Assembly: GCA_021160245.1 (NCBI GenBank)
Contig: JAGHCW010000178.1
Coordinates: forward strand, 1-7,167
DNA: 7,167 nt
Direction of reading: 5' to 3'
DNA from: a bacterium
GTDB lineage: Bacteria; B130-G9
Shown here one piece after another: positions 1-7,167 of this stretch (its first letter is position 1; the number at the start of each line of letters is the position of its first letter). The notes under the pieces were generated by a model. That model saw nothing but the letters and a program-made list of their open reading frames with translations. It did not search any database and was not told the origin of the DNA. The position numbers and the translations under genes were made by a program.

Positions 1-572
1 CTAATGCTCTGTCCCTCCGATTGACTGCCTCCTCTGACCGGGTTGCCTGTCATTATGATGTTACAGCGTCTCGGGAATTGGCCAGCGGCGGGCTGCATTC
101 CGGTGAATATGGCATTTGAGAATCTGCTAAGCAGCTTGTTTGCAAGGCCTGGAACAGCATTGGTCTCAAGAATCGCTCTTGGGATTCGTTTTAGCCAGGC
201 TGCGGCAATTAGGGGACCCGAAACATAGCCTCCGGCGCCGAAGACGATGCAGGGACGGAATTTCCTCAGTATGCGTAGCGATTCGATGAGAGGGCTCATG
301 GAGATTATTTTGAGTGCAGATTTAGCGGCTTTTGAGAGATTGAACGCGCCCTTGCCCCGAGGAATCCCCAGGACATCTATGCTGGCGAAGTCGAACCCAT
401 GCTTTGCAAACAGTGCCTCGTCCATCTTTCCCTTTGCCCCAACGAAGATGAATTTGGCCTCGGGTTCTAGGTCTCGAATGGCTTGAGCGACGACGAGGCA
501 TGGGTAGGCGTGTCCACCGGTGCCGCCGCTGGCCATTAGGATTCTGACCTCTTTATCTTGGATTTTGGTCAT
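1..572 (-). CDS. murG: MurG, UDP-GlcNAc:lipid I N-acetylglucosaminyltransferase, N-terminal 190 residues (runs off left edge)
   Basis: MurG adds GlcNAc from UDP-GlcNAc to lipid I on the inner face of the cytoplasmic membrane, giving lipid II, the last cytoplasmic step of peptidoglycan precursor synthesis. The reading frame is open from the ATG at 572 to the window edge (190 codons plus 2 bases); the family is usually about 355-370 residues, so the C-terminal UDP-GlcNAc-binding domain is mostly outside. Visible family signatures are the glycine loop ASGGTGGH (residues 14-21), the second loop GAGGYVSGP (112-120), ETNAVPGLANKLL (136-148), and GNPVR (176-180) at the domain junction. The segment usually read as HEQN is LETN here. 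The start has an AAAGGG ribosome-binding site (minus strand, 586-581) 8 bases upstream, inside the end of the upstream gene, and the gap to that gene is two bases, so the two are probably co-transcribed and translationally coupled. Confidence 0.97.
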   Translation of the reverse strand, partial: MTKIQDKEVRILMASGGTGGHAYPCLVVAQAIRDLEPEAKFIFVGAKGKMDEALFAKHGFDFASIDVLGIPRGKGAFNLSKAAKSALKIISMSPLIESLRILRKFRPCIVFGAGGYVSGPLIAAAWLKRIPRAILETNAVPGLANKLLSRFSNAIFTGMQPAAGQFPRRCNIIMTGNPVRGGSQSEGQSI

Positions 573-574
573 TT

Positions 575-1789
575 TTACTGCCCTTTAACCGTCGTCATTA
601 ATGGCCCTGAGTATTCGGAGATCGCCACGCTTCGGTAATAGAACTTCAGTATCTGCTTGCATCGATAGCCAGTTTCTGCCATTCGGCACGCGCCCCACTG
701 GGATAGACCTACTCCGTGGCCATATCCCTTGCCTGTGAAGATGAACTTGTCCTTTTGCCTCTTCACTTGAAACATGGTGCTCCTGAGTTTTCTTGTGCCC
801 ATGAGTATCCTGAAGTCCACTCCTCTCATATTGAGTTTGCCGGCGCTGCCTTTGAGGAGAATCGTGCGGACCCGCCCGGACTTGTCCCGGTTTTTCACGA
901 CTATCTTATTCAGGCGACCGATTCTCTTGCCGTTTTTGGCGAGGAGCCGCTCAATGGCCTTGGCCGACAGTTTTAGCTCCCAGCTGCTGTACATTCCGCC
1001 TTCACTGAAGCGGTCCTTTCGGCCCTTGAGGTAGGGCACGTTCGATGACCAGACGTCCTTTGCAGAAGCGGTGTGGCCGCCGCTGGACGCGAAAAAGCAG
1101 GCGTCGATTACATGCTTTTTGTGGGTCAGGACGAGGTTGCGCGTCTTCTTAACGGCCTCGATCGTCTCCGGGCTCTCCGAGTCGCGCCCGGCATAGACCT
1201 GAGATAGGACGCTGTCGCAGACCGAGCCGGCGTTGGGCTCGCTTTTTTCCATACGGTGCAGAATATAGCTTCTCGAGACGATGCTCTGGGCTTTTAGAGC
1301 CTCTGCAGTTGCGGAATCGGGCATCTCAGCGCCTACCACGCTCGCCAGATAGTCACCAAGCGACAGAGTGTTCCGAACAATGAGTAGGCTGTTTCCGGTG
1401 AGGGCAACCTCCATTTTGCCCCGGTATGGCTTCTGATCGATCAGAACGACACCGTCCGAGGAAGCTATGACGAGGCGCTCGGTGGCGACTGCTTCGTCAT
1501 TTATGACGAGTGAAGAGCCCACAGCTTCAATTGTAGCTGCGCGAAAGTCCCAGCGCTTGAAGAGCGGCGCTGATGTTGCGGCATCCAGGATTTGGAGCTT
1601 AGCTGCGTTTGGCGAGCATTTTAGATCAACTGCTTGGCGTTCGGCCCCGAGTCTAACCGTGACCTTCATCTCATCAATGTGACCGGTTTCTGTCGGGGCG
1701 CCTGCAAAGCAGAATGGCATCGTGGACGCTAGGCAAACAAATGCGAGGAGCAAAGGAACGTGCGAATGACCGAGTTCTTTCGTCTTCAA
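575..1789 (-). CDS. SpoIID/LytB-domain protein, exported, probable peptidoglycan lytic transglycosylase
   Basis: Bacillus SpoIID is a lytic transglycosylase that cuts glycan strands lacking stem peptides. Homologues outside spore formers act in cell-wall remodelling or division. The domain covers roughly residues 120-400 (numbered from the TTG at 1789). It includes GDYLASVVGAEMP, whose Glu (residue 155, codon 1325-1327) matches the catalytic Glu of the family, followed by EALKAQSIVSRSY. It also has FFASSGGHTAS with VWSSNVPYLKG, and the C-terminal GYGHGVGLSQWGA block (355-367) followed by ILKFYY. A signal peptide is visible: Lys residues, the core PLLLAFVCLASTMPFCFA, then GAPTE; no lipobox is seen. 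The start is uncertain. The frame stays open to an ATG at 1960, with another ATG at 1882 preceded by AAAGG, but both extend into the opposite-strand gene. The TTG at 1789 is the nearest start that keeps the signal peptide and avoids this overlap, although it lacks a clear ribosome-binding site. It lies directly upstream of murG, a plausible cell-wall operon. Confidence 0.93.
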   Translation of the reverse strand: MKTKELGHSHVPLLLAFVCLASTMPFCFAGAPTETGHIDEMKVTVRLGAERQAVDLKCSPNAAKLQILDAATSAPLFKRWDFRAATIEAVGSSLVINDEAVATERLVIASSDGVVLIDQKPYRGKMEVALTGNSLLIVRNTLSLGDYLASVVGAEMPDSATAEALKAQSIVSRSYILHRMEKSEPNAGSVCDSVLSQVYAGRDSESPETIEAVKKTRNLVLTHKKHVIDACFFASSGGHTASAKDVWSSNVPYLKGRKDRFSEGGMYSSWELKLSAKAIERLLAKNGKRIGRLNKIVVKNRDKSGRVRTILLKGSAGKLNMRGVDFRILMGTRKLRSTMFQVKRQKDKFIFTGKGYGHGVGLSQWGACRMAETGYRCKQILKFYYRSVAISEYSGPLMTTVKGQ

Positions 1790-1841
1790 TTGTGGGGGAA
1801 TCCGCTTCAGGCGAGGACTTATCTTGCTAAGGAGAGACGAA
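1790..1841. other. Short divergent intergenic spacer
   Basis: About 52 bases separate the preferred start of the SpoIID-family gene from the ATG at 1842. Promoters for both directions should lie here or inside the flanking coding ends. I do not see a convincing pair of -35 and -10 boxes at normal spacing on either strand (TATCTT at 1820 has no partner at about 17 bases), so no promoter is called. Confidence 0.5.
1829..1836 (+). promoter_or_regulatory. Shine-Dalgarno site that fixes the 1842 start
   Basis: The sequence AAGGAGAG ends 5 bases before the ATG at 1842, with GGAG at a 7-base spacing. It chooses that ATG over the in-frame TTG at 1824, which would put the ribosome-binding site inside the coding region. 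Confidence 0.8.
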
Positions 1842-2555
1842 ATGAACGTGATAGAACTGATTGAGAGCAAGAGGTGGCACATTCTTTCGACCTTTGTCCA
1901 GTTTGGTATAAGCCCTCGGAGGCTCGAATCCGAATTCACACCGGAGGAGATATACCACATTTATCGCCTGCGCTGCGAGGATTCTTGGGAGCATCGTCAA
2001 CTTCGTCCGCGTTCGGACTTGTCGGCTATATCCGCTGAGAGCCGAAATGGATTGGTCGGACGAGGGGGTGAGTTTCCCAACGATGTGAAATACCTCTCAC
2101 CACGGGAGGCGAGTGATATGGTGGCGCTCTCGCAATCCATTCTGGCTGCCAAAGCCAAGAGGGGGCAGGCATTGTCCGAGCGTGAGAGGATATGGCTTTG
2201 GGATGATAAGAGGCGCCGGGCCTGTCTCGGGACGGATGTCGTGGCGAGGCGATGCAGTATGGACGATTATCTATGGGCCATCTATCGGGAGTACCGCTCT
2301 AGAGGCGTGCATCTCACGATTTCTGCGTGCCGACACATTCATCAGACAAAGCGGAGCATCGCGCCTCTTTATGCAAAGGAGGTCGTGGGAGTGGAGATCA
2401 ATCGGAATGGTCTCAGTCTTTTCTGCGCTCCGCCGAGTCCGTCAGCGGGCGTCAGTTTGCAGAATGATTCTTCTCGCCCGGCTTGGTCATTTGACGAGTT
2501 GTTTTCCCGTCTGAGAGCGGGAATAGAGGCGAGAAAAGCAGACCTTAGGGGCTAG
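1842..2555 (+). CDS. Unrecognised basic 237-residue protein, first gene of the putative tail-like operon
   Basis: I do not recognise this family. The protein is soluble-looking, rich in Arg, Trp and Tyr, with no signal peptide or membrane segment. The N-terminal part contains FGISPRRLESEFTPEEIYHI (residues 21-40), which loosely recalls the 'G-x-P-x3-F-x2-T-P-x-E' pattern found in some phage tail assembly chaperones; this is a weak resemblance only. Residues 85-150 look helical and highly charged (KYLSPREASDMVALSQSILA, then ERERIWLWDDKRRR). A second helical region follows (DDYLWAIYREYRSRG), and the C-terminal tail ends with a charged helix (FDELFSRLRAGIEARKADLR). It opens a run of four tightly packed genes, ends 3 bases before the next ATG, and its 3' end supplies that gene's ribosome-binding site. 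Coding is supported by the strong ribosome-binding site at 1829 and by the operon layout. A chaperone or DNA-binding role are both open. Confidence 0.82.
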   Translation: MNVIELIESKRWHILSTFVQFGISPRRLESEFTPEEIYHIYRLRCEDSWEHRQLRPRSDLSAISAESRNGLVGRGGEFPNDVKYLSPREASDMVALSQSILAAKAKRGQALSERERIWLWDDKRRRACLGTDVVARRCSMDDYLWAIYREYRSRGVHLTISACRHIHQTKRSIAPLYAKEVVGVEINRNGLSLFCAPPSPSAGVSLQNDSSRPAWSFDELFSRLRAGIEARKADLRG

Positions 2556-2558
2556 AAC

Positions 2559-3512
2559 ATGGAAGCGATAGATATTAACGCAGTGGCGTTTCTGCTGGTT
2601 CTGGAGGACGTTTCCTCGGAATACGACAGCCGTGTATCATCGTCTCAGCGGAGCAGTGACATGTTGGATCGAACGGCGACGATGAGAGACGAGGCGCTGC
2701 GCCTTCGGGTGGACGAGGATGCTGAATTGGCGCTTGGCAATAGCGGCATCGCATTTGAGGAGGGGGTGATTTCGCAGTCTTTTGAGCGGGCGTTTGATGC
2801 GAGTTCTCGTTTTCCTGTAGATGACCGGGATGCAAGGGGTGGGTCAATAGAGCCACCGGAGGGGCCAAATTCGGTTGAACATGCTCGTATGGGCGGTTCC
2901 GTTCTTGATGCTAAGCAAGAGACCCGATCTGTGGGTTTTACCAATTTTCTCAATGATCCAGCTTCGAAAGAGAAATTGCCGGTCCGAGCAGCACAGCTTC
3001 AGAATCCAACGGGTCTAGATGGTCACCGTCTCGGTGCGCATGTACCTCCCAATGGTCGCGAGAGCACGCCGAATCAGGGAAGAGGCAGTGTTGAATCCGA
3101 GACGATAGGTGAGTCGCATCCTGTGCCACAGCGACAGCCCATGGTAGATGATGTTCATTCTGCGCCATTCCGAATGCCCAATGGCTCTCTTGTGGCGGGC
3201 GGCGGTACGACCCCGAAGTTAAAGAGACACATTCCCATCGAAGGTTCCGAGCGGCTGGTCGGCGCGGAGGATGCGCGATTGCCTGATGAAGGCGCCAAGC
3301 CTGGACAGGGCAGCGGCAGGTTTGCCCCGTTGGACAGTCGAGGGGGGCTTCGCTCGCGATTCGATCGCAAGGCTTTGAATAGGCGGGCGGAAAGACTACT
3401 TGATTACGAGCGGAGATTGGAGGAGCTGGAGCGGATATCTGCTGTTCGATCCTCAATTTCGTCAAATGGCGTCAGCAGCGACGTGGACACTCAACTTCTT
3501 TTTCCTTTGTAA
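2559..3512 (+). CDS. Unrecognised 317-residue low-complexity protein with C-terminal charged helix
   Basis: I do not recognise this family. Residues 1-22 form a short hydrophobic helix-like start (AIDINAVAFLLVLEDV), too short and acidic for a signal peptide. Residues 23-90 are charged and helix-prone. Residues 90-265 are rich in Gly, Pro, Ser, Arg, Asp and Glu and look disordered. Residues 269-297 form a strongly charged helix with heptad-like Leu spacing (RRAERLLDYERRLEELERI), a possible coiled coil. The protein has no Cys and no Trp, in sharp contrast to the Cys-rich products of the next two genes. The ATG lies 3 bases after the previous stop, with AGGGG 7 bases upstream, so translation is probably coupled. 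Its place just before a hub-like gene would suit an assembly chaperone, scaffold or short ruler protein, but the sequence does not show the long helices of a tape-measure protein. Antisense open frames at 2645-2953 and 2950-3465 are judged shadows. Confidence 0.72.
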   Translation: MEAIDINAVAFLLVLEDVSSEYDSRVSSSQRSSDMLDRTATMRDEALRLRVDEDAELALGNSGIAFEEGVISQSFERAFDASSRFPVDDRDARGGSIEPPEGPNSVEHARMGGSVLDAKQETRSVGFTNFLNDPASKEKLPVRAAQLQNPTGLDGHRLGAHVPPNGRESTPNQGRGSVESETIGESHPVPQRQPMVDDVHSAPFRMPNGSLVAGGGTTPKLKRHIPIEGSERLVGAEDARLPDEGAKPGQGSGRFAPLDSRGGLRSRFDRKALNRRAERLLDYERRLEELERISAVRSSISSNGVSSDVDTQLLFPL

Positions 3513-3551
3513 CTCAGAACAGACCCGGCAGATGCTGAATTAGGTGGATAG

Positions 3552-5822
3552 ATGACGGATTTGATATTTGCGCGTGGCGGCGTGGCGGATTATTCAGGAC
3601 TTCATATTCTTCCCGCTGGAGATGTTGGTCATACGATTGAGATCAGTGTTCCTGACCTTTCGATTGGCGCCGAGATTGGTGATTCTCTAAGCGTTGAGCT
3701 TCTCTCTGGTCAGGAGCTGGAATTCACAGTCGATGCGATGAAGATGAAGAAGGCGGGCGAGCGTCGAGTGGCCGTGTTAAGCGGCACTGACGCCGTTTGT
3801 GCTCTGTCACGGGCGGCGCCGTCGAGGGAGCAGATATTTGTGTCGATGACCTCGGGGGAGTATGCGGAGTATCTTGAGAATACGCGGAATCTAAGACCCC
3901 ACTACGACATCCACGTGATGATCGGGGACCAGTTTGGTCGCCGGGGATATTCCTCAATGGAGGTGGCGCGGGCGCTGGCTCTAAAGGGCGGACTAGATGA
4001 TGTTGTGCCGGCTGTCGTTCCCCAGTGGATTAGACAGGTGGTTTGCAGACCAAGTGTCAGTTATCTGTCCGCGATTCTGGCTCTCTTTCGTCTTCAAGAG
4101 CCGATCGTATGGGTCAGAGACAACGTCCTGTTCCTTATGGATAGAACACTTCTGCACAACTTTGCAGAAGATGCGCCGACGGTTTCAAACGGTCTTCTGG
4201 CGTCGCGTGTGGTTTGCCGCCCGGCGCTTTCTGGAGACGGCAGTTTGATGCTCAAGGGTGGACTGGGCAAATTTAGGCCGGACAAGCATCAGGGCAAGGT
4301 GTGGACTGCGCCTTTCTCTCTTGCTTCCGCTCTTTCAAGCGGTGACATCAAGGTCAAGTCGCGCCTCCTCAAGTCCATGCTATCGCTCAGCCATTGCTTC
4401 GGAGGTTATGAGACTTGCGATCGTGTCGAACGAGGCGAGAGCGAGATTCATGTCATAAAGGAAGTTTGGCTGAGGGACGTAATTGGGAATAGACAACGAA
4501 TGCTCTTTTCCCAAGAGAGCGTTTATAGAACTCAGCCTTGCGAGAATTGGTCCTCGACTTCCTCGTGCTGCAATTTTGGACTGCGATGCAATGGGCGGGG
4601 CACTGCCGTATCTTGCGGTTGGTATAATCCGATGCGTGGAGTTCAATGGACGAAGGCGGAGCTGATCAGATGTGAGGAGATGCTGCACCTTTATGAGCAC
4701 ACCTCGTGGGAAGTTGAGACCCCCCGCGAATACGCCAGCCATTCGGTGATTTCCGCGAGCGCCTGGGTTCGACGATGCGGAGAGGGTGGTGATGATGGGA
4801 AGAGCAGACTAGTCAAGGTATGGCTGGACCCTATTGAGTATCAGATTCGGACCTTCTGCTATGACCGAGTATTGGGCACGCTGATTACACAGACTACGCA
4901 GAAGCGAGCGGCTGTCTTTAGCAACACTCCGGACTGCAATTTCGTTGCGGGGTCGTCCTCGGTAGGGGGTGATTCTGTCGGCTGCGAATTGGGGCGAGAA
5001 ACGTGTGATCACTTTAACACGCCTTCCGGCCGCTGTCTTCTTGGCCTCGAATGCAACGAATACGGCCGATTGGCAACTTGTTCGCAATATACTGGCACAG
5101 CACGAACGTGCTCGGTTCATCGTTCCTTTGATGGGACTGAGTGTTGTTACAGGGCGGACTGTCCGGATTGTGACCTGAAGTGGCGGAGACTTGGAACAGT
5201 TAAATCGCCATCGGAGGTTTCTGAAGACGCAGTGATCAAGACCAGCCTTGTTGGTCTTGGGGGTTCTCAGCCGGCGAAGGACGGGCGGAGATCGGCGCCC
5301 GATGGTGTCGATCCTGAGTGCATCATTCATCAGGAGATAATTCGCCATGATCAGGTAGATGCCATGACTTATCGGCGGACGGTTCATACATTGCGGCTGG
5401 CAAGTGGAGTTCTCGAGAGCCGGACCGAATCGCACAATGTGCCGGCGTCAAGCGTTCCCTCGCACCCGATTGAGATGCGGAAGATGAGGGTATCTTCGCA
5501 ACTGGGTGGGTCGGGCGACTCAGCGAGCTCGACGCCTCAAGTGGTTCGGTCGGATTCGAATCTGGTTGATTGGGACGATGCTGACAACGTGGCAGAGAGG
5601 TTGCATGAGAATTTGAGCAGCAGGGGCATAGAGGACACCTACGTCATTCCGGGAGAGGTTTTCATTCAGCCAGGAACTCCGATTCTGCCGCCTGTTGAAT
5701 GCGACAGTGAGCTGCCAATGGCGCCTGATGGGGCCGGGGCTGTAGAGAGATGCAGTATCTCGACATCGACGGAGGAAAGCGGAAAGGGCTTCGCCAGAAC
5801 GGAATTGAGGGTGAGGTACTAG
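3552..5822 (+). CDS. Cys-rich 756-residue protein with hub-like N-terminus (putative tail/injection-device hub)
   Basis: The ATG at 3552 has AGGTGG (3542-3547) 4 bases upstream. Residues 28-90 look like a beta domain (IGDSLSVELLSGQELEFTVD followed by AVLSGTDAVCALSR). Residues 120-197 include GYSSMEVARALALKGGLDD, then IRQVVCRPSVSYLSAILALF and PIVWVRDNVLFLMDR. This order (beta insert with 'IGD..V', then 'YS...VA..LA...GL', then 'PS..YL.AI', then a short 'VLFL') is what I associate with gp27/gpD/gp44-type tail hub proteins; that is recognition by eye, not a search. The rest is beta-rich and holds 27 Cys overall, including two copies of one Cys motif (residues 330-355 and 485-510) and a third cluster (520-540). 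Residues 580-756 are polar; EIIRHDQVDAMTYRRTVHTL resembles the repeated strand pairs seen in hub and tip proteins. There is no signal peptide or membrane segment, as expected for a cytoplasmically assembled particle. The stop lies 2 bases before the next start. The function is tentative, the coding call is firm. Confidence 0.9.
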   Translation: MTDLIFARGGVADYSGLHILPAGDVGHTIEISVPDLSIGAEIGDSLSVELLSGQELEFTVDAMKMKKAGERRVAVLSGTDAVCALSRAAPSREQIFVSMTSGEYAEYLENTRNLRPHYDIHVMIGDQFGRRGYSSMEVARALALKGGLDDVVPAVVPQWIRQVVCRPSVSYLSAILALFRLQEPIVWVRDNVLFLMDRTLLHNFAEDAPTVSNGLLASRVVCRPALSGDGSLMLKGGLGKFRPDKHQGKVWTAPFSLASALSSGDIKVKSRLLKSMLSLSHCFGGYETCDRVERGESEIHVIKEVWLRDVIGNRQRMLFSQESVYRTQPCENWSSTSSCCNFGLRCNGRGTAVSCGWYNPMRGVQWTKAELIRCEEMLHLYEHTSWEVETPREYASHSVISASAWVRRCGEGGDDGKSRLVKVWLDPIEYQIRTFCYDRVLGTLITQTTQKRAAVFSNTPDCNFVAGSSSVGGDSVGCELGRETCDHFNTPSGRCLLGLECNEYGRLATCSQYTGTARTCSVHRSFDGTECCYRADCPDCDLKWRRLGTVKSPSEVSEDAVIKTSLVGLGGSQPAKDGRRSAPDGVDPECIIHQEIIRHDQVDAMTYRRTVHTLRLASGVLESRTESHNVPASSVPSHPIEMRKMRVSSQLGGSGDSASSTPQVVRSDSNLVDWDDADNVAERLHENLSSRGIEDTYVIPGEVFIQPGTPILPPVECDSELPMAPDGAGAVERCSISTSTEESGKGFARTELRVRY
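4539..4616 (+). repeat. Cys motif copy A (residues 330-355 of the 756-residue protein)
   Basis: The spacing is C330-x9-C340-x5-C346-x8-C355, with an extra Cys at 339. Gly343-Leu344-x-Cys346-Asn347 and Gly350 are shared with copy B at the same positions. Four Cys with this spacing suit a metal site ([Fe-S] or zinc). Confidence 0.75.
5004..5081 (+). repeat. Cys motif copy B (residues 485-510 of the 756-residue protein)
   Basis: The spacing is C485-x9-C495-x5-C501-x8-C510, identical to copy A with no gap needed. Aligned over 26 residues, the shared identities include all four Cys, one Ser, Gly-Leu, Asn after the third Cys, and a Gly. The ending GRLATC resembles GTFATC in the next gene. Confidence 0.75.
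5109..5171 (+). other. Third Cys cluster (residues 520-540 of the 756-residue protein)
   Basis: The spacing is C520-x10-C531-C532-x4-C537-x2-C540, ending in CPDC, a knuckle-like pair typical of zinc or iron-sulfur binding. It follows copy B after 9 residues and has no counterpart after copy A. Confidence 0.55.
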
Positions 5823-5824
5823 GC

Positions 5825-7167
5825 ATGTCGAGCAAGCGTCCATTTGACTTGGGGCTTTCATCAGCGACGGTTGTGGCGAGCATATCTCACCGCCTGTTTG
5901 TCACTGCCGACGGCGAGATCGTCGATGGCAATGCGATGCGCGGCGCGAGGGTGGTTATCGAGGATTCCCGTCAGTCGAGCTCGATTGAGGCGAGGCGCAA
6001 GGTTGCAGGGGGCCTGCCGGTGAAGCCGCTTGATGATCTCGAGGATGGCCCGGATACGCCTGCCGTGCGGTTTCGGCTGTGCCTTGACGGGGCAGAGTTC
6101 GAAGAGCCATATACAGGCTGGTTGGGCCGGCTCCTTGTGCTGGAAAACGGGCGAATACCGAGGCTCTATGCTGTCCCGCACAATCCGAAGTATGCGGGCT
6201 ACAGGGACGCTTTTGGCTGCGCTCTTACCTGGGCGAACGGCCTTTGCAGAGCGCACGGGAAATGCCGCAATACTTATGGGCAAACCCCATGCGAGGCGCC
6301 TCGGGGATTTAGGTGCGACGGAACGTTTGCGACCTGCAAGGACCGGGGGAACTTCGCCCCATGTCCGCTGAAGTTCGGCGAGGCGCCCTGTCTGGCAGAT
6401 CCCTCGGGTGAGCCATGCAGTTTTTCCGCTGGGACGTGCAGGGCAGTTGGTCGTGGAGATTACCCGAAATATGGCGAGTCGCTTTATTCGACATTCGGGC
6501 TGTGTAGAAACACGTGGTCAAGCTGCGTTGCTCGAAATTCTTTCCTTCCGCTTCGTCCAGAGCTACATGCTTACTGCCAACCGCGGCTGAAAGAGCCTTA
6601 TGAGCTCTCGCTAGCTTGTGTGAATGGCAATCTGTTTGTCTGGGTTGGTCAATCAGAGGATGTGATTCATCAGGATGATGACGACGGGGAGCAACTTTAC
6701 GAGATACCGGTCGTATGGCTGGCTACTTCCAATTCGATTGAGCTTCGTCGCGAGGAATCAGCGCGAAGAGTGGCGGGCGTTCCGTGCTCGGAAATTCTAG
6801 ATGAGATGCAGGGAACACCTGGCGCGACAGGCGCCTCAGTGGCAGACGTCAATTATTCAATCGGGATGGCGTCAACTGAGGCCCATGCCACTCATCGGCT
6901 TGCCTCCGTGCAGTGGGTTACGACGAATGACGAGAGTTGGTTAAGCCCGCCTGGGAGGATTGTCGTAAATCGATCGTTCGACGGTCAGAATTGGTCGGAG
7001 GACGGCGCTGTCTTCGCCGTTGACGATGTCGTTTTCACAGATGGTCCGGCGGGGAGCATTTGGCCGGCCACGTTTGAGCGTACCGAGTATCGAGCGCCTC
7101 GGGTTCTTATCGAGGGGCCTAATGGTCCGCTGCTCTATAGCCTCAAGGGGCGGGTGGGATACCACAC
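5825..7167 (+). CDS. Cys-array protein, putative tail-tip/hub component (partial, runs off right edge)
   Basis: The frame is open from the ATG at 5825 to the window edge (447 codons plus 2 bases) with no stop. GTGAGGT ends 7 bases upstream, and the gap to the previous stop is 2 bases. Residues 1-130 look beta-rich. Residues 132-251 hold 13 Cys (132, 141, 147, 156, 164, 171, 180, 189, 198, 205, 227, 234, 251). Two blocks end in a C-x6-C pair: RCDGTFATCKDRGN (163-176) and LCRNTWSSC (226-234), each with a Cys pair spaced x8 upstream (147/156 and 189/198). The phrase CD-x2-FATC-[KR]-DR is close to what I recall of the DUF2163/BR0599 tail proteins, and the x8 and x6 spacings recall the four-Cys Fe-S site of lambda gpL. 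Residues 255-320 are beta-rich with an Asp run. Residues 343-447 contain RSFDGQNWSEDG and APRVLIEGPNG, which might be a carbohydrate-binding jelly roll. The likely role is the tail tip next to the hub; the exact function is unproven. Confidence 0.9.
   Translation, partial: MSSKRPFDLGLSSATVVASISHRLFVTADGEIVDGNAMRGARVVIEDSRQSSSIEARRKVAGGLPVKPLDDLEDGPDTPAVRFRLCLDGAEFEEPYTGWLGRLLVLENGRIPRLYAVPHNPKYAGYRDAFGCALTWANGLCRAHGKCRNTYGQTPCEAPRGFRCDGTFATCKDRGNFAPCPLKFGEAPCLADPSGEPCSFSAGTCRAVGRGDYPKYGESLYSTFGLCRNTWSSCVARNSFLPLRPELHAYCQPRLKEPYELSLACVNGNLFVWVGQSEDVIHQDDDDGEQLYEIPVVWLATSNSIELRREESARRVAGVPCSEILDEMQGTPGATGASVADVNYSIGMASTEAHATHRLASVQWVTTNDESWLSPPGRIVVNRSFDGQNWSEDGAVFAVDDVVFTDGPAGSIWPATFERTEYRAPRVLIEGPNGPLLYSLKGRVGYH
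6218..6577 (+). other. Dense Cys array (residues 132-251 of the last protein)
   Basis: Thirteen Cys fall in 120 residues, with recurring steps of 7 or 9 residues (141-147 apart). Block 1 is C147-x8-C156-x7-C164-x6-C171 and block 2 is C189-x8-C198, then C227-x6-C234. The closing pairs align as C-[DR]-[GN]-T-[FW]-[AS]-[TS]-C, showing that the two blocks are related by duplication. Cys 180 and 205 fall outside this scheme. Confidence 0.75.

Follow-up and report, generated by a model that had tools for sequence, protein, structure and literature searches.

Multiplied four-cysteine units in a conserved Coatesbacteria locus and their candidate relationship to the siphophage tail tip

Two adjacent genes of Candidatus Coatesbacteria, an uncultured phylum, encode proteins with repeated four-cysteine units, which raises the question of whether these units form one family, where they come from and what kind of structure they may belong to. 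In this study, we analyzed the stretch of DNA that carries them (the window), which is the entire contig G000:C181 of 7167 bases from a source genome of 3.4 Mb in 244 contigs. Four plus-strand genes (ORF243, ORF317, gene 1 and gene 2) are divergent from the flanking murG and SpoIID genes (Table 1). Full-length orthologues of gene 2 have 710 and 716 aa (L008:4317-6449 and L009:1213-3363), and its C-terminus in the window's own genome was found on contig C177 (C-terminal match G000:C177:20945-21115). The break inside gene 2, between position 7165 of the window and G000:C177:21115, corresponds to a gap of approximately 200 codons, and the remainder of gene 2 on C177 is followed by a 338-aa gene and then a 930-aa gene.

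Table 1. Positions of the genes and cysteine units in the window, with the evidence for each.
Feature	Position	Strand	Evidence
MurG-like glycosyltransferase, partial, flanking host gene	3..572	-	Pfam PF03033, 2e-27
SpoIID family protein, flanking host gene	575..1960	-	Pfam PF08486, 9e-22
ORF243, 237 aa, opens the cluster	1842..2555	+	Orthologues in 4/4 genomes, 41-44% identity, whole length
ORF317, 317 aa, low-complexity middle, fast evolving	2559..3512	+	Equivalent position in 4/4 genomes
Gene 1, 756-aa cysteine-rich protein, 27 Cys, candidate tail-tip structural protein	3552..5822	+	Orthologues 55-60% identical, 4/4 genomes
Gene 1 Cys unit A, residues 330-355, C-x9-C-x5-C-x8-C	4539..4616	+	Spacing kept wherever the stretch is present
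Gene 1 outer Cys around unit B: C462, C478, C520, C537-x2-C540, all invariant	4935..5171	+	Alignment
Gene 1 Cys unit B, residues 485-510, C-x9-C-x5-C-x8-C	5004..5081	+	Spacing kept in 4/4 genomes
Gene 2, N-terminal 447 aa, start ATG 5825, truncated by contig end	5825..7165	+	Full-length orthologues
Gene 2 outer first half, C132-x8-C141	6218..6247	+	In all orthologues with this stretch
Gene 2 Cys unit A, residues 147-171, C147-x8-C156-x7-C164-x6-C171, then KDRxNF	6263..6337	+	Hub-module profile, hhalign
Gene 2 Cys unit B, residues 180-205, C180-x8-C189-x8-C198-x6-C205	6362..6439	+	Hub-module profile, 19.6 bits
Gene 2 outer second half, C227-x6-C234	6503..6526	+	Conserved where covered

First, we examined the cysteine units themselves, which the first-pass annotation had assigned to one motif family shared by both genes. 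The motif instances behind this proposal were present, namely GLRCNGRGTAVSC (residues 343-355) and GLECNEYGRLATC (residues 498-510) in gene 1 and GFRCDGTFATC (residues 161-171, counted from ATG 5825) in gene 2; the range given for them, 4539-6526, has Cys330 of gene 1 and Cys234 of gene 2 as its exact ends, and the strict pattern proposed for them exceeded chance (0 of 20,000 shuffles of either protein). Gene 2 has 12 cysteines within 103 residues (132-234), arranged as three sets of four. Two or more copies of either unit pattern were not obtained in any of 20,000 whole-protein shuffles, and in at most one of 20,000 shuffles of the cysteine-rich region. Copies within the same gene recognized each other by profile, the real score being reached in only 0-2 of 2000 shuffles; units A and B of gene 1, for instance, were each found by the other's profile (1 of 2000 shuffles both ways). 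Cysteine positions and spacing were identical in the orthologues of both genes wherever the stretch was present, and among the homologous loci none was found in which one gene had lost its units.

However, the idea of a single family was not supported across the two genes. The spacing of gene 1 (C-x9-C-x5-C-x8-C) differs from that of gene 2 (C-x8-C-x7/8-C-x6-C), the real scores of the cross-gene profile searches were reached by 116, 134 and 703 of 2000 shuffles, and hhalign of the gene 1 family against the gene 2 family gave an E-value of 0.46 and no register. In addition, the G-F-x-C-D match of gene 2 varies among orthologues (GFTCDRSYSTC, GGTCENTYETC and GMSCDKTYETC). Because the cross-gene comparisons were not significant and G-F-x-C-D was not conserved, the data point to two unit types, each duplicated inside its own gene, rather than to one family. 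The paralogous expansion suggested earlier is thus retained as repeated units in adjacent genes, duplicated within each, whereas its extension to a single family spanning both is not. The two types might still have a common ancestor. That the units of both genes are paralogues of one ancestral unit spread over the pair is an unlikely reading: it is favored by the similar unit lengths (25-26 residues), the residues shared by the window's copies (G-[LF]-x-C-[ND] and [TS]-C) and the adjoining position of the genes, but it is at odds with the different spacings (9-5-8 and 8-7/8-6), the non-significant profile and hhalign comparisons, and the absence of the shared G-F-x-C-D from the residues conserved in orthologues.

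Second, we looked for relatives of the two proteins. Neither had a match above chance in Pfam, PHROGs or NCBIfam, sequence searches of PDB gave nothing meaningful, and an EGF_3 match (E=0.11) was rejected as a match of cysteine composition. Scans of IMG/VR with the two cysteine proteins, the 940-aa protein and a prophage hub, which used short and insensitive peptide patterns, returned no relatives. AlphaFold models of both cysteine-rich proteins, based on 3-sequence alignments, had mean pLDDT values of 30.7 and 29.9 and no usable geometry. For gene 1, no outside relative was detected in any of these sequence resources or in phage records; its spacing of 9-5-8 was not seen elsewhere. Weak outside matches of its cysteine region, several of which contained stops, were treated as chance, as were those of the gene 2 C-terminus. 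The C-terminal third of gene 2, which lies beyond the window (residues 583-692 of the orthologue at L009:1213-3363), has approximately nine further conserved cysteines, spaced C-x6-C-x7-C-x6-C and then C-x7-C-x11-C-x4-C around an invariant LFPHCDGQGTGGAPGG, and no outside relative of this region rose above chance.

On the other hand, a profile of gene 2 searched against 193 genomes matched, beyond Coatesbacteria, three loci in two unrelated genomes (E-values of 1e-6, 4e-5 and 3e-4), and all three matches fell at the cysteine unit. These loci (L025, L026 and L027; two copies in G042 and one in G187) encode prophage hubs with an N-terminal four-cysteine module. Their surroundings are prophage-like, with a tape-measure protein (seen in one of them) and a discoidin-like or related protein of 210-255 aa, followed by the cysteine protein, which matches PHROG phrog_11439, annotated as 'tail fiber protein'. 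The same cysteine protein occurs in cultured phages, including Idiomarinaceae phage 1N2-2, Marinomonas phage P12026, Pseudanabaena phage Pan4, Microcystis phages and Oceanospirillum phage GJ44, and all of these N-termini carry C-x8-C-x(6-11)-C-x6-C (e.g. CSLTYGVAPCTAAGINCHNTLRTCQD). The phrog_11439 profile had matches in 11 of 386 sampled genomes. A hub-module profile built from 10 phage or prophage modules scored 27.8 bits on unit A and 19.6 bits on unit B of gene 2, compared with 8.7 bits for the best of 2000 shuffles, and gene 2 aligned to the prophage hubs by hhalign with a probability of 93.7 (E=2e-7), at the module only. The cysteine region of gene 2 yielded only three tblastn matches among 50,697 phage records, individually not significant (E-values of 1-8), and all three were in tail proteins, from two distinct phages, whose genes lie two or three positions downstream of the tape-measure gene. 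The profile comparisons show that the gene 2 module is homologous to the cysteine module of siphophage tail hubs. Gene 1 did not share this relationship: its units were unmatched by the hub-module profile, and hhalign against the prophage hubs was negative.

A more detailed comparison revealed both similarities and differences between gene 2 and the phrog_11439 hubs, which also go by the name 'tail fiber adhesion' proteins. Both have the four-cysteine module C-x8-C-x6-11-C-x6-C with [TS][FY]G-x-[AS]-P-C and T-C-[KRQ]. However, the phage hubs, including ORF24 of phage 1N2-2, have one N-terminal module, whereas the modules of gene 2, two complete copies and an additional outer pair, are internal, with no similarity outside the module; the full-length phrog_11439 profile matched neither gene 1 nor gene 2, nor anything else in four Coatesbacteria genomes. 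A second cysteine-rich protein upstream (gene 1) was found only in Coatesbacteria. While the phage hub genes sit shortly after a tape-measure gene and a discoidin/Dit-like gene, the Coatesbacteria locus lacks the tape measure. Its gene order nevertheless corresponds to that of phage 1N2-2, in which a tip protein is followed by small gene(s), a spike or fibre gene and an endolysin (amidase).

Third, the possible ligand chemistry of the units was considered by comparison with characterized tail tips. The [4Fe-4S] cluster of the lambda tail-tip protein gpL is coordinated by Cys173, Cys182, Cys205 and Cys212 (PMC10721106), which in the gpL sequence gives the spacing C173-x8-C182-x22-C205-x6-C212. 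The same spacing, C-x8-C-x22-C-x6-C, is also found in gene 2 (C132/C141/C164/C171) in all orthologues with this stretch and in 0.56% of shuffles of the cysteine-rich region, although alternative ligand assignments would fit gene 2 as well. As hhalign between gene 2 and gpL gave an E-value of 0.39, the profile similarity was not significant and no PDB match to gpL structures appeared, the link to gpL is one of spacing and tail-tip role and not of demonstrated homology. gpL also differs in having a single cluster, located in its C-terminal domain, compared with the multiplied modules of gene 2. In RcGTA, the hub protein (gp13) holds an iron-sulfur cluster by four cysteines (PMC7296036), and, as in the Coatesbacteria locus, inherited phage-tail genes are under selection. 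The suggestion of the first-pass annotation that the units build a metal-dependent tip is plausible for gene 2, considering its hub-module match and gpL ligand spacing; the units of gene 1 resemble neither those of gene 2 nor the phage module. Nor does the locus represent an entirely undescribed kind of system, since lambda and RcGTA already provide examples of 4Fe-4S tail-tip proteins.

Zinc ribbons and disulfide-stapled domains typically have cysteine-rich repeats of this size as well. The same tail-tip origin could therefore be combined with cysteines that bind structural zinc or form disulfides and thus rigidify an extracellular tip or adhesin, with no Fe-S cluster at all. This alternative deserves serious consideration but appears the less probable one. 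It is compatible with the unusable AlphaFold geometry and with the fact that iron binding by the phage hub modules was not demonstrated in the literature examined, whereas the C-x8-C...C-x6-C arrangement shared with gpL, whose four cysteines coordinate [4Fe-4S], argues against it, and a role as metal ligands accounts better than disulfides for invariantly spaced sets of four cysteines. The cysteine units of both proteins probably hold metal clusters.

To place these modules in an evolutionary context, we examined the conservation of the locus. Gene 1 and gene 2 were present in all four Coatesbacteria genomes examined, representing three genera, and in each of them the locus adjoins SpoIID-murG as far as the contigs reach (in G002, the contig includes only the start of the SpoIID gene). 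Downstream of gene 2, where contigs allow, we found genes for proteins of 134 aa (confined to genus g2), 338 aa and 930-940 aa, the last with weak similarity to phage families (Phage_cement_2; phrog_12121, 7e-5), and in G001 the last gene of the cluster encodes a phage-type M15 endolysin (phrog_894, 1e-33), followed by host genes. Between G001 and G003, dS values of the cysteine genes (0.48-0.65) were equal to those of murG, SpoIID and a peptidase gene (0.45-0.55), and dN/dS was 0.10-0.15 for gene 1 (approximately 0.11, below SpoIID) and 0.22-0.25 for gene 2. Since dS equals that of the flanking host genes and dN/dS is only 0.1-0.25, the locus has been inherited vertically with the chromosome and kept by purifying selection. 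These values also bear on whether the locus might simply be what is left of a decaying prophage, persisting by chance. Such decay would account for phage-like genes without packaging genes and for a terminal gene that differs between genomes (M15 in G001 and a 136-aa gene in G000), but it is very unlikely considering the selection test, in which gene 1 was even more constrained than SpoIID, and considering that the reading frames are open in all four genomes across three genera, with no internal stops in the cysteine genes. With respect to the 3' end itself, the M15 gene of G001 (L009:7687-8205) and the 136-aa, coiled-coil-like gene of G000 (L023:7671-8081) are unrelated, and the host genes beyond them differ between the two genomes.

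Another question is whether the locus belongs to a larger particle, such as a gene transfer agent (GTA). Tube, tape-measure, portal, terminase and capsid genes were all absent from the locus. Family searches of the four genomes likewise detected no tape measure (PF10145) and no terminases, portal or HK97 capsid (PF03237, PF03354, PF04860 and PF05065); all five Pfam families were detected in control genomes, highly divergent versions could escape such searches, and two of the Coatesbacteria genomes are 83-86% complete. A search with the capsid from the related-hub prophages, for which there was no positive control, gave no match in the four genomes either. GTAs possess packaging and head genes, whereas none were detected for the Coatesbacteria locus, which shares with GTAs the vertical inheritance of phage genes under purifying selection. 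Together with the order of tip, fibre and endolysin genes, which resembles GTA clusters, this would be expected if the locus were one part of a complete but very divergent GTA or phage-like particle, with the head, portal and tail-tube genes at other places in the genome. We consider such a dispersed particle improbable, because terminases (two families), portal, HK97 capsid, tape measure and the capsid of related-hub prophages were all missing from the four genomes, even if divergent genes could have been overlooked. Because each of gpL, phrog_11439 and GTA differs from gene 2 or its locus in at least one tested defining feature, we did not assign them to any of the three.

Overall, the explanation that we favor, with reasonable though far from full confidence, is that the two cysteine genes are part of a domesticated siphophage tail-tip module of Coatesbacteria with multiplied metal clusters. 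Gene 2 would be a tail-hub-like protein in which approximately three tandem or nested modules replace the single four-cysteine module of phage hubs. By analogy with gpL and the RcGTA hub, each module would most likely hold an oxygen-sensitive [4Fe-4S] cluster, or less likely Zn, and the cluster would staple a small domain that otherwise lacks structure, located at the outer side of the tip. Gene 1 might be a partner protein in the same tip, with two further four-cysteine units of different spacing. The downstream fibre-like proteins could then bind the target, and the M15 endolysin/peptidase, in at least one genome, may open the wall. Several observations were counted against a tail tip: lacking tube, tape-measure and packaging genes, the locus does not demonstrate a working tail; gene 1 has no detectable relative and its units are unlike the phage module; and, for gene 2, the link to gpL is based on spacing only, the module is internal here but N-terminal in phages, and pLDDT is low.

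An Fe-S-type cysteine module in the siphophage tail tip was already known. What is new here is the presence of two to three module copies in one protein, a second cysteine protein with its own spacing, and a conserved, headless and inherited locus in Coatesbacteria, for which a search of the literature on this phylum revealed no described phage-derived locus. If the preferred tail-tip reading is correct, the locus is an example of phage-tail genes domesticated in a phylum that has no cultured members. What the Fe-S cluster does in the tail tips of siphophages is still an open question, as has been stated for lambda gpL (PMC10721106), and a tip protein with approximately three copies of the module, maintained by a bacterium rather than a phage, offers a natural way to test the role of the module. 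A bolder and rather doubtful extension is that the phylum has kept a headless phage tail-tip machine as part of its core cellular equipment, with no fewer than four or five metal clusters (probably 4Fe-4S) distributed over two proteins. Such a machine could, for example, serve in adhesion or killing in a manner sensitive to oxygen or redox state, and would be unlike described tailocins and GTAs.

Finally, the two genes upstream of gene 1 were characterized. ORF243, which most likely starts at ATG 1842, had no match in Pfam, PHROG or NCBIfam and belongs to no known family; its core, LARR/VARR-x-SMDDYLWA, is invariant across the four genomes. A programmed frameshift between ORF243 and ORF317, whose frames overlap in G001 and G003, was considered and dropped, as the two ORFs of the window are in one frame with a stop between them. 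The dN/dS of ORF317 was approximately 0.5-0.7 between G001 and G003, although its neighbours are strongly constrained.
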